56,148 nucleotides of DNA from Candidatus Nomurabacteria bacterium GW2011_GWE1_32_28. GTDB taxonomy: Bacteria > Patescibacteriota > Minisyncoccia > Phycocordibacterales > UBA9973. This document shows positions 1 through 56,148 of this stretch, one piece after another (the first letter of the stretch is position 1; each line of letters opens with the position of its first letter). The stretch is from positions 1 to 56,148 of the forward strand of contig LBOM01000004.1 in the NCBI GenBank assembly GCA_000989515.1, written 5' to 3'. Made by a program: the position numbers and the translations under genes. The notes under the pieces are model-generated. The model did no database searches. It saw nothing but the letters and a program-made list of their open reading frames with translations, and was not told the DNA's origin.

Positions 1-2
1 CC

Positions 3-578
3 CATTAAATAACTTTCTCCAAGAGTTTGCATTCTACCAGATATAAACAAATCATCATTTGTTGGAGTAGTTAATGTAGTACTTCCTGCATCACCAATTT
101 GAATATGCCCTGTATCTGTTTTAACAACTAATGCATCGTAAGTATCATCATATTTTAATCCTCCATAGTTTGATAAAGATGTAGCAGTGTTATAACCATA
201 AACTCTAAACTCTCTATTTTCTCCAGATGTAGAATTTCCAAAAAGCATCACTCCGCCTGTGAGATCAGTAGATTCATTTCCTAAACGTAACCATCCTGTG
301 CCTGAAGAAACTTCAATCAGTGCATCTGATCCTGTATGAGTTAAAGATAAATATTTATTATCTGTAGTATAACCATAGATTCTTAATTCATTATCATCTA
401 TTCCTGTTGAACTTCCTATGTTTGTGATTCCGCCTGAAGGATTTAATGTGAAATATCCTGAAGCATCTGTGTCTAAGGTAGAATTGTTCGAAGCATCGTA
501 TGAGATTTTAAATTGTGGAGTGGTTGCAGAAAAGACTTCAAGTTTAGTGGAGGGAGTTGATGTGCCTATCCCCTGTAA
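3..578 (-). pseudogene. Continuation of the 544-2565 surface protein in another frame (partial, runs off window start)
   Basis: Manual translation of the minus strand gives an uninterrupted LQGIGTSTPSTKLEVFSATTPQFKISYDASNNSTLDTDASGYFTLNPSGGITNIGSSTG... through to position 3. Confidence 0.65.
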
Positions 579-2565
579 CGGAAAAATAATTTCCATTTCC
601 AGCATAATCCATATCCCCAAAAAGAACTGACAAATTTCCTGCAGCCACACTTCCACTAGTTTTAAAAATATTTTCTCCATCTTCATCTCTAAAATTAGCT
701 ATAGTTCCAGAATTTTCTCCTGTAACACTAAAGGTAGCTGTTTCGTGGGTACCAGAACCAACAGATAAAAGTGCAGGAGGACTCGTCGTCCCGATGCCGA
801 CGTTGCCCTTAAGTAAAGTCTTAGTAATACTATCATTTCCTAAAGTAACTGAATTACTTCCAGCACCTATAGCACTAGCTCCGATTACTATTTCATTATC
901 AGTTCCATCGGCACTTGCTTTAGTTGCGTATCCTATATATAAACCATTATTTCCTGTAACTCTGCCAGTTAACCCATCTGTGAGGTATCTTCCAGCATAA
1001 TGACCTAAGGCAGTATTGTTGCTTCCTGTAGTATTAGAATAAAGTGCAGAATTACCTATTGCTGAGTTACTACTACCTGTAGTATTAGAATAAAGTGCAG
1101 AATTACCTATTGCTGAGTTATCAGTACCTGTAGTATTATTTAGAAGTGATTGCGAACCTATTGCTGTATTTCTATGACCCGAAGAATTACTATAAAGTGA
1201 TTGATATCCTATTGCTGTATTATTGTCGCCTATATTTTCTGCTGCGGTTGTACTACCTCTTAAGCTTTGAAAACCTATAGAAGTATTGTAATTAGTCCAA
1301 GCTCTTGTTGCAGGGTCTACATTAAGTTGAGATTCAAATCCAATTGCTACACCGCTATGACCCGATACATTAGAATAGAGAGCCTTATAACCTATTGCTA
1401 TATTATCATAACCTACAGTATTAGAATAAAGTGCTTGGTTGCCAACTGCTACGTTATAAGTACCTGTAGTATTATTATAAAGAGATTGATATCCTATTGC
1501 TGTATTATCATATCCTGTAGTATTAGAGTATAAAGAAGAAGCACCTAAAGCAGTATTTTTTGCACCTTTGTATGTTTCTCCAACCACTCCAACAGAACTT
1601 AATCCGCCACCACCGATAAATATATTATCTCCATCAGAATCCGCTCCTTTATAAGAAGAGAACAATATAGATGTACCATTGGTATTGATGTTAATGTTTC
1701 CTGATACGTCTAGTTTTTGAGTAGGGGATGTCGTCCCGATGCCGATTCTGTGATTTGTAGAATCAATAGATAAAGTATCTGTATCAAAAGATAAACCGTT
1801 GATTCCTCCAGTAAGAGCAAAATTTGTATCATTAGCAAAAGTCCAAGATCCAGAATTAATCGTAGTAGTATCATCGCTTGCATCACCTAAGGTGGTAGTG
1901 CCACCTACGCTCAAATTACCAGTGATGTTAGAATCCTTAGAAATATTTAATGTAGCTATAGTGGCTATATCTGTAATATTTACTGTACCTGAAGTAAATT
2001 CTTTTGCTGATAAAAATGTTGAAGATAATACTGTACCTCCAGAAAAATTACTTGATGATGGAATGGTTCCCATCGGTGCATAATTAACTGGAATAGGAGT
2101 GTATCCACCACTAATATTTAAACCTGAATCTCCCTTAGGTCCAACTGGTCCAACAGGACCTTGAAGCTTAGAAAGTAAATCATCTGGAAGTCCTACCGTA
2201 AATAAATTCCTCAAAGCTGAAAGTAAAGCGGAATTACTAATCGATGTATTTGAATTTAAAGATGATTTAATGTTTTGAATTATGGAAGAATTGTTATTAG
2301 AATTTAATGTAAGTACTGATTGATTATTATTTTGATCATTTTTATTTTGTAATATTGAAGGAGAAGATGCTTTTTTTACTGTATAACAGTTGGAATCCAT
2401 CGGACCACAACCACCCCATGGAGTAGAATATGCACCAGGGTCTAGAATGTTACTATCCAAAGAAAAATAAGCAATTGGATTTCCTGCAAAAACAGTAGAC
2501 ACACTAAAAAAAAGATTAAAAAATCCCAAAAATAAAAGCTTTTTCATTAATAAACTATTTATCAT
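544..2565 (-). CDS. Secreted surface/adhesin-like protein: signal peptide, short collagen-like GPVGPVGPKGDSG, YadA-head/tail-fibre-like repeats (NTAIGYQSLYNNTTG); apparently frameshifted near 570-580
   Basis: ORF with hydrophobic N-terminus, repeated xAIGxxSLYxNTTG units and VGIGTTSPxxxLxV motifs; frame breaks at the 3' end. Confidence 0.7.
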   Translation of the reverse strand: MINSLLMKKLLFLGFFNLFFSVSTVFAGNPIAYFSLDSNILDPGAYSTPWGGCGPMDSNCYTVKKASSPSILQNKNDQNNNQSVLTLNSNNNSSIIQNIKSSLNSNTSISNSALLSALRNLFTVGLPDDLLSKLQGPVGPVGPKGDSGLNISGGYTPIPVNYAPMGTIPSSSNFSGGTVLSSTFLSAKEFTSGTVNITDIATIATLNISKDSNITGNLSVGGTTTLGDASDDTTTINSGSWTFANDTNFALTGGINGLSFDTDTLSIDSTNHRIGIGTTSPTQKLDVSGNININTNGTSILFSSYKGADSDGDNIFIGGGGLSSVGVVGETYKGAKNTALGASSLYSNTTGYDNTAIGYQSLYNNTTGTYNVAVGNQALYSNTVGYDNIAIGYKALYSNVSGHSGVAIGFESQLNVDPATRAWTNYNTSIGFQSLRGSTTAAENIGDNNTAIGYQSLYSNSSGHRNTAIGSQSLLNNTTGTDNSAIGNSALYSNTTGSSNSAIGNSALYSNTTGSNNTALGHYAGRYLTDGLTGRVTGNNGLYIGYATKASADGTDNEIVIGASAIGAGSNSVTLGNDSITKTLLKGNVGIGTTSPPALLSVGSGTHETATFSVTGENSGTIANFRDEDGENIFKTSGSVAAGNLSVLFGDMDYAGNGNYFSVTGDRHINSLH

Positions 2566-2745
2566 AATTTTTTACTATAATCTTTTGATTATATCAATAT
2601 ATCACTCATTTTAAAAGATAAAAAATACATAAAATATGTGGATAAACTATTTTTAGAATATAAAACAAGAGAAAATTAAAAAAAATAGCAAATCCTACCA
2701 TTCACTTAGACCACGAAGTCGAGAACTCAGAAAGTTTTGTATCTA

Positions 2746-5265
2746 TTAGATCAATATGTTAATAAGTCTATTCTTTATGTAAATTATTTTTTTAATATAT
2801 GATCCTGAAATATATTTAAGAACAGTTTCATTCAAAAGAGCCTTTTCTTTGACTTTTTCTTCATTATCATTTACATCAATCATAATCTCAGATCTAACTT
2901 TTCCATTTATTTGCACTGCAATTTTTACTTCTTGATCTTTAATTAAATTTTCATCCCATTTGGGCCACTCTGAAAAATGAATAGATTCATATTTTTTATT
3001 TTTAATTCGTAATTTATCATACAACTCTTCCGTGATATGTGGAGCAAATGGTGCTAGAATTTGTAAAAATTTCTTATAATCTTCCAGGTTTACACTCTGT
3101 GATTTTTCCATTTCTGTAGTAAGTATCATCATTGAAGAAATAGCTGTATTGAAACGCATATTTTCTATATCTTCCGAAACTTTTTTAATTGTTTTGTGGA
3201 GAAGTTTTTCTAAAGATTGCGAAGCAGAACTTTCTTCTTGCGTTAGGCCTTGCCCAACGCAAGAGATATTACTATTTCTTATTTTATTTTTTTCATTCGT
3301 AATTCGTAATTTGTAATTTGTAATTATCTTCTCCCCTATTCTCCAAACTTTTTCTATAAATCTTCTTGAACCAATAATACTTTCTGTACTCCAAGCAACT
3401 GATTCTTCAAAAGGGCCCATAAACATTTCATAAATACGCAAAGTATCTGCACCATAAGTTTTTACTATATTATCTGGATTGATGACATTGCCGAGTGACT
3501 TTGACATTTTTACTCCCCCTTCACCTAAAATCATTCCATGAGAAGTTCTTTTTTGATAAGGTTCAACAGTTGGAACAAGTTTTAAATCATATAAAAATTT
3601 ATGCCAAAAACGTGAATATAATAAATGAAGCGTAGTGTGCTCCATGCCTCCATTATACCAGTCAACAGGTGTCCAATATTTTAATTTCTTTTTATCAGAA
3701 AAAGAAATCTTGTTTTTAGAATCTATATATCTTAAATAATACCAAGAACTCCCTGCCCAGTTTGGCATGGTGTCTGTCTCTCTTTTTGCTTTACCTTTAC
3801 ATTTGGGACATTTTGTATTTACCCATTTTGATATCGCAGACAAAGGTGACTCTCCTGTATCTGTAGGTTTGTAGCTTCTTACTTCTGGTAATTTTACTGG
3901 CAAATCTTTATCTACTACTGGTACGAGTCCACATTTTTCACAATTTATAAGTGGTATAGGTTCTCCCCAATATCTTTGACGAGAAAAAACCCAATCACGA
4001 AGTTTAAATTTAGTAACAATCTCACCTCCTACTTTTTTAGTAATTTCATCCTTATTCACCAAAGGTTTATCTATAATTGGTAAATTAAATTTCTCAGCAA
4101 ATTCTCTGTCACGTGCATCATGTTGTGGTACAGCCATCACAGCACCAGTGCCATAATTTACCAAAACATAGTCTGCAATCCAAATCGGTATTTCTTCATT
4201 ATTTGCAGGATTAATAGCTTTCACACCTTTTATTTCTACTCCTGTTTTTGTTTTATCTTCAGAAGTTCTTTCTAGTTCAGATTTTCTTTTTGTATCCTCT
4301 ATATATTTTTTTATTTCTTCAATATTCGTAATTTGTAATTCGTAATTCGTAATTAATTTATTTATTAATTCATGTTCAGGTGCAAGCACAACGTATGTCA
4401 CACCAAAAAGAGTATCTGCCCGAGTCGTAAAAACTTTAATCAAAAATTGGGGAGTAGAGCTTTTTTCGGCATACGCAATATTAGATTCAGTTATCATATT
4501 CAGGTTTGAGTGCGAGCCGTGAAAAAGCTGCTGCTCCGTAATTTTTAATTTAAATTCAATTTCACTTCCTTCCGATTTCCCTATCCAATTCCTCTGTTGA
4601 CTTTTTACACGTTCTGGAAAATCAACTAAATCTAAATCTTTGTCCAATCTATCTGCGTATTTTGTGATAGCAAGCATCCATTGTTCTTTTTCTTTTTTCT
4701 CTGTTGCACTTCCACAACGTTCACATATACCACCCACGGCTTCTTCGTTTGCAAGACCAATCTTACAAGAAGGACACCAATTGATAGAAGATTTTGCCTT
4801 ATAAGCTAAACCCTTTTTAAAAAATTGTAAAAATATCCATTGAGTCCATTTATAATATTCTGGATCTGTGGTATTTATTTCTCGAGTCCAATCAAAAGAA
4901 AAACCAATCTCCTTCAATTGTCCTCTGAATGTATTTGTATTTTTCTTTGTTACAACAGAGGGTTTTTTCCCTGTTTTGATAGCATAATTCTCTGTAGGTA
5001 ATCCAAAAGCATCCCAGCCAATAGGATATAAAACATTATATCCTTCCATTCTTCGTTTACGAGAAATTATATCCATAGCAGTATTGCTACGAATGTGTCC
5101 CACATGGAGACCGTCCCCAGATGGATACGGAAATTCTATCAAACTATAAAATTTTTTCTTTATTTGCCTTGAGTCTATTGAAGGATCTTTAGCTTTATAA
5201 ATTTTTTTTTCTTCCCATACTTTCTGCCATTTTTTTTCTATTTTTGTATGATTATATTCTTTCAT
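2746..5265 (-). CDS. leuS: Leucyl-tRNA synthetase, with several apparent in-frame insertions
   Basis: FPYPSGDGLHVGHIRSNTAMDI (HIGH region), GEGGVKMSKSLGNVI (KMSKS), editing-domain and zinc-ribbon motifs. Confidence 0.95.
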   Translation of the reverse strand: MKEYNHTKIEKKWQKVWEEKKIYKAKDPSIDSRQIKKKFYSLIEFPYPSGDGLHVGHIRSNTAMDIISRKRRMEGYNVLYPIGWDAFGLPTENYAIKTGKKPSVVTKKNTNTFRGQLKEIGFSFDWTREINTTDPEYYKWTQWIFLQFFKKGLAYKAKSSINWCPSCKIGLANEEAVGGICERCGSATEKKEKEQWMLAITKYADRLDKDLDLVDFPERVKSQQRNWIGKSEGSEIEFKLKITEQQLFHGSHSNLNMITESNIAYAEKSSTPQFLIKVFTTRADTLFGVTYVVLAPEHELINKLITNYELQITNIEEIKKYIEDTKRKSELERTSEDKTKTGVEIKGVKAINPANNEEIPIWIADYVLVNYGTGAVMAVPQHDARDREFAEKFNLPIIDKPLVNKDEITKKVGGEIVTKFKLRDWVFSRQRYWGEPIPLINCEKCGLVPVVDKDLPVKLPEVRSYKPTDTGESPLSAISKWVNTKCPKCKGKAKRETDTMPNWAGSSWYYLRYIDSKNKISFSDKKKLKYWTPVDWYNGGMEHTTLHLLYSRFWHKFLYDLKLVPTVEPYQKRTSHGMILGEGGVKMSKSLGNVINPDNIVKTYGADTLRIYEMFMGPFEESVAWSTESIIGSRRFIEKVWRIGEKIITNYKLRITNEKNKIRNSNISCVGQGLTQEESSASQSLEKLLHKTIKKVSEDIENMRFNTAISSMMILTTEMEKSQSVNLEDYKKFLQILAPFAPHITEELYDKLRIKNKKYESIHFSEWPKWDENLIKDQEVKIAVQINGKVRSEIMIDVNDNEEKVKEKALLNETVLKYISGSYIKKIIYIKNRLINILI

Positions 5266-5282
5266 AAATTATAAAAACTTTC

Positions 5283-6302
5283 TTATTTTATTACATTCTT
5301 TTCAAATGGTGGATATATATCTTCATCTATAATTCTTTCAAAACAAGTTCTTCCTACTTCATGATTCCAAGATTCATTAACTCCTCCTTTGTATGGATAA
5401 GAACTTGTAGAAATATCTTTTTCATAAACTGATATAGGAGTGACTCCACCATAGTAAGCACCAGACTCTCTCCATCCTTGTGGCATGGGCATGACAAAAG
5501 TTGCACAAATTTCAAAACTTAATTTATCTTTTACAAAATATTCATAAGTACTACCATTTTGAAATTCAGGATCAACTGGTAAAGAATAACCAGTCATTGG
5601 ATTAGAAAGATCTATAAGTTTTTCTGGTAATTTTTCTTTTTGTTGCCAGTAATTAATAACTTGCCATTGAATACTTTGTAAATCATTTATTCTTTTATCA
5701 TCTAAACGAAACAATCTTTGTGTTTTTGGACTACCCATAATCACAAAGCTATAAAAAATAGATGCGATAACTAAAACAATACTTATAAACCCAAAAATAA
5801 TACTACTTACTTTGTGTTTTTCCTTTGGAGTCTTTATTAAAATATAGTGATAAACTCCAATTAAAATCGCAACTAAAAATACTGACAAAACTTTATAAAT
5901 AAATCTAATAGTTGTTTCTCCAGAAATAAAATATCTTACAAGAACAACTAGGTCTATCGCCATAACAATAGAAGATAAAAACAAAATAATATATGTTACC
6001 CATTTTCTAATTATTTCATCAAAATACCCCATCTCTCCTTCTGTAAATTTCCTCCAAAAATAAGAAATAACAAAAAATATTGGAAAAAAAATAATAAGTG
6101 TAGCTAAAGATGAACGAATACTTTCATAGTCGTATGTAGAATAGCCATATTGATAGATAGAATTTAAAATATCTGGAAATTTCTTGTTTAATGTGCCAAA
6201 AACAAGGCTAAGAAAAGATACGACAGAAGTTACTAATGTAATTAATAATCCTAAACATAAAAAGAAAAATCCTATATTAAGTTTTGGTTTATTTGTTTCC
6301 AT
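5283..6302 (-). CDS. Multi-TM membrane protein, DUF5671-like
   Basis: N-terminal TM bundle with FWRKFTEGEMGYFDEIIRKWVTYIILF pattern. Confidence 0.55.
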   Translation of the reverse strand: METNKPKLNIGFFFLCLGLLITLVTSVVSFLSLVFGTLNKKFPDILNSIYQYGYSTYDYESIRSSLATLIIFFPIFFVISYFWRKFTEGEMGYFDEIIRKWVTYIILFLSSIVMAIDLVVLVRYFISGETTIRFIYKVLSVFLVAILIGVYHYILIKTPKEKHKVSSIIFGFISIVLVIASIFYSFVIMGSPKTQRLFRLDDKRINDLQSIQWQVINYWQQKEKLPEKLIDLSNPMTGYSLPVDPEFQNGSTYEYFVKDKLSFEICATFVMPMPQGWRESGAYYGGVTPISVYEKDISTSSYPYKGGVNESWNHEVGRTCFERIIDEDIYPPFEKNVIK

Positions 6303-6417
6303 TTTTATATTATAACATAATTATTCTATAATATAAAATGTGTGTGAAAATTTTGATCTTTTTAATTTATTTTTAAAAATTAACAAAAAAATAACTTTAA
6401 AAAAGTAAATAAAAAAA

Positions 6418-7344
6418 TTAATTTTTCTCCCAAATAGCAGTGTTCGCAAGTGGAATAATACGATTATTAGACTTTTCTAATATTCCAAGCTCTCCTTGTT
6501 CTACTATACCAGTATGATTTTTCATCATATCTTTTAGAGCATAACCTAATGATAAAGAAGAAGAATCTATCGCATAGGAAGTTATAATGACAAAAAGTGG
6601 ATCATCACTTAAAATTTTATTAATTTGAGATAAAAGTTTTGGTAAATTCTCTTCAATCTTCCAGATTTCTCCTTTAGGACCTCTGCCAAACTTGGGTGGA
6701 TCCATAACAATAGCATCATATTTATTTCCTCTTCTTATCTCCCTTTCAATAAATTTCAATGCATCATCTACAATCACACGCATTGGAAGACCTTCTAATC
6801 CTGATAGTTCTTGATTCTCTTTCAACCATGTTATTGTCTGCTCTGAAGCATCTAGGTGTGTCACCTCTGCCCCAGCCCGTAATGCAAAGAGACTCGCTAT
6901 ACCGGTGTATCCAAATAAATTAAAAAACTTTATTTTTCTTTTTGATTCTTTTATTTTTTTCTCAATAAAATCCCAGTGAGTTGCTTGTTCTGGGAAAAAT
7001 CTCATATGACGAAAGGGCGTCGGAGAGACAGAAAATTTTATATCTTTATAAGACATATCCCAACTTAAATCAATCTCTTTCCCAAGTTTCCACCCACCTT
7101 TTGTTTCACTACTTTTTCTTGAAGCAAAAAATACACCATCAGCTTTATCCCATTCTTCTTTTGGGAGAGTTTTTTCCCAAAAAGCATCCTCATGTGGACG
7201 TATAAAAATATATTTTCCAAAACGTTCTAATTTTTGATGCTCTCCTGTGTCTAAAAGTTCATAATCTTGCTCACCAACTTTTTCTGACGGCCAATCTTTA
7301 GAATAAAAAGTCTTTATTTCGTTTTTTTCTTCCACTTTTTTCAT
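6418..7344 (-). CDS. Class I SAM-dependent methyltransferase (RlmI/YccW-like)
   Basis: FFNLFGYTGIASLFALRAGAEVTHLDAS and AIVMDPPKFGRGP motifs. Confidence 0.85.
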   Translation of the reverse strand: MKKVEEKNEIKTFYSKDWPSEKVGEQDYELLDTGEHQKLERFGKYIFIRPHEDAFWEKTLPKEEWDKADGVFFASRKSSETKGGWKLGKEIDLSWDMSYKDIKFSVSPTPFRHMRFFPEQATHWDFIEKKIKESKRKIKFFNLFGYTGIASLFALRAGAEVTHLDASEQTITWLKENQELSGLEGLPMRVIVDDALKFIEREIRRGNKYDAIVMDPPKFGRGPKGEIWKIEENLPKLLSQINKILSDDPLFVIITSYAIDSSSLSLGYALKDMMKNHTGIVEQGELGILEKSNNRIIPLANTAIWEKN

Positions 7345-7351
7345 TATATAA

Positions 7352-8368
7352 TTATATCAAGAATTCTATAACATCTCCATCTTTCACAACATACTCTTTC
7401 CCTTCTGTTCTCACCCATCCTTTTTCTTTTGCTTTTGTATATGAACCAGCTTCCAATAATTTATCCCAACTTATTACCTCTGCTCGAATAAATTTCTCTT
7501 TAAAGTCTGTATGTATCGCTGTACCTGCTATGGGTGCTGTAGAGCCTATCTTTATAGTCCAAGCACGCGTCTCATCTTCTCCTGTAGTTAAGAATGTTTC
7601 AAGACCTAAAAGCTTATAACTTTGTTTAATTAATTCATCAAAACCTTTTTCAAATACGGGATCAATCTTCACAAACAAAGGGTTTTTTCCAGAAATATCA
7701 GGTAATTTTATATCCACATTTTCACCAGCTTCTGAAGTATTCAAAACATAAAGCATCGGTTTTAATGTTAATAAATTTAAAGATTTTATTTTAAACTTTT
7801 CATCATCGATCAAATAAACCTCTGTGGCCATTTTTCCTTCTTCTAAAACTTTTATAACTTTATTTAAAATAATTTCTTCAGCAATTGCATCTTTATCTCC
7901 CTTTTTAACATCTTTAACTAAATTAGAAAGTCTTTTTAAGACAGTTTCCATATCAGCTAAAACAAGTTCTAAATTTATTACTCCTACATCTTGTATTGGA
8001 TCAACTTTATTTGATACATGGATCACAGAATTATCTTGAAATGTACGCACGACGTGAGCAATGGCATCTACTTCACGAATATTTGTTAAGAATTTATTGC
8101 CCAAACCTTCCCCCTTTGAAGCACCAGCTACAAGCCCTGCAATATCAACAAACTCTATTACAGCAGGAATAGTTTTTTTAGATTTTGAAAAATCTGAAAG
8201 CATTTGAACTCTTTCGTCAGGCACAGGCACGATACCTATCGATGGATCGATAGTACAAAAAGGATAATTTTCTGCTGGTACACTCTTTTTAGTAAGCGCA
8301 TTAAAAAGTGTCGACTTTCCGACATTTGGTAAACCTACAATTCCTATACTTAGAGAAGAACTTGACAT
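7352..8368 (-). CDS. ychF: Redox-regulated GTPase/ATPase YchF
   Basis: [43 protein letters not shown]-terminal TGS region. Confidence 0.95.
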
Positions 8369-9965
8369 AGATTTCGCTTAAACTGATAATGCCATAAACT
8401 TGTAATGACTTTCGACTGGCAGTTGCTTGATTGACTACTGTTCTAATAAAAGCTTGTTTTAACTCAAAACTCAAATTTTCTAATCCTTCAACAGCTTCTT
8501 TAGCAAATACTTCAACTTCATCACTGCTAGGTAATAGTATGTCATTTTTAGGTGTTTTCTCCAAATTAGCTTTAATTATTTGATCTTCAAATTCACGAAT
8601 TTTTACTCGTATTGGAGCTACAAATTCTTCAAACTGTTTAAGAGAAATAACCTCTTTAGAATACGCAACAGCAAAGCGACTTTCTTGTGCTTGTAATTTC
8701 GCTATCTCGTCCTCAGTACTTTTAATATTGATGGTTGAATTTAAGATATTATTACTCTTATTTTTTTCTTGCCATTTTTTAATTTGCTCAGAAAGTAATT
8801 CAGGTGAACTCATTATCATTTTAAGTCTATCCCATAATACCTTATCAGTAATTTTCGCATTGATTCCACCTTCTACACAGCTAGGAGGTAAAGGAAAACT
8901 ATGAACTCTATCAGTACATCTATAATAAAGATGCTTGCCATGCTGTGGGCCTTCCCCTGCTCTACGTTGTCCACACAAACACCAAATTTTACTAGCAAGT
9001 AAATAATGGTTTTTCGTATTTCTTCCAAGAGTTGCAAAATTCTTTTTTAATCTCAACCCAGCACGTTCAAACAAATCTTTCTCTATAATAGCTGGAACAG
9101 TTATTGCATACCATTGATCTTTTGATTTCATTCTTCTGCTGGATTTTTCTACTTTTTTATATTTCTCATTTTTAATTGGATTTATTGGCACAGTAGCATA
9201 AGATGCACCCCAATAAGTTGTACCGATAAAAACTTCATGTCTTAAAAGAGTGCTTAGAGTACTTGTATTCCAAACTCCTCTTTTGCTTTTTCGAGGTTTA
9301 ATACCAAGATCTTGTAATTTTCTTACAACTGCTCGAAGCGTAAGACCATCATCTGCCACCCAATGAAATATATTCCTTATAATTTCAGCTTCACGTGGAT
9401 TTATTTCATAGTGGCCAGAAATATAATCGGTACTTCCCCTTTTACCTTTGTTAAGAATATAAGTATAGCCAAAAGGAGCCTCTGTCGTAAGAACTTGATT
9501 ATTTTTTACACGATTAACTTTACCAATTCTAAAACGTTCAGTAATTTTTGCTTTTTCATATTCAGCAAATAAACCTCTTACACCGAACAGAAGTTTATCA
9601 CTAGCATTATTTACTGGTGGCATCGTTACAAAAAGAATTTCAATTCCTATCTTCTTTAATTCATCAATAACAAGTTGCTGATATACAAGCTGTCTACCAA
9701 GTCTATCGGGGTCATATACAAGAACAGCATCCCACGCTCTATTTCTCGCATCGTGACGTAATTGATCGAGACTTGGTCTGGCAATAACATCCCCACTCCA
9801 TCCCTCATCAATATATTCTTTAATAATTATATATCCATTCTTTTTAGCAAATTCTCTATCTTCCGAAAGTTGTGCCTCAACTGTTTTTTGATCTTCTTGA
9901 TTTGAAGTTGATACTCTTGCGTAGACAGCTATAAACTTTATTTCTTTTTTTATTACATTTTCCAT
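8301..9965 (-). CDS. Large serine recombinase (resolvase + recombinase + zinc beta-ribbon)
   Basis: AVYARVSTSNQEDQKTVEAQL, VYDPDRLGRQ, recombinase domain, CLCGQRR...YYRC ribbon. Confidence 0.93.
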   Translation of the reverse strand: MENVIKKEIKFIAVYARVSTSNQEDQKTVEAQLSEDREFAKKNGYIIIKEYIDEGWSGDVIARPSLDQLRHDARNRAWDAVLVYDPDRLGRQLVYQQLVIDELKKIGIEILFVTMPPVNNASDKLLFGVRGLFAEYEKAKITERFRIGKVNRVKNNQVLTTEAPFGYTYILNKGKRGSTDYISGHYEINPREAEIIRNIFHWVADDGLTLRAVVRKLQDLGIKPRKSKRGVWNTSTLSTLLRHEVFIGTTYWGASYATVPINPIKNEKYKKVEKSSRRMKSKDQWYAITVPAIIEKDLFERAGLRLKKNFATLGRNTKNHYLLASKIWCLCGQRRAGEGPQHGKHLYYRCTDRVHSFPLPPSCVEGGINAKITDKVLWDRLKMIMSSPELLSEQIKKWQEKNKSNNILNSTINIKSTEDEIAKLQAQESRFAVAYSKEVISLKQFEEFVAPIRVKIREFEDQIIKANLEKTPKNDILLPSSDEVEVFAKEAVEGLENLSFELKQAFIRTVVNQATASRKSLQVYGIISLSEIYVKFFSKYRNCRFTKCRKVDTF

Positions 9966-9991
9966 TTTATTATATTCATACTATTAATAAT

Positions 9992-10249
9992 TTAATTCCC
10001 TACTTTGTTTCGACTCAAACTCCTAGTTTTAATTACTTCTTCAAAAAGCATCGCAAAGACACTCTCTATTCGTTCCTCCATATCCTCATCATCATCTTGC
10101 CAATATGTAATTTGAACTCCTTCAACCACACAAGAATCAAAAGTCATTTTGGCTTTGACTCCAACTGAATCAGAACAAAAAACTGAAAGAGTTTTACCCT
10201 CTGTTTCTTCTTCTGATCTATTCACATAGTTTTTATTCATTTCTTCCAT
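9992..10249 (-). CDS. Small acidic hypothetical protein
   Basis: 85 aa ORF directly upstream of the recombinase, same strand. Confidence 0.45.
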   Translation of the reverse strand: MEEMNKNYVNRSEEETEGKTLSVFCSDSVGVKAKMTFDSCVVEGVQITYWQDDDEDMEERIESVFAMLFEEVIKTRSLSRNKVGN

Positions 10250-10385
10250 ATAATTTAGTTTTTATTCTTCTTATAATCACCCATAAAACCTCGCTCCAGC
10301 CAATAGGCGCCACATAAAGCATATATAAACCCAGAAAGGCATAATTTTGCCATCAGCTACTTTATAATAGCTATAAATGCCTCTT

Positions 10386-10511
10386 TTAATTTGGCCATTC
10401 ATCATCATAAAGTTCTGGGTACTTTCTAAAGATAGCTCTATTTGAGTTAATTTCTTCTATTTCGTCCACATACATGGTCGAATCTTCTTCAAATTCTTCT
10501 TTTTTATCCAT
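10386..10511 (-). CDS. Small acidic ORF (MDKKEEFEEDSTMYVDEIEEINSNRAIFRKYPELYDDEWPN)
   Basis: 41-codon ORF read manually; preceded by actaaataatATG, like the aaaaactaaattatATG of the 85 aa ORF. Confidence 0.35.
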   Translation of the reverse strand: MDKKEEFEEDSTMYVDEIEEINSNRAIFRKYPELYDDEWPN

Positions 10512-10555
10512 ATTATTTAGTTTTTAGTTAATAAAGCTTAAAAACAAACGAAAAA

Positions 10556-10639
10556 AGCCCCAGTTTCTACGCAGAGAGAATATCCGTTAAAATAAGACTC
10601 TCTATGTAGAAATTGAGGCTCTATATATTAACGGATATT
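10556..10639 (-). ncRNA. H-type pseudoknot overlapping a terminator-like stem
   Basis: AGCCCCAGTTTCTACGCAGAGAG (10556-10578) pairs with CTCTCTATGTAGAAATTGAGGCT (10598-10620); AATATCCGTTAA (10579-10590) pairs perfectly with TTAACGGATATT (10628-10639); on the minus strand the long stem is followed by TTTTTT. Confidence 0.5.
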
Positions 10640-11025
10640 TAGAAACTAAACCTTAAACACTGTTCTCAAGAGAGATAGTCCGAAAGATTTCAGACTAGAA
10701 TCGACCGAATATCATTTCATATAGTACATATCATTATATGTATATTTTACCATAATTTTAAACTAAAAACAAACGACATTTTATTTCCACAAAACAACAA
10801 AATAGCCTTATAATAAAGGGTATAATACAGATTAGAGAAATTAAAAAATGATGCTATTTTTTACATATTTTTTGTAGCAGAGCTTCCTTATTTCGCAACC
10901 TAAAATACCACCTAGTAACACCTTACCCAGAGCTAATAAATAGTTATAAGATAGCAGATTCGGCAAAAACGCCCTTTCCATTCATAGTAAAGTATTGATT
11001 TCTTCTAGTAAAAGCACCTGAAATG

Positions 11026-11070
11026 ACATAAAAAAACGGCAATATCCCGATAAGGAACACTACCGTTTTC
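11026..11070 (-). terminator. Rho-independent terminator
   Basis: Minus strand AAAACGG...CCGTTTTTTTATG just after the 81 aa ORF. Confidence 0.6.
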
Positions 11071-11085
11071 TATCTACCTATTCTA

Positions 11086-11331
11086 TTATTTCCACCTAGC
11101 CATCAGAAACTCTAAAATAGCCTCTTCTGCCTCTCTCACTGTTAATGAATCCAATTCTGCAAGTCGGTTCTCCCGATCTACTTCTTCTTGGATATTTTGA
11201 TATATAAGAGAGGTTAAAGTATTCTTCTGTTTTTGACTTATTATTTCTTCCTCGCCCATATATTCTTCTGACGGAAAGAAATAGTTTCTTCTAGGACGAC
11301 CAAAATTAGCCGTTAATGTTTTTGTTATCAT
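11086..11331 (-). CDS. Hypothetical protein, C-terminal helical motif resembling small mobile-element/phage accessory domains
   Basis: 81 aa ORF; QKNTLTSLI...LDSLTVREAEEAILEFL. Confidence 0.45.
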   Translation of the reverse strand: MITKTLTANFGRPRRNYFFPSEEYMGEEEIISQKQKNTLTSLIYQNIQEEVDRENRLAELDSLTVREAEEAILEFLMARWK

Positions 11332-11340
11332 ATATTTGTC

Positions 11341-11547
11341 TTAGTTAATAACAAGAGCTTTGGTTATCGTTATAATGTTGTTTTCATAAGCTACTTCTAC
11401 AGGGTCGCCTACTCGAAAGCCAGAAGATAACAGAAAACGATTTGTAATTCTTAACATCGGTTTCTGCTTACCCGCATAAATGGGACACTTAAAAAGATAT
11501 CCATTAGCTCCTGGCTTATAAGTCACAGTCATTCTTCTAATTTGCAT
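11341..11547 (-). CDS. SymE-like / AbrB-fold small protein
   Basis: RRMTVTYKP...PMLRITNRFLLSSGFRVGDPVEVAYENNIITITK matches the SymE toxin-domain pattern. Confidence 0.5.
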   Translation of the reverse strand: MQIRRMTVTYKPGANGYLFKCPIYAGKQKPMLRITNRFLLSSGFRVGDPVEVAYENNIITITKALVIN

Positions 11548-11570
11548 ATTGTTTTGTTATAAAGTAATAA

Positions 11571-11876
11571 TCAACTTTCCATTGGGCGAACTTGTAAGTG
11601 ATAAAACAAGGCAATTCTCTTGGGGTATCGGGCAATGATTTTACCCGACTTGTCTTTCTTCTCGATTATTACTTTAGAATGAAGAGCCTTCTGAGAAGGC
11701 ATGACATAGTAGCCACTTTTCTGCCATTGCCTGTAGGTAGCACAGTTTGAGTTTGCATCATATCGTTCCGCTTCTTCTTCCGACCAACGTTCCGCTATTT
11801 GCTTCTTCACACTCTCAAAGTTAGCGATACTTCCACCAAAATTAGTTTCAATTTGAATTTCTTTTGCTTTAACCAT
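11571..11876 (-). CDS. Hypothetical protein (possible ArdC-like fragment)
   Basis: 101 aa ORF; TYRQWQKSGYYVMPSQKALHSKVIIEKK...YPKRIALFYHLQV. Confidence 0.4.
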   Translation of the reverse strand: MVKAKEIQIETNFGGSIANFESVKKQIAERWSEEEAERYDANSNCATYRQWQKSGYYVMPSQKALHSKVIIEKKDKSGKIIARYPKRIALFYHLQVRPMES

Positions 11877-12205
11877 AGATAGATATTGTGTTTATTAATA
11901 AAGAAGCATCACTCGACTATGGTGCTTGAGATTTGTGCAATGTAGCTTCTGCAATTTGCTACTTATTGCACTTACATAGTTTTGAAGGGGTGCCAGGGGC
12001 GTGGTTCGATTTAACTTCCACCCATCCGAGGAACATCCAAGGATATGGTAGTAACCATAGGGTTGAAAAAAATCTTGGATTTGTTCTCTATTTCAGAATC
12101 AAAGGCCGAAAAAAAATTCTAAAAAATTTATAGAAATTAGGGGGTTTGCAGGAGTCCAACAAAGGTGTATTATTGTAGGTATAACTGAATAAAAAAGTAG
12201 CCTAA

Positions 12206-12356
12206 CCCTTTAGTGATAAAGGTATGGTGAAGAAGTCCACTACAGCATAAAAAACTCCTAGTCAGAGTTTCGCTGTAGTGGCCGTACTTGGAAACAGGTA
12301 CGAGTGGTCGAAAGATCACTGATCTGGCTGGGAGCTTTTTATGTGTAAGCTCCAGC
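12206..12356 (+). ncRNA. Structured RNA leader of the HNH gene (five consecutive helices)
   Basis: CCTTT/AAAGG; CCACTACAGC/GCTGTAGTGG with inner AAACTC/GAGTTT; CGTACTTG-GAAA-CAGGTACG; AGTGGTC-GAAA-GATCACT; GCTGGGAGCTT/AAGCTCCAGC. Confidence 0.6.
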
Positions 12357-12979
12357 TAAGTAGTTTTATTTCCATGAACTTAGCTGATAAAGAATATCTT
12401 TCCTCTCTGGAGAAAGAAGTCATAGGCAATTACGTTTATTTTTTTAGCCCTTTAGATAAGGAGTATCTTTCTCATTTTAAAGACACGATTGAAACTCTGG
12501 AAGAATTAAAAAAATATAAAAGTTGGTATCAACGGATTTTTGATTCTAAAAAATTGTCCGAGGCTAAACGAATTTATAAAGAAGAAATAGACACGATTGT
12601 AAAAAAGATTAGTGACTTACATAAAGAACAGAGAGAAGAAGAGCGTTTGCTTTATTCAAAAAAAACTAAAATGGATAAATATTGGCAGCTACGTAAAGAA
12701 ATTGAATCAATGCCACAGTATGGAATTTGGAGACAAGCAGTACTTCAAAAATTTGGCAGGAAATGCGCTGTATGTGGTTCTACCGAAAATCTGGAAGTAG
12801 ATCATCGCTATAAATCTTTCTACGCCATTACAAAAGAGTATGGAATCACGAATAAAGTTCAAGCATATGGCTGTGCTGAGTTATGGGATATAGATAATGG
12901 AGCACCGCTGTGTAAAACACACCACGACCAAACACCAAGCAGTAGAAAATATTTACAAACTAACCAAAAAACAATATGA
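12341..12979 (+). CDS. HNH endonuclease with coiled-coil N-terminus
   Basis: CAVCGSTENLEVDHRYKS...NGAPLCKTHHDQ; SD-like GGGAG 6-7 nt upstream of ATG. Confidence 0.85.
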   Translation: MCKLQLSSFISMNLADKEYLSSLEKEVIGNYVYFFSPLDKEYLSHFKDTIETLEELKKYKSWYQRIFDSKKLSEAKRIYKEEIDTIVKKISDLHKEQREEERLLYSKKTKMDKYWQLRKEIESMPQYGIWRQAVLQKFGRKCAVCGSTENLEVDHRYKSFYAITKEYGITNKVQAYGCAELWDIDNGAPLCKTHHDQTPSSRKYLQTNQKTI

Positions 12980-13230
12980 GCTATATCAACAATATTCCTA
13001 CACATTCAGATGGAGATCCATGTCCTGCTTGTGGCTGTGGAGATAAATCAAAAGGAGGTAAATTACGTTTGATTAAGACTAAAGATGGAAGTCGTTTATT
13101 TCTTGGTTGTAATAGGTATCCTAATTGTAAATATACTGTCTCAGCTTATTACACTTCTGAGAATTTAGACTTACAGATAGAGCGAGAACTGGAAGAAGAG
13201 GAACGAGAACTAAGGAATGCCTTTGAGTAA
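12976..13230 (+). CDS. Topoisomerase-type C4 zinc-finger protein
   Basis: CPACGCGDKSKGGKLRLIKTKDGSRLFLGCNRYPNCKYT. Confidence 0.65.
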   Translation: MSYINNIPTHSDGDPCPACGCGDKSKGGKLRLIKTKDGSRLFLGCNRYPNCKYTVSAYYTSENLDLQIERELEEEERELRNAFE

Positions 13231-13534
13231 ATATATGAAAAAGAAAATAATTTACATTTCAATACCAGTTATATTTATTGCCCTAGCTGTTTTATATTTC
13301 TACTATGGGCCAGCACCAAACAAGCTATCTAAGTGTCCCGATGACTACGCTGACACCGATGCAGAGTTTAATGAGAAAATGGCTGATATGAATAAGTGGA
13401 CAAATGCTTTCTATGACAATCATCCAGGCGCCACGCTCTCAGATTGGAACAAAGCACGATATCAGTTTTGGATTGATAATAAGTGTACCGAAGCATTAAA
13501 GAGATACGAAGAAGCAAAAGCATTATCAAATTAA
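13217..13534 (+). CDS. Membrane-anchored hypothetical protein
   Basis: N-terminal TM then polar domain; overlaps previous gene. Confidence 0.5.
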   Translation: MPLSKYMKKKIIYISIPVIFIALAVLYFYYGPAPNKLSKCPDDYADTDAEFNEKMADMNKWTNAFYDNHPGATLSDWNKARYQFWIDNKCTEALKRYEEAKALSN

Positions 13535-13544
13535 CTAAAAACAT

Positions 13545-13889
13545 ATGAACAAAATAAAAATATCAACGATTGTTTTAATAGCTTGTTTATCCTTAACCTT
13601 TATCTTTGATGCATTAATTCCAATGTGGTTGGGGGTCTCTCTGGGAGTTTTAAGTGTAGCAATGCTTGTATTACTCAATATTGAAACATTCAAAGTAAAA
13701 GGGGTAACAAAGAAACTTTCTCTATACGCAGATGCTATTGTAGGACTATTTCTCATACTGACCTTCATACCTACTGGAATTATTAGCTACACAGTGAACA
13801 ATTTTCTCTCACATTCTTTAGTATTTATTTTTGCTGGACTATTGATAGCGATACTTGTAAACGCTTTTAGGATAGAGAAAAAGGATTAA
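13545..13889 (+). CDS. Small multi-TM protein
   Basis: 114 aa, hydrophobic segments; co-directional cluster. Confidence 0.5.
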   Translation: MNKIKISTIVLIACLSLTFIFDALIPMWLGVSLGVLSVAMLVLLNIETFKVKGVTKKLSLYADAIVGLFLILTFIPTGIISYTVNNFLSHSLVFIFAGLLIAILVNAFRIEKKD

Positions 13890-13916
13890 TAACCTATTTA
13901 ATAGGGTTATTTTAGT
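13888..13916 (+). terminator. Putative terminator after the 114 aa membrane protein
   Basis: AATAACCTATTTAATAGGGTTATTTT hairpin. Confidence 0.45.
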
Positions 13917-13931
13917 GGTTAATACCAAAAT

Positions 13932-13953
13932 TGTGGATACAGCTGTATCCACA
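13932..13953. promoter_or_regulatory. 22-bp perfect palindrome TGTGGATACAGCTGTATCCACA
   Basis: Two inverted GTATCCACA half-sites (one mismatch to DnaA box TTATCCACA). Confidence 0.55.
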
Positions 13954-14050
13954 TATGATAAGGAGGGTCGGAATAATCTGAATTTGTCTCTAAGTACGCC
14001 TATCTTTTTTATTATTTTAAAATATTTACAAGAATAAAAAGGGACTTTGC

Positions 14051-14168
14051 TATAATGTATATGTTAGTGAATTATCGCTAACCAGGACTATGGATTGAAT
14101 GCATCTATGAGGTAAGAACCCTTCCAAGATGTATCTAATCCTAGATACGTCCTGAAAGGGTTTTTTGT
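14051..14168 (+). ncRNA. Candidate small RNA: TATAAT box, structured body, terminator
   Basis: TATAAT 14051-14056; GTTAGTG/CGCTAAC; GTATCTA-ATCC-TAGATAC; AACCCTT...AAGGGTTTTTT. Confidence 0.5.
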
Positions 14169-14407
14169 TTGATAAAAATGAATGCTTGAGCTGTGGAAGT
14201 ATTATATTGGGATTAATCCTGATACAAGAAAACAAATTCAAAGTTGATCATATCAAAAGCACTCGTACAAATGCCATATCACTGTTCTTAACAACAAATA
14301 TCGGCTACATAGAGATCGGATAAGCACGTTAAGGGATCATGTTGGAAAAGAGATGAAAGAGCATGATCTAAAATCTAAAGAGTTGAAGGTGTTTTCTAAC
14401 GAATAGG
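14156..14407 (+). pseudogene. Frameshifted, possibly HNH-like ORF remnant
   Basis: Frame 1 KNECLSCGSIILGLILIQENKFKVDHIKSTRT then another frame KCHITVLNNKYRLHRDRISTLRDHVGKEMKEHDLKSKELKVFSNE*. Confidence 0.25.
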
Positions 14408-14758
14408 GGTTTCCGTTAGAAAGGTTACTTGCATAAATACACACTTCAGCAAATGACTTTGGGGTAAAATCCATTGTTCAATCCACCAAACCTAGGCCTA
14501 AAAACCTGTCCGTACGCTGGAACGCATAATTATGGAACCATTCCAGCGGAACCATTTGAGTATTTTATTGTTTTGACAACGTTTCATTGTTGCCTTCCCT
14601 AAGAGGATGACAATTACCTGCTAACAAAGAAAACATTGTATCGCTTATCCGCGAACCAGACACAGAGATTTTTTATTTTGGATCGTTTGAAAGACTTATC
14701 ATAACTTCTAGCTTGTTTCTGAAACTAAGCTAAAGGAAATTTCTTTTAAATCGGTCTA

Positions 14759-14792
14759 AAATGAAGGATCCGAGTTCGGGTCTTTCATTTTT
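14759..14792 (+). terminator. Rho-independent terminator-like hairpin
   Basis: AATGAAGGATCC-GAGTTC-GGGTCTTTCATTTTTATT. Confidence 0.55.
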
Positions 14793-14957
14793 ATTACCTT
14801 TTTTAAAATAATTTTAAATTTCAAATAAAATACGTAGCTTGTTATTTGAAATAAATATAAATTATGTGTTAGTTTAATATGTTACGCTATTTCTCATTAC
14901 TATGAGCGTGAGCGTGACTATTGCCTAAATCAGCGTAAAGGCCTAAATTATAATTCT

Positions 14958-16751
14958 TTAACTATTCTCTCTTATATTAAGAATATCTGGTTCCTTCTGT
15001 TTCAAAAAGTCTTGAAAAAGTCCTTCCTGGTTGGATAGGCGATCGAAAGTTCCTTCTTGGACAATTCTTCCATACTCAAAAACGAAAATTCTATCGGTGT
15101 TTTTTAATGTTGTTAGTCGATGTGCAATTGTTATTGTAGTTTTGTCTTTGAATAATTGTTCAACATTTCTTTGAATCTTAGTTTCATTAGTGTTATCAAG
15201 AGCAGAGGTTGCCTCATCAAGTATCAATAATTCTGGTGATTTTAGTATCAGTCTTGCAATAGCTAGTCGTTGTTTTTGTCCACCGCTCAAGTTATTTCCA
15301 TTCTCCGCTACTCTTCCTACTAATCCTCCAAGTGAATTTTCTATCTCTTCATATAAATTTGCTAGTTTTGATGCTCTAATAACTTCTTCTTCTGTTATAT
15401 TTTCACGTTCACAGCCATAGATGATATTATCTCGTATAGTACCAGAAAATATATGCGTTTTTTGTGGTACATATGCAATAAGATCTGCGATTTCTTCTCT
15501 GTTTATCGTGGCTAAGTTTTTACCAAAGATTTCCACCTTACCTGAATAGCCATGAACTAGTCTTAAGAGAATTTTTATGAGTGTCGATTTACCGCAACCA
15601 GAGGCACCAGCTATGCCGATTTTCTCTCCATTTTTTATAGTAAAACTTATATCTTGCAAAACTGGCGAATCTTTATATTTGAAAGATAGATTATTAATCT
15701 CTATCGCAGTGGTATTGTTTGGGATAAGTTTTCCCCCATGATTTGCTTGGAAAGAAATATCTCTTGGTTGATTAAGTAAATCATATAAGTCATTTACCCT
15801 TATTGAACTCTCGTGAGCTTCGTCGAGTATACGATGAATCTCTCGCAATGGCCCCGTTATGCTCAAAAATAGAATTGAGTAAACTAAAATATCACCTTTT
15901 GTGATTATGCCTTGTGACGCAAGAAAAATCGATAATGAAATTACAAGAATATAGAAAAATCCTTCATTGAGATATTTTCCAGAATCAAATAACGCCATAA
16001 AAATATGGTGCCTTATTTCTTTTTTACGCATTCCTTCAGCAACTTCTTCAACTTTTTCTACTTCTTTGTTTTCAGTGTTTAATGCTCGCACAGTTTCAAT
16101 ACCACCCAGCATTTCAACGACTGTACCATCAATTTTCTCTTTACCACGCAATAAAGCAACACGTATTCCTTTTTGCGAAGAAACTTGCCACACGATAAGA
16201 AAAAGTCCTACTGGAATTACTAAAATCATCACCCCAGCTAGTAGCGGTTTTTGAATGAGTGCGATAGCTATTGCAGCTAATGCACTGAAGAAAGCAGGAA
16301 AGAAATCAAGAAATCCAAGTTTAATTATTTTTATCATTCCCTGTATTGATCTAAAAATTCTTCCGTGTAAAGAACCAATTTGTTGTTGATTAATGTTTGC
16401 AATATCTGTTTTAAGTAAGTGCTCAATGACATTTACTGTTTGTTTTTTATCTGTTTGCGTTGCTACATTCTCAACTAAGTATTTACGCACAACATTTAGA
16501 GCTTCACGCACAAGGATTATACCGATTATTAAAATAATAAATGGAGTAGCAATGCTTAAACCAATATGTTCTGTGCCAACAAGTTTATCTACCAAACGTC
16601 CTAAAATAACAGCAGGTAAGTTAGTTAAAACGCCAATGATCAACATGAGGAGAGAGGCAAAAACCAGAGCATTCTTCTCTGTCCTTTCCATGAGTCCAAA
16701 AGTGCGCTTAAATCCATTCATTATTTCAGAGAATTCTTTGTTTATGGTCAT
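14958..16751 (-). CDS. ABC transporter, fused permease/ATPase (MsbA-like exporter)
   Basis: GASGCGKSTLIKILLRL, LSGGQKQRLAIARL, LLILDEATSALD plus N-terminal TM domain. Confidence 0.9.
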   Translation of the reverse strand: MTINKEFSEIMNGFKRTFGLMERTEKNALVFASLLMLIIGVLTNLPAVILGRLVDKLVGTEHIGLSIATPFIILIIGIILVREALNVVRKYLVENVATQTDKKQTVNVIEHLLKTDIANINQQQIGSLHGRIFRSIQGMIKIIKLGFLDFFPAFFSALAAIAIALIQKPLLAGVMILVIPVGLFLIVWQVSSQKGIRVALLRGKEKIDGTVVEMLGGIETVRALNTENKEVEKVEEVAEGMRKKEIRHHIFMALFDSGKYLNEGFFYILVISLSIFLASQGIITKGDILVYSILFLSITGPLREIHRILDEAHESSIRVNDLYDLLNQPRDISFQANHGGKLIPNNTTAIEINNLSFKYKDSPVLQDISFTIKNGEKIGIAGASGCGKSTLIKILLRLVHGYSGKVEIFGKNLATINREEIADLIAYVPQKTHIFSGTIRDNIIYGCERENITEEEVIRASKLANLYEEIENSLGGLVGRVAENGNNLSGGQKQRLAIARLILKSPELLILDEATSALDNTNETKIQRNVEQLFKDKTTITIAHRLTTLKNTDRIFVFEYGRIVQEGTFDRLSNQEGLFQDFLKQKEPDILNIRENS

Positions 16752-16780
16752 AAAAGACTTTTTTGCTTAATCACTTAAAT

Positions 16781-18535
16781 TTAATAAACTTCTTGCTGAT
16801 AACATTTCTCGCAGTAAACTATTTCTGGCCGATCTGGTGCGTAACTTGTTTCAAATTCTACTTCGCAATTTTTATCACCATGTAAATGATTTTGTTTATT
16901 GCACATACATTGCCTATGCCAAAGCTTCAAAGGATTTCTCTGTTTTAATCTTTGAAAGTGTCGACAATTCGGGCACAATCTAGGTAAAGGTAAATTCATT
17001 CTGCGATAAAATATTAAATCTTCAGGTAAAATTCTAAAAGCAGTCATACAGTTCTCTTTACAATTTCCTTTATGTTCACAACCAATTACTTCATCTAATA
17101 TAGAATCATTTATTTCAGTAATGGAATCTGGAATTTCTTCAGAATTTTTTGTTATTCCATAATTTCTCTTATCGTGTTCTCTCCAGTTATAACCATTTTC
17201 CTTAGCTTGATTTTGATTTAAAAAGAAATATTCTTGGGCAGTAGTTTCATTATAGCCGAATGGTGAAAGTTCAATAGGAAAAAACTCCCCATATTTATAT
17301 ACTCTGCCCTTTTTGTCCACATAAGGCATATTATTCATATGTTTTATTATTTTTGGTATGAGTTCTTCGTATTCCTCTTTAGTGTACTGTTTATTTAAAA
17401 TACAATATTTTTTCTTCTTTAATCCAACACAACCAAAAATATATGATGATCCAGGAACGGTAATACTGTAGTTTGCATTATTCGTATTCATCCAATTCCC
17501 CCAACCAAATTTACAATTAGATAATCCATCTCCAGACTGCAAACATTCATATACTAATTCAATATTATCTCCGTAATGAGTAAAATCATAGGTAGTTCTT
17601 ACGGGGCCATTAGAAACAAAAGAACAAAATTTTGAATCTTCTAAGTTAGCAGCGCCAAAGCATGATTTAGAGTTTTTAGAACGTTCCAAGTAATCACCCG
17701 TTACATTTGAATTCTGAACTCCAAAATAGTATCTCTTAGGAAATTCCTTCCAAAACTCATGTGCTTTTTCTTTCAGTAAGGTAATATTTTTGTGGGAATC
17801 TACTCCAAAAGATTTTAACTTATTCTCATATTCTTCTTTAGAATATGGTTCATTAAAAATATGATAGCTTTTCTTGTGCAAATTTACACAACCAAAACAA
17901 TTATTACAACCTCTTAGCCCAAATGAGAAAGATACTTCTACACAATCCTCGCAATTTTGCGAGAAAAGAGTCTGATAACAATTTATACAAGTCACTATTT
18001 CATAGCAAAGTTCGCACTTTCTGGCCATAGTAATATCTTGGGAATCTTTATCATAAAAAGCTCCGCTACCATATGAAACATTTTCGTCATAAGTTCCATC
18101 ATGTAGTAGATAACAATTTCTCATGTCATTTGCCATGTTGCAATATTGAGAATTAACCATAGTAGTGCCAAAAGCAAAGAGATTAGGAGCGGGAACTTTA
18201 TTAAAAAGCTCAAAAAGTTGAGTTATAAAAGGCTTAGAGAAATCTATATCTTCTGCATAATCCAAGGCATCCCATTTATCACTCCACCAACATTTATCGC
18301 AATAGACAACATTGTTTAAATCTTTGTTGTAAATAGAAATTATTTTTTTACCACATAAACCGCACTCTCTATTATGAAGGCCCCTTTCATTGCGCCAGGC
18401 TAAACGCCTTTGTAGACGACAATTGGAGCAAAAAGTTGGTGGTGGAACATTTACCTTCTCGTAAAACCCAAAATCATCTGACTCAATAGTGAAGTCTATT
18501 TTACAATTCTGGCAGTTTTTAGTTTCTGATTCCAT
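16781..18535 (-). CDS. Cys-rich multi-zinc-ribbon/beta-repeat protein of CPR type
   Basis: Many CxxC pairs (CQNC, CSNC, CGLCGKK, CDKC, CELC, CINC, CEDC, CNNCFGC, CPNC, CEKC). Confidence 0.6.
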   Translation of the reverse strand: MESETKNCQNCKIDFTIESDDFGFYEKVNVPPPTFCSNCRLQRRLAWRNERGLHNRECGLCGKKIISIYNKDLNNVVYCDKCWWSDKWDALDYAEDIDFSKPFITQLFELFNKVPAPNLFAFGTTMVNSQYCNMANDMRNCYLLHDGTYDENVSYGSGAFYDKDSQDITMARKCELCYEIVTCINCYQTLFSQNCEDCVEVSFSFGLRGCNNCFGCVNLHKKSYHIFNEPYSKEEYENKLKSFGVDSHKNITLLKEKAHEFWKEFPKRYYFGVQNSNVTGDYLERSKNSKSCFGAANLEDSKFCSFVSNGPVRTTYDFTHYGDNIELVYECLQSGDGLSNCKFGWGNWMNTNNANYSITVPGSSYIFGCVGLKKKKYCILNKQYTKEEYEELIPKIIKHMNNMPYVDKKGRVYKYGEFFPIELSPFGYNETTAQEYFFLNQNQAKENGYNWREHDKRNYGITKNSEEIPDSITEINDSILDEVIGCEHKGNCKENCMTAFRILPEDLIFYRRMNLPLPRLCPNCRHFQRLKQRNPLKLWHRQCMCNKQNHLHGDKNCEVEFETSYAPDRPEIVYCEKCYQQEVY

Positions 18536-18577
18536 TAGTGGATTATAATAATTAAAGTTACTAATATTCCCATAAAA

Positions 18578-20086
18578 TTATTCGTCCCCTTCACCCAACT
18601 CTAATCTTTTTATCTGTGGCAAGGCTACTAACCCACTCAAGTCTCCATACATGCCAACTGTATTAGTAATTACTTTTTTAATTTGTTTTTCTCTTTCTGA
18701 CCAGATTTTTTCGTAGGCTAACCTTTCTTTCTTTAATCCGTTATCCATACCAGTAAAAGCTTCAACTATCGCTTCCACCCTTTGTTTAAACTCTACACCT
18801 GTTAAATATGTGTAAAGTATTTCCATTTTATCGTTTTTGCCAACGGACATTGTTTTTTCCCTTGTTACAGATTCTAAATTTACTCGCAAGGCAGTCGCAA
18901 GGGCTGTAGCAAGTTTTATATCACAAATCCATACACCGTCACGAAAACCAAAGCCTTTGATATCTCCTGGTAATGTAATAGAAACTATGACAGCAATTTC
19001 AGCTTTCATGATCCTTTGATCATCTTTTAATTTCTGTATCCATCCTTCGCTCCACGCTTTGGTTTTTTTTGATTCCCACACAATCTGACCACAATATTTA
19101 CCAGATTGATTCTGAACCTTTTGTATAATATCAGCTCCACTCACCCCTTTCGGAACTGGAGATATGTCATCAAAAGAAAACTCAGATCTTAAAATGTCCT
19201 CCAACTCAAGCTCCAACACTTCTCCCTGTGTTTGTTGTGAACCTTGTTCAAGCTTGCGAGAAAGTTCGTCTTTTGCCTTAGTAGCATCAGTTAAACGTTT
19301 CTCTAGTTGTGCAATAATATATTTCTGTTCTTCATTTGCCTTTTTACTAGCTTCTTCTATTATTTGTTTTCTTTCTATATCCAACTGTCTTTGTTTTTCC
19401 AACTCAAAGTTTTGTTTATCTTCTTCGAGTTTATTTTTCTCTTTGCGTAAATCCAGTTCTTTTTTGTTTGCTTCTTTTAATTTAATATCTTTCTCCTCTA
19501 ATTGTTCCTGAAGCATTTTCTTGTCTGCTTCCTTTTCTTTTTCTGCTTCCTCTATTTGTTTTAATAATTTTATTGAATCTCTCTCACTTTGTTTTACCGC
19601 ACGAGCAAAAGCTTCCTGCTCTATCCCCTTACGCTCAGCATCAATTATTTTTGCTTTTTCTACTTCAAAATTTTTCTTTTCATCCTCAAATTTCTGCCTA
19701 ATTGCACGAGCTTTTAAAGATTCAGTGTTTGCCTCATCCAACTTTTTATCTTTTTCTTTCATTTGCTCTTCTAATAGTTTAACTTCAGCTGCTGTTTTCT
19801 TTTCAGCTGCTGTTTGTGCTTCTTTCCAGAGTGTAATTTTTTCCACTGCAAGTTTTTCTGCCACCTTTTTACTAACTTCACTCTGTGTGTTTTTCTGCAA
19901 TTCTTCTAGTTTTGCTTTTTGTTCCTCTATTTCTTTTCTCTCTTTTGCCATTTCTATTTCCTTTAGCTTGTTTTCTTCACTAATTTCCTTCTTTATATTT
20001 TCTTCAATTTGATGCGTTAATACATCATCAATTGATATTGCTGTTTTACAATTGGGACAGATAATATTTTTTGTGTTATTTTTCAT
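18578..20086 (-). CDS. DUF2130 protein: N-terminal zinc ribbon, long coiled coil, PD-(D/E)xK-like core
   Basis: CPNCKTAI, about 250 aa coiled coil, GADIIQKV...GQIVWESKKTKAWSEGWIQKLKDDQR, C-terminal MYGDLSGLV. Confidence 0.8.
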   Translation of the reverse strand: MKNNTKNIICPNCKTAISIDDVLTHQIEENIKKEISEENKLKEIEMAKERKEIEEQKAKLEELQKNTQSEVSKKVAEKLAVEKITLWKEAQTAAEKKTAAEVKLLEEQMKEKDKKLDEANTESLKARAIRQKFEDEKKNFEVEKAKIIDAERKGIEQEAFARAVKQSERDSIKLLKQIEEAEKEKEADKKMLQEQLEEKDIKLKEANKKELDLRKEKNKLEEDKQNFELEKQRQLDIERKQIIEEASKKANEEQKYIIAQLEKRLTDATKAKDELSRKLEQGSQQTQGEVLELELEDILRSEFSFDDISPVPKGVSGADIIQKVQNQSGKYCGQIVWESKKTKAWSEGWIQKLKDDQRIMKAEIAVIVSITLPGDIKGFGFRDGVWICDIKLATALATALRVNLESVTREKTMSVGKNDKMEILYTYLTGVEFKQRVEAIVEAFTGMDNGLKKERLAYEKIWSEREKQIKKVITNTVGMYGDLSGLVALPQIKRLELGEGDE

Positions 20087-20098
20087 ATTTTTTAATTT

Positions 20099-23000
20099 CT
20101 ACTTAATGTCTACTACCGCAAGATTTAATAATGGGCCCTGTTTAGTAACAGTACCTTTTTCAATCATTTCGTCCACTAAGTCTTTTACTCGATCACTTTC
20201 TTCTGGATCTACTCGATTAATACCAAACAATGGTTTTAAACTTTGAATCATATTGTCATAAGCAAGTCCGAATTGATTTTTAATTAAATATTTAATAGCA
20301 TTTTTAATTTCAATGGAGCTAATTTGATTTAATTGTCTTTCAACACCATCTCCAGGTGTTCTAAAATTTGTATATTTTTTATTTGGATTAAAAAGAAAAC
20401 ACTTATCCTTTTTACTTTTACTTTTTTCTATTTCCTTATTACTTATCGCTATTTTTATTGCTCTATCAAAATTATTTTGAATATTTGAACCAACACGTCC
20501 TACTTTAGTTAACTCTCTTATTCTATCTAACAACATATCGTTGATAATCGGCCCCTCATCTTCAACAATAGAACTAATAACTCCAGCAAGTTCGTATACT
20601 TTATTAGTTTCCATAACCATTTTACGATTACATCTAGTTTTAGTTTTTTGATATGGAACACCTGCCCTTTTCTGGATTATAGGAACAGATATTAATTCAT
20701 CTCCAATATCATCATCGTGTTTATTTTTATCTTCTTTTATCTGAACATTTTTACTTGCATGATTATTTATTGCACGATTTACACTTTCGATAAGGATGTT
20801 TGTAGTCATTTCTCGGTTTCTAAACCAATCTGTAGACCAAACTCTATGTAATTTCCATCCCATACCTTCTAAAATTTCCTGCCTTAATATATCCCTATCT
20901 CTTGCTGATCGTGAACTATGATAAGATGCCCCATCACATTCTATACCTATGGCGTATCCTGTTGGATTCTTTGGATCTCTTACAGCTAAATCAATCTTGA
21001 AAGATCCTACACCTACTTGTGGATCAACTTTAAAACCCCTTAATTCTAATTCACGCTGAACAGAATCCTCAAAATCATTTGTTTCTTCACCTAATAAACG
21101 AGCAGGATCTTTAGCTTCATTTAAATAACCAGTTTCAGCATATTGAATATAATTTTTTAATCCAACCGCTCCCTTGTTTTCTGGATTTATTCCTCCTAAC
21201 TCTGATGACCTAACAGATGTAACTAAAACCGTTTTCCATTTAGCTCTAGTTACTAAAACATTTAATCTTCTCCAACCACCCTCGGTGTTAATTGGGCCAA
21301 AATTTAATGTCATTTTACCATCTTGAGCCTTTGCATATCCCACACTAATAATTATTACATCTCGTTCATCACCCTGAACATTCTCTAGAGATTTTACAAA
21401 GAATGCATCATTATTTTCAGAATCAAGAAATGGCAGTAACTCTTTATGGGATTGTAATTCTTCTTCAAGTGCATCTTCAATGGCTTCTTTTTGTGAAGAG
21501 TTTAACGAAACTACTCCTAGCGATTTTTCTGGTTCTGATTTGAAATGTTTTATAATAAGTTTTGCAACGTGACGAGCTTCTTTCCTATTTACTCTACTAC
21601 CACCTCTGTCCCATATTCCGTCAGGTACATATTCTAGTATTACTCCAGTTTTCTTATCATCGGTGTTTATTGGTGATGGAAATGTTATTAGATTATTCTC
21701 ATAGTAATAATGGTTTGAGAAATTAATTAATCTTTCATCTCGACTTCTATAATGCCACCTAAGATCTGTCTCCTGGAAAAAAGGAACTGAGGCTTTGCAA
21801 TCATTAAGTAAAGATTCGAGTTCCTCTACTTGTTGGTCATCCCATTCATCTGAATCATTTGTTATATTAGTTCTAAAAAAAGAAGTAGGTGGTAACTGGT
21901 TTGAATCTCCAGCCACAATAACTTGCTTTGCTCTTAATATTGAAGGTATTGCTTCTGGTGTTGGTAATTGTGATGCCTCATCGAATATAACAATATCAAA
22001 ATTAAAAGCTCCAGGCTTTAAAAAGGTTGATACAGATAATGGGCTCATTAAAAAACATGGTTTAAGAGCTTGTAAAACTTGTGGAATTTCATTAAAAAGA
22101 ACCCTAAGAGGTTTAAGACGTTTCTTTTTTTCCATCTCTTTCCTTAGGATCCCCACACCATTTGAATTACCACCCATAGTATTGGCTGTTTTAACTTGTC
22201 TAGCAATTTTAGCTGGTTCAGCAATAGTGTTGATTGCTGTAAGACGCATAACTTTTTCATCCAGTATTTTAAATTTATTTATTAAATTTCTTTGAGAGTC
22301 TCCAGAAAATTCACTGAGAATCGGTTTTGAGTGAATAATAAAACTAATCCATAATGAATAAAATCTCTTCTCAAAAACCTCGGGAGCGTTTGATATAGTT
22401 TTACTATCTAATTTGTGTAAAAAAGGAAGCAAAGAATGATTTGCGCAATGATTTAATATACGCGAAATAATCTGCCAGTCTCTAACTTCTGATTGATTTA
22501 AATTGTCTTGTATCGTTTGAACTGAATTCTGAACATCATCCAGGCTATTATTTTCAATTTTTATTTGTCCCATAAAACCTTCTGGCCAATATTCTGAAAT
22601 AATCTTTTGAATATCTTCTATTTCTTTTTTATTTGAATCTAAGGTATCTACCAACCCAGCAAAATTATTTGAGATTTTTTTATCAAAAACTGGATTTTTA
22701 ACAAATTGTGTATTTGTGTTTTGCTCCCATCTTTTAATAGCTACTACAGATTCATATTGCTGTTGTATATATAAAATACTTTCAAAAGTAACCGTTTGTG
22801 CATTTAATATATTTGAGGGTATTTTTTCTAGCTTTAGTACTAAATCATCCTCACTAGAGATTAACTGCTGAGCTTTAGTGATTGCCTCTTCTAAATGACC
22901 ACTAGTCACATTAGTTATTTTATCCAATACCCCTTTACATTTTTTCCTATCTTTAAAGAAACGTAAACTTAGCTTGGAATACCAATCTGGATATGTTTCT

Positions 23001-24811
23001 TTATATTTATTAATAATATCTAGAATTTCTTGTGGAGATTGTGATGTTAATGAATAAAATTCATCTTTATATTTATTCCTTTTTTGTAAAACGTCTACAC
23101 ACTCAATCACTTCATTCAGTCTTATTTCTAATTCTTCAACACTTTTTTTGTTCCAATCTGTTGGTAAATCGTTTATTTTTGTAAGTAATTTAAAAATTTG
23201 TGTTGATGTAAAAAGATCGGGTATTGATAAATCAATATTTTTAAAAAAATTAGTTTTTATTATTTCTTCTTGCACAACTTCACAAAAAGTGATTATTTTA
23301 TTTAAATACATTCCTAAATTTTCTAGAGTATTTAAATCTACACCTTCCGACTTCATGCCACGCAATGGATGATTATCTCTCCCAAGAAACAATTCCGCAT
23401 TATCACTCACCTCCCTAAGCACATCCACCGTTTGTTCTAGTTCCTTAAAAGACACATTTCCAATATCTACCCATGGTAATGGAGCTTTATTAATGAGAGG
23501 AATATTATTTAATTTTTCAAACTTTCCATAAGCATTAAATAAACTAATCGAAAGAGAGTTTTGTGAATCATGTAAAGATTTAACATACTCATTGAGTGAA
23601 TTTCTGCTTTCAACCAATTTATTAATATCTTCATCAATATTATTTGCTATCTTGATATCATCATATATTTCAAGTGTTCGCTTAAGTTCGTCAATAACTT
23701 TCCTTTTCCCTGATTTAACACCATGAGCTTCTAAACAATATTGACCCAAACCAATAGATTGAAGTCTATTATGAACCACATTTAAGGCAGCCATTTTAGC
23801 ACTTACAAATAACACTTTCTTTTTTTGACCAAGTGCATTAGCTATAATAGATGTTATAGTCTGACTCTTCCCTGTGCCTGGGGGGCCATGTATAACAAGA
23901 TTTGCATTTTGTGATGCCATAGTAATTGCTCTAAGTTGACTTGAGTCGGCCTTAACAACAGGGACTGGAACAATTTGTGGAGTTTGTAATTCATCTAACT
24001 TATCGTCAAGACCAATGTTCTCAATTGCTTCACTATTTAAATGAGCAATAGCTTGAACTAAAGTATTGTTTCTTGCTTGAGAATCTAATAATTTCAGATC
24101 TTGATATATTGCTAGGGTTTCAAAGCTAAATATTCCAAGCCAAGCACGTTTTGTAACTTTCCATCCATTTGCTTTTACTTGATCTTCAATTGATTTCAAA
24201 TAGTCATCAACTTTATCAAAGTCAAAATCTTCAGGAATTTCTGGTATATTAATTTCTTCTCGTTCTTTTAAATAAAATCTAATGGCAGGATTTATAATCA
24301 CATCTTCATCCGACATTATTAAATTCATTGGTTTACTTGAACCTTTAAATTCAAGATTACAAGGAACCATTATTAGAGGACTTTCAGATTTTCCCATTAA
24401 TACATCCTCCCATTCCAAACAACCCATGGCTAAATACAGAGTATTTACGCCTCGTTCGTTCATAGTAAGTTGAGAATTATCAAACAATTTTCTCATCTTC
24501 TTGCGAAGATCGCTCAGACTTGAATATATAAAATCTAAATCACCTTCATGAAAAATGTATTCTTCATTTTCAACAGGAGTTTCTTCATCGGTAGAAATAA
24601 TTCTTTTGGGCTTTTTTTGAACAAAAGGTAATTTCAAAATACTACTGTCAGTTAGTAGCGTTTTTGTAAGATTACTTAAATCTGGAGAGTTAATTTCAAG
24701 TTTTGCTGTTCGTGACCGATTAAGACCTAAAAGTGGGTTCGACTTTGAAACATCAATAAGCCGTTCTTGCCACCTCTTCAAAATTATTCCCATTTGTTCT
24801 GGAATAGGCAT
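20099..24811 (-). CDS. DUF4011 - SF1 helicase - Vsr/MTES_1575-like nuclease - DUF3320 protein
   Basis: RWQERLIDVSKSNPLLGL; VIHGPPGTGKSQTI; VIFDEASQLPTPEAIP; VQGDERDVIIISVGYA; ECDGASYHSSRSARDRDILRQEILEGMGWKLHRVWSTDWF. Confidence 0.9.
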   Translation of the reverse strand: MPIPEQMGIILKRWQERLIDVSKSNPLLGLNRSRTAKLEINSPDLSNLTKTLLTDSSILKLPFVQKKPKRIISTDEETPVENEEYIFHEGDLDFIYSSLSDLRKKMRKLFDNSQLTMNERGVNTLYLAMGCLEWEDVLMGKSESPLIMVPCNLEFKGSSKPMNLIMSDEDVIINPAIRFYLKEREEINIPEIPEDFDFDKVDDYLKSIEDQVKANGWKVTKRAWLGIFSFETLAIYQDLKLLDSQARNNTLVQAIAHLNSEAIENIGLDDKLDELQTPQIVPVPVVKADSSQLRAITMASQNANLVIHGPPGTGKSQTITSIIANALGQKKKVLFVSAKMAALNVVHNRLQSIGLGQYCLEAHGVKSGKRKVIDELKRTLEIYDDIKIANNIDEDINKLVESRNSLNEYVKSLHDSQNSLSISLFNAYGKFEKLNNIPLINKAPLPWVDIGNVSFKELEQTVDVLREVSDNAELFLGRDNHPLRGMKSEGVDLNTLENLGMYLNKIITFCEVVQEEIIKTNFFKNIDLSIPDLFTSTQIFKLLTKINDLPTDWNKKSVEELEIRLNEVIECVDVLQKRNKYKDEFYSLTSQSPQEILDIINKYKETYPDWYSKLSLRFFKDRKKCKGVLDKITNVTSGHLEEAITKAQQLISSEDDLVLKLEKIPSNILNAQTVTFESILYIQQQYESVVAIKRWEQNTNTQFVKNPVFDKKISNNFAGLVDTLDSNKKEIEDIQKIISEYWPEGFMGQIKIENNSLDDVQNSVQTIQDNLNQSEVRDWQIISRILNHCANHSLLPFLHKLDSKTISNAPEVFEKRFYSLWISFIIHSKPILSEFSGDSQRNLINKFKILDEKVMRLTAINTIAEPAKIARQVKTANTMGGNSNGVGILRKEMEKKKRLKPLRVLFNEIPQVLQALKPCFLMSPLSVSTFLKPGAFNFDIVIFDEASQLPTPEAIPSILRAKQVIVAGDSNQLPPTSFFRTNITNDSDEWDDQQVEELESLLNDCKASVPFFQETDLRWHYRSRDERLINFSNHYYYENNLITFPSPINTDDKKTGVILEYVPDGIWDRGGSRVNRKEARHVAKLIIKHFKSEPEKSLGVVSLNSSQKEAIEDALEEELQSHKELLPFLDSENNDAFFVKSLENVQGDERDVIIISVGYAKAQDGKMTLNFGPINTEGGWRRLNVLVTRAKWKTVLVTSVRSSELGGINPENKGAVGLKNYIQYAETGYLNEAKDPARLLGEETNDFEDSVQRELELRGFKVDPQVGVGSFKIDLAVRDPKNPTGYAIGIECDGASYHSSRSARDRDILRQEILEGMGWKLHRVWSTDWFRNREMTTNILIESVNRAINNHASKNVQIKEDKNKHDDDIGDELISVPIIQKRAGVPYQKTKTRCNRKMVMETNKVYELAGVISSIVEDEGPIINDMLLDRIRELTKVGRVGSNIQNNFDRAIKIAISNKEIEKSKSKKDKCFLFNPNKKYTNFRTPGDGVERQLNQISSIEIKNAIKYLIKNQFGLAYDNMIQSLKPLFGINRVDPEESDRVKDLVDEMIEKGTVTKQGPLLNLAVVDIK

Positions 24812-24912
24812 AAAATTTATTTGCTGAGTTTTAATTATATTAACTTATATTAAAACTTTGTTTATTCTACCACTTTTAGCTTTATTTTAATAGTGATTTT
24901 TAGACAGCAAAA

Positions 24913-24942
24913 AACTAGCAAGAATACCAATTCTTGCTAGTT
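24913..24942 (-). terminator. 13-bp perfect stem terminator upstream of the helicase gene
   Basis: AACTAGCAAGAAT-ACCA-ATTCTTGCTAGTT; T-run on the minus strand. Confidence 0.7.
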
Positions 24943-25147
24943 AAGTTGCTTTAAATATGATCATTGGATACCTTTTTGAGCCGTTTAAACCCATAATCCA
25001 CTCCTGTTTTAAGTAGAGGAGGAAGTTCTATTATAAACTCAAAAGGAATCTGTTTTAAGGCTATATTGTTGTCTGAATAATGTCGTGTTGTGTTCGTAGA
25101 GTGCCGATTGATAGCGACATAAGTAAAATATAACAGAAACTTAAAAC

Positions 25148-25363
25148 TTAAACTAGTTTTTTGAGTTCATCTTCGTATTTTTTCATAACCATCATTCCTG
25201 CTGTGTTTTGATCCATTCCGCTTTTTACTTTCTCTTGTATCTCTTCAGCTATCTTTTTAAAAAGTTCTGGATTCTTTTCCATCATACTTATAAACATCTC
25301 TATTTGTGCTTCTGGTACACCTTGAGTGCGAAGCATTTTTTTAAGTAAAAAATTCTTAAACAT
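25148..25363 (-). CDS. Small helical hypothetical protein
   Basis: 71 aa ORF with TATAAT 6 nt upstream of ATG. Confidence 0.5.
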   Translation of the reverse strand: MFKNFLLKKMLRTQGVPEAQIEMFISMMEKNPELFKKIAEEIQEKVKSGMDQNTAGMMVMKKYEDELKKLV

Positions 25364-25377
25364 ATAAATATTATATA

Positions 25378-26856
25378 TTATTCATCTAAAATCTCAAAAT
25401 CATCTCCATTTACAATGGAAACAGATTTTCTATTGTTATTACGAATATAATATGTAGCACTAGCACCTATACCAAGAAAAATAAATAAAATAAATATAAA
25501 ATATATTAAATTATCTTTTGTTGGTACATCACTTTTGACCGCACTTGCTAATAAATCATTTTTGGGGATATCTGTATCAAGAACATTTTGTAATAAATTT
25601 GTATTATTATTAAAATTATTATCTAAATCACTTTGTATTATATTATTGCTAACTTTTGATATAGATAAATTAACCTTGCTTGTATTCTTACTTGAAATCT
25701 CTGTTGGCAAAATAGAAACAATAGATGAGTAATTAAATATAGTTTCCCATTGTTTATTTACTAATTTTAAAGTGTCTTTATCTAAAATATTAAAATTGGT
25801 TATTTTAGGTGATAAAATAATTTTCTTTTTCGATTCTAAAATAGTATTTTTAGGTAAAATAAAACTTTTTTCATTACTTAAAAGAGCCCACCCTGAAAAA
25901 TCTACAGCGTAATTGGTATTATTAAAAATTTCAACAAAGAAATCTTTTTCATCACCAACTTTTGATATTAGAATATCTGCGGGTACTACTTTTATAGTTA
26001 TTTTATCTATTGCATCAGGTTTTATAGAATAATAATTTGTAAAATATTGCACGGTTACAACATATTCACCTTCATAAAAAAACGTATGTGTAAATTTATT
26101 TGTATTGCTTGCTTTTGTTTCATTTGAATCCCCATCTCCAAAATTCCAAAAATATTTACCATAAGAAAGTGGCTCATCAGAATATCCTGTTGTATTTATA
26201 TCAAAATCTAAAGGAATACCAACAAAAGTATAAAATTCAGCTTTTATTTTTGTTTTGATCTTAGGGATCTCTGATGTTTTTGTATTTATAATTGTTTCAG
26301 TAATATTTTGAATACTATCAATATTCGTCGTTGTATCATTATGTAAAGAAGAAGAAATATTTTTTAATCCTGGGGTAGCAACACCAGACAACCAAGAATT
26401 GCTTATCTTTGATAAAGAATACCCAGATTCTTTGCCACCACCCAAAGAAGTATCATATGTCACAAAATCAATAATTTGTTTACTAGAATCAGATATAGCT
26501 TTATATGTATTATATTTTAAACTATCATCTGGTAGAGAAAACTGAGATGAACTAAAAACCATACCTGAAAAAGAATCCCAGTTTGATGTATTTGTTATTA
26601 TTGCATATTCCCCACTTCCCAAAACTCCAGATCCTTTTTGCAGTCTCAGTGGAGAAGAGTCATCTTTATTATTAAAAAATCTCCAATCATTGATATCTAC
26701 AGAAGTATTGCCAGAATTAAAAACTTCCATCCATTCATATGCACCACCCTCTGTAGGCGCATACATTATTTCATTTATTAATATATTAGCAAAAGCAATA
26801 TTAAATCCAAAAAATAAAAAAACTCCCAAAAAAACTAGGATCATTTTTTTATACAT
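25378..26856 (-). CDS. Lamin-tail-domain (LTD)/PKD-like surface protein with C-terminal TM
   Basis: ILINEIMYAPTEGGAYEWMEVFN, second LTD-like ILISKVGDEKDFFVEIFNNT, YFWNFGDGDSNETKASNTNKFTHTF PKD motif. Confidence 0.75.
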   Translation of the reverse strand: MYKKMILVFLGVFLFFGFNIAFANILINEIMYAPTEGGAYEWMEVFNSGNTSVDINDWRFFNNKDDSSPLRLQKGSGVLGSGEYAIITNTSNWDSFSGMVFSSSQFSLPDDSLKYNTYKAISDSSKQIIDFVTYDTSLGGGKESGYSLSKISNSWLSGVATPGLKNISSSLHNDTTTNIDSIQNITETIINTKTSEIPKIKTKIKAEFYTFVGIPLDFDINTTGYSDEPLSYGKYFWNFGDGDSNETKASNTNKFTHTFFYEGEYVVTVQYFTNYYSIKPDAIDKITIKVVPADILISKVGDEKDFFVEIFNNTNYAVDFSGWALLSNEKSFILPKNTILESKKKIILSPKITNFNILDKDTLKLVNKQWETIFNYSSIVSILPTEISSKNTSKVNLSISKVSNNIIQSDLDNNFNNNTNLLQNVLDTDIPKNDLLASAVKSDVPTKDNLIYFIFILFIFLGIGASATYYIRNNNRKSVSIVNGDDFEILDE

Positions 26857-26896
26857 AGTCTTTTTTTATTATTTAATATTATGATATAATCATAGC

Positions 26897-27913
26897 ATGA
26901 ATATGAAAAAAATAGATTTTCTAGCTATTGGAGATACTGTCGTAGATGCATTCATAAAATTAAAAGATGCACATGTAAACTGTAAGATAGACAAAAATGC
27001 CTGTGAGCTATGTGTACCATTTGGAGATAAAATCCCATATGATTCATTACATGTTATCTCTGCTGTTGGTAATAGTCCAAATGCTGCAGTTGCTGCCGCA
27101 AGACTAGGACTCTCTACAGCACTCATGACAAATATTGGTGATGATTTAAATGGAAAAGAATGCTTAGCCGTACTTGAAAAAGAAAACATAGACACAACAT
27201 TTGTAAAAATAGAACCAGGAAAACTTACAAACTATCATTTTGTACTTTGGTATGATGTTGACCGCACAATATTAATCAAACATCAAAATTATGAAAGACA
27301 TTGGCTAAACACTAAAGAAGCAAGTGATCTATCTTGTCCAACTTGGATATATTTAAGTTCATTGGGAGAAGATTCTCTACCTTTTCATTCAGAAATATCT
27401 GATTACCTAAAAAAACACGAAGATGTAAAACTTGCCTTTCAGCCAGGAACTTTTCAAATTAAATTTGGAACAGAAGCATTAAAGGATATCTATTCAAAAA
27501 CTGATGTGTTCTTTTGCAACAAAGAAGAAGCAGAAAAAATATTAAATATAGAAAGCAAGGACATATTAACTTTATCGAAAGGCATACAAGAACTGGGTCC
27601 TAAGATAGTGGTGATAAGTGATGGATCAAATGGTGCATACCTCTACATAGATAGAGAACTTTGGCATAATGAAATTTATCCAGATATAGCTCCACCAGTA
27701 GATCGTACAGGAGCTGGGGACGCATTTTCCTCTACGTTTACTTCTGCTTTATGTTTAGGTAAAACTCCTCTTGAAGCATTTTCTTGGGGACCAATAAATT
27801 CTATGTCTGTTGTTCAAAAAATAGGAGCACAAGAAGGATTACTTTCACGCGAAAAATTAGAAGAATATCTAAAAATTGCACCAAATGATTATAAAGTTAA
27901 TAAAATAAAATAA
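26897..27913 (+). CDS. PfkB-family carbohydrate kinase
   Basis: NSPNAAVAAARLG and DRTGAGDAFSSTF motifs. Confidence 0.9.
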   Translation: MNMKKIDFLAIGDTVVDAFIKLKDAHVNCKIDKNACELCVPFGDKIPYDSLHVISAVGNSPNAAVAAARLGLSTALMTNIGDDLNGKECLAVLEKENIDTTFVKIEPGKLTNYHFVLWYDVDRTILIKHQNYERHWLNTKEASDLSCPTWIYLSSLGEDSLPFHSEISDYLKKHEDVKLAFQPGTFQIKFGTEALKDIYSKTDVFFCNKEEAEKILNIESKDILTLSKGIQELGPKIVVISDGSNGAYLYIDRELWHNEIYPDIAPPVDRTGAGDAFSSTFTSALCLGKTPLEAFSWGPINSMSVVQKIGAQEGLLSREKLEEYLKIAPNDYKVNKIK

Positions 27914-27917
27914 TAAA

Positions 27918-28112
27918 ATGAATGAAGGATTTCCAAATGAAAAAAATATAAAAAAAATAGATGATTTAATTGAATCTAGACAAAAGCTCTCTATGGAGCT
28001 TGAAGGATTAAAAAAAGAAACAAATACAGAAAAAGAAATATTTAGAATAAATGAATTAGAAACAAATATCAAAGGAATTGAGAATCAGTTAAAAGAGATA
28101 GTAAATAATTAA
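27918..28112 (+). CDS. Small coiled-coil hypothetical protein
   Basis: 64 aa ORF immediately after pfkB, before terminator. Confidence 0.45.
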   Translation: MNEGFPNEKNIKKIDDLIESRQKLSMELEGLKKETNTEKEIFRINELETNIKGIENQLKEIVNN

Positions 28113-28119
28113 AATAGTC

Positions 28120-28152
28120 AAAGAAAAACCAGCTATTAGCTGGTTTTTCTTT
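28120..28152. terminator. Bidirectional terminator between convergent genes
   Basis: AAAGAAAAACCAGC-TATTA-GCTGGTTTTTCTTT. Confidence 0.85.
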
Positions 28153-29137
28153 TTAATACTTTTTCAACAGCAAGAATAATATCAGACACATCCATATGAT
28201 AATATTTTATTAATTCATCAGAAGTTCCTGATTGACCAAAAAGATTTTCAACACCAATAAATTCAATAGGTACTGGATAGTTTTGTACTAACACTTCTGC
28301 AATAGCCGAACCCATTCCACCATTTATCTGATGTTCTTCTACTGTTACTATTGCTTTACTTTCTTTTGCTAGTGCTATTATTGCTTCTTTGTCTATAGGA
28401 GAAATTGAAGATAAATTCATTACTTTTGTTTTTATTCCAATAGCCTCCAATTCTTTAGCAGCAAGTAATGCTTTATAGGTCAAACTACCGGTAGCAATGA
28501 TACCAACTTGAGCTAATCCAACATCTGGCATCCAATATATTTCTGCTTTTCCTATTTTATAAGGAGTTTCTTCTGTTGTAATTATCGGTGTTTTTTCTCG
28601 AGCTAAACGTAAATAAGCTGGCTTTTTTGTTTTAGCCAATACTAAAGTTGCCTTTTTTGCTTCTATTGAATCACAAGGAGAAACAACATCCATGTTTGGT
28701 ATAACTCGCATTAATGCAATATCTTCTAAAGCTTGATGAGTACCTCCATCAGGACCAACCGAGATTCCAGCATGACTTCCAACCACAACGACTTTTCTAT
28801 CATTGTATGCAATAGTTGTTCTTATTTGTTCCCAATTACGTCCTGGAGAAAACATCGCATAAGAAGAACAAAAAGGAATCTTGCCCATCGAAGCCATACC
28901 AGAAGCAACAGTCGCTAGATTTTGTTCAGCAACACCCATCTCTATAAATCTCTTTGGAAATTTTTCAGCAAATAAATACATCTGAGTAGATTCAACTAGA
29001 TCAGCACAAAGAGCTACAACATTTTCATCTTCTTCTCCTACTTTTAACAATCCAATACCAAAACCTTTTCTTATAGGTGCTTGTTCAACATCTTGATTAA
29101 ACATCTTAGGATTAAGTTTTAATTTAGGATTAAGCAT
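28136..29137 (-). CDS. Transketolase, C-terminal subunit (split type)
   Basis: VALCADLVESTQ, GMASMGKIPFCSSYAMF, SVGPDGGTHQALEDIALMRVIPNM. Confidence 0.9.
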   Translation of the reverse strand: MLNPKLKLNPKMFNQDVEQAPIRKGFGIGLLKVGEEDENVVALCADLVESTQMYLFAEKFPKRFIEMGVAEQNLATVASGMASMGKIPFCSSYAMFSPGRNWEQIRTTIAYNDRKVVVVGSHAGISVGPDGGTHQALEDIALMRVIPNMDVVSPCDSIEAKKATLVLAKTKKPAYLRLAREKTPIITTEETPYKIGKAEIYWMPDVGLAQVGIIATGSLTYKALLAAKELEAIGIKTKVMNLSSISPIDKEAIIALAKESKAIVTVEEHQINGGMGSAIAEVLVQNYPVPIEFIGVENLFGQSGTSDELIKYYHMDVSDIILAVEKVLKRKTS

Positions 29138-29990
29138 TTTTTATTTTGAAAGCTAAATCTTGTAATTCTTTTAGAGCATTTTCTGCTTGCTCTTTGTTTG
29201 GTGGCATACCATGCCATTTATAATCTCCTTCAAATTCTTTTATTCCTTTGCCAGGAATAGTGTGAGCAATAATTACAATTGGTTTATTAAATACCTCATG
29301 TGCTTCTTTTACTGCTTCATCTAAATCTTTGAAATCATGTCCATTAACTTCTATGACATACCAATTAAAAGCCCTCCATTTATCTACAATGGGTTCAAGA
29401 GGCATTACTTTTTCTGTATTTCCATCTATTTGAATATTGTTTTTATCTACAACAGCAATCAAATTATTTAATTTATTTTTTCCAGCAAACATGACTCCTT
29501 CCCAAGAATTTCCTTCATCTAATTCCCCATCTGACATAAAACAATAAATATATCTATCGCTGTCTTTTCCATCAATTTTATCAGCAAGCGCCATACCTGC
29601 TGCTTGAGAGAGCCCAGAACCAAGTGGTCCAGAAGAATTTTCAAGAAATGGTAAGTATTCTCTATGTGGATGTCCTTGTAAACGACTTCCTAACTTACGT
29701 AAAGTTTTTAATTCTTCAATAGGAAAATATCCCGAATATGCCATAGCTGCATAAAGAACTGGACAAATATGTCCATTTGATAAAACTACTCTGTCTCTCT
29801 CTTCCCATGATGGATTTTTAGGATCATGTTTTAAAATATGAAAATAAAAAAGTGTAAAAATATCTGCCATACCAAGAGATCCTGCTGTGTGTCCACTTTT
29901 AGCTTCTAGTAACATTAAAATAATACTCGTACGAATTTCATTTGCTTTTATTTTAAATTCTTTGATTTTTTCATCAGAAAGAAAAGTCAT
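29130..29990 (-). CDS. Transketolase, N-terminal TPP-binding subunit (split type)
   Basis: SGHTAGSLGMADIFTLFYF, MSDGELDEGNSWEGVMFAGKNKLNNLIAVVDKNNIQIDG. Confidence 0.9.
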   Translation of the reverse strand: MTFLSDEKIKEFKIKANEIRTSIILMLLEAKSGHTAGSLGMADIFTLFYFHILKHDPKNPSWEERDRVVLSNGHICPVLYAAMAYSGYFPIEELKTLRKLGSRLQGHPHREYLPFLENSSGPLGSGLSQAAGMALADKIDGKDSDRYIYCFMSDGELDEGNSWEGVMFAGKNKLNNLIAVVDKNNIQIDGNTEKVMPLEPIVDKWRAFNWYVIEVNGHDFKDLDEAVKEAHEVFNKPIVIIAHTIPGKGIKEFEGDYKWHGMPPNKEQAENALKELQDLAFKIKNA

Positions 29991-30043
29991 TCTTTTAATT
30001 ATAACAAAATAGATTTGTAAACACTATAAAAATAAAAAAAATA

Positions 30044-30748
30044 TTATAAATTTTTAAATTCTTCTATTGTTTCCATAATATCTTCTGAATTAAAAATAGA
30101 AGAACCAGCAACTAATCTATCTGCTCCAGCTTTTATAAGCAAAGATGCAGTTTCAATATTTACCCCACCATCTACTGAAATAACAAGATCAGGAAATTTT
30201 TCTTTTAGTATTTTAATATTATCTAAAACTTTTTTATCAAATTCTTGTCCCTGAAAACCAATCTTATTGATACCCATACATTGTACAAAATCAATATTTG
30301 AAATTAATGGAAAAATTCCCTCAACTGGTGTTTCTATGTTTATGGCAACACCTATTTCCATTAGTTCTCTTATGTAAATGTCTATGCCTTCCAAAAAATC
30401 TCCAAACTCTTTCAAATTCCCAACTGATTCAATATGAAAGATTATTCTCTTGGCTCCTAATTTAGTATAGATATCAAAATTTTTAACCGCATCAGATACC
30501 ATAAGATCTAATTCAAAATCAATATCTTCCCAAAAAGGCATACCTTCTTTTTCATTTAAAATCTTATTAAAATGTTCTTCTGTCGAAGTATTACCAAAAG
30601 CAAAATCAAAAGGCCAAGTTTTTGATGATACAAAAATTCCATCACAAATATCTATTTGCACAATAGGAACTATTCCACGTACAAAAGCAATCTTGTCTTT
30701 TAGATCTTCATAATTTTTCGGTAATATTGCTGGAACTATTTCAATCAT
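30044..30748 (-). CDS. rpe: Ribulose-phosphate 3-epimerase
   Basis: VPAILPKNY, VQIDICDGIFV, VDGGVNIETASLLIKAGADRLVAGSSIF. Confidence 0.85.
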   Translation of the reverse strand: MIEIVPAILPKNYEDLKDKIAFVRGIVPIVQIDICDGIFVSSKTWPFDFAFGNTSTEEHFNKILNEKEGMPFWEDIDFELDLMVSDAVKNFDIYTKLGAKRIIFHIESVGNLKEFGDFLEGIDIYIRELMEIGVAINIETPVEGIFPLISNIDFVQCMGINKIGFQGQEFDKKVLDNIKILKEKFPDLVISVDGGVNIETASLLIKAGADRLVAGSSIFNSEDIMETIEEFKNL

Positions 30749-30754
30749 TTATTT

Positions 30755-31228
30755 TTATATTTTTATTTGATCTATCTTTTCTAAACGACGAATATGTCTT
30801 TCATCAAAACTAAAAGGAGTACCAAGCCAAAGAGCAACAGTCTCCATCATGCTTTCTTCTGTAAAATATCTAGCACCAAGAGAGAGAATATTAGCATTAT
30901 TGTGTTGTCTTGATCTAACTATTATATTTGATTCATTGTCTACGACACATTCAGCCTTACCATAATAAGCAACTGCTCTTACATTTGGAAATCTATTGGC
31001 AGCTATTGCTTCTCCTTCTCCTGTGCCACCTAATATTATACCAACTGACTTCGTTGGGTTAATAGAAATTTCTCGTGCAACTGGAATAACAAAATCTGGA
31101 TAATCATCACCCTCATTATATTCATATGCACCCTTGTCAACAACTTGATGACCTTGAATTTGTAAAAAAGAAACTAATTTTTCTTTTAATACATACCCAG
31201 CATGATCTGTCCCAATAAATATCTTCAT
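30755..31228 (-). CDS. rpiB: Ribose-5-phosphate isomerase B
   Basis: IFIGTDHAGYVLKEKL, GIILGGTGEGEAIAANRFPNVRA, RQHNNANILSLGAR. Confidence 0.92.
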   Translation of the reverse strand: MKIFIGTDHAGYVLKEKLVSFLQIQGHQVVDKGAYEYNEGDDYPDFVIPVAREISINPTKSVGIILGGTGEGEAIAANRFPNVRAVAYYGKAECVVDNESNIIVRSRQHNNANILSLGARYFTEESMMETVALWLGTPFSFDERHIRRLEKIDQIKI

Positions 31229-31267
31229 AATATAATAAGTATACCACTTTTAAAATATTAATAATAT

Positions 31268-32293
31268 CTAATTAATACTATTTCCTGTTTTTATTACATG
31301 ATCCACAAGAGTATGGGTATACCCCATCTCGTTGTCATACCAGCCCAACACTTTTACAAGATTACCATCCACGACTCGTGTCATTTCAAGGTCTGCAATA
31401 GATGCGTGAGATTCTCCTAAAATATCTGATGAAACTAATGGCTCTTTTGTAACAGCAAACAATTTCTCCCATTTTTTATCTTTTGATGCTTTTTCTAAAA
31501 TTTCATTTACCTCTTCTTTTGTAGTATTTTTCTTTGAAATAAATGTAATGTCTACGATTGATCCAGCTGGTACAGGAACTCTAATAGATATACCATCAAA
31601 CAATCCTTTTAATTCTGGAAAGGCTTCTGTCACAGCTATAGCAGCACCAGTAGATGAAGGTACTATATTTTGTGCAGCTGCACGACCTTCACGTAGATCC
31701 TTTTTACTTGGACCATCCACAAGTGCTTGTGAAGCAGTATATCCATGGACAGTATTTAAAATTGCTTTTTCTATTCCCAAAGATTCATGCAAAATAGCAA
31801 TTAATGGAGAAGCTGCGTTTGTAGTACAAGAAGCATTTGAAGTAATATCACAAGTGCCAAATTTCTCTTCATTTATACTAAGCAATATTGTCTCACCGTG
31901 AACTGATTGATCTCCACCCTTTGATGGAGCAGAAATCACAACCTTTTTAGCACCTTGATCAATATGAATTTTTGCTTTGTCGTAAGAAGTAAATAATCCA
32001 GTCGATTCTATTACGACATCAACATCTAAATCTTTCCAGGGAAGCTTCGTCGTATCTCTTTCAGAAATAAATTTAATTGTTTTTCCATTAATTACAAAAT
32101 TATTATCAACAACTTCTACTTCATGATTCCAGTTTCGATAAACTGTGTCATGACGCAAAAGATAAGCCAAACTTTCAATAGAGCCTAGATCATTAACAGC
32201 GACTATCTCTATTTCAGGTCTATCCCATGATATTTTTAAAAACGCTCTACCTATTCTTCCAAAACCATTTATAGCTACTTTTATTTTTTTCAT
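31268..32293 (-). CDS. gap: Glyceraldehyde-3-phosphate dehydrogenase (start moved to MKKIKVAINGFGRIGR)
   Basis: KVAINGFGRIGRAF, SNASCTTNAASPL catalytic motif. Confidence 0.93.
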   Translation of the reverse strand: MKKIKVAINGFGRIGRAFLKISWDRPEIEIVAVNDLGSIESLAYLLRHDTVYRNWNHEVEVVDNNFVINGKTIKFISERDTTKLPWKDLDVDVVIESTGLFTSYDKAKIHIDQGAKKVVISAPSKGGDQSVHGETILLSINEEKFGTCDITSNASCTTNAASPLIAILHESLGIEKAILNTVHGYTASQALVDGPSKKDLREGRAAAQNIVPSSTGAAIAVTEAFPELKGLFDGISIRVPVPAGSIVDITFISKKNTTKEEVNEILEKASKDKKWEKLFAVTKEPLVSSDILGESHASIADLEMTRVVDGNLVKVLGWYDNEMGYTHTLVDHVIKTGNSIN

Positions 32294-32362
32294 AATTTTA
32301 TATCTAAATTTTAATAAATACATTATATCAAAAAATAAACAAAATGTGCTATTATAATAAAA

Positions 32363-35300
32363 ATGTCAGAAGAAGATAAATCAAAATTTATACACCTACA
32401 CACACATTCACATTATTCCCTACTAGACGGGCTTTCTAAGCTTAAAGATTTAGTTGCACTAGCCAAAAAGAATAAAATGTCAGCTGTAGCTCTCACAGAT
32501 CATGGCAATATGTATGGTGCTATTGAATTTTATAAATTAGCAAAAAAAGAAGGTATCAAGGCTATTTTAGGAGTAGAAGCATATATAACTTCTGGTTCTC
32601 GAAGAGATCGAGCAGTCGAAAAAGATGGAGGTAAACGTTATTATCATCTAACTCTTCTTGCAAAGAATCTACAAGGATATAAAAACTTAATAAGATTAGT
32701 AACTATCTCAAACCTAGAAGGTTATTATTATAAACCAAGAATGGACAGAGAAATCTTGGGAAAATACAATGAAGGAATTATAGCTCTTTCGGGATGTCTT
32801 GGTGGTGAATTGTCGCAGAGTATAGTTCGTAATGATTTAGAAAAAGCAGAAAAAATTATTAAAGAACATCAAGAAATATTTGGTAAAGAAAATTATTTTA
32901 TAGAAATTCAATGTCATCCGTCTGTTGAAAACGACAAACACGTACGCGAAACACTTATTAGTCTTGCAAAAAAACACAATATACCAATAGTTGCAACACA
33001 AGATTCTCATTATCCATGTAGTGAAGATCATGATGCACACCATACTTTGCTTCAAATAAACACACAAGGCGACAGCAAAGAAAAATCAAAATTTGAATTT
33101 TCCAGTGATGATTTTTCTTTTTTTGATGAAAAAAAAGCGATGGAGCTCTTTAAAGATATACCAGAAGCCGTAACCAATACTCTAAAAATTGCTGATATGT
33201 GTAATGTTGAATTAGAACTTGGAAGTTGGGTTTTTCCTGATTTTAAAATTGAAGAAGGAAAAAGTTATGATGAAAAATTACGCGAACTCGCATATGATGG
33301 TTTTGAAAAAATCGGAATAGAAAAAACTCCAGAAACATTAGAAAGAGTAGAGTATGAACTTTCAATTATTTTTAAAAAGGGATATTCACCATACTTTTTA
33401 GTGGTTGGTGATTTACTAGACTATGCTAAAAAAAATGGTATTTTAACTACAATCCGAGGATCGGTCGCAGGTTCTATGGTTACATATCTTGTTGGTATAA
33501 CAAATGTTAACCCAATAGAATATAAACTTCCGTTTGAAAGATTTTTAAACCCATTTCGTCCATCTCCACCAGATATAGATATGGACTATGCAGACAATAG
33601 AAGAGATGAAATGATAGAGTATGCAAAAACAAAATATGGAGAAGATAAAGTAGCACAAATAGGAACATTCGGTAGTATGATGGCTCGTGGTTCGGTAAAA
33701 GATGTCGCTCGTGCACTTGGTTATCCTTATACCGTAGGAGATAGACTTTCAAAAATGATCCCAATGGGTTCACAAGGAATGCCCATGACGATAGATCATG
33801 CTATGGAAATAGTGCCAGAACTAAAAACAGCATACAAAGAAGAAAAAGATACAAAAAAAATTATTGATCTAGCAAAAAAATTAGAAGGTTCTGTGAGGCA
33901 TATTTCTGTGCATGCAGCTGGAGTAGTTATCGCACCAAAACCTCTATATGAATACACACCAACACAACTCGACCCTAAAGGTGGGAAAATAATTACTCAA
34001 TACGACATGCATAGTGTTGAAGATGCAGGACTTTTAAAATTTGATTTTCTTGGTATTAGAAATCTAGCAATATTAGGAGATGCAATTAAACTAGTAAAAA
34101 AATTCTACAATATAGAAATAAACATAGAGCGTATTCCACTTGATGATAAAAAAACTTTTGAACTTCTAGCCTCTGGACAAACAGAAGGATTATTCCAATT
34201 AAACGGTGCAGGAATGACAAGATATTTAAAAGAATTAAAACCTAGCTCTATCCATGATATTAATGCAATGGTTGCGCTTTATCGTCCTGGGCCCATGGAA
34301 TCGATACCAGAATACATAAAACGTAAACACAATAGAAGACTAGTAAAATATTTAGATCCAAGAATGAAGAAATTTTTAGGAGAATCTTATGGACTTATTG
34401 TTTATCAAGATGATCTTCTTTTTTGTGCAATAGAACTCGCTGGTTACAATTGGGAAGAAGCAGACAAATTCCGTAAAGCTGTCGGTAAAAAAATACCAAA
34501 AGAAATGGCAGACCAAAGAGAAAAATTTACAAAAGGTATAATTTCAAATGGACAAACTCCAGCATTTGCAGAAAAACTCTGGAAACTTTTTGAACCATTT
34601 CAAGCTTATGGTTTCAACAAGGCACATGCTGCTTCATATGGAAGAGTCGCATATCAAACAGCTTATATGAAAGCAAATTATCCTATTGAATACATGACAG
34701 CAATATTAACTGCAGAATCTGGAGATGTAGAAAAAATCTCTGAAATAATAAACGAGTGTAAGCATATGAACATACCAGTACTTCCACCAAACATAAATGA
34801 AAGTTATGGGGGTTTTACTGTAGTAAGAGATCAAGAAAAAAATATTAGTGAAAAAATAAGATTTGGATTTTATACAATAAAAAATTTAGGTACAGATATC
34901 TCAAATGCAATAATAACTGAAAGAAAAGTAAACGGAAAATTTAAATCAATTACTGATTTCTTGAATAGAATAAAACACAAAAATTTAAACAAAAAATCAA
35001 TGGAAGCATTGATAAAATCCGGAAGCATGGATGAATGGGGTGATAGAGGAGTCTTCCTTGCAAATTTAGAAGACATGCTCGCTTATAATAAAGAATCTGG
35101 AAATAAAAATGAAAATCAAATTTCTCTTTTTGGATCTCTTCCAGAAACAAACATAGAAACACTCAAATTAAAAGAAGCCACTAAGGCCAACCAAGCTGAA
35201 AAATTACTATGGGAAAAAGAATTATTAGGACTTTACATATCAGGACATCCATTAGATAGAATAAGAGAAAAATTAGAGAGTCGAGATATAAATATCAAGA

Positions 35301-35569
35301 AAATAAAAGAAGAAATAGGAAATGGACGAGAAGTGACAATCGCAGGAATAATAGAAACTTCTAGACAAGTCATAACAAAAAAAAATGACCGTATGGCTTT
35401 CTTAAAAATTTCAGACTTTACTGATTCTATTGAAGTAGTCGCATTCCCTTCTATTTTTAAAGAGTCTGTAGATATACTTGTCCCAGAAAAATGTATAGCA
35501 TTTTCTGGAAAGGTTTCTCTTAAAAACGGTGAAAAAAGTATAATAATGGAAGCTGTAAAAGAAATATAA
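32363..35569 (+). CDS. dnaE: DNA polymerase III subunit alpha
   Basis: PHP domain HTHSHYSLLDG, PPDIDMDYADNRRDEMIEY, FNKAHAASYGRVAYQTAYMKANYP. Confidence 0.95.
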   Translation: MSEEDKSKFIHLHTHSHYSLLDGLSKLKDLVALAKKNKMSAVALTDHGNMYGAIEFYKLAKKEGIKAILGVEAYITSGSRRDRAVEKDGGKRYYHLTLLAKNLQGYKNLIRLVTISNLEGYYYKPRMDREILGKYNEGIIALSGCLGGELSQSIVRNDLEKAEKIIKEHQEIFGKENYFIEIQCHPSVENDKHVRETLISLAKKHNIPIVATQDSHYPCSEDHDAHHTLLQINTQGDSKEKSKFEFSSDDFSFFDEKKAMELFKDIPEAVTNTLKIADMCNVELELGSWVFPDFKIEEGKSYDEKLRELAYDGFEKIGIEKTPETLERVEYELSIIFKKGYSPYFLVVGDLLDYAKKNGILTTIRGSVAGSMVTYLVGITNVNPIEYKLPFERFLNPFRPSPPDIDMDYADNRRDEMIEYAKTKYGEDKVAQIGTFGSMMARGSVKDVARALGYPYTVGDRLSKMIPMGSQGMPMTIDHAMEIVPELKTAYKEEKDTKKIIDLAKKLEGSVRHISVHAAGVVIAPKPLYEYTPTQLDPKGGKIITQYDMHSVEDAGLLKFDFLGIRNLAILGDAIKLVKKFYNIEINIERIPLDDKKTFELLASGQTEGLFQLNGAGMTRYLKELKPSSIHDINAMVALYRPGPMESIPEYIKRKHNRRLVKYLDPRMKKFLGESYGLIVYQDDLLFCAIELAGYNWEEADKFRKAVGKKIPKEMADQREKFTKGIISNGQTPAFAEKLWKLFEPFQAYGFNKAHAASYGRVAYQTAYMKANYPIEYMTAILTAESGDVEKISEIINECKHMNIPVLPPNINESYGGFTVVRDQEKNISEKIRFGFYTIKNLGTDISNAIITERKVNGKFKSITDFLNRIKHKNLNKKSMEALIKSGSMDEWGDRGVFLANLEDMLAYNKESGNKNENQISLFGSLPETNIETLKLKEATKANQAEKLLWEKELLGLYISGHPLDRIREKLESRDINIKKIKEEIGNGREVTIAGIIETSRQVITKKNDRMAFLKISDFTDSIEVVAFPSIFKESVDILVPEKCIAFSGKVSLKNGEKSIIMEAVKEI

Positions 35570-35578
35570 ATCAAAAAG

Positions 35579-36163
35579 CTAATTATACAAAGACATAGCT
35601 TTGTCTTTTCCCTCTGTTACAATAGTTTCAAGCGCTTGCGCTACTTTTTTAGAAAGTTTTTTAAGCTCAACTAATTCTTTTTCTTTATATTCACCCAGCA
35701 AGAATTTTAAGACATCTTTCTCCCCTTTTGGTTTTCTTAATTTTCCTGATGGTGTCTCAGGAGAAATTCCAATTCTTATTCGTACAAATTCTTTTGATTT
35801 TAATTTTTTAATTATTGATTCAAGACCATTATGTCCACCAGAACTTTTATCATAAGATATTTTCATTTTTCCGATGGGTAGATCTATGTCATCATAAATA
35901 ATTACGATATCTTTAAGATTTAATTTATGTTTATCTTTCAGAAAAGCTACAGCTACCCCAGAATTATTCATAAATGTAGTGGGTTTGATATATTCAGCAG
36001 GTTTACCTGCAATATAATCTTTATAAAAAAGAGCTTTAGTCCCAGAACTTTGTTTCCATTCAATCTTTTTACTTAAAATAAAATCAATAATCATAAAACC
36101 AGTATTGTGTCTACTGTTTTGATATTCTTCTCCTGGATTTCCCAAACCTACAATAAGCTTCAT
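35579..36163 (-). CDS. pth: Peptidyl-tRNA hydrolase (start likely MKLIVGLGNPG)
   Basis: MKLIVGLGNPGEEYQNSRHNTGFM, DDIDLPIGKMKIS, GGHNGLESI. Confidence 0.93.
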   Translation of the reverse strand: MKLIVGLGNPGEEYQNSRHNTGFMIIDFILSKKIEWKQSSGTKALFYKDYIAGKPAEYIKPTTFMNNSGVAVAFLKDKHKLNLKDIVIIYDDIDLPIGKMKISYDKSSGGHNGLESIIKKLKSKEFVRIRIGISPETPSGKLRKPKGEKDVLKFLLGEYKEKELVELKKLSKKVAQALETIVTEGKDKAMSLYN

Positions 36164-36263
36164 TTCTTTATCATAACAGAAAAAATAATTACGAATTAAC
36201 AATTACGAATTACAAAACAAGATTATACATACTGTCAAGACTTTTTTGTGTTAAAATAACACA

Positions 36264-36893
36264 ATGAATGAAAATAATGAAGAAATATCATCCATAGAAG
36301 AAATAAAAATTGAAGATAAAAATATCATAGAAAAATCAAAAAATAAGTTTGACAAACAAGCATTCTGGGAACTTATACGTTTTGCATTAATAGCTTTAAT
36401 TATAGTCATACCTATACGTGTTTTTATTGTACAACCTTTTGTTGTTTCAGGTTCTTCTATGATACCAACATTTGAAAATGGACAATACTTAATAATAGAT
36501 GAAATATCTTATAGGTTTAACGACCCAAAAAGAGATGAAGTAATAGTGTTTCGATATCCAAATGATACAACAAAATATTTTATAAAAAGAATAATAGGAC
36601 TTCCAAATGAAACAGTAGACATAAAAGGAAATATAGTAACAATAATTAATAAAAACCATCCAGATGGACTAATTCTTGATCAATCTTTTATTGAAAATAC
36701 TTCAAATAATAACACTCATTTTGAACTTAAGGATGATGAATATTTTGTAATGGGAGACAATAGATCCGCAAGTTCTGACTCGAGATATTGGGGAGCTGTA
36801 CCAAAAAATCTTTTAATAGGAAAAGTATTTTTACGTTTATTGCCAATAAATAAAATTGGATTGTTACCAGGCAATTATAAACAAGTCGAGTAA
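36264..36893 (+). CDS. lepB: Signal peptidase I
   Basis: FVVSGSSMIPTFENGQYLIIDEISYR, DEVIVFRYP, FVMGDNRSASSDSRYWG. Confidence 0.95.
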   Translation: MNENNEEISSIEEIKIEDKNIIEKSKNKFDKQAFWELIRFALIALIIVIPIRVFIVQPFVVSGSSMIPTFENGQYLIIDEISYRFNDPKRDEVIVFRYPNDTTKYFIKRIIGLPNETVDIKGNIVTIINKNHPDGLILDQSFIENTSNNNTHFELKDDEYFVMGDNRSASSDSRYWGAVPKNLLIGKVFLRLLPINKIGLLPGNYKQVE

Positions 36894-36910
36894 GTAGATT
36901 AAATTTAATC

Positions 36911-38233
36911 ATGAAAAAAATAAAACAAAACATAGTTTCCAAAAGTGTAAAAAGTAAAAATAAAAATATTTCATCACCAAAAGGAATGAGAGATATTGTA
37001 AATGAAGAATATTATAATTTCCAAGGTTTTTTTGAAAAAGCACAAGAAGTAGCAGTCTACTATGGTTTTAAACCAATAGAAACTCCAATGTTGGAACACA
37101 TAGAAACTTTTACATCTGGTATAGGAGAAGGTACAGATATAATAGACAAAGAAATGTATACACTAAAAACCAAAGGTGGAGACCATTTAGCATTAAGACC
37201 AGAACAAACAGCATCATTAATGCGATCTTATATTGAGAAAGGTATGCAAAATATGCCTCAGCCTGTCATGTTTTATCAATATGGTCCAGTATTTAGACAT
37301 GACAATCCTCAACGTGGACGTTATCGACAATTTTGGCAATTTGACTTAGATTCTCTTGGAAGTGACAAAAGTATTATTGATGCACTTGTTATTAAAGCTG
37401 GAGTAAGTATCTTAGAAGAAGCTGGAGCTACAAATCTTTCTATCGATATCAATTCAATCGGAGATAAAGAATGCAGAAATGTTTATTTAAAAGAACTTAC
37501 AAGTTATTACAAAAAACATATTAATAATCTAGCTGCCATAGACCGTGAACGTTTAAAAACAAATCCACTTCGTATTTTAGATTCTAAAGAAGAAAAGACA
37601 AAAGAAATAAACGAAAATGCACCAGATGCTATTAGTTTTCTTTGCGCTCCTTGCAAAAAACATTTTAAAGAAGTATTAGAATATTTAGAAGAAATGAATA
37701 TTCAATACAATATAAATAAAAATCTAGTACGCGGCCTTTCTTATTACACTCGTACCGTTTTTGAAATAATAGAACAAACAGGTTCTGAAGATGGCACACC
37801 TCTTACTTTAGCTGGTGGTGGACGTTATGACTATTTAGCTCGCCAACTTGGAAATAAAAAAGATGTTCCTGCAGTTGGTTTTTCGATTGGCGTAGACAGA
37901 ATAATAGCTTCACCTTGGTATAAAAAACTTTCTCCTCGAATAATAAAGAAACCAAAGATTTATTTTATACAGCTTGGTTCTGAGGCAAAATTAAAAAGTC
38001 TAAATATAATAGAAATATTACGTAAAGCACATATTCCAATAGCTCAATCACTTTCAAAAGACAGCCTAGGGTCTCAACTAGCAATAGCTGAAAAATTAAA
38101 CGTTCCATATGCACTTATTTTTGGTGTAAAGGAGGCAATTACTGATTCTGTAATTGTTCGGGATATGTCTAATAGATCTCAAGAAACTGTAAAATTAAGT
38201 GGGCTTTTAGATTATTTAAAAGAAATAAAATAA
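36911..38233 (+). CDS. hisS: Histidyl-tRNA synthetase
   Basis: SPKGMRDI, LRPEQTASLMR, FRHDNPQRGRYRQFWQFD, LAGGGRYDYLARQLG. Confidence 0.95.
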   Translation: MKKIKQNIVSKSVKSKNKNISSPKGMRDIVNEEYYNFQGFFEKAQEVAVYYGFKPIETPMLEHIETFTSGIGEGTDIIDKEMYTLKTKGGDHLALRPEQTASLMRSYIEKGMQNMPQPVMFYQYGPVFRHDNPQRGRYRQFWQFDLDSLGSDKSIIDALVIKAGVSILEEAGATNLSIDINSIGDKECRNVYLKELTSYYKKHINNLAAIDRERLKTNPLRILDSKEEKTKEINENAPDAISFLCAPCKKHFKEVLEYLEEMNIQYNINKNLVRGLSYYTRTVFEIIEQTGSEDGTPLTLAGGGRYDYLARQLGNKKDVPAVGFSIGVDRIIASPWYKKLSPRIIKKPKIYFIQLGSEAKLKSLNIIEILRKAHIPIAQSLSKDSLGSQLAIAEKLNVPYALIFGVKEAITDSVIVRDMSNRSQETVKLSGLLDYLKEIK

Positions 38234-38260
38234 CTACGAGTTTAACGCCACAAAATTAAT

Positions 38261-38791
38261 ATGAAAAAAATAGTTCAAAAAGAAGATAAAGTCCTACGAC
38301 AATATACAAAAGAAATACCAGTAAATGAAATCACTTCTATTAAAACAAAAAAAATATTAAAAGAAATGTCAGCTTCTTTAAGAAGTCAAAGTGACGGAGT
38401 AGCAATAGCTGCACCACAGATAGGATATTCCCTTTCAATTTTTGTAGTTTCTGGAAAAATTTTTCACAAAGATTTTGTCAGAGGAGAAAAAGAATTTGGA
38501 AAAATTCCAGAAAATGAGATAGATAAAGATTTAGTTTTCATTAATCCAAAAATTTCTAAACTCTCACGTGAAAAAGAATGGCTACCTGAAGGGTGTCTTT
38601 CTGTAAGATGGCTTTATGGAAATACATTCAGATCAAAAAAAGCAATGATAACAGCTTACGATGAAAATGGTAAAAAGTTTCAACGAGGTGCATCTGGGCT
38701 TCTAGCACAGATATTTCAACACGAAACAGATCATTTAAAAGGAGTACTTTTTATAGATAAAGCTAAAAATATACGTGAAGAGCTACCATAA
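38261..38791 (+). CDS. def: Peptide deformylase
   Basis: GVAIAAPQIGYS, EGCLSV, QHETDHLKGVLFID. Confidence 0.93.
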   Translation: MKKIVQKEDKVLRQYTKEIPVNEITSIKTKKILKEMSASLRSQSDGVAIAAPQIGYSLSIFVVSGKIFHKDFVRGEKEFGKIPENEIDKDLVFINPKISKLSREKEWLPEGCLSVRWLYGNTFRSKKAMITAYDENGKKFQRGASGLLAQIFQHETDHLKGVLFIDKAKNIREELP

Positions 38792-38836
38792 AATATTTTT
38801 TTTATAACTTTTAATAAATACAATCCTACAAAAAAA

Positions 38837-39733
38837 ATGAGAAAAAAAGATTTAAATTTCATATTCTGGGGAACGCCTGATGTAGCGTCTGAGACACTAG
38901 AAATTTTAAAAGAAAATGGGTATATACCATCACTTGTTATCACTGCTCCTGATAAACCGCAGGGTCGCAAAATGCTCATAACTCCCCCACCTGTAAAACT
39001 TTGGGCAAATGAGAACAATATTCCATATTTACAACCTGAAGACTTAAAGATCGGGCAGAATGTTGTTTTTAAAAGCATTGCACAGGCTGATGAGCCGAGC
39101 ATAGCAAATTTTCAGCAGAAAATTATGTGCAGTTTTAAAAATAATATTCTGCCCGATCTTTTTATCGTAGTCGCTTATGGAAAAATTATTCCTGAAGAAA
39201 TTATAAATATGCCTAAGCTTGGCTCTATTAATATCCACTATTCTCTACTACCAAAATACAGAGGAGCTTCTCCTGTAGAATCAGCTATTTTAAATGGTGA
39301 TACAGAAACAGGAATAACTATTCAAAAAATGGAATATAAAATGGATACAGGTCCTATTATTTCTCATAAAAAAATAGAGATAAAAAGTGATGAAAAAGCA
39401 GGAGATTTGCGTAAACGTTTGATAAAAATTGGTGGAAATTTATTAGTAAAAACTTTACCTAATTTCATAGATGGAAAAATAAATTTAATCTCACAAAATG
39501 AAAGTGAAGCTACTTATTGTAAAAAAATTAAAAAAGAAAATGGAGAAATAAACTTAAATGATGATCCTATAAAAAATTATAATAAATTTAGAGCTTATGC
39601 CACATGGCCAAGGACTTTCTTTTTTAAAGAAGGAAAAAGAATAATAATCACAGATGCTGTACTAGAAAATAATCTTTTTGTAATTAAAAAAATAATTCCC
39701 GAGGGAGAAAAAGAAACAGAATATAAAAAATAA
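38837..39733 (+). CDS. fmt: Methionyl-tRNA formyltransferase carrying a palindromic in-frame insert
   Basis: FWGTPDVASETLE, VVAYGKIIPEEI, INIHYSLLPKYRGASPVESAILNGDTETGITI. Confidence 0.93.
   Translation: MRKKDLNFIFWGTPDVASETLEILKENGYIPSLVITAPDKPQGRKMLITPPPVKLWANENNIPYLQPEDLKIGQNVVFKSIAQADEPSIANFQQKIMCSFKNNILPDLFIVVAYGKIIPEEIINMPKLGSINIHYSLLPKYRGASPVESAILNGDTETGITIQKMEYKMDTGPIISHKKIEIKSDEKAGDLRKRLIKIGGNLLVKTLPNFIDGKINLISQNESEATYCKKIKKENGEINLNDDPIKNYNKFRAYATWPRTFFFKEGKRIIITDAVLENNLFVIKKIIPEGEKETEYKK
39046..39161. repeat. MITE/RPE-like palindromic insert inside fmt
   Basis: 28-bp inverted repeats 39047-39074 and 39133-39160 (2 mismatches). Confidence 0.75.
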
Positions 39734-39824
39734 ATTAGTACTTTCTGCAACATACGCTTCTTAAAGTTAGTATATTGTTTCCAGGTTGATATGCAGGTTG
39801 CAAGAAAGTAGCTAATTTATTTTT

Positions 39825-40223
39825 TTAATATTTAGAAGTAAAAGGATTTCTTTTGGAAAGACCTTTTAACATTTTTTTAACACTTGAAGCTCCTCTTTTA
39901 TATAATGTTTGTTTACGTTCTTTACTTTTTCTAATTTTTCTAAAAAGTTCTTCTTTTACTTCATCTACTGCTTGATAAATATCTTCTTTATCAGAGCTAG
40001 AATAAAACTTCTGTCCATCTATATTAATCAAACAATCAGAATGAAAAATATCACCACCTTTATGGTGCATACTACTTCTTCCAACTTCAAAATTTACAAC
40101 AACATAAGCACCTTCTTCATCTATCGAAGAAAGTAATTTCTCTAAATTGGTAACCTTTTTAGAAATATAATCCCTTATTGCAGGAGTCAGCTCAAAATTT
40201 TTACCTTGTAAATTTATATTCAT
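39825..40223 (-). CDS. hpf: Ribosome hibernation-promoting factor
   Basis: NINLQGKNFELTPAIRDYISKKVTNLEKLL...VNFEVGR. Confidence 0.85.
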   Translation of the reverse strand: MNINLQGKNFELTPAIRDYISKKVTNLEKLLSSIDEEGAYVVVNFEVGRSSMHHKGGDIFHSDCLINIDGQKFYSSSDKEDIYQAVDEVKEELFRKIRKSKERKQTLYKRGASSVKKMLKGLSKRNPFTSKY

Positions 40224-40262
40224 ATATATATTATACTATAAAAAAATACAATCCAAAACCTA

Positions 40263-42230
40263 TTAATACTTCGTACTATTCATAAGAGTCTTTAAAATAA
40301 TATCAAGGTCCATGGTAGCAACACCTACAACACGATCACCACCACCATAATAAATATAAAGTATTTTTTTACTCCCACTGTGAGCAGATTTTACAACCAT
40401 ACCACAAGGAAATACTACATTGTTGACTATACCATTAATTTCATATTCTTCTTTTGGTTCAAAAATCGGCTCAGTACTACGTGCAATAACGATAGAAGGA
40501 TCTTTAAGATCAAGCAAAACACATCCTACACGATAGGTGCTATGACTTTTAGAAACTCCATGATAAAGCAATAACCAACCATACTTTGTCTTAATCGGTG
40601 GAGCAGATATACCAACCTTAGAACTATCCCACATATTTACCCTTGGACCGATTATTCTTATACACTTTTTAATTGTCTCATGTTTAAAATCTAAAGATGA
40701 TAAATAATCACCACAGATTTCATTATCAACACGATGTAAAATAAAATAACCAAGTGGAAATTTGAAAGGTAAAAGACAAGTATCTTTATCATCAAGACCA
40801 GCTGGAGTAATAAGAAATGGTTTTTCCCAATTCCATTTATTTGCAACAAAATCTTTTTCTGTAATAGAAGTTATAGCAACTCTTGGAGGTCCGATACTAT
40901 CAAAAGCTGTATAACATAAATAAATATTTTTACCAATTTTTGTTAATCTAGGATCTTCACAACCAGAATTACCATTCTCTCTTTTTTTATTTTCAAAATC
41001 TTCACGTGGAAGATAAATTGGTGAAGACAATCTTTTTACTATATCAATACCATTTTTACTAGATGCATATCCAAATGTAGATGTGTTATCTTGTGACATT
41101 GCACGATATACAATATGAACTGTATTATTAAGCAATATAGCTGCTGGATTAAATGTCGCTTGTGACTCCCATTTATTTTCTATTTTAGGCAGAATAATTG
41201 GATTTTCAGTAGAACGCTTAAAACGAAAATCATCTCTATGATCATAGTGCATATTAAAAAGAAGATCAGTCAAATTAACTCGTGCAGAACATACAGTCGT
41301 ATCTGCAGCACCATAATAGATAGTAAGTATGTCTTTATCACTTCGAATAAATTTCTCGATTAATGCACCAGTTGGAAAAACAATATTAGAAACATATCCA
41401 GATAATTCATAAGATTCTTCTGGGACGATCATAGGACCAGTAGTGCGACCAATTATTTTAAATGGATCTTTCAAGTCAAATAGAACAGCTTCAATACCAA
41501 AAATTCTATCAAAGTTTCCTGGTGTCGGAAAATAATTTTGAATATGAGAATAAATAAATAACCAACCATATTTTGTTTTTATTGGAGGAGCTCCGACTTC
41601 TGTGTGGTCATAAGGTGTACGTCTTAAATCAAGAGTATATTCATCAACTTTCTTTTCCCATTTTTCCCAAAATGTTTGTGACCATAGTTCTTCTATTTTA
41701 TCTAAGGTGGCAAAAACAATCTTGGCAGGTGGAGAATCTGTATGATAAGAAAACATAACCACAATTTTACCATTTATTCTTTCTGGAAAAAGTGTCATCG
41801 CCTTAGCATTAAAAGGAGTCACGAGGTGTCTCTCTTTTATCTTTTTAAAATCATCAGAGACAGCTACAGCAACCTTTATACACTCTGCATTAAATGGAAA
41901 TTTTGAAAGTGCAGTATAAAAAGTATAAAACTTTCCTTCAAAAAAAGTTATTCTAGGGTCTTCACAACCAAATCTTTCCCACTCTTCTTCTGGTATAATA
42001 AAAGGTTTTCTATCTTTAAAATGTATCCCATCCTTACTTTCTCCGATACCTATGACTGAAATTTGTCGAGGGTTCTGTAATGGATCTACTGCGGAGATAG
42101 CACGATAAAGTCCATAAATTTTTTTATTATATCTAATTGGACAAAGATTAAAAGTTGCAAATTCTTCCCAATAATGGTCTCTGTCGGGAATCAATATTGG
42201 ATTGTGTTCTGATTTTTTTACAACAAACAT
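40263..42230 (-). CDS. Tandem-duplicated GH130-type glycoside phosphorylase/hydrolase
   Basis: Two copies of GH130-like blocks: NPILIPD...W..FATFN, GCEDPRIT, GCEDPRLT, YYGAADTTV / YYGGGDRVV. Confidence 0.8.
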   Translation of the reverse strand: MFVVKKSEHNPILIPDRDHYWEEFATFNLCPIRYNKKIYGLYRAISAVDPLQNPRQISVIGIGESKDGIHFKDRKPFIIPEEEWERFGCEDPRITFFEGKFYTFYTALSKFPFNAECIKVAVAVSDDFKKIKERHLVTPFNAKAMTLFPERINGKIVVMFSYHTDSPPAKIVFATLDKIEELWSQTFWEKWEKKVDEYTLDLRRTPYDHTEVGAPPIKTKYGWLFIYSHIQNYFPTPGNFDRIFGIEAVLFDLKDPFKIIGRTTGPMIVPEESYELSGYVSNIVFPTGALIEKFIRSDKDILTIYYGAADTTVCSARVNLTDLLFNMHYDHRDDFRFKRSTENPIILPKIENKWESQATFNPAAILLNNTVHIVYRAMSQDNTSTFGYASSKNGIDIVKRLSSPIYLPREDFENKKRENGNSGCEDPRLTKIGKNIYLCYTAFDSIGPPRVAITSITEKDFVANKWNWEKPFLITPAGLDDKDTCLLPFKFPLGYFILHRVDNEICGDYLSSLDFKHETIKKCIRIIGPRVNMWDSSKVGISAPPIKTKYGWLLLYHGVSKSHSTYRVGCVLLDLKDPSIVIARSTEPIFEPKEEYEINGIVNNVVFPCGMVVKSAHSGSKKILYIYYGGGDRVVGVATMDLDIILKTLMNSTKY

Positions 42231-42235
42231 ATAAT

Positions 42236-43408
42236 TTATTCAATCTCTAATAATTTTTTATTTTTTAATTTAACAACCTTATTTTTCTTTAGATCTTCAA
42301 TTAGTAATGAAAGCTTAAGAGAAGCAACACAAACGACACTATCAGCACCACCATAATATACAAATAATTCCCCATCTTTTACCACAGCACCACACGAATA
42401 TATAACACCTGCTTTAAATCCTTCATTCTCATAATATTCATCAGGTTCTAATATTGGATTTTGTGATTTATATAAAATTTTTGTTGGATCCTTAAAATCA
42501 AGTATCATGGCACCAAGCTTATATCTATTAGGATCTTTTTTATCCATTGCATGATACAGAACAAGCCAACCAATTTCAGTTTTAATTGGAGTAGGACCAA
42601 CTCCTCTTACCATATTATCCCAAGAGCTTTTCCACGAAGGACTACTACTATGTAAACTATTAATAAATTTAGTATCATCAAACTCTTTAAAATCTTCTAT
42701 GTAATCTATCAAGATCTTTGGAGAGATACTGTGCAAAATAGCAAATTTACCATTTATTTTTTCAGGAAATAAAACCCAATTCTTGTGAATCTCTCCTGGT
42801 GGGGAAATTAAAATTGGTTTTTCCCAATTCCATCTTTTTTTCTTAAAATCATCTAATTTTATTGATGTTAAGGCTATACGAAGTGATCCCCAACCATCAA
42901 AAGCTGTATAGAGCATGTATACTGTATAGTCAATCAATGTGACACGTGGATCTTCGCATCCACCATTCCAACCTCCACCCGACACATAATCTATAGGATC
43001 ACCTGATTTTATAAATTTACCAAATTTATGATAAATAGAATGTGTCGGTCTATCTCTAAAATTATGACCATTTATACTAGAGGCATACCCTAACACAGAG
43101 ACATCATTATCGCCAATTGCTCTATAAATAAGATGAATCTTACCATCAGCCATAAATGCTGCTGGATTAAAGGTTGCTTTTGATTCCCAAGAATACAATC
43201 GTGGTTCAATAATTGGGTTATATAGTGATCTTTCAAGTTTTATTCCTTTTGTTTTTTTAACTATTTTTTTAGAAGATTTTTTTACAACTTTCTTTGTTGT
43301 TTTTTTTGTTTTAATTTTAATAACGCTTTTTTTAACTGTTTTTTTAATAACTTTTTTGGGAATTTTTCTAACTAACTTTTTTGTTTTTTTCTTTAGAATT
43401 TTTACCAT
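42236..43408 (-). CDS. GH130-type glycosidase with about 55-aa Lys-rich N-terminal extension
   Basis: KKTKKLVRKIPKKVIKKTVKK...; SKATFNPAAF, GGCEDPRVT, YYGGADSVV. Confidence 0.8.
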   Translation of the reverse strand: MVKILKKKTKKLVRKIPKKVIKKTVKKSVIKIKTKKTTKKVVKKSSKKIVKKTKGIKLERSLYNPIIEPRLYSWESKATFNPAAFMADGKIHLIYRAIGDNDVSVLGYASSINGHNFRDRPTHSIYHKFGKFIKSGDPIDYVSGGGWNGGCEDPRVTLIDYTVYMLYTAFDGWGSLRIALTSIKLDDFKKKRWNWEKPILISPPGEIHKNWVLFPEKINGKFAILHSISPKILIDYIEDFKEFDDTKFINSLHSSSPSWKSSWDNMVRGVGPTPIKTEIGWLVLYHAMDKKDPNRYKLGAMILDFKDPTKILYKSQNPILEPDEYYENEGFKAGVIYSCGAVVKDGELFVYYGGADSVVCVASLKLSLLIEDLKKNKVVKLKNKKLLEIE

Positions 43409-43423
43409 GTTATAGACATTATA

Positions 43424-43460
43424 CCCCGTAGTGAAACTTTTTTAAAGTTCTATTACGGGG
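43424..43460 (-). terminator. Long imperfect hairpin between the nucleotidyltransferase and GH130 genes
   Basis: CCCCGTA...AAACTTTTTTAAAGTT...TTACGGGG. Confidence 0.5.
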
Positions 43461-43464
43461 CATA

Positions 43465-43941
43465 CTACTTTTTTAATTTATTTGAGTATTCTTTTAAAAG
43501 CTTTGAAGAACTCTTTATCTTGCCACCTTTCCCAATATTAAATACCATTTCTATGCCAAGTCTTTCACAAACTTCATATTCTGAAGATGGCAAATCATTA
43601 TCATCAGGTTTCCTATCTCCGCCATTAGCAAAAATGTGAGGTTTAATCTTTAACAATTCTTTGCAAACACTAATATCTTTCGTATTCTTCTTATGACTAG
43701 ACACCACTACTTCATCCACACAATGAAGGGCTTCTATTATTTCTTTCCTTTCTTTATGAGACATAAATACTGGCTTACCTTTAACATCAAACCAATTATC
43801 ATTATTTAAAATAACTACTAATTTATCTCCTAGTTTTTTTGCTTCCTGCATATAACGAATATGCCCTATATGAAGTGGGTCAAATCCCCCACTAACTGCT
43901 ACTATTTTTTTTGATTTTTTTTTGAAAACTTTCTTTTTCAT
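43465..43941 (-). CDS. Cytidylyltransferase-family nucleotidyltransferase
   Basis: VAVSGGFDPLHIGHIRYMQEAKKLGDKLVVILNND. Confidence 0.85.
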   Translation of the reverse strand: MKKKVFKKKSKKIVAVSGGFDPLHIGHIRYMQEAKKLGDKLVVILNNDNWFDVKGKPVFMSHKERKEIIEALHCVDEVVVSSHKKNTKDISVCKELLKIKPHIFANGGDRKPDDNDLPSSEYEVCERLGIEMVFNIGKGGKIKSSSKLLKEYSNKLKK

Positions 43942-44007
43942 ATTATTATTATACCAAAAAAGAAGAAATAATTGGGTAATTTATATCTTTCTGATATACT
44001 TTATACT

Positions 44008-44454
44008 ATGTATATAGTATATGCTTTGTTGGGTGCAGTTATGGCGAGTGCTGGAACAATCTTTGCAAAATTAGGACTTAAAGGAGTTGATGCAAATTTA
44101 TTAACAGCAATTCGTGGAATTGTGATGGCTCTTATCGTTTCTATTGCTGCTTTATCGTTAGGAAAACTCACAGCGACTACGTTATCTTCTCTTTCTACTA
44201 AACAATGGGTCTTTGTAGTTCTTTCAGGGCTTGGTGGAGCTTTATCTTGGATTTTTTTCTATCAAGCACTATCTGTCGGTCCTACGGTAGCTGTGACTGT
44301 CATCGATAAATTATCTATCACATTTACTGCGATTCTTGCGGTAGTCGTCTTAGCGGAAGGTATCACATTACAAGCAGGTATAGGTCTTACACTTGTTGTG
44401 TTAGGAACACTACTAGTCGCTATTCCTTGGGAGAAAATCCAAAAACTTTTCTAG
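44008..44454 (+). CDS. EamA-like small multidrug-type transporter (start at MYIVYALLGAV)
   Basis: Four TM EamA-like repeat; TATACT 7 nt upstream of ATG 44008. Confidence 0.75.
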   Translation: MYIVYALLGAVMASAGTIFAKLGLKGVDANLLTAIRGIVMALIVSIAALSLGKLTATTLSSLSTKQWVFVVLSGLGGALSWIFFYQALSVGPTVAVTVIDKLSITFTAILAVVVLAEGITLQAGIGLTLVVLGTLLVAIPWEKIQKLF

Positions 44455-44455
44455 A

Positions 44456-44538
44456 AAAAAGAGTAAATATAAAAGTTTTCGCCTGCGGACACTGACTTCG
44501 TTTTGTTCGCCAGAAAATTTTTGATATTTACTCTTTTT
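44456..44538. terminator. Bidirectional palindrome/terminator between convergent genes
   Basis: AAAAAGAGTAAATAT / ATATTTACTCTTTTT plus inner AAAAGTTTTC / GAAAATTTTT. Confidence 0.6.
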
Positions 44539-44541
44539 ATA

Positions 44542-45216
44542 TTATTTAACTAAAAAGCTTAGAGTAGAAACCAAACGTATCTTTTTATATTCAGGTGAAC
44601 CTGGATCTTTATCAGTAATATCAAATGCTCCTTGATTTCCGCGATGAAGGCCTCCTAAAACAGAACCAGATTCTTTTGCAATTTGTTGTGCTGTATCTTT
44701 AGCATTTTTTAATGCTTCAGCCAACATTTCTGGCTTTATACTATTTATATCTGAAAATTCAAATGAAATATAATTCTGATTCATTACTATACCATTTTTA
44801 ACTAAGATTAAAGTATCTTTAGAAGCAGTCTTAATCAAATCAACTTTTTTGGTATATACAGAAAGTTGAGTAGTTGAGTTATATCTAAATAAAGCATCTC
44901 TATATGTATCTTGATATATATTTACAGGAGCTACATTTATTTCTCCATCTTCAAAACCTTTTTCTTTTAAGAAAACTTTTATAGTATTAATATTTTTATC
45001 AATATCGGAATATAGAGAATCTACATTGTTTGATTTAGTATCAAAACTAATTGACCATATAGCAACATCTGCCTTCACTATTTTTTCTGATAATCCTTTT
45101 ACTTCTACATAAGATCCTTGTTTAGAAAAATCTTTAGCAGAAAAGAAAAAAACAGCTGAAAAAATTAATAATATTAAACCTAGAGCTAAAATAGTGTAAT
45201 TTTTTGTATTTTCCAT
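44542..45216 (-). CDS. SIMPL-domain (DUF541) protein
   Basis: VEVKGLSEKIVKADVAIWSISF...NVAPVNIYQDT. Confidence 0.75.
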   Translation of the reverse strand: MENTKNYTILALGLILLIFSAVFFFSAKDFSKQGSYVEVKGLSEKIVKADVAIWSISFDTKSNNVDSLYSDIDKNINTIKVFLKEKGFEDGEINVAPVNIYQDTYRDALFRYNSTTQLSVYTKKVDLIKTASKDTLILVKNGIVMNQNYISFEFSDINSIKPEMLAEALKNAKDTAQQIAKESGSVLGGLHRGNQGAFDITDKDPGSPEYKKIRLVSTLSFLVK

Positions 45217-45259
45217 AATTTATATATTATAACATAAAACAAATCTAATAATAAATAAG

Positions 45260-45703
45260 TTATACACTATTCTTGTTATTAAACTCTTCCTCTATTTTAT
45301 CTAAATGACGTGATATTTCCTTTACTTCTTCTCCTATTTCTTTTATTACTTCTGTTTCTGCTTTTATTTCTGCTTCTGTTTTCTCTTCCAATCTTTTTTC
45401 TCCTTTAATTCCAGAAATTATCGCTTGGGTACCAATAAAATCAAAAACAAATAAACCTGTTGATAAAAGTAAAATACTACCTATCACTAAAGATAATGGA
45501 CCATCCCACCAAGGAAGATCACCCAAACTTATAGACCCATTTAATTGATAAGAAAAAATAATTTGTGTAAAAAAATCAGCTGTATGCCAAATACCACGCC
45601 AAAACATAACTATACCGACGCCACCAATAAAGGCATAAAGTATAGGATAATGACTCAACCTACCTCTTATTTTATCTTCTAATTTATCAAAAAAATTTAA
45701 CAT
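45260..45703 (-). CDS. Hypothetical membrane protein
   Basis: Hydrophobic core plus acidic C-terminal coil. Confidence 0.55.
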   Translation of the reverse strand: MLNFFDKLEDKIRGRLSHYPILYAFIGGVGIVMFWRGIWHTADFFTQIIFSYQLNGSISLGDLPWWDGPLSLVIGSILLLSTGLFVFDFIGTQAIISGIKGEKRLEEKTEAEIKAETEVIKEIGEEVKEISRHLDKIEEEFNNKNSV

Positions 45704-45773
45704 AGACTCCTTAAATACATTTTTAATTAATAAAAATTCTTAAAATCTTTTAAGATAAAAATATCTTTTAAGA

Positions 45774-45899
45774 TTATCCACGTTTCTTTCCTGTAGATTT
45801 TCCCGCGAGCATAAGCTTCTTTATCTCAATTCTTTTCTTTGTTTTATGAGAACGTCTTGATTTATTCTTAGGACTAAGTGTTGTACTTCTTTTTGCCAT
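45774..45899 (-). CDS. 41-aa highly basic protein MAKRSTTLSPKNKSRRSHKTKKRIEIKKLMLAGKSTGKKRG
   Basis: Manually read ORF below the track length cutoff. Confidence 0.55.
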   Translation of the reverse strand: MAKRSTTLSPKNKSRRSHKTKKRIEIKKLMLAGKSTGKKRG

Positions 45900-46058
45900 A
45901 TATTTGACCGTTTAAACGGTAATTCTTATTTATTAATAATAAAACAACTTAACTATATTATACTTTAAATACTTATATAACTCAAGAAAAATATCATCAA
46001 TATTAAATAAATAAACCGAAACTTAAAAATATTAAACAAAATAAAAAACAAAAAGAAA

Positions 46059-46096
46059 ACCCCCTACTAGAGTTAAGTTCTCTTCTGTAGGGGGGG
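46059..46096 (-). terminator. Terminator for the 46118-46489 gene
   Basis: CCCCCTAC...GTAGGGGGG stem, T-rich tail on minus strand. Confidence 0.75.
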
Positions 46097-46117
46097 TAAT
46101 TAATTTTAATTTAAGCT

Positions 46118-46489
46118 TTATGTGGTGCCATTAGGTGAATTTGGTAATCCTTTCCACCATTTCTTTGCTAAGGAAGGAGCAGAGTCAAAACTATAAAAAA
46201 GATATCCACCTTCATTATTCGAAGTTTTAACAGGAATAGCAGGAATCCAAGAGCCAATTAGTTTGATTTCTTTTTCTTTGCACTTGTTACAGAGAAGATT
46301 TTTATCCTCAGGGAAAAAATTACGCCAGATTTTAACCCCTGACGTACCACAACTTTTACAGCTATAAGAGCTTAAATCAAAACCATTTAAATAAGAATCA
46401 ATACTTTTTTTGATTTTCATTTGTAATTCCTTAAATTGTTTGATATTAATTATTGAGTTATTTCTATCTCTAGAATAATTTAGAAACAA
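46118..46489 (-). CDS. Zinc-ribbon hypothetical protein
   Basis: SCKSCGTSGVKIW...LCNKCKEKE. Confidence 0.55.
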   Translation of the reverse strand: MFLNYSRDRNNSIINIKQFKELQMKIKKSIDSYLNGFDLSSYSCKSCGTSGVKIWRNFFPEDKNLLCNKCKEKEIKLIGSWIPAIPVKTSNNEGGYLFYSFDSAPSLAKKWWKGLPNSPNGTT

Positions 46490-46622
46490 AAATAACCCAA
46501 CAAATAATCAATGGAATTAGTTTTCAAAGATCAAAAAACTTTAACTAGAATAACAACTTTATGATAAAAAGTCAATAGAGAATAAAATTAAATTATTAAA
46601 ATAAGTAGAGTTGATTTAAAAA

Positions 46623-47183
46623 CTATATTTTGCCGATTAAATCGATTCCTGGTTTAAGAGTTTCTTCTCCAGGTTCCCAACTTGCTGGACAGACATTTCC
46701 ATCATGCTCTTCAACAAATTTTGCAGCTTCTAATTTACGAAGCATTTCTTTTGCGCTTCGTCCAATATTATTATCATGAATTTCTATTGTTTTTAAAATA
46801 CCCTCTGGATTAATAACAAAAGTACCACGCAAAGATACACCTTCATTTTCAACATACGTACCAAACATTTTTGAAATATTCCCAGTTGGATCGGCCAACA
46901 TCGGATATTGAATTTTACTAATCGCAGGTGAATTGTCATGCCATGCTTTATGAACAAAGACTGTGTCTGTACTAATACTCATAATTTCACCTCCAAGTTT
47001 TTTTATTTCTTCATAATATTTTTGAGCATCTTCTAATTCTGTGGGACATACAAAAGTAAAATCAGCTGGATAGAAAATTAAAACTACCCATTTACCTCTA
47101 TAATCTGAAAATTTTATTTTTTTAATATTATTATTCTGATACGCTTCAACTTCAAAATCAGGAATTAAATTATTTATATTCAT
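46623..47183 (-). CDS. Peroxiredoxin (AhpC/Prx1 type)
   Basis: FYPADFTFVCPTELEDAQ, GTFVINPEG, VCPASWEPGEETL. Confidence 0.93.
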   Translation of the reverse strand: MNINNLIPDFEVEAYQNNNIKKIKFSDYRGKWVVLIFYPADFTFVCPTELEDAQKYYEEIKKLGGEIMSISTDTVFVHKAWHDNSPAISKIQYPMLADPTGNISKMFGTYVENEGVSLRGTFVINPEGILKTIEIHDNNIGRSAKEMLRKLEAAKFVEEHDGNVCPASWEPGEETLKPGIDLIGKI

Positions 47184-47298
47184 AACATGAATTATAGCAT
47201 AATTACTAAAATGTCAATATAGCCCTAATAAAATATGGCTCTAAATTTTTTATGAACAGATAATATTCAAATAGAAATAATAAAAAAATAATTAATAA

Positions 47299-48435
47299 TT
47301 ACCTATACTTACCAATAGCATCTCTTAAAACAGACATTATTTCAGCATTTATAACCACCGGGTCTAATATTTTTCTTAAATTATTAATCTGTCTTGGCAA
47401 TATCTGCTGTCCACATAATTCTTTTACCCTCTGTACAACTTTTTTATTATCCTTAAAAGATATTACCATATTACTTAATCCTGCCGTTTTTAAAACTTCT
47501 GCACATCCCATATTATCGCTGACCAAAACAGGTATACCCATACAAACCGCTTCCATTGGAACATTCCCAAAGGTTTCAAATAATGAAGGGCAAATAATTA
47601 AACCATGGGAAGAATAAAATTTTAGTAATTCATCATGTGTCATAGAAGTAAATCTATTTATTGTTTTTGGAATGTTTTTAATTTTTGAGTCACCAGTTAC
47701 AAAAGAAGCTTCGTGCTCCCACTCATCTTTTTTAAGCATATTATGAATTTCAAAAAAACTTTTAAAGTTTTTTATTTTATCCCATCTACCTACCGCAGCG
47801 ATTCTTCTCTCTGTACTCCTAAAAACTAATTTGTCTTCTGGAACCTTAAAAGAATTCGGAACAATAAAAGCATTTTTAATTTCTTTTTTTATAATCTCTT
47901 TCTCTACCACATCTAAACACAAGCGTGATGGAAAGATAAAGTGACTAACTCTTTTTTGAAATGACTTTTCTATTTCATTAAAAAACTTTTTTAATTTGGG
48001 TTTAAAACTTTCTGTCTCTTTTGAATAAACACCTGCATATCTTAATACAATTGGAATCTTTAATTCATGAGCAGCTATCGAAATAATCCATGGTATATAA
48101 TATGTTCCATTAAGAAAAACAACATCTGGTTTGTCTTTTGAAAGAATTTCTTTTATTATTTTAATAATAGGTCTATATTTTCTTTCAAGATCCTTCAAAT
48201 TTTTAGAAGAATATATTGCCTTAGAAATTGGAATATCATGTATATTAATAATATGATGATTAAACCAATCAGGAGAAAGGTGTCTAAAAATTATTGGGCT
48301 TTGTATGTATCTTTTACTATTTAATTCAATACCAATTATTCCTTTATCTTTTTCATTTAGCGAATCCATAAAATTAACATTGGATCTGGTTATTCCTCCA
48401 ATATATTCTCGTGTGATGTTTGTAGCTATTCTCAT
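47299..48435 (-). CDS. Glycosyltransferase family 4-like
   Basis: FIVPNSF, AAVGRWDKIKNFKSFFEI, CPSLFETFGNVPMEAVCMGIPVLVSDNMGCAEVL. Confidence 0.85.
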   Translation of the reverse strand: MRIATNITREYIGGITRSNVNFMDSLNEKDKGIIGIELNSKRYIQSPIIFRHLSPDWFNHHIINIHDIPISKAIYSSKNLKDLERKYRPIIKIIKEILSKDKPDVVFLNGTYYIPWIISIAAHELKIPIVLRYAGVYSKETESFKPKLKKFFNEIEKSFQKRVSHFIFPSRLCLDVVEKEIIKKEIKNAFIVPNSFKVPEDKLVFRSTERRIAAVGRWDKIKNFKSFFEIHNMLKKDEWEHEASFVTGDSKIKNIPKTINRFTSMTHDELLKFYSSHGLIICPSLFETFGNVPMEAVCMGIPVLVSDNMGCAEVLKTAGLSNMVISFKDNKKVVQRVKELCGQQILPRQINNLRKILDPVVINAEIMSVLRDAIGKYR

Positions 48436-48588
48436 TTTTATATCTTATCACAGATTCAAGCTTCTACTAACTTACAAAATACGGTTTAAAATTTTACTCC
48501 AAACTTGGGATGATTTTCAAATAGCTATTCTAGATAGATAATACACTTTATAATACTACTCACGATATCTCACTATAGAGTTCATAAT

Positions 48589-49365
48589 TTAATAAACTTT
48601 CTTATTAGATGGTAATGGAATAAAAATACTAGTTCTTTTTTTGTATTCTATAAAATCTGGATTTTCTTCCATTTTCTTTTCAAGTAGTGAAATTCCAGAA
48701 ACTTTCAAAATTAAAATTGTTATTGTTAAAGGACCTATAACACTAAGCCATCCAAAAGGAACACTAAATGCAATAAGCCAAATCCCCCACCATCCTGTTA
48801 CTTCACCAAAATAATTTGGGTGACGAGTATATTGCCAAAGGCCACTTTGCATGATTTTTCCTTTATTTTCCGGGTTTTTAATAAAACGAGATAGTTGTGC
48901 ATCGCCAACAGTTTCAAAGAAAAAACCAACAATCCAAACTAAAACACCAACAATCTCGATAATACCAATTCCTTGTCCAGCGCTTTTATTAATAATCAAT
49001 ACGGGCAAAACAATTAAAAATAAAAATATTCCTTGTAAAATATAAACTTGAAAATAAGAACGAAGGTAAAACCATTTACCCCATTCTTTCCTCCAAACTA
49101 TATATCTATAATCCTCTGTCTTTCCCTTATTCCTAAAATATATATGCCAGGCTAAACGCAAACCCCAAATACTTACCAAAAATCCTACAAGTAGTCCCTT
49201 TAAATTAAAATTAATAGAAATTAGATAAGATGCCCAAGAAAGAAGTATAAACCCAAATCCCCAAGCCACATCGGCAACATCATTTCTTTTTCTAAAAATA
49301 GAAATAATAAACCAAATACTCATGTAGAAAAATAATATAATTCCAAGGGTTAAAAAATAGTTCAT
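48589..49365 (-). CDS. DUF1295 / steroid 5-alpha-reductase-like membrane protein
   Basis: SGLWQYTRHPNYFGEVTGWWGIWL. Confidence 0.85.
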   Translation of the reverse strand: MNYFLTLGIILFFYMSIWFIISIFRKRNDVADVAWGFGFILLSWASYLISINFNLKGLLVGFLVSIWGLRLAWHIYFRNKGKTEDYRYIVWRKEWGKWFYLRSYFQVYILQGIFLFLIVLPVLIINKSAGQGIGIIEIVGVLVWIVGFFFETVGDAQLSRFIKNPENKGKIMQSGLWQYTRHPNYFGEVTGWWGIWLIAFSVPFGWLSVIGPLTITILILKVSGISLLEKKMEENPDFIEYKKRTSIFIPLPSNKKVY

Positions 49366-49760
49366 AAACCAATTTTAGAAGCAATGAAAAAACTCACAAC
49401 TGACACAGAGGCAGCCAATACTGTGCCCCAAATTAAATCTATAATAGTTACCACAAGTGGCCAATCTTTAATTGTTGCAAGATTAGTTAGGTCATATGTA
49501 GCATAAGTAATAAACCCGAACAGTGCTCCAAGTAATAGAGCTGTCACCCAAGAATTCTTCTCTAGAGCTGGCATAATTACAAAAATAATTAAACCAACAA
49601 TAAATATTAAATAAAAAACAATTGCCGCCGTCCAATTGATATTGGTTTTCATTAAAAACCCAATATGTTTAGCATAGAAATTTTTAGCAACCAATCCAAG
49701 CCAAATCATATCAATGATAAAGAAAACTGGAAGTGTAATAAGATAAAGTTTTAGAAACAT
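49362..49760 (-). CDS. DUF2177 membrane protein
   Basis: IDMIWLGLVAKNFYAKHIGFLM...GFITYATYDLTNLATIKDWP. Confidence 0.8.
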   Translation of the reverse strand: MFLKLYLITLPVFFIIDMIWLGLVAKNFYAKHIGFLMKTNINWTAAIVFYLIFIVGLIIFVIMPALEKNSWVTALLLGALFGFITYATYDLTNLATIKDWPLVVTIIDLIWGTVLAASVSVVSFFIASKIGL

Positions 49761-49769
49761 AATAATAAT

Positions 49770-50531
49770 TTATTTTTTATAAATAATCCTCCCAATAAAA
49801 GACAAAACCAAAAACAAGCATATAATCACTATTGCTATAATACTCGGATACTGTCCACCAAAACCGACAACAGACAAATGTTTAAAAAGTATCCAAGAAT
49901 ACGCCCATACTAGTACTAAACCATATGCAATATTTTTATCTTTATTCATTCGTAAAATTCCAATCAACGCTCCAACAAGCAATACAATACTTGTCCACAG
50001 ATAGTCTGCAATACCAAATCCGTTCCAGCCGATACTTACAAAAAGTACTGCAATATTAGCAATTGCCGCAACAGTTATCCAACCGAAATAAATACTAAAT
50101 GGTGCCCATATAAAAAGTTTTTCAAATGATGAAAATTGCTCAACACGAATAATATCGGCAATTTTGATTAGAAAAATTAGTAGTACCACCATAATGAGTA
50201 CAGAGAGAGCAATATAATCATAATGCCAAGCAAATATCCACGAGATATTGGCAAGCGATGTGGCAACAAAAAGCGGATTAATTTTCTGGATGAGTTCTAC
50301 TTTTTTTTGATCTTTTTTTACAAACTGATATATCACATATACTCCCAACAAAAGATAAATCAAACCCCAAATAGAAAAAGCTGGACCAGCCGGCGCGAAT
50401 AGGTTTGGATAAGCATCCGATATAGTACCAGTAGAACGATTATTAATGGGCAAACCATTAGCCAAAAAATTAACAACAACCATGGCGACATATGCTACCC
50501 CCGAAAAAATTTTTAAAAATGTATTTTTCAT
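49770..50531 (-). CDS. TspO/MBR-like membrane protein
   Basis: Multi-TM; NLFAPAGPAFSIWGLIYLLLG and FAWHYDYIALSVLIM. Confidence 0.7.
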   Translation of the reverse strand: MKNTFLKIFSGVAYVAMVVVNFLANGLPINNRSTGTISDAYPNLFAPAGPAFSIWGLIYLLLGVYVIYQFVKKDQKKVELIQKINPLFVATSLANISWIFAWHYDYIALSVLIMVVLLIFLIKIADIIRVEQFSSFEKLFIWAPFSIYFGWITVAAIANIAVLFVSIGWNGFGIADYLWTSIVLLVGALIGILRMNKDKNIAYGLVLVWAYSWILFKHLSVVGFGGQYPSIIAIVIICLFLVLSFIGRIIYKK

Positions 50532-50710
50532 AAAGAAATTATATCATAGATTAAAACTTCTATTAAGATAGTCCTTCAATAAATTCAAGACAAAACAAAA
50601 TAAAAATTATAAATATTGCTCGTGAGGTAAGGTGATATTTCTTTACAGTAACAGTATACCTTTTCAATATCTAAACGAAAGCCAAGTAATTGGATTTCTC
50701 TCACGAGCCC

Positions 50711-50740
50711 AAAAAATCAAAAGCCCACTTTCGTGGACTT
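50711..50740 (-). terminator. Terminator downstream of tRNA-Asn
   Basis: Minus strand AAGTCCAC-GAAA-GTGGGCTT-TTGATTTTTT. Confidence 0.75.
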
Positions 50741-50751
50741 AAGATTTTAAC

Positions 50752-50826
50752 TGGCTCGGGAGGTAGGGATCGAACCTACGACCAATCGCTTAACAGGCGA
50801 CCGCTCTACCGCTGAGCTACTCCCGA
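50752..50826 (-). tRNA. tRNA-Asn (anticodon GTT), CCA encoded
   Basis: TCGGGAGTAGCTCAGCGGTAGAGCGGTCGCCTGTTAAGCGATTGGTCGTAGGTTCGATCCCTACCTCCCGAGCCA. Confidence 0.95.
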
Positions 50827-51055
50827 ATTTATTTAATTAAAGAAAGAACTATTATTATATTAACAGAAAATGAGTAAAAAACAAGATAATTAGCAAAAAC
50901 TATTACTTTTTCTCATATTTTACATTTTTTTGTTTTTCTAGTATGCTTAAATTAAATTAAAAATAATTCTTTGAAATAAATATTACATACATAAGGAGAT
51001 GTAATAAAAAAATTAACTAACTAAATTTAAAAACATTTTTAACATAGGTAGCAAA

Positions 51056-51253
51056 ATGAAAATAATGGAAATAGTAACATGGGATGCCATAGCAGTAATT
51101 ATACCTACTGAAGAAGAAACCAAACAAAAATTTAGATGTATTGGTTGTAATTATAAAGATCCATGCTATATAATAAAAGATCTAAATGAAGATGATCCTA
51201 CTGAATGTATGAACAATAAAAAAAGAGAGGAATATCAAACTAAATTATGGTAA
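51056..51253 (+). CDS. Small Cys-containing hypothetical protein
   Basis: 65 aa; FRCIGCNYKDPC; terminator follows. Confidence 0.5.
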   Translation: MKIMEIVTWDAIAVIIPTEEETKQKFRCIGCNYKDPCYIIKDLNEDDPTECMNNKKREEYQTKLW

Positions 51254-51256
51254 TCT

Positions 51257-51291
51257 AGACCCAAAACTTCAAAAAAGTTTTGGGTCTTTTT
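51257..51291 (+). terminator. Rho-independent terminator
   Basis: AGACCCAAAACTT...AAGTTTTGGGTCTTTTT. Confidence 0.85.
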
Positions 51292-51309
51292 ATATGCTAT
51301 AATTAAAAG

Positions 51310-51885
51310 ATGTTAGAAAAATTTGTATTATTTTTACATAAAAAACATGGAATAACTCCTAACATATTGAGCTATATAAGGATATTTTCAGCTCCCTTCT
51401 TGGCTCTTTTTATTTCACAAATTCTTTTAAATAAAAATCTAACACTTACAATAATTACTCTAATACTATATATACTAATAGTTTCAACTAATTTAGTTAA
51501 AACTATTTTTAATAATTCTATACCAAAAACAAAAAATTACGATCATTTTCATGAAGAAATTCTTGGTAATTTAAGCAACAAAGTATTAATTATTTTCTTA
51601 CTTATTCCATTTGGTCTTAATCTTTTTACATTTTTTATTATTTCCGCAGAATTAATCCTAGTTTTTCAGGATCTTTATTCCCCTAGTAATAAAAAACAGA
51701 AAAAATATATTGAGAAAACAAAAATAATATTACAAATACTTTTAATACCAATTTTAATATTACAAATAGTAACAAATTTTGTCCCAGAAATGATTATTTA
51801 TACATATATAATAATAACCATTATATATACATATATTTCAGTTTATTCTAACTATTCACATTATTTTTATTTTGAAAATAAATAA
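51310..51885 (+). CDS. CDP-alcohol phosphatidyltransferase-like membrane protein lacking the catalytic motif
   Basis: TPNILSYIRIFSAPFLALFI N-terminus; canonical D-x2-DG-x2-AR absent. Confidence 0.5.
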   Translation: MLEKFVLFLHKKHGITPNILSYIRIFSAPFLALFISQILLNKNLTLTIITLILYILIVSTNLVKTIFNNSIPKTKNYDHFHEEILGNLSNKVLIIFLLIPFGLNLFTFFIISAELILVFQDLYSPSNKKQKKYIEKTKIILQILLIPILILQIVTNFVPEMIIYTYIIITIIYTYISVYSNYSHYFYFENK

Positions 51886-51945
51886 CCTTAAAAAATATTT
51901 ACATTTTAAACAAAATAAGATAGAATAGTTCTATCTTATTAGATT

Positions 51946-52019
51946 GGGCCCTTAGCTCATCTGGCTAGAGCGCCTCATTTGCAATGAGGAGGTGGCAGGT
52001 TCGAGTCCTGTAGGGTCCA
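51946..52019 (+). tRNA. tRNA-Ala (anticodon TGC)
   Basis: GGGCCCTTAGCTCATCTGGCTAGAGCGCCTCATTTGCAATGAGGAGGTGGCAGGTTCGAGTCCTGTAGGGTCCA. Confidence 0.95.
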
Positions 52020-52029
52020 CAGCGTTTAG

Positions 52030-52056
52030 AAAAACAGCACCTGCGTGCTGTTTTTT
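52030..52056 (+). terminator. Terminator downstream of tRNA-Ala
   Basis: AAAAACAGCAC-CTGC-GTGCTGTTTTTT. Confidence 0.85.
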
Positions 52057-52284
52057 AGCTGTGGAGACCGCAGTGATGTTTTGCGAGCACGCAAAACCAC
52101 GAGGGGCGGACTGCGAAAATTTCGAGTGACGACGAAAAATTATTTGTAGTCACAAGTATAAAATATAAGTAAACAAACTGCTTTGCTTGCGTCAAGACAA
52201 GAAGAGCTTTTCAATATTTATAAAGAGCTTTGCTCTGAGTAAATTGAAAAAGTGACCAAGATTTCTGTAAGGTATATAAACTAA

Positions 52285-53496
52285 TTATCTCTTAGTAAAC
52301 GCTTCCTTTGGAGAGAGTCCAGCAGCTCTATGTGCTGGCCACCAACCAGAAATAAAACCAATAATAGCAGAAAAAGCTAAAATCAAAAACACAAACCACC
52401 ATGGCGTAAGAAATAAACTAATAGGTCCACCACCAAAATTTGACGACAAAACACTAACTAAAAAATTCAAAATTCTACCTCCTGCAATACCAATAAGGAT
52501 ACCCCCAAATCCACCCAGAAGACCCATTATTGATGCTTCAACTAAAAACAGATTACGTACATCATGATTTGTAGCACCAAGAGATTTCAATATACCAACT
52601 TCATATATACGTTCTAAAAAGCCAACAAGCATTGTATTAAACATTCCAATTGCAGAAACTACTAATGCTGTAACACCAAAAATACCTAAAATAATAGTTA
52701 TAATATTTGTAATCTTTCTAGCTTGTGTAACAAGATCGATACGAGCAGAAACCAAAAATCCTTCTTCTAAAAATCTGTCACGAAGTGCTTCTAATACATC
52801 AACATTTTTTGCTTTTACTAGAGCCTTTCTATAGAAAGGTGGCTCTTGAGAGAAAGATTTAGCAAAAACAATAGTTGTTGGTGGCATTGATTCATCACTA
52901 ATAATACCCTTTATTTTTATCGGTGTTAAAGAATCTGTTTCTTCAAAAGTATTATTCTTATCATCTTGATAAAAAATTTTAAAATTAAAAGATTTTTCTA
53001 ATGAAGTAACGTCCGCAACAAGATTAAGTGGTATCAATGTTTGACTAGATATTACAAAACCTTGTTCTTCATCACTAGGCAAGGTGCCAATATTAGGCAA
53101 TAGTCCAGATAATCTAAAATAAGCTGGCTCAACTATACTCGTATTAACTAAAAGGCCAGAACCTCCTTCTTGGCTTATTTCTCCAGGAAATTCAGCAACT
53201 GGACTAACTTCTGCAACATTCAGATAAGTCTTTATATTATCCAATAATGGCTTCTTGATCAAAGAATTACTTTCTGATGGATAAGAAATTTCCATTGTTA
53301 CCAATGAATCTTCTGTTGTCATAAGTTTACCAATCAATATATATTGAAGACCATAACCAAGAGAAACTAACAAAAGAACCGTCGCTATACCGACAGACAT
53401 ACCTAGAATAGTTAGCATGGCTCTCTGGGGTTTTGTACGAAAAGTCCTAAGAGAAAGAGACAATAATTCAATTATTTTTAATTTTTTATCAGTCAT
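52285..53496 (-). CDS. ABC transporter permease, MacB/FtsX type
   Basis: N-terminal TM, large periplasmic domain, GILKSLGATNHDVRNLFLVEA and three C-terminal TMs. Confidence 0.9.
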   Translation of the reverse strand: MTDKKLKIIELLSLSLRTFRTKPQRAMLTILGMSVGIATVLLLVSLGYGLQYILIGKLMTTEDSLVTMEISYPSESNSLIKKPLLDNIKTYLNVAEVSPVAEFPGEISQEGGSGLLVNTSIVEPAYFRLSGLLPNIGTLPSDEEQGFVISSQTLIPLNLVADVTSLEKSFNFKIFYQDDKNNTFEETDSLTPIKIKGIISDESMPPTTIVFAKSFSQEPPFYRKALVKAKNVDVLEALRDRFLEEGFLVSARIDLVTQARKITNIITIILGIFGVTALVVSAIGMFNTMLVGFLERIYEVGILKSLGATNHDVRNLFLVEASIMGLLGGFGGILIGIAGGRILNFLVSVLSSNFGGGPISLFLTPWWFVFLILAFSAIIGFISGWWPAHRAAGLSPKEAFTKR

Positions 53497-53506
53497 TACA
53501 ACAAAA

Positions 53507-54841
53507 TTATAACTTTTTTTCAGAATTTTCGCTATTAATCTCTAAATTATCTTCATTAAATAATAATTCTAATTTTTCAGATATAACCTGAGAAGCACGA
53601 AAAGATAAACCAACACCAAATTTATTTTTTGAAAGATCTAATAATTCAACAACTTTATCTGCAGAAATAAAATTCCTAATCCTGTCAGAAATAATTTGAT
53701 CAAGTGCCGAAGCTTGAACTGGTGTTATTTTGCCAGTATACCCTTCTAATACCCAATTACGAATACTAAGAATTTCATCAAAAATAGACATTTCTGGATT
53801 TTCTTCTAAAACTTTATATATGTGTTCAATGTTCTTTTTCTCTTCCAATATTTCTTCTAAATATTGTGTAACTCTTTCTGTTTTTTTCTTCCAAAGACCA
53901 ACACCACCATCCTTAAAAGGCATATTAACAAATTTAGAAAATTCTTTTTTATTAATTTTATTCTCGAACCGTTGATTAACAAAAGATTCAAAACGCATAA
54001 TCTCATCCATAGAATATCCACGAAGTAAAAAATTTGCTAAAACACGAGCCGAAATTCTTTCCTCAATATGTTCTTCTTTTTTATTATTAGATGAAGACAT
54101 AAAAGAAAGTTGTTCATTTAAATGTTTAGATATCGAATCAGCACTGGTACTATTATCTACTTTTTGAACATCATTAACTAAACCATCTTTCATGTGAAAA
54201 ATAGTTTTTACATCACGCAAACTCCAAGCTTCATGGGTAACCATTATTACAGTTCGTCCATCTTTTTCATTCAACTCTTTTAAAAAGTTTAATACCTTTT
54301 TTGCATTAACTGAATCAAGGTTTCCTAACGGCTCATCAGCTATTATAATAGGAGGATCATTTGCAAGTGCACGAGCTATACCCACCCTTTGTTGTTGTCC
54401 ACCAGAAAGCTCAAATGGGTAATGATCAGCATACTGAAGAATATCTAATCTTTCAATAAGTTTACGTGCTTCAGCATCAGCTTTTTCAGATGAAATACCA
54501 ACAAAAAGCATAGGCAATGCAACGTTTTTTAAGACAGTTAATGACGGTACTAAGTTAAACTGCTGAAAAACAATACCTATACCAGTTTGTCTAAAGATTG
54601 CAAGTTCTTGATTGGTAAGTCCTGATATATCACGATTATTAATAAAAACTTTTCCCTCTTGGAAACGATCAATCCCAGAAATAGCATAAAGTATACTAGT
54701 CTTTCCACAACCAGACGGACCAAAAAAAGATACATAGTCACCTTTTTCTATATTTATATTTACATCTTTTAAGGAATGAACTTCTGTTGGTTTTCCTTTG
54801 TCATACCATAAATTTAAATTTTCAGTTCTTATTATTTCACT
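53507..54841 (-). CDS. ABC transporter ATPase (MacB/LolD type) with about 220-aa C-terminal extension
   Basis: FFGPSGCGKTSILYAISGIDR, LSGGQQQRVGIARAL, IIADEPLGNLDS; start likely MSEIIRTENLNLWY. Confidence 0.9.
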   Translation of the reverse strand, partial: SEIIRTENLNLWYDKGKPTEVHSLKDVNINIEKGDYVSFFGPSGCGKTSILYAISGIDRFQEGKVFINNRDISGLTNQELAIFRQTGIGIVFQQFNLVPSLTVLKNVALPMLFVGISSEKADAEARKLIERLDILQYADHYPFELSGGQQQRVGIARALANDPPIIIADEPLGNLDSVNAKKVLNFLKELNEKDGRTVIMVTHEAWSLRDVKTIFHMKDGLVNDVQKVDNSTSADSISKHLNEQLSFMSSSNNKKEEHIEERISARVLANFLLRGYSMDEIMRFESFVNQRFENKINKKEFSKFVNMPFKDGGVGLWKKKTERVTQYLEEILEEKKNIEHIYKVLEENPEMSIFDEILSIRNWVLEGYTGKITPVQASALDQIISDRIRNFISADKVVELLDLSKNKFGVGLSFRASQVISEKLELLFNEDNLEINSENSEKKL

Positions 54842-55271
54842 CATATATTTTATCAACAAACTTAACAACATCTTTCGGCAACAACTCCCCTTTTATTAAA
54901 TAACCAGAAATATCTAGACCAACAACTTTTTCTTTTACTAATTTCTCTTTTTGATCAGAATAAATAATAATCTTTATGTCTGATAAACTTTTATTATCTT
55001 TTATTTTTTTAATAAAAGAAAGAGATCTATTTATTTCATTTTCAATACTATTATCTGTGCCATTAACCGACATAACTATATCCAAAAAAATAATATCAGG
55101 TTTTGTCTCTTTGTATTCTAATTTTTTTTCTGCTTCTTCAAAAGAAGATACAACATCTATTTCATAAAGGTCATTATTGCCGTGTATCCAAAAAATATCA
55201 CGAAAATAAATACGCAACATTTCATTGTTATCAATTAATAAGATTTTTCTTGTATTTTGATTAGTTACCAT
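54837..55271 (-). CDS. Response-regulator receiver domain protein
   Basis: ILLIDNNEMLRIYFRDIF, PDIIFLDIVMSVNG, IIIYSD. Confidence 0.75.
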   Translation of the reverse strand: MVTNQNTRKILLIDNNEMLRIYFRDIFWIHGNNDLYEIDVVSSFEEAEKKLEYKETKPDIIFLDIVMSVNGTDNSIENEINRSLSFIKKIKDNKSLSDIKIIIYSDQKEKLVKEKVVGLDISGYLIKGELLPKDVVKFVDKIYE

Positions 55272-55339
55272 GAAAATATTTTATATTATAACATATAATG
55301 TAATAATTCTTTAAAATAGATATTTTTTGTATTTAATTT

Positions 55340-56148
55340 TTATTTAACATTATTTATAAAATTAAATGTTTCATTAAAGTTTTTAAGTATCACATCAACA
55401 ATCGATTCTATTTTTCTAGGTGTAATAATAGTACGAACTGGTGGCTTAGATACATTATTTGCATCATCTATTGATTCTATTGTAAATCTGTATACAGTTC
55501 CTGGTTTAAAGGATGATAATATAACAACGTGATTCTTTGTAAATTCTTTCTCTTCTTGCTTGTTTGAAAGTACTTTATCTAGAGATCCAGAACCTTCTTC
55601 ATAATAAACAGAAGACGTAGAAGGTTCATCGGTCTGCCAAGAAATTATAGTTTGAACTTTATCAGTTCGTCCAGAAACAAGAGTACTATTAACCTTTAAA
55701 TTAGAAATCTCTGGTGCGTTATTATCAACCGAAGTTTTAACATTCAAAGGTGAACTACTTTCTACTAAATTATTTTTTTCATTAATACCTGAAATATTAA
55801 CTCTATACAAAGTACCAGGAGAGAGATTCTCAATTCTTACTGAGTGAGAGTTATTTAAGACGTCATCAATAATACGAGAAACTCTTCCAGTTTGCATATT
55901 TTTATACTCAATAATAGATGATGTAGGATCATCAGTAGTCCACACAACCGTAAACATATCTTTTTTAACATCAATTATTGATCCTTGAATCTTTGAAGCA
56001 GCAGTTGTGAATGTAAGGTCTTCTGATTTACCTACAACCTGAGGTAAAGAGTATGCTTTTGCCATTACATGATATTTTGTATTAGGCTTCAATCCAATAA
56101 GTGACATTGTGTGAGAAACTCTCTTTTCTGACGTATCTGACATTTCTC
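55340..56148 (-). CDS. Fibronectin type III repeat protein (partial, runs off window end)
   Basis: Repeated LKPNTKYHVMAKA / LSPGTLYRVNISG / FKPGTVYRFTIES. Confidence 0.75.
   Translation of the reverse strand, partial: EMSDTSEKRVSHTMSLIGLKPNTKYHVMAKAYSLPQVVGKSEDLTFTTAASKIQGSIIDVKKDMFTVVWTTDDPTSSIIEYKNMQTGRVSRIIDDVLNNSHSVRIENLSPGTLYRVNISGINEKNNLVESSSPLNVKTSVDNNAPEISNLKVNSTLVSGRTDKVQTIISWQTDEPSTSSVYYEEGSGSLDKVLSNKQEEKEFTKNHVVILSSFKPGTVYRFTIESIDDANNVSKPPVRTIITPRKIESIVDVILKNFNETFNFINNVK

Follow-up and report, generated by a model that had tools for sequence, protein, structure and literature searches.

A LOOT RNA of Candidatus Nomurabacteria as a probable two-state, cis-acting 5′ leader of prophage-like serine-recombinase elements

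The stretch of DNA analysed here (56,148 nucleotides of Candidatus Nomurabacteria bacterium GW2011_GWE1_32_28, hereafter the window) contains a structured RNA directly 5′ of an HNH-type gene. Our comparative analyses point, with somewhat better than even confidence, to this RNA being a copy of LOOT (RF03000) that acts in cis as the 5′ leader of prophage-like serine-recombinase elements, probably by switching between two states. Three lines of evidence bear on this reading: (i) the RNA matches the LOOT covariance model over its full length; (ii) LOOT precedes diverse cargo genes within mobile elements of Patescibacteria; and (iii) a tail beyond the Rfam model covaries with the loop side of helix P2, one arm of which is complementary to the ribosome-binding site (RBS) of the downstream gene in a subset of copies.

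Identity and fold of the window RNA

RF03000 matches positions 12199–12320 of the forward strand over model positions 1–121 of 121 (cmscan; 81.1 bits, E = 9e-14), which exceeds the gathering cut-off of 46.4 bits; both the fold and the covariance-model (CM) alignment contain P1–P4, with a GAAA loop capping P3 (Table 1). The first-pass annotation had suggested a new RNA family, a claim that falls with this Rfam match. The individual helices that it had named are nevertheless genuine: all are present in the sequence and fold jointly, and P1–P4 are also recovered by the RF03000 covariance model. Positions 12199–12360 have a minimum free energy (MFE) of −64.1 kcal/mol (z = −6.4), which none of 200 shuffled sequences equalled, and the LOOT part alone (12199–12320) has a fold z of −6.8. 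The last hairpin, GCTGGGAGCTT...AAGCTCCAGC at 12328–12356, lies beyond the Rfam model and reaches z of about −3.3 by itself; the conserved LOOT tail supplies the 5′ strand of this hairpin.

A search of the region against Rfam gave no match to other RNA classes (introns, HEARO or the C4 RNA, RF01695), either at the gathering cut-off or at E values up to 1. This agrees with the earlier judgement, which set the RNA apart from HEARO, omega-RNA and group I/II introns. The window locus likewise lacks the combination of an Rfam match and an IscB/TnpB-type partner that characterizes HEARO/omega-RNA, as the HNH protein has only a weak, 28-residue match to the IscB profile (17.9 bits versus a 175-bit cut-off); for a group I/II intron core there was no Rfam match. 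At 201 aa, the length of the protein also fits the earlier remark that it has no RuvC domain.

Table 1. Features of the LOOT locus and its element in the window
Feature	Positions	Strand	Basis or remark
Large serine recombinase (PF00239, PF07508), integrative element	8301–9965	−	Inserted at 5′ end of ychF (7352–8368)
Probable promoter: −10 TATTAT (12168–12173) and conserved start box TATAACTGAAT (12180–12190; YACAAYTNAAT-like)	12168–12190	+	By eye
LOOT RNA (RF03000), P1–P4	12199–12320	+	cmscan, fold z
P1, 11-nt GAAA-tetraloop-receptor-like motif: CCUAAC (12201–12206) and UAUGG (12223–12227)	12201–12227	+	Sequence
P2 5′ arm (a), CCACTACAGC	12237–12246	+	Fold and CM; varies between copies
Strand b, A-run and CTCCTAGTCAGA, P2 loop side, partner of tail b′	12247–12266	+	MFE of transcript 12199–12345; swapped-tail test
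P2 3′ arm (a′), GCTGTAGTGG; antisense arm in RBS-complement copies, window copy without complement	12272–12281	+	
P3 hairpin, CGTACTTG-GAAA-CAGGTACG	12283–12302	+	Fold and CM
P4 hairpin, AGTGGTC-GAAA-GATCACT; loop GAAA, GCAA, GUAA or UUCG across copies	12303–12320	+	Fold and CM
Tail b′ (TCTGGCTGGGAGC) and U-run, beyond Rfam model; pairs with b or c	12323–12342	+	
Strand c (AAGCTCCAGC), local partner of b′ (in the last hairpin of the first-pass annotation)	12347–12356	+	Fold
HNH-type protein, 201 aa, gene led by the window LOOT; 12341 is an alternative start	12374–12979	+	PHROG HNH endonuclease, E = 1e-6; spacing
Topoisomerase-type zinc ribbon, overlapping second gene of a probable operon	12976–13230	+	Pfam PF01396, 2.3e-6, under curated cut-off

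Sampling and leader position of LOOT copies

The window genome (667 kb) contains two LOOT copies. LOOT is present in 83 of 380 genomes of the same phylum, with one to seven copies in each, and a scan of named genome contigs yielded 47 stretches with LOOT, almost all from metagenome-assembled genomes (MAGs) of Patescibacteria/CPR. The comparison set consists of 107 copies (105 unique), mostly from MAGs, with up to 20 kb fetched around most of them; a further independent set of 22 copies was found through the P3 pattern, which brings the total to more than 120. The automatic stem search for P2 failed in a few copies (e.g. L114, L137 and L145). LOOT-like P3 matches also occur in MAGs labelled Bacteroidetes and Woesearchaeota (L185 and L200), which probably represent mis-binned contigs.

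LOOT is the 5′ leader of unrelated cargo genes. In nearly all of the 105 unique copies, the distance from the Rfam end to the start of the next gene, which has the orientation of LOOT, is 30–95 nt, with a peak at 50–65 nt. The next genes among the 107 copies encode DNA methylases, nucleases, zinc-ribbon proteins, membrane proteins and secreted proteins. Type II/III and Dam/Dcm-type DNA methylases make up about ten of 93 next genes; the others include thermonucleases, HtrA-like proteases, superinfection-exclusion-like proteins and many unknown membrane or secreted proteins. At one locus (L091; G112:C3:17612–17748 and 17988–18107), two LOOT copies about 240 bp apart both precede small paralogous genes (MPKFKIDFWF/MPKYKIDIWF), and a third copy lies 9 kb off. 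At five others (L047, L052, L054, L070 and L082), a MerR/excisionase-like gene of ∼72 aa ends 22–28 nt before LOOT on the same strand (about 145–375 nt upstream of the LOOT end), with the DNA methylase mostly downstream of LOOT; the place of this small gene resembles that of a controller gene.

The window nuclease is a single case in this set: an HNH gene is the next gene in 1 of 107 copies, and only one weak relative of it was found in the 380 genomes and none in viral contigs. The adjacency of LOOT and HNH therefore has no general meaning, and the diversity of next genes contradicts the proposal of an HNH-associated RNA; the place of LOOT beside a nuclease gene appears to be incidental.

The start codon of the window gene also needs reconsideration. 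The first-pass annotation took ATG 12341, exposed in the loop of the last hairpin, as the start, and suggested that pairing of a Shine–Dalgarno-like (SD) sequence there controls translation of the nuclease. In other LOOT tails this position holds the U-run followed by GUG. Among 51 copies with GUG or AUG after the U-run, reading frames are random and about half run into a stop, so we rejected a conserved start codon in the tail, and the in-frame reading from 12341 is likely due to chance. ATG 12374 lies 53 nt past LOOT, within the usual spacing of 45–65 nt, and is likelier to be the start of the HNH gene. Control of the nuclease gene through RNA folding is probable; the form proposed for it, with SD and ATG presented in a hairpin at 12341, is not conserved across copies and is probably wrong.

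LOOT rides in integrative elements and prophages

In Patescibacteria, LOOT is located in prophages or in integrative elements with a serine recombinase. Of the 107 copies, 73 (68%) have a large serine recombinase within 8 kb, versus 4.9% expected from recombinase counts per genome under assumed 900-kb genomes and random placement, and 26 (24%) have terminase genes nearby; both counts hinge on the simple ORF calling and the profile growth that were used. Primases lie near 14 copies, and the nearby recombinases are mostly upstream of LOOT on the opposite strand. The recombinase family PF07508 is present in 76 of 83 genomes with LOOT and in 164 of 297 genomes without it (p = 9e-11). Among IMG/VR viral contigs, a stricter pattern combined with cmscan gave three that contain LOOT; an initial, looser pattern had returned mostly chance matches, and blastn of the window RNA against a phage collection gave no match.

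In the window, homology to relatives ends at about 8352, at the 5′ end or first codons of ychF, and no att-like direct repeats of at least 12 nt flank the recombinase element. In nine genomes ychF adjoins a LOOT element, so this gene may often serve as an attachment site in Patescibacteria. The second LOOT copy of the window genome (G000:C3:7425–7546; L001, L074), which has the start-site repeat CCTATCAAGCA before its ATG, is identical to a copy in another species of the same genus (G358:C6:205503–205624; L076), and the identity extends into the compared surrounding sequence. Such identity across two species suggests a recent transfer.

A covarying tail beyond the Rfam model

The tail past the Rfam model consists of a conserved GC-rich strand, b′, and a U-run, and is complementary to the loop-side strand b of P2. 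Strands b and b′ covary: the pairing score is 28.8 for own tails versus 16.8 for swapped tails, 89% of own tails versus 20% of swapped tails exceed a fixed threshold, and a median of only 1% of foreign tails match the own tail in pairing with b. About half of the tails can alternatively pair with the local strand c (46% versus 15% at a higher threshold). RF03000 is classed as an sRNA in Rfam, and the model ends short of the covarying tail (12199–12342 in the window with the tail included); the type and the model may both need revision.

Folding of the window transcript is predicted to depend on where it ends. The transcript that ends at the U-run adopts the b:b′ fold with P2 broken (−57.8 kcal/mol), and the one that includes c forms P1–P4 together with b′:c (−64.1 kcal/mol). 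Switching as in the window copy is predicted for only 15 of 100 copies, and the predicted balance varies; with a complete or an incomplete tail alike, nested folding favours P2 in the majority of copies, but this method cannot treat a loop–tail pseudoknot that would combine P2 with part of b:b′. A GC-rich helix and a U-run, the elements of a putative intrinsic terminator, are present; in most copies a conserved G or GUG interrupts the U-run, which sets it apart from that of a strong terminator. The two folds may interconvert in cells, and the U-run may terminate transcription.

An antisense arm against the ribosome-binding site

In a quarter to half of the copies, the 3′ arm of P2 (a′) is, as judged from complementarity, antisense to the RBS of its own gene. 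The P2 5′ arm is repeated over at least 8 nt in a segment 15–120 nt downstream in 28 of 105 copies, compared with an arm-swap null of 1.1% (maximum 4.9% in 200 rounds), and in more distant or upstream segments only in 1–2%. The repeat adjoins the ATG in 25 of 104 copies, mostly ending 1–5 nt ahead of it. In the independent set it is present in 11 of 22 copies, against a null of 7% that is inflated by similar arms. A segment complementary to the RBS of a gene that, to judge by spacing, probably shares its transcript is thus found in 25 of 104 and 11 of 22 copies, respectively.

Where the complement is present, a′ pairs with its own RBS at a mean duplex energy of −19.0 kcal/mol versus −6.8 kcal/mol for foreign arms. 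Within one genome, the match of an arm to its own gene is 8–11 nt long, versus 3–6 nt to other genes, with two sister copies in one genome (G012) as the exception. The arm sequence is private to each copy while both pairings are kept, as selection on pairing predicts and in agreement with the published cross-covariation (PMC7657543). An A-rich flank immediately 5′ of the repeat is likewise common to both sites, though a′ cannot pair there, so that common descent or a shared binding site is conceivable; sequence identity drops past the 3′ end of the helix.

The remaining 78 copies are at chance level (−6.2 kcal/mol for own versus −5.8 kcal/mol for foreign arms). About three quarters of the copies, the window copy included, thus have no RBS complement above chance, and translational blocking is not universal. 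In copies without an a′ match, RBS complements from other parts of LOOT occur at chance level at 7–9 nt, and downstream pairing by the P2 5′ arm in place of the 3′ arm was rejected, with 1–2 cases only. The window copy has neither a downstream repeat nor an RBS complement. Two candidate trans targets of its arm CCACTACAGC were also discarded: a perfect extra copy in the window genome has no nearby ATG, and a match at window position 35982 lies inside a peptidyl-tRNA hydrolase gene. Since neither a start-site complement nor a plausible trans target was found for the window copy, the evidence there favours the tail switch alone.

Promoter box and tertiary motif

Upstream of LOOT, CAAYT is present in 63 of 105 copies, with TANNNT most often 6–7 nt before it (29 cases). 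In its full form, a conserved ACAAYTNAAT box stands 6–7 nt past a TATAAT-like hexamer upstream of most LOOT copies; this box probably represents the first transcribed bases.

The 11-nt GAAA-tetraloop receptor has the sequence CCUAAG/UAUGG. In most of the 105 copies P1 contains a similar motif, either CCUAA-A with C-AUGG or CCUAA-C with U-AUGG, and its two variable positions co-vary in most copies. The P3 loop is GAAA in the copies inspected, and the P4 loop is variable, which makes docking of the GAAA loop of P3 on the receptor-like motif of P1 a natural guess.

Proposed mechanism and alternative explanations

We propose the following two-state model. In the first state, P2 (a:a′) would form with its inner hairpin as a cap, the GAAA loop of P3 would be docked on the P1 receptor and the local strand c would hold tail b′, so that the start site would be accessible and the gene readable. 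In the second state, b′, which the U-run follows, would invade the loop side of P2 (b:b′) to create a terminator-like helix, which would release a′; in the antisense class (about a quarter of copies), a′ would then cover its partner copy just before the start codon and block translation. More tentatively, at slightly less than even chances in our estimation, LOOT could be a phage-borne class of RNA switches in Patescibacteria whose single long helix is both a scaffold and a self-targeting antisense guide; the tail would enter the helix through a loop–tail toehold, and the freed arm, re-specified for each cargo, would silence the start site of the gene that follows.

Other readings share part of this evidence. 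LOOT could be a ligand-binding riboswitch of phages, with the docked P1–P3 core as aptamer and P2 and the tail as expression platform. A conserved core with a receptor-like motif, variable switching strands and the leader position are consistent with this, but the next genes share no common pathway and there is no known ligand, and we regard such a riboswitch as rather unlikely. LOOT could also act in trans as an antisense or immunity RNA that arises from the leader by cleavage or termination, like the C4 RNA of phages P1 and P7; once free, it would silence the mRNA of its own cargo gene as well as that mRNA from related phages that enter the cell. The RBS complementarity, the private arm of each copy, the prophage context and the U-run tail accord with it, as does the precedent of C4, which matures from a larger transcript and blocks ribosome-binding sites (PMC5320573, PMC12197685). 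However, cis action suffices, since every arm matches the gene that it precedes, and no trans target of the window arm was found in its own genome; we consider trans action a serious but less likely alternative.

Rather than being pairing partners of a′, the P2 5′ arm and its repeat ahead of the ATG might be two copies of one protein- or RNA-binding site, a decoy and its target, a reading to which the shared A-rich left flank lends itself. The sequence differs in each copy with P2 pairing kept, and identity falls past the 3′ end of the helix, which makes this explanation improbable. An HNH-associated RNA, as the first-pass annotation had it, here taken as a nuclease guide or cofactor, draws on adjacency in the window only; given the RF03000 match, the single HNH neighbour and the scarcity of HNH relatives, it is refuted as a general link, and we give it almost no credence. 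The cis-acting two-state leader is our preferred reading.

Relation to known systems and implications

LOOT has been in Rfam for years. It is mentioned among metagenomic RNAs (PMC7779021) and among the Rfam families with improved structures (PMC11701678), and cross-covariation inside its helices has been noted as extreme (PMC7657543); no described function was found in the literature searched. Whereas the Rfam entry, which matches here over its full length, describes an sRNA and ends before the tail, our analysis describes a leader in which the tail has a covarying partner and some copies also bear an antisense arm against the RBS.

Among known systems, the best reading is that LOOT is mechanically similar to C4 but outside the C4 family. 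Like C4, which is processed by RNase P and acts in trans, LOOT would be a phage RNA with a variable antisense segment complementary to an RBS and with private specificity. By contrast, LOOT has no RF01695 match and a different fold (four hairpins, tail pairing and a receptor-like motif), its targets are diverse and not an antirepressor, and it would probably act in cis. With riboswitch-type attenuators, which work by termination or RBS sequestration, LOOT shares the leader position, mutually exclusive helices, a U-run and a start-site-blocking strand, but it has no known ligand and its downstream genes are unrelated. HEARO/omega-RNA and group I/II introns are alike in placing a structured RNA beside a nuclease gene; LOOT differs in that it has no such Rfam match and is not nuclease-associated, and the 201-aa window protein has no RuvC domain by length.

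Replacement of whole helix arms together may explain the cross-covariation published for LOOT, and a re-targetable, self-antisense leader could serve as a genetic part. Genes that would come under the control of LOOT RNA include those for DNA methylases, nucleases, and surface and superinfection-exclusion-like proteins. The anatomy described here makes LOOT a testable candidate for a regulatory switch and places it in the mobile elements and prophages of a huge, barely cultivated bacterial group.
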